NCBI GenBank assembly: GCA_019415335.1
Contig: DXKH01000095.1
Location: 1 to 6,671 of the forward strand
Direction of reading: 5' to 3'
From: Citrobacter sp.
GTDB taxonomy: Bacteria > Pseudomonadota > Gammaproteobacteria > Enterobacterales > Enterobacteriaceae
Length of the DNA: 6,671 bases
A program made the translations under genes and the position numbers. Positions 1-6,671 of the stretch are shown one piece after another (within the stretch, counting starts at the first letter, position 1; every line of letters starts with the position of its first letter). The notes beneath the pieces are model-generated. The model made no database searches and was not told the origin of the DNA. It saw only the letters and a list, made by a program, of their open reading frames with translations.

Positions 1-1140
1 GATGTAGTGCGCACCGTACAGCCACTGATGAAAGACGGCGCGGCGCTGGGTTACTCACACGGTTTCAACATCGTCGAAGTGGGCGAGCAGATCCGTAAAG
101 ACATCACCGTCGTAATGGTTGCGCCGAAATGCCCTGGCACCGAAGTACGTGAAGAGTACAAACGTGGATTCGGCGTACCGACGCTGATTGCCGTTCACCC
201 GGAAAACGATCCGAAAGGCGAAGGCATGGCGATCGCTAAAGCATGGGCGGCTGCAACCGGCGGTCACCGTGCGGGCGTTCTGGAATCCTCTTTCGTTGCG
301 GAAGTGAAATCTGACCTGATGGGCGAGCAAACCATCCTGTGCGGTATGTTGCAGGCTGGCTCTCTGCTGTGCTTCGACAAGCTGGTGGAAGAAGGCACCG
401 ATCCGGCATACGCAGAAAAACTGATACAGTTCGGTTGGGAAACCATCACCGAAGCGCTGAAACAGGGCGGCATCACCCTGATGATGGACCGTCTTTCTAA
501 CCCGGCGAAACTGCGTGCTTACGCGCTCTCTGAGCAACTGAAAGAGATCATGGCGCCGCTGTTCCAGAAACATATGGACGACATCATCTCCGGCGAATTC
601 TCCTCCGGCATGATGGCTGACTGGGCCAACGACGATAAGAAACTGCTGACCTGGCGTGAAGAGACTGGCAAAACCGCATTCGAAACCGCGCCGCAGTATG
701 AAGGCAAAATCGGCGAACAGGAGTACTTCGATAAAGGCGTACTGATGATCGCGATGGTAAAAGCAGGCGTTGAACTGGCGTTTGAAACCATGGTTGATTC
801 CGGCATCATCGAAGAATCTGCTTACTATGAATCACTGCACGAACTGCCGCTGATTGCCAACACCATCGCCCGTAAGCGTCTGTACGAAATGAACGTGGTT
901 ATCTCCGATACTGCCGAGTACGGTAACTATCTGTTCTCTTACGCTTGTGTGCCACTGCTGAAACCGTTTATGGCAGAGCTGCAACCGGGCGACCTGGGTA
1001 AAGCTATTCCGGAAGGTGCGGTAGATAACGCGCAGCTGCGTGATGTAAATGAAGCGATTCGCAGCCATGCGATTGAGCAGGTAGGTAAGAAACTGCGCGG
1101 CTATATGACAGATATGAAACGCATTGCTGTTGCGGGCTAA
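1..1140 (+). CDS. ilvC: Ketol-acid reductoisomerase, 3' part (5' end outside window)
   Basis: This encodes acetohydroxy acid isomeroreductase, the NADPH- and Mg2+-dependent second common step of valine/isoleucine synthesis in the cytoplasm. The reading frame is open from base 1 (D-V-V-R-T-V), so 379 residues are present. The E. coli enzyme has 491, so about 112 N-terminal residues, including the Rossmann nucleotide-binding start, lie outside the window; the GTG at 7 is not a start. With that offset, known E. coli active-site residues fall exactly in place: His132 (in YSHGF), Lys155 (in APK), metal ligands Asp217 and Glu221 (in SDLMGEQ), and Glu389 and Glu393 (in YYESLHELP). The double-length C-terminal knotted domain marks the long class II form. 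It ends [14 protein letters not shown] with a terminator immediately downstream. The gene appears intact at its 3' end. Identification is by recall of the E. coli sequence and is very secure. Confidence 0.98.
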
Positions 1141-1159
1141 CAAAACCTCATTATCATCT

Positions 1160-1195
1160 GGCCCGGTAGGCGCCTTGCGCCCGGGCCATCTTTTT
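1160..1195 (+). terminator. Rho-independent terminator of ilvC
   Basis: The stem GGCCCGG (1160-1166) pairs perfectly with CCGGGCC (1181-1187). An inner GCGC/GCGC helix with a CTT loop stacks on it (1170-1173 with 1177-1180), and ATCTTTTTA follows. It begins 19 bases after the ilvC stop. Seen from the minus strand the hairpin is followed by AGATGATAATG, which is not U-rich, so it is a good plus-strand terminator but a poor one for the convergent GntR gene. The stem also resembles the enterobacterial REP style (GCCCGGTAGGCGC), which I cannot test. Confidence 0.85.
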
Positions 1196-1224
1196 ATCTG
1201 CTTTTGACGGAGTTGCTGTTTTTT

Positions 1225-1884
1225 TTAGCCGAACTGTCCCCAATAAGCGCCTTTTTCCGGAAGAATATGTTCTTGCAGCGCCTGGAGCGCTTTTTCGGCA
1301 TCCGCATCCTGGATAGCCTGAATAATCGCGACATGCTGTTGATGAGAACGATGCATATGTTCGTCATTACTGCCAAGATAATTGCGGATTGTCGCCATCT
1401 GCGCAGAAATAAGCACGTAGGATTGCTGTAAATAGGCATTGCCGCAATAGGTGAATAATGCCTCGTGGAACAGATTATCGAGGCGAATATATTCATGTGT
1501 GGAATTATTTTCCAGACAAAACGTCATGTGATCGAGATAGGAGGATAATGCTTGTACCAGTTGGCGCTGATTGCGATGCAGGGACAGCCTCAGCGCTTTT
1601 GCCTCAACAAAATAACGAAACTCCAGCAGCCCGTTAAACTCAATATCGCTCAGGTTAAAAACAAAGGTTCCGCTTTTCGGGCGGATATGTACCAGCCCCT
1701 CGCTTTGTAGACGTCTCAAGGCGTCGCGTACCGGCGCTTTAGTGGAAGATAAACGAGTTGCCAGCGCTGATTCCGATATTTTACAGCCCATCGGTAATGT
1801 GCCGTTGATGATCATATCTCTGATACGACGATAAATAACGTCTTTGAGTAAGTCCGTTGTCATATTGATTGAAAATTCCGGCAT
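1225..1884 (-). CDS. GntR-family regulator, FadR/FCD subfamily
   Basis: This is a probable local repressor of the sugar-acid cassette. Of 219 residues, about 11-75 form a winged helix-turn-helix typical of GntR proteins: ISESALATRLSSTKAPVRDALRRL, then EGLVHIRPKSGTFV as the wing. Residues about 80-212 form the all-helical FCD ligand domain. The usual four metal/carboxylate-binding residues are visible as Asp136 and His140 (DNLFH), His184 (HVAIIQAI) and His206 (QEHI), plus Arg90 in the first FCD helix. Such proteins usually bind a small organic acid and leave DNA when it is bound. The gene is last in the run of five minus-strand genes, 143 bases beyond the kinase, and converges on ilvC. The start is uncertain: M1 has only a weak GAG ahead of it and M8 is also possible. 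The effector is unknown; family assignment is firm, while a role as repressor of this cassette is inferred from linkage and the palindromes upstream of the transporter. Confidence 0.92.
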   Translation of the reverse strand: MPEFSINMTTDLLKDVIYRRIRDMIINGTLPMGCKISESALATRLSSTKAPVRDALRRLQSEGLVHIRPKSGTFVFNLSDIEFNGLLEFRYFVEAKALRLSLHRNQRQLVQALSSYLDHMTFCLENNSTHEYIRLDNLFHEALFTYCGNAYLQQSYVLISAQMATIRNYLGSNDEHMHRSHQQHVAIIQAIQDADAEKALQALQEHILPEKGAYWGQFG

Positions 1885-2002
1885 GTTAACTCGGTAAGCA
1901 GCCGTTTGCGGCCAGCAATAGAGGTGACTGTATAACAGATTTGCGGGAATGGGAAAATGATATATGGCAACAAGTTGACACTGGTGTACTGAGCGAAATT
2001 AT
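1885..2002 (-). promoter_or_regulatory. Possible separate promoter of the GntR gene
   Basis: On the minus strand an extended -10 of the form TG-T-TATACA lies at 1937-1929. About 17 bases further upstream there is only a poor -35 (TTTTCC). The predicted transcript would have a 5' leader of roughly 40 bases. No copy of the TGACATGTCA palindrome found upstream of the transporter is present here; the nearest similarity is a TGACA/TGTCA half-site around 1976-1980. The regulator may therefore have a weak constitutive promoter, or depend on readthrough from the kinase. Evidence is by eye only. Confidence 0.3.
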
Positions 2003-2022
2003 GCCGCGCTGGCAGGCGCGGC
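2003..2022 (-). terminator. Hairpin after the kinase gene, possible weak terminator
   Basis: GCCGCGC (2003-2009) and GCGCGGC (2016-2022) form a perfect 7-bp all-GC stem with a 6-base loop. It starts 5 bases past the kinase stop codon. On the minus strand it is followed by ATAATTTCGC, a short and interrupted T-tract. It could terminate part of the transcription of the four enzyme/transporter genes and leave the regulator at lower level, or protect the 3' end of the mRNA. Confidence 0.5.
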
Positions 2023-2027
2023 ACAGA

Positions 2028-2966
2028 TTACTGTAATTGAGTTTGCTGGATCAAGATTTCAACTTGTGACTGGCGAGGAATGGGGGCAACTGCGCCATAA
2101 CCGGTTGTTGTCAGCGCAGCGGCGGCGTTGGCGTAGCACAGCGCCTCTTCCGGCGAATCACCTTTGATAATGCGGTAAAGAAAAGCACCCGAGAAGCAGT
2201 CCCCAGCCCCGGTCGCGTCGACGGTGGCGACTTTATGGCCAGAGTAGATGATTCGCCTGTTCTCATTGGCGAACATCGCGCCTTCCGCACCCATTTTTAA
2301 CACCACATTCTTTGCCCCGAGCTGGAGATAGAAATCCGTAATTTCATCTGCATGATGCTTCCCGGTTAGCAAACGGGCCTCATCGAGGCTAGGCATGCAG
2401 TAATCTACGTGGCGTATTGTTTCATGGATGATGGCGCGGGCGCGGGCTAACGGCCACAGTTTGAGCCGCAGATTGGTGTCGAAGGAAATCAGCGTTTGGT
2501 GCTTTTGGCACAGTTCAATAGCGTGAAAAAGCGCATCACTGACGTTATTGCCAATGGCGTGCGTGATGGCCGAACTGTGAAATAAGCGCGCGGCGGCAAT
2601 CGCGGACTCATTGATATCATCGACCGTCATCGTAGAGGCCGCAGAGCCTTTACGATAAAAGGTAAAGTGGTGGCCTTGTTCATTGTGAGAAATAAAATAG
2701 ATCCCCGTCGGGGCCATTTTATGCGTGCAAACCCATTGATGATCGACCTTTTCTTCATCCCATAATGCGCGGAATTTCTGCCCAAATATGTCGTCGCCAA
2801 GTCGGGTTAACATAGCAACTTTAGCGCCTTGTCGCGCCGCGCTAATGGCGAAATTCGATGTATCACCGCCAAATCCGCTGAGATAATGCTGCTCAGAATG
2901 CTCTGTGGGAAGCTGATTGAATTCAAAAAGCGGCTCACCAAATGAAAGAATATCGAACTGCTTCAT
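2028..2966 (-). CDS. PfkB-family sugar kinase, 2-keto-3-deoxygluconate kinase-like
   Basis: This is a predicted cytoplasmic ATP-dependent kinase for a sugar or sugar acid. The 312-residue protein has PfkB features: the N-terminal substrate lid with GFGGDTSNFA (31-40, Gly-Gly signature), and a C-terminal ATP/anion-hole motif DATGAGDCFSG (250-260) with Asp256 as the expected catalytic base. The segments GFGGDTxN, GDDxFGQKFRALW..ENVD-like (57-75) and FDTNLRLKLW (162-171; KdgK has FDNNYRPRLW) resemble E. coli KdgK more than ribokinase or fructokinase, suggesting a 2-keto-3-deoxy acid substrate. I chose ATG at 2966 because GGAG stands 6 bases ahead. The frame extends 11 codons upstream, but that ATG (2999) lies inside a hairpin and has no ribosome site. 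The gene sits 65 bases after the RraA-like gene. Kinase family is certain; substrate is inferred. Confidence 0.9.
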   Translation of the reverse strand: MKQFDILSFGEPLFEFNQLPTEHSEQHYLSGFGGDTSNFAISAARQGAKVAMLTRLGDDIFGQKFRALWDEEKVDHQWVCTHKMAPTGIYFISHNEQGHHFTFYRKGSAASTMTVDDINESAIAAARLFHSSAITHAIGNNVSDALFHAIELCQKHQTLISFDTNLRLKLWPLARARAIIHETIRHVDYCMPSLDEARLLTGKHHADEITDFYLQLGAKNVVLKMGAEGAMFANENRRIIYSGHKVATVDATGAGDCFSGAFLYRIIKGDSPEEALCYANAAAALTTTGYGAVAPIPRQSQVEILIQQTQLQ

Positions 2967-2972
2967 TACGTT

Positions 2973-2976
2973 CTCC
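2973..2976 (-). promoter_or_regulatory. Ribosome binding site that fixes the kinase start
   Basis: GGAG on the minus strand, 6 bases from the ATG at 2966. This supports the MKQFDILSFGE start over the ATG codons 4 and 11 codons further upstream, which have no comparable sequence in front. Confidence 0.75.
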
Positions 2977-2993
2977 ATGTGATAGTCTAGGCT

Positions 2994-3020
2994 CGCCATC
3001 GGCCAGATTGGCTGATGGCG
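2994..3020 (-). other. Long intercistronic stem-loop between RraA-like and kinase genes
   Basis: CGCCATC (2994-3000) pairs with GATGGCG (3014-3020). The helix continues inward through GCCA/TGGC (3002-3005 with 3009-3012) to a 3-base loop. In the minus-strand transcript this is 11 base pairs with one A-C mismatch at the 3001/3013 position. It lies 11 bases beyond the RraA-like stop codon and is not followed by a T-tract, so it is not a standard terminator. A role in mRNA stability, processing or setting the ratio of the two proteins is plausible but inferred. Confidence 0.6.
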
Positions 3021-3031
3021 GCATAGGAAGG

Positions 3032-3688
3032 TTAGATTCGGCCGTATTTCGCCAGGCCTTCACGCAGAGAACCAGACTGTATAATCAGTTTGGCCTGTTC
3101 CAGCTCGCGGCTATCAATGGATTGTGCCAGTGCTAATACTTCTGCTGCGACCGCCTGCGGTACGCACACCACGCCGTCGATATCCCCGACAATCAAATCT
3201 CCCGGATTCACCGTGACATCGCCGATGGTGACGGGCTGATTGGCTGAAATTGTTTTGAAACGACCAAGCGTAGTGCCTGGGGTTACCGTTTTGGCGTAAA
3301 CCGGGAAATCGTAATCGCGACGGATCTCCGCCAGGTCACGTACGCCGCCGTTCAACACTGCAGCTTCATGTTTATTGGCAACAGCCCCGGCGGTCATTAG
3401 CCCGCCCCAGACGGCAACGGTTTCCAGCGACGGATTTCCGGTAATGACGATGACCGAACCGCTGGCGGATTCGTCAATGGCGTCCAGCGCATGCTGCGGT
3501 GGCAGTTTTTCGTCGGTGACGTCTTCATAAATGGTGACGGCCGGGCCAACGATTTTTTTGTCGTTGATGCGGTTTTTGATTTCAAAAGGCAGGAACATCG
3601 TTTTGCCCAGGATCTGATCGCAGGCGTCAGCGACAGAAGCGGTCGAAAAAATAGTGCGAAAACCGTCGATAATATTTTTGCTGTACAT
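3032..3688 (-). CDS. RraA-like protein / HMG-CHA aldolase-fold family
   Basis: This is a 218-residue protein of the family that includes the RNase E inhibitor RraA (once called MenG) and class II pyruvate aldolases such as 4-hydroxy-4-methyl-2-oxoglutarate aldolase. Typical landmarks are STASVADACDQ near the N-terminus (15-25), VGPAVTIY (47-54), the NGGVRDL motif with Arg117-Asp118 (substrate carbonyl and metal), PGTTLGRFK (137-145) and the PGDLIVGDIDGVVCVP strand region (162-177). Placed in a catabolic operon, an aldolase or decarboxylase releasing pyruvate is more likely than RNase E control. However, the acidic residue expected 21 positions before the Arg in the D-X20-R-D aldolase motif is Gly96 here (WGGLM), so the chemistry is uncertain. 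The start at 3688 has GAGG 7 bases upstream; the frame is open a further 69 codons but overlaps the dehydrogenase gene. It begins 31 bases after the dehydrogenase stop, implying co-transcription. Confidence 0.85.
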   Translation of the reverse strand: MYSKNIIDGFRTIFSTASVADACDQILGKTMFLPFEIKNRINDKKIVGPAVTIYEDVTDEKLPPQHALDAIDESASGSVIVITGNPSLETVAVWGGLMTAGAVANKHEAAVLNGGVRDLAEIRRDYDFPVYAKTVTPGTTLGRFKTISANQPVTIGDVTVNPGDLIVGDIDGVVCVPQAVAAEVLALAQSIDSRELEQAKLIIQSGSLREGLAKYGRI

Positions 3689-3695
3689 AACTCTT

Positions 3696-3699
3696 CCTC
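3696..3699 (-). promoter_or_regulatory. Ribosome binding site that fixes the RraA-like start
   Basis: GAGG within AGAGGA on the minus strand, 7 bases ahead of the ATG at 3688. It rules in MYSKNIIDGF as the N-terminus and rules out the longer open frame that runs into the dehydrogenase gene. Confidence 0.8.
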
Positions 3700-3719
3700 T
3701 CTTTATAGCGAATACGAAT

Positions 3720-4679
3720 TTATGGATTAACCCAATTAAGCGGATGCTCGCCTTCAAACGCCCGACGCACTTCATGCGCGGCTTTACTTTGCAACTCGAC
3801 CACCGACTCTTCGGTAAACCAGGCGGTGTGGTCCGTACATAAGGTGTTATCCATTTGCAGCAATGGACTTTTTGCACTGAGGGGTTCGGATTCAAAAACG
3901 TCGAGTCCGGCGGCGAAAATGCGCTGTTGTAGCAGGGCGTTGATCAGCGCCTGCTCATCGATAAGCCCGCCGCGTGAGGTATTGACCAGTACGGCGCTGG
4001 GCTTCATTTTGGCCAGTTCGGCTTCACCGATAAGATGATGGGTGTCCGGGGTTAGCGGGGCGTGAAGAGAAATGAAGTCCGCTTCACGGCACAGCGTATC
4101 GAGATTGACTCGCGTCACGCCTGCTTGTGAAGCCTGTTTATCGGTAAGTAGCGGATCAACTACCAGGATGCGCTTAAAGCCGATCCCTGATGCTTTTTGT
4201 ACAAAGCAGCGGGAGATCCGGCCAAAACCGACGACGCCGAGAATTTTTCCCGCCAGGCGGAACATAGGTTCGCGCTGGCCAATTCCCCACTGACCATCGC
4301 GAACATCACGGTTGCGGGTGGCGATACGGCGTGTTGCGGCCAGTAGTAACGCCAGAGCGTGCTCAGCAACATCTTCCGAGCCGTAGTCTGGTACGTTAGC
4401 GACGTAAATACCTTTTTCTTTGGCGGCCTGGCTATCGATATTGTCTACGCCGACGCCATAGCGCACGATAACGCGGCATTGCTGCATCGCTTCAATCATA
4501 GGGCGACTGACGGTTGCTTCGCGGACCATGATGGCGTCAGCATTGCTTACCTGGCGCAGTTTTTCTTCCAGTGAAGCGTTTGCTGGAACAACAACAAACT
4601 GCGGATCCCAATCCTGTAAAATATTTTCTTCTGCAGAATAATTTAAATATCCAGGTTTAATAACTACTATTTTCTTCAT
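3720..4679 (-). CDS. NAD-dependent D-2-hydroxyacid dehydrogenase (PGDH/CtBP-like)
   Basis: This is a predicted cytoplasmic oxidoreductase interconverting a D-2-hydroxy acid and its 2-oxo acid. It has 319 residues, full length for the family without the ACT domain of SerA. The substrate half holds VRYGVGVDNID (72-82). The Rossmann segment is GKILGVVGFGRISR (144-157, dinucleotide motif G-F-G-R-I). The strand ending VVDP puts Asp175 where an acidic residue favours NAD over NADP. The catalytic triad is Arg236 (NTSRGG), Glu265 (FESEP) and His284 (in DHTAW); the HTAW form is shared with CtBP-like and 'phosphoglycerate dehydrogenase' annotated members. NAD use fits oxidation of an imported 2-hydroxy acid. 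The start ATG at 4679 has a modest GGTAG-type ribosome site, and an AT-rich 115-base gap separates it from the transporter gene. It is not SerA; the substrate is unknown. Confidence 0.92.
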   Translation of the reverse strand: MKKIVVIKPGYLNYSAEENILQDWDPQFVVVPANASLEEKLRQVSNADAIMVREATVSRPMIEAMQQCRVIVRYGVGVDNIDSQAAKEKGIYVANVPDYGSEDVAEHALALLLAATRRIATRNRDVRDGQWGIGQREPMFRLAGKILGVVGFGRISRCFVQKASGIGFKRILVVDPLLTDKQASQAGVTRVNLDTLCREADFISLHAPLTPDTHHLIGEAELAKMKPSAVLVNTSRGGLIDEQALINALLQQRIFAAGLDVFESEPLSAKSPLLQMDNTLCTDHTAWFTEESVVELQSKAAHEVRRAFEGEHPLNWVNP

Positions 4680-4794
4680 AATATCTACCGTTCTTAATTA
4701 TAAAATTAAGTGTTTTAATTTCTACGGCTGTAGTTCGCCGCATCCTGAAAACAGAATGTGAAATTAATGAATGTTTTGTTTGTGGTTTATATCA
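4680..4794 (-). promoter_or_regulatory. AT-rich gap with possible internal promoter
   Basis: A perfect TATAAT lies on the minus strand at 4702-4697, within a perfect inverted repeat CTTAATT-ATAA-AATTAAG (4693-4710). No convincing -35 stands 16-18 bases upstream (best is GTAGAA or CGTAGA), so promoter activity is uncertain. A second small inverted repeat, CTAC/GTAG, lies just upstream. There is no T-tract terminator after the transporter stop, so readthrough is expected. No TGACATGTCA palindrome is present here. Confidence 0.3.
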
Positions 4795-6132
4795 TCACAG
4801 AGTAACGGGTTTGGCGTCCACGATAGCTATATTCTTTAACCAGCGGACAATTAATATTGTGACGATCCCGCCGATTAGCATAACCGCGCTTAAATATAAC
4901 ATCGGTGCCGAGTCGCTTTTTTCTAAATCACGTACCAGAGGGATGGTGTTTTGCGCGAAAAATCCCCCCAGATTTGCCAGTGAATTAATAATAGCAATGC
5001 CTGCAGCCGCCGTTGCGCCTGAAAGAAATTTCGTTAAATTCCAGAAGCAGGGTTGAATTGCAAATACTGATAATACAACGCCGCAAATACAGATGAAGCT
5101 AATAACCGGCTGGGCGAATGTCCAGACCGAGAGCAGCAGACATATTGCAGCGGTGAACATAGGTAATGCGACATTAATATAAGGATTCTCGGTACGTTCT
5201 GGCTTACTGGTTATCCAGCGCAGCATGATGATAACCATCGCCCATGGGATCATATTGACCAGACCATTCATCATATCCGAGGCACCGAACGTTTTAACAA
5301 TAGTTGGCATCCAGTAGCTGATACCGTAGGCACCAAAGCAGATGAACCCGTATACCAGCGCGAGGGCCAGAACACGCCAGTCGGTCAGCGATTTACCCAG
5401 GCTGTTGACCGATTTATCGGTGTTGGCATCCTGTTCGGCGGCCAGTTTTTTAATCAACCAGCTCTTCTCTTCCGCATTCAAGAAGCGAGCCTGTTCCGGT
5501 CCTTGCGGAAACCATAGCAGCACTGGGGCAATCAGCAGAAGTGCAAGCATCCCCGTCGCCAGGAATAACCACTGCCATCCTTCCAGCCCCATAAAGCCGT
5601 GCATGCTAAGCAGTGAGCCGTTAATTGGGGCACCAATCATATTTGCCACCATGCTGGCGGTGACTAAAAAGCCGACAATACGTGGACGATACTTTAAAGG
5701 GAACCATTTGGTAGAATAGTAAATTAGCCCAGGGTAAAAGCTGGCTTCGGCAACACCAAGAATAAAACGCAAAGTATAAAATGTTGACATTTTTTCGGTC
5801 CACGCCAGCGCCATAGTAATAACTCCCCATGACAACAGGCTAATAGTGAACCAGCGTTTAGCACCTACCTTCGATAAAATTAAATTTCCGGGAACGCTAA
5901 AAACCAAATAACCGATGAAAAAAAGTGATGCGCCGAGGCCAAAAGCTGCTTCACTCCAGCCCAGGCTATCTACCATTTGTAATTTAGCAAAACTGATATT
6001 CTGACGATCTATATACGCCACGATGTACATCAATACCATCAGTGGAACAAGTTCCCTGGTTGTTTTTGTTACGATGATTTTTTCTAAATCATTTTTTGCA
6101 TCCAGGGACTGTTGCTGTATTGAATGACTCAT
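4795..6132 (-). CDS. MFS transporter, anion:cation symporter (ACS) type
   Basis: This is an inner-membrane major facilitator, probably a proton symporter for a sugar acid or similar carboxylate. It has 445 residues and about 12 hydrophobic segments: six before and six after a hydrophilic central loop (about 209-252). ACS-family marks are YIVAYIDRQNISFAK (36-50; the D-R-x-N-I motif), the short loop GAKRW (90-94) between helices 2 and 3, and LRFILGVAEASFYPGLIYYSTKWFP (about 121-145). Relatives in this family carry hexuronates, galactonate, glucarate, phthalate or tartrate, so the sequence limits the substrate to organic anions only. I chose ATG at 6132 (MSHSIQQQSL) with AGGA 10 bases ahead. A longer frame adds 22 codons rich in charged residues with no ribosome site. 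It is the first gene after the operator-rich region and so heads the probable operon. Confidence 0.93.
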   Translation of the reverse strand: MSHSIQQQSLDAKNDLEKIIVTKTTRELVPLMVLMYIVAYIDRQNISFAKLQMVDSLGWSEAAFGLGASLFFIGYLVFSVPGNLILSKVGAKRWFTISLLSWGVITMALAWTEKMSTFYTLRFILGVAEASFYPGLIYYSTKWFPLKYRPRIVGFLVTASMVANMIGAPINGSLLSMHGFMGLEGWQWLFLATGMLALLLIAPVLLWFPQGPEQARFLNAEEKSWLIKKLAAEQDANTDKSVNSLGKSLTDWRVLALALVYGFICFGAYGISYWMPTIVKTFGASDMMNGLVNMIPWAMVIIMLRWITSKPERTENPYINVALPMFTAAICLLLSVWTFAQPVISFICICGVVLSVFAIQPCFWNLTKFLSGATAAAGIAIINSLANLGGFFAQNTIPLVRDLEKSDSAPMLYLSAVMLIGGIVTILIVRWLKNIAIVDAKPVTL

Positions 6133-6142
6133 AACACGTGTT
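6133..6142. repeat. Palindrome AACACGTGTT between ribosome site and transporter start
   Basis: A perfect 10-base palindrome fills exactly the spacer between AGGA (6143-6146) and the ATG of the transporter. It differs from the upstream TGACATGTCA palindromes and may be chance. If structured in RNA it could shorten the effective distance between the ribosome site and the start. Confidence 0.4.
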
Positions 6143-6192
6143 TCCTGAATAAAGTCATAAGATCTGGCGCTCGTCCTCACACCATTGCACGG

Positions 6193-6208
6193 AGACAAGA
6201 TTTTGTCT
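6193..6208 (-). repeat. Leader inverted repeat AGACAA / TTGTCT
   Basis: Perfect 6-base arms (6193-6198 and 6203-6208) with a 4-base centre. It lies in the predicted 5' leader of the transporter mRNA, about 60 bases before the start codon. It contains GACA and TGTC half-sites like the upstream palindromes but with wider spacing, so it could be a weak operator variant or a small RNA hairpin. Support is only the symmetry. Confidence 0.35.
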
Positions 6209-6240
6209 GTATAGAGACGCCGTTGTTTTAGCCAGTTGAG

Positions 6241-6269
6241 ATATTATTACCTAAACTGACATGTCACAA
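6241..6269 (-). promoter_or_regulatory. Likely main promoter of the transporter operon
   Basis: On the minus strand TTGTGA (6269-6264; 4 of 6 to the -35 consensus) is separated by exactly 17 bases from TAATAT (6246-6241; 4 of 6). AATAAT (5 of 6) overlaps two bases earlier. Transcription would begin near 6234 and give a leader of about 100 bases. The first TGACATGTCA palindrome overlaps the -35 and spacer, which is where a repressor would block polymerase. The element scores are modest, as expected for a promoter needing an activator; assignment is by eye. Confidence 0.45.
6257..6266. promoter_or_regulatory. Operator-like palindrome copy 1 (TGACATGTCA)
   Basis: Perfect 10-base palindrome located between and partly over the -35 and -10 of the predicted transporter promoter. 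It is identical to copy 2. A short dyad fits what GntR/FadR-type dimers usually recognise, and a GntR-family gene is in the same cassette. Binding is inferred. Confidence 0.6.
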
Positions 6270-6353
6270 AGATATCACTCATTTTTTATGTGGCGACAGG
6301 ATGTGTAGAAACTTGCTGCTTTGATCACAGTTAATGGCGATAAAAGTGCTTTT

Positions 6354-6375
6354 TAGTGTGATGTTTGTCACTAAA
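6354..6375 (-). promoter_or_regulatory. CRP-like site
   Basis: TGTGA (6357-6361), six bases, then TCACT (6368-6372). This is one mismatch from the CRP core TGTGA-N6-TCACA. It lies within a larger perfect dyad of 9-base arms, TTTTTAGTG (6350-6358) and CACTAAAAA (6369-6377). The centre (6364.5) is about 130 bases upstream of the predicted start near 6234, further than simple class I or II CRP promoters. It may therefore act with DNA bending or serve a nearer unrecognised promoter. CRP control would suit a sugar-acid operon. Confidence 0.45.
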
Positions 6376-6397
6376 AAATGGGCTGAATAATATTTTT

Positions 6398-6407
6398 TGA
6401 CATGTCA
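6398..6407. promoter_or_regulatory. Operator-like palindrome copy 2 (TGACATGTCA)
   Basis: Second perfect copy, centre-to-centre 141 bases upstream of copy 1. It is followed on the minus strand by A-rich DNA and a TATTAT hexamer (6392-6387), which could be a second -10 without a good -35. It shares the extended flank TGTCAGAT with copy 3. Confidence 0.6.
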
Positions 6408-6492
6408 GATTTGAGGTTTGTGAATGCAATAAATCACACTGTTGCAGTGGGTTGGCGCGTTAATCATGGAATAAGGGATATTTTTTTATAAC

Positions 6493-6502
6493 TAACATGT
6501 CA
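6493..6502. promoter_or_regulatory. Operator-like palindrome copy 3 (one mismatch, TAACATGTCA)
   Basis: One base differs from copies 1 and 2. The centre is 95 bases upstream of copy 2, and the shared flank CAGATT extends the similarity to copy 2. It lies 5 bases from the hairpin after ppiC, at the outer edge of the regulatory region. Either an auxiliary operator or a decayed one. Confidence 0.5.
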
Positions 6503-6507
6503 GATTG

Positions 6508-6530
6508 TGGCCCTTGTCAGGAAAGGGCCA
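6508..6530 (-). terminator. Hairpin after ppiC, possible terminator
   Basis: TGGCCCTT (6508-6515) pairs perfectly with AAGGGCCA (6523-6530) around a 7-base loop, 6 bases beyond the ppiC stop. The minus-strand sequence after it (ACAATCTGACA) lacks a T-run, so intrinsic termination would be weak. Some readthrough from ppiC into the cassette is possible. Confidence 0.45.
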
Positions 6531-6536
6531 GCCTGA

Positions 6537-6671
<135 letters not shown>

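Follow-up and report, generated by a model that had tools for sequence, protein, structure and literature searches.

Three palindromes with an AC..GT core upstream of an accessory transporter-dehydrogenase operon: very probable operators of the operon's own GntR/FCD regulator

The accessory operon and its insertion site

The window (the whole stretch of DNA analysed here, 6,671 nucleotides) contains five genes on the minus strand that, judging from their order and orientation, are likely to form a single operon. The first encodes an MFS transporter (4795..6132; Pfam MFS_1) whose best NCBIfam match, under the cut-off, is the D-galactonate transporter family. It is followed by genes for a D-isomer 2-hydroxyacid dehydrogenase (DH; 3720..4679, annotated as 'C-terminal binding protein'), an RraA-like/aldolase family protein (3032..3688), a PfkB-family sugar kinase (ORF 2028..2975, with the annotated start slightly inside it; best NCBIfam match 2-dehydro-3-deoxygluconokinase, under the cut-off) and a GntR/FCD regulator, the proposed binder of the palindromes described below (1225..1863). 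The regulator start at 1863 follows the annotation and most aligned relatives, the longest ORF beginning at 1884; the regulator gene would thus be the last one of the operon that it is proposed to control. The substrate of the operon is probably a sugar acid, as suggested by the enzyme families and by lactonase-type genes found near some relatives. Among the matches listed in searches of the open-access literature for the pathway of the operon or for ilvC/ppiC/RraA/GntR, nothing relevant was found.

The window is part of an E. coli chromosome. The operon is an accessory one, found at the ilvC-ppiC junction of 31 of 5426 complete E. coli genomes (1141-6532 in the window), where it replaces a short gap. 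In the one empty site that was read, this gap is 45 bp long, and the homology of empty sites to positions 6133-6671 starts at about 6533-6536 (11 of the 12 rows listed; 5327 genomes matched); therefore, the inserted segment includes all three palindromes. Klebsiella spallanzanii carries the same operon at the same site, with 93.6% DNA identity over 5453 aligned bases and 100% amino-acid identity of the regulator.

Palindromes in the transporter upstream region

Three related palindromes are located in the gene-free DNA that separates the start codon of the MFS gene (6132) from the stop codon of ppiC (6541). Copy 1, proximal to the transporter, spans 6253..6270 (TTTGTGACATGTCAGTTT on the minus strand) with a perfect TGACATGTCA core at 6257-6266; copy 2 (6394..6411, plus strand, TTTTTGACATGTCAGATT), 141 bp from copy 1, has the same perfect core TGACATGTCA at 6398-6407, and copy 3 (6489..6506, plus strand, TAACTAACATGTCAGATT), 95 bp from copy 2, has the one-mismatch core TAACATGTCA at 6493-6502. 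The preliminary description, which placed two perfect palindromes and a one-mismatch copy within 246 bases of gene-free DNA, was exact in its positions and in noticing no perfect copy elsewhere in the window: a search allowing up to two mismatches to TGACATGTCA returns these three and none besides. This looser count is uninformative because chance alone gives 2.73 such matches in the whole window (100 of 200 shuffles reach three), and about 0.01 perfect copies are expected there. The probability that any 10-bp perfect palindrome occurs twice in a 408-bp stretch is about 0.00025, in agreement with the earlier view that a chance repeat is very unlikely; for a repeat within 246 bp anywhere in the window it is about 0.0125.

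The 10-bp cores, as originally described, are part of a larger conserved site of about 18 bp that had been overlooked, and the reversed copy 1 is identical to copy 2 at 16 of 18 positions. The A-for-G change of copy 3 is also frequent in orthologous sites (36%), and the copy 1 form TTTGTGACATGTCAG is common to Klebsiella and 4 of the 6 distinct Pantoea MFS promoters (L004, L042, L043 and L055, with L044 being the same plasmid as L055). Of 424 aligned positions in the promoter regions of E. coli and K. spallanzanii, 57 are different, yet all three 10-bp cores are identical. Between copies 1 and 2, on the plus strand, there is also a CRP-like site (6357..6372, TGTGATGTTTGTCACT), its centre 103 bp from that of copy 1, in which 9 of the 10 half-site letters match the CRP consensus.

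Comparison of six of the 31 E. coli genomes with the window revealed 14 variable columns within 6240-6532. Only one of these falls within the 54 operator positions (6406 in copy 2, C>T in 2 of the 6 genomes, which yields the TGACATGTTA form used elsewhere), and the CRP-like site contains two, both in its 6-bp spacer. This pattern is consistent with constraint, the changes being too few for proof. The promoter of the operon was not located in E. coli, the promoter scan listing plus-strand candidates only; by eye, a weak -35-like TTGTGA inside copy 1 is separated from TAATAT by a 17-base spacer in E. coli and by a shorter one in Klebsiella.

Conservation of the sites in other bacteria

Twenty-four regions, each the 400 bp upstream of a DH or MFS gene, were scored with a matrix whose training set was limited to the six sites of E. 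coli and Klebsiella. The regions come from 18 loci that all carry both the dehydrogenase operon and a relative of the regulator: six from Pantoea, two from Pseudovibrio, five from Vibrionaceae, Succinatimonas and one family relative, Conservatibacter, and two distant Pseudovibrio-type loci. Matches were found in all 24 regions, 54 in total (shuffled regions: mean 2.3, maximum 8), and 23 regions contain at least 2 sites. The co-occurrence of regulator and sites is partly by construction, given that most of the loci were collected through this regulator. Footprinting upstream of orthologous transporter genes had been proposed as the check, and absence of the palindromes from orthologous loci with the same regulator as the outcome that would speak against operators; across these 18 loci, none of the 24 regions lacks the sites.

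Thirteen loci came from genome contigs (where L014, 33% identical over 66 residues, is unrelated and was left out) and the others from whole genomes and plasmid records. For L013 and L051, the gene coordinates are alignment starts rather than start codons, and from the plasmid shared by L044 and L055 only L055 was counted. The short loci L015-L039 are duplicates of others or superseded by longer stretches. L045 covers a contig end and lacks the operon, and L098 is another part of that contig. The stretches L094, L095-L097, L098 and L099 stand outside the 24-region count and were scored with a 22-site matrix trained on several loci.

Altogether, 87 sites (58 distinct) were collected from 26 loci, including the training loci and later-found ones, and yield the 18-bp consensus AATCTGACATGTCAGATT. 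Common substitutions are G to A at core position 2 (36%) and C to A at core position 4 (24%), mirrored in the other half. The geometry is that of the canonical GntR operator CTGGTATACCAG, with the core AC..GT in place of GT..AC: in the motif CTGACATGTCAG, the outer CTG..CAG and the central AT are kept, and only the GT..AC is changed to AC..GT. None of the 116 half-sites (58 distinct sites, both strands) has GT at the core, which is partly by construction since the sites were picked with the matrix. The sites of the FadR subfamily consist of TKGT/ACMA boxes (PMC4494728). The GntR/FadR operator consensus has a GT-N2/3-AC core where the present sites have AC-AT-GT, and accordingly we do not classify them as canonical GntR operators.

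The preliminary description also suggested an undescribed regulator-operator pair. The DNA word is indeed unusual: no bacterial-regulator paper appeared among the matches listed for TGACATGTCA, judging by titles and the beginnings of abstracts, and this motif was not found for a GntR regulator among the matches listed in the open-access literature searched, including queries for GntR with TGACA or TGTCA. The kind of switch, on the other hand, is ordinary.

The regulator and the proposed switch

The regulator contains an N-terminal GntR winged helix-turn-helix domain (PF00392, 64.2 bits) and a C-terminal FCD domain (PF07729, 85.9 bits), both above the cut-off, and thus belongs to the GntR/FCD family. 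In the AlphaFold2 model (mean pLDDT 91.4), the winged helix-turn-helix is followed, after the wing, by six FCD helices; the predicted fold lacks the extra helix of the FadR group, which places the protein in the VanR group by the feature used in two studies (PMC7797058, PMC12042122). The best fold matches of the model include a Brucella GntR protein (TM-score 0.77), PmiR (0.69-0.71) and Atu1419 (0.54-0.62). Among the 14 NCBIfam families matched, none of the named regulators (PhnR, NanR, CsiR, LldR and others) exceeds the curated cut-off, the best being phnR_burk with 108.8 bits against a cut-off of 271.5. In metal-dependent FCD regulators, an Asp or Asn and three His hold a metal ion. The residues D136, H140, H184 and H206, candidates for this metal site, are invariant in all 39 aligned sequences (alignment A1, in which the window protein was joined by 38 hits out of 72) and fit a carboxylate effector bound at the putative site.

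The recognition residues differ between operon-linked regulators and a clade of paralogues (L046-L050, mostly from Pantoea, with 37-38% identity) in which CTGGTATACCAG or CTGGTATATCAG precedes the clade's own dehydrogenase gene. At the positions of FadR Arg35, Arg45 and Thr46, the window protein has Ser39, Lys49 and Ala50; the equivalence of position 39 comes from an alignment by eye, and that of positions 49 and 50 rests on the alignment with Atu1419. Position 39 is Arg in the paralogous clade and Ser, Thr or Asn in the operon-linked regulators, whereas position 50 is Thr in the former and Ala or Ser in the latter. The changes at these two positions may correspond to the base changes in the core. 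Lys49 cannot explain the difference because it is common to the paralogous clade with its canonical-looking sites, and position 39 alone is not decisive because Atu1419, with Val as the equivalent of Arg35, still reads GT..AC; the idea that the core change follows from the loss of both FadR arginines is weakened on both counts.

Since the same sites recur before the same genes in other bacteria, the palindromes are very probably bound by the neighboring GntR-type repressor, a pairing that we infer from genome comparison. Specifically, we propose, with a probability of roughly 0.87, that the three palindromes are operators of the operon's own VanR-type GntR/FCD regulator, which would repress the operon until an inducer binds. 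In the absence of the inducer, regulator dimers would occupy the sites of about 18 bp upstream of the transporter gene and keep the operon repressed; an acidic intermediate of the substrate, the latter probably being a sugar acid, would then bind the conserved metal site and release the dimers, with CRP as the probable activator.

Spacing of the sites and possible DNA looping

Dimers bound at two sites might also join into a tetramer that loops the DNA around the CRP site, an extension to which we assign about even odds. In 34 promoters, the distances between the centers of the proximal site and its partner are 97-98, 132, 140-143, 151-153, 172-174, 176 and 182 bp (the partner site in L055 is weak, with a score of 11.9), and inner distances of 111 and 121 are found in L090, L009, L010, L040 and L094. 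These values cluster at helical steps of 10.5 bp, with R = 0.78 for 13 hand-collapsed values (Rayleigh ~0.0004; 0.0001 against jittered values) and R = 0.91 (0.00045) for seven taxon groups, and 10.75 bp per turn fits equally well (R = 0.79); these statistics are optimistic because of the relatedness of the loci and the choice of pairs, both the partner sites and the lineage collapse having been picked by hand after several definitions were tried. The phase is near a half turn; for two sites on the same helical face this would not be the first expectation, and it could reflect protein geometry or bending inside a loop; the 97-98 bp pairs of Pantoea and the 176 bp pairs fit it poorly.

In 30 of the 34 promoters, the interval between the two sites includes a CRP-like site matching 8 or more of the 10 letters, the exceptions being L005, L007, L013 and, of the MFS promoters of L054, the second one. 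The best such site is located at 69-73 bp in 15 of 19 DH promoters (in L007, with 7 letters only) and at 101-103 bp in 8 of 9 MFS promoters. The combination of spacing steps of about 10.5 bp with an enclosed CRP-like site suggests DNA looping as in Atu1419.

Alternatively, the same regulator might act at the same sites one by one, through local blocking or at separate divergent promoters, without looping. We consider this somewhat less than an even bet and yet a serious rival, because in the six Vibrio-type loci checked (L005, L007, L008, L009, L010 and L012) the distal site is within about 30 bp of a divergent start or overlaps it, so that the spacing might arise from two promoters repressed independently; the two divergent genes tested among these six encode DctP-type TRAP solute-binding proteins. 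Separate double sites are also common in divergons of the FadR subfamily (PMC4494728). Such an arrangement would not readily account for the clustering of the spacings at helical steps, nor for E. coli and Klebsiella, where three sites precede one operon and there is no divergent gene.

Sites away from the linked operon

The identification of the local GntR/FCD protein as the candidate binder, already made in the preliminary description, gains support from the 24 footprinted regions and from two kinds of loci where the sites are separated from the regulator gene, both as predicted for a true regulon. In genome G010, the regulator (L011) is unlinked to the operon, and a search with the RraA protein, independent of the regulator, found the DH/RraA operon on another contig (L094), with four sites (2017, 2048, 2169 and 2201) in the gap to a divergent DctP-type TRAP transporter gene. 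Furthermore, a conserved site pair precedes a second MFS gene in a distant part of the same contig in 4 of the 6 Pantoea genomes searched (5543-5703 in L099), as read in all four. In the one annotated record, the neighbors of this pair are a ChrR-cupin ('2,4'-dihydroxyacetophenone dioxygenase family') and SDR enzymes, families also found inside the related operon of Rhizobium etli; the pair is a possible extra branch of the regulon.

Two Pantoea versions (L054 2837-4072 and L055 389-1627) include an added divergent gene with a site less than 50 bp from its start, encoding an 'L-dopachrome tautomerase-related' protein (Pfam MRJP, with a weak SMP-30/gluconolactonase match) that is a possible lactonase. 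The two operators in the Pantoea MFS-dehydrogenase gap are absent from E. coli and Klebsiella (window 4680-4794), where the palindrome CTTAATTTTATAATTAAG precedes the dehydrogenase gene instead. In the vicinity of the operon of Pantoea At-9b, genes for an S-type pyocin domain protein and an immunity protein are present (L055 12377-14989).

Among the relatives of the regulator without a linked operon (twelve loci: L011 and L079-L089), eight have no site scoring at least 10. A near-perfect site (ATTCTGACATGTCAGATT, score 28.2) is found at 3098-3115 in L085, in whose genome a protein search found no RraA gene, and weak sites are present in L080 (14.4), L088 (13.1) and L089 (10.9), those of L080 and L088 being close to the regulator gene. 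The RraA gene was found in 3 of the 16 Succinivibrionaceae-type genomes that carry a relative of the regulator; of the 13 operon-free ones, 11 were read in longer stretches (G1241 and G1244 were left out), and in 9 of these 11 regulators position 39 is Arg, unlike in the operon-linked ones. The loci of more distant regulators (32-40% identity) are mixed: L013 and L051 have sites, L053 has one (16.1) and L056 a single weak one (11.6), and no matrix site was found in L046-L050, L052 and L057. The bare 10-mer occurs at 35 places in 12 genomes, 7 of them at operon loci (19 for the reversed control), and five stretches with 10 of the other copies contain no matrix match of at least 11; therefore, the flanks matter. 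The degenerate 14-mer WCTRAMATKTYAGW is genome-wide moderately above its reversed control (33 genomes, among the matches listed).

Conservation by itself does not name the binder, the other regulators of these genomes have been partly surveyed, and two more GntR genes are located nearby in Pantoea SO10; nevertheless, we regard binding by a different DNA-binding protein as improbable, given that the sites accompany operon-linked members of the regulator clade in 18 of 18 loci, that only one weak site (11.6) is found for a Rhizobium operon whose regulator is 38.7% identical, and that the paralogous clade has palindromes of another kind. Chance repeats or structural DNA such as a terminator or an insertion remnant, which might be suspected because copy 3 adjoins a hairpin after ppiC and some flanking bases are common to copies 2 and 3, are far less probable still and were dropped as contradicted by the recurrence of the sites in every footprinted region, from Pantoea, Vibrionaceae and Conservatibacter to Pseudovibrio, and by the low chance of the repeat itself.

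Implications and comparison with known systems

Returning to control by the operon's own regulator, its most extended form is tentative, and we give it about one chance in three: a subclade of FCD regulators might have exchanged GT..AC for AC..GT, with changed recognition residues, and might control an unnamed, probably sugar-acid pathway by tetramer loops around a CRP site, in a helical register kept from E. coli to Pseudovibrio. The predicted regulator-operator pair with a changed core, together with a paralogue that has a canonical core, appears well suited for the study of a specificity switch in the GntR recognition helix, with TGACATGTCA and TGGTATACCA as contrasting targets for this regulator and the paralogue (residues 39 and 50), and the natural series of spacers from 97 to 182 bp is suited for the study of looping by an FCD repressor. 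In addition, the predicted regulon brings together genes of a catabolic pathway that is uncharacterised and occurs in a small fraction of E. coli.

Among characterized systems, Atu1419 of Agrobacterium fabrum, which is second by E-value in the fold search and matches the regulator in a sequence-profile comparison (1e-16), is a tetrameric VanR-type FCD GntR regulator with two palindromes 190 bp apart and loops seen by electron microscopy (PMC7797058). It shares with the window regulator the VanR-type FCD fold, 10-bp palindromes and paired sites in one promoter region, and it has a metal site with three His, for which candidate residues are conserved here. However, its operator ATGTATACAT has the canonical GT..AC, contacted by Arg45, in contrast to the AC..GT core and the aligned Lys here, and its loops were observed with the tetramer, whereas looping in the present case is suggested by spacing statistics. 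The operators of the FadR subfamily have the same palindrome size but GT..AC where the present sites have AC..GT (PMC4494728), and the CTGGTATACCAG of the Pantoea paralogue has the same outer CTG..CAG and central AT as the present motif. AlkR of Pseudomonas aeruginosa, another VanR-type FCD repressor, likewise controls a catabolic gene through a palindromic operator; it has one main site, ATTGTCAGACAAT, and is released by long-chain acyl-CoA (PMC12042122), compared to three sites here. Thus, the proposed pair resembles Atu1419 in fold and in the arrangement of the sites, but is set apart by a core that departs from the canonical operator consensus.
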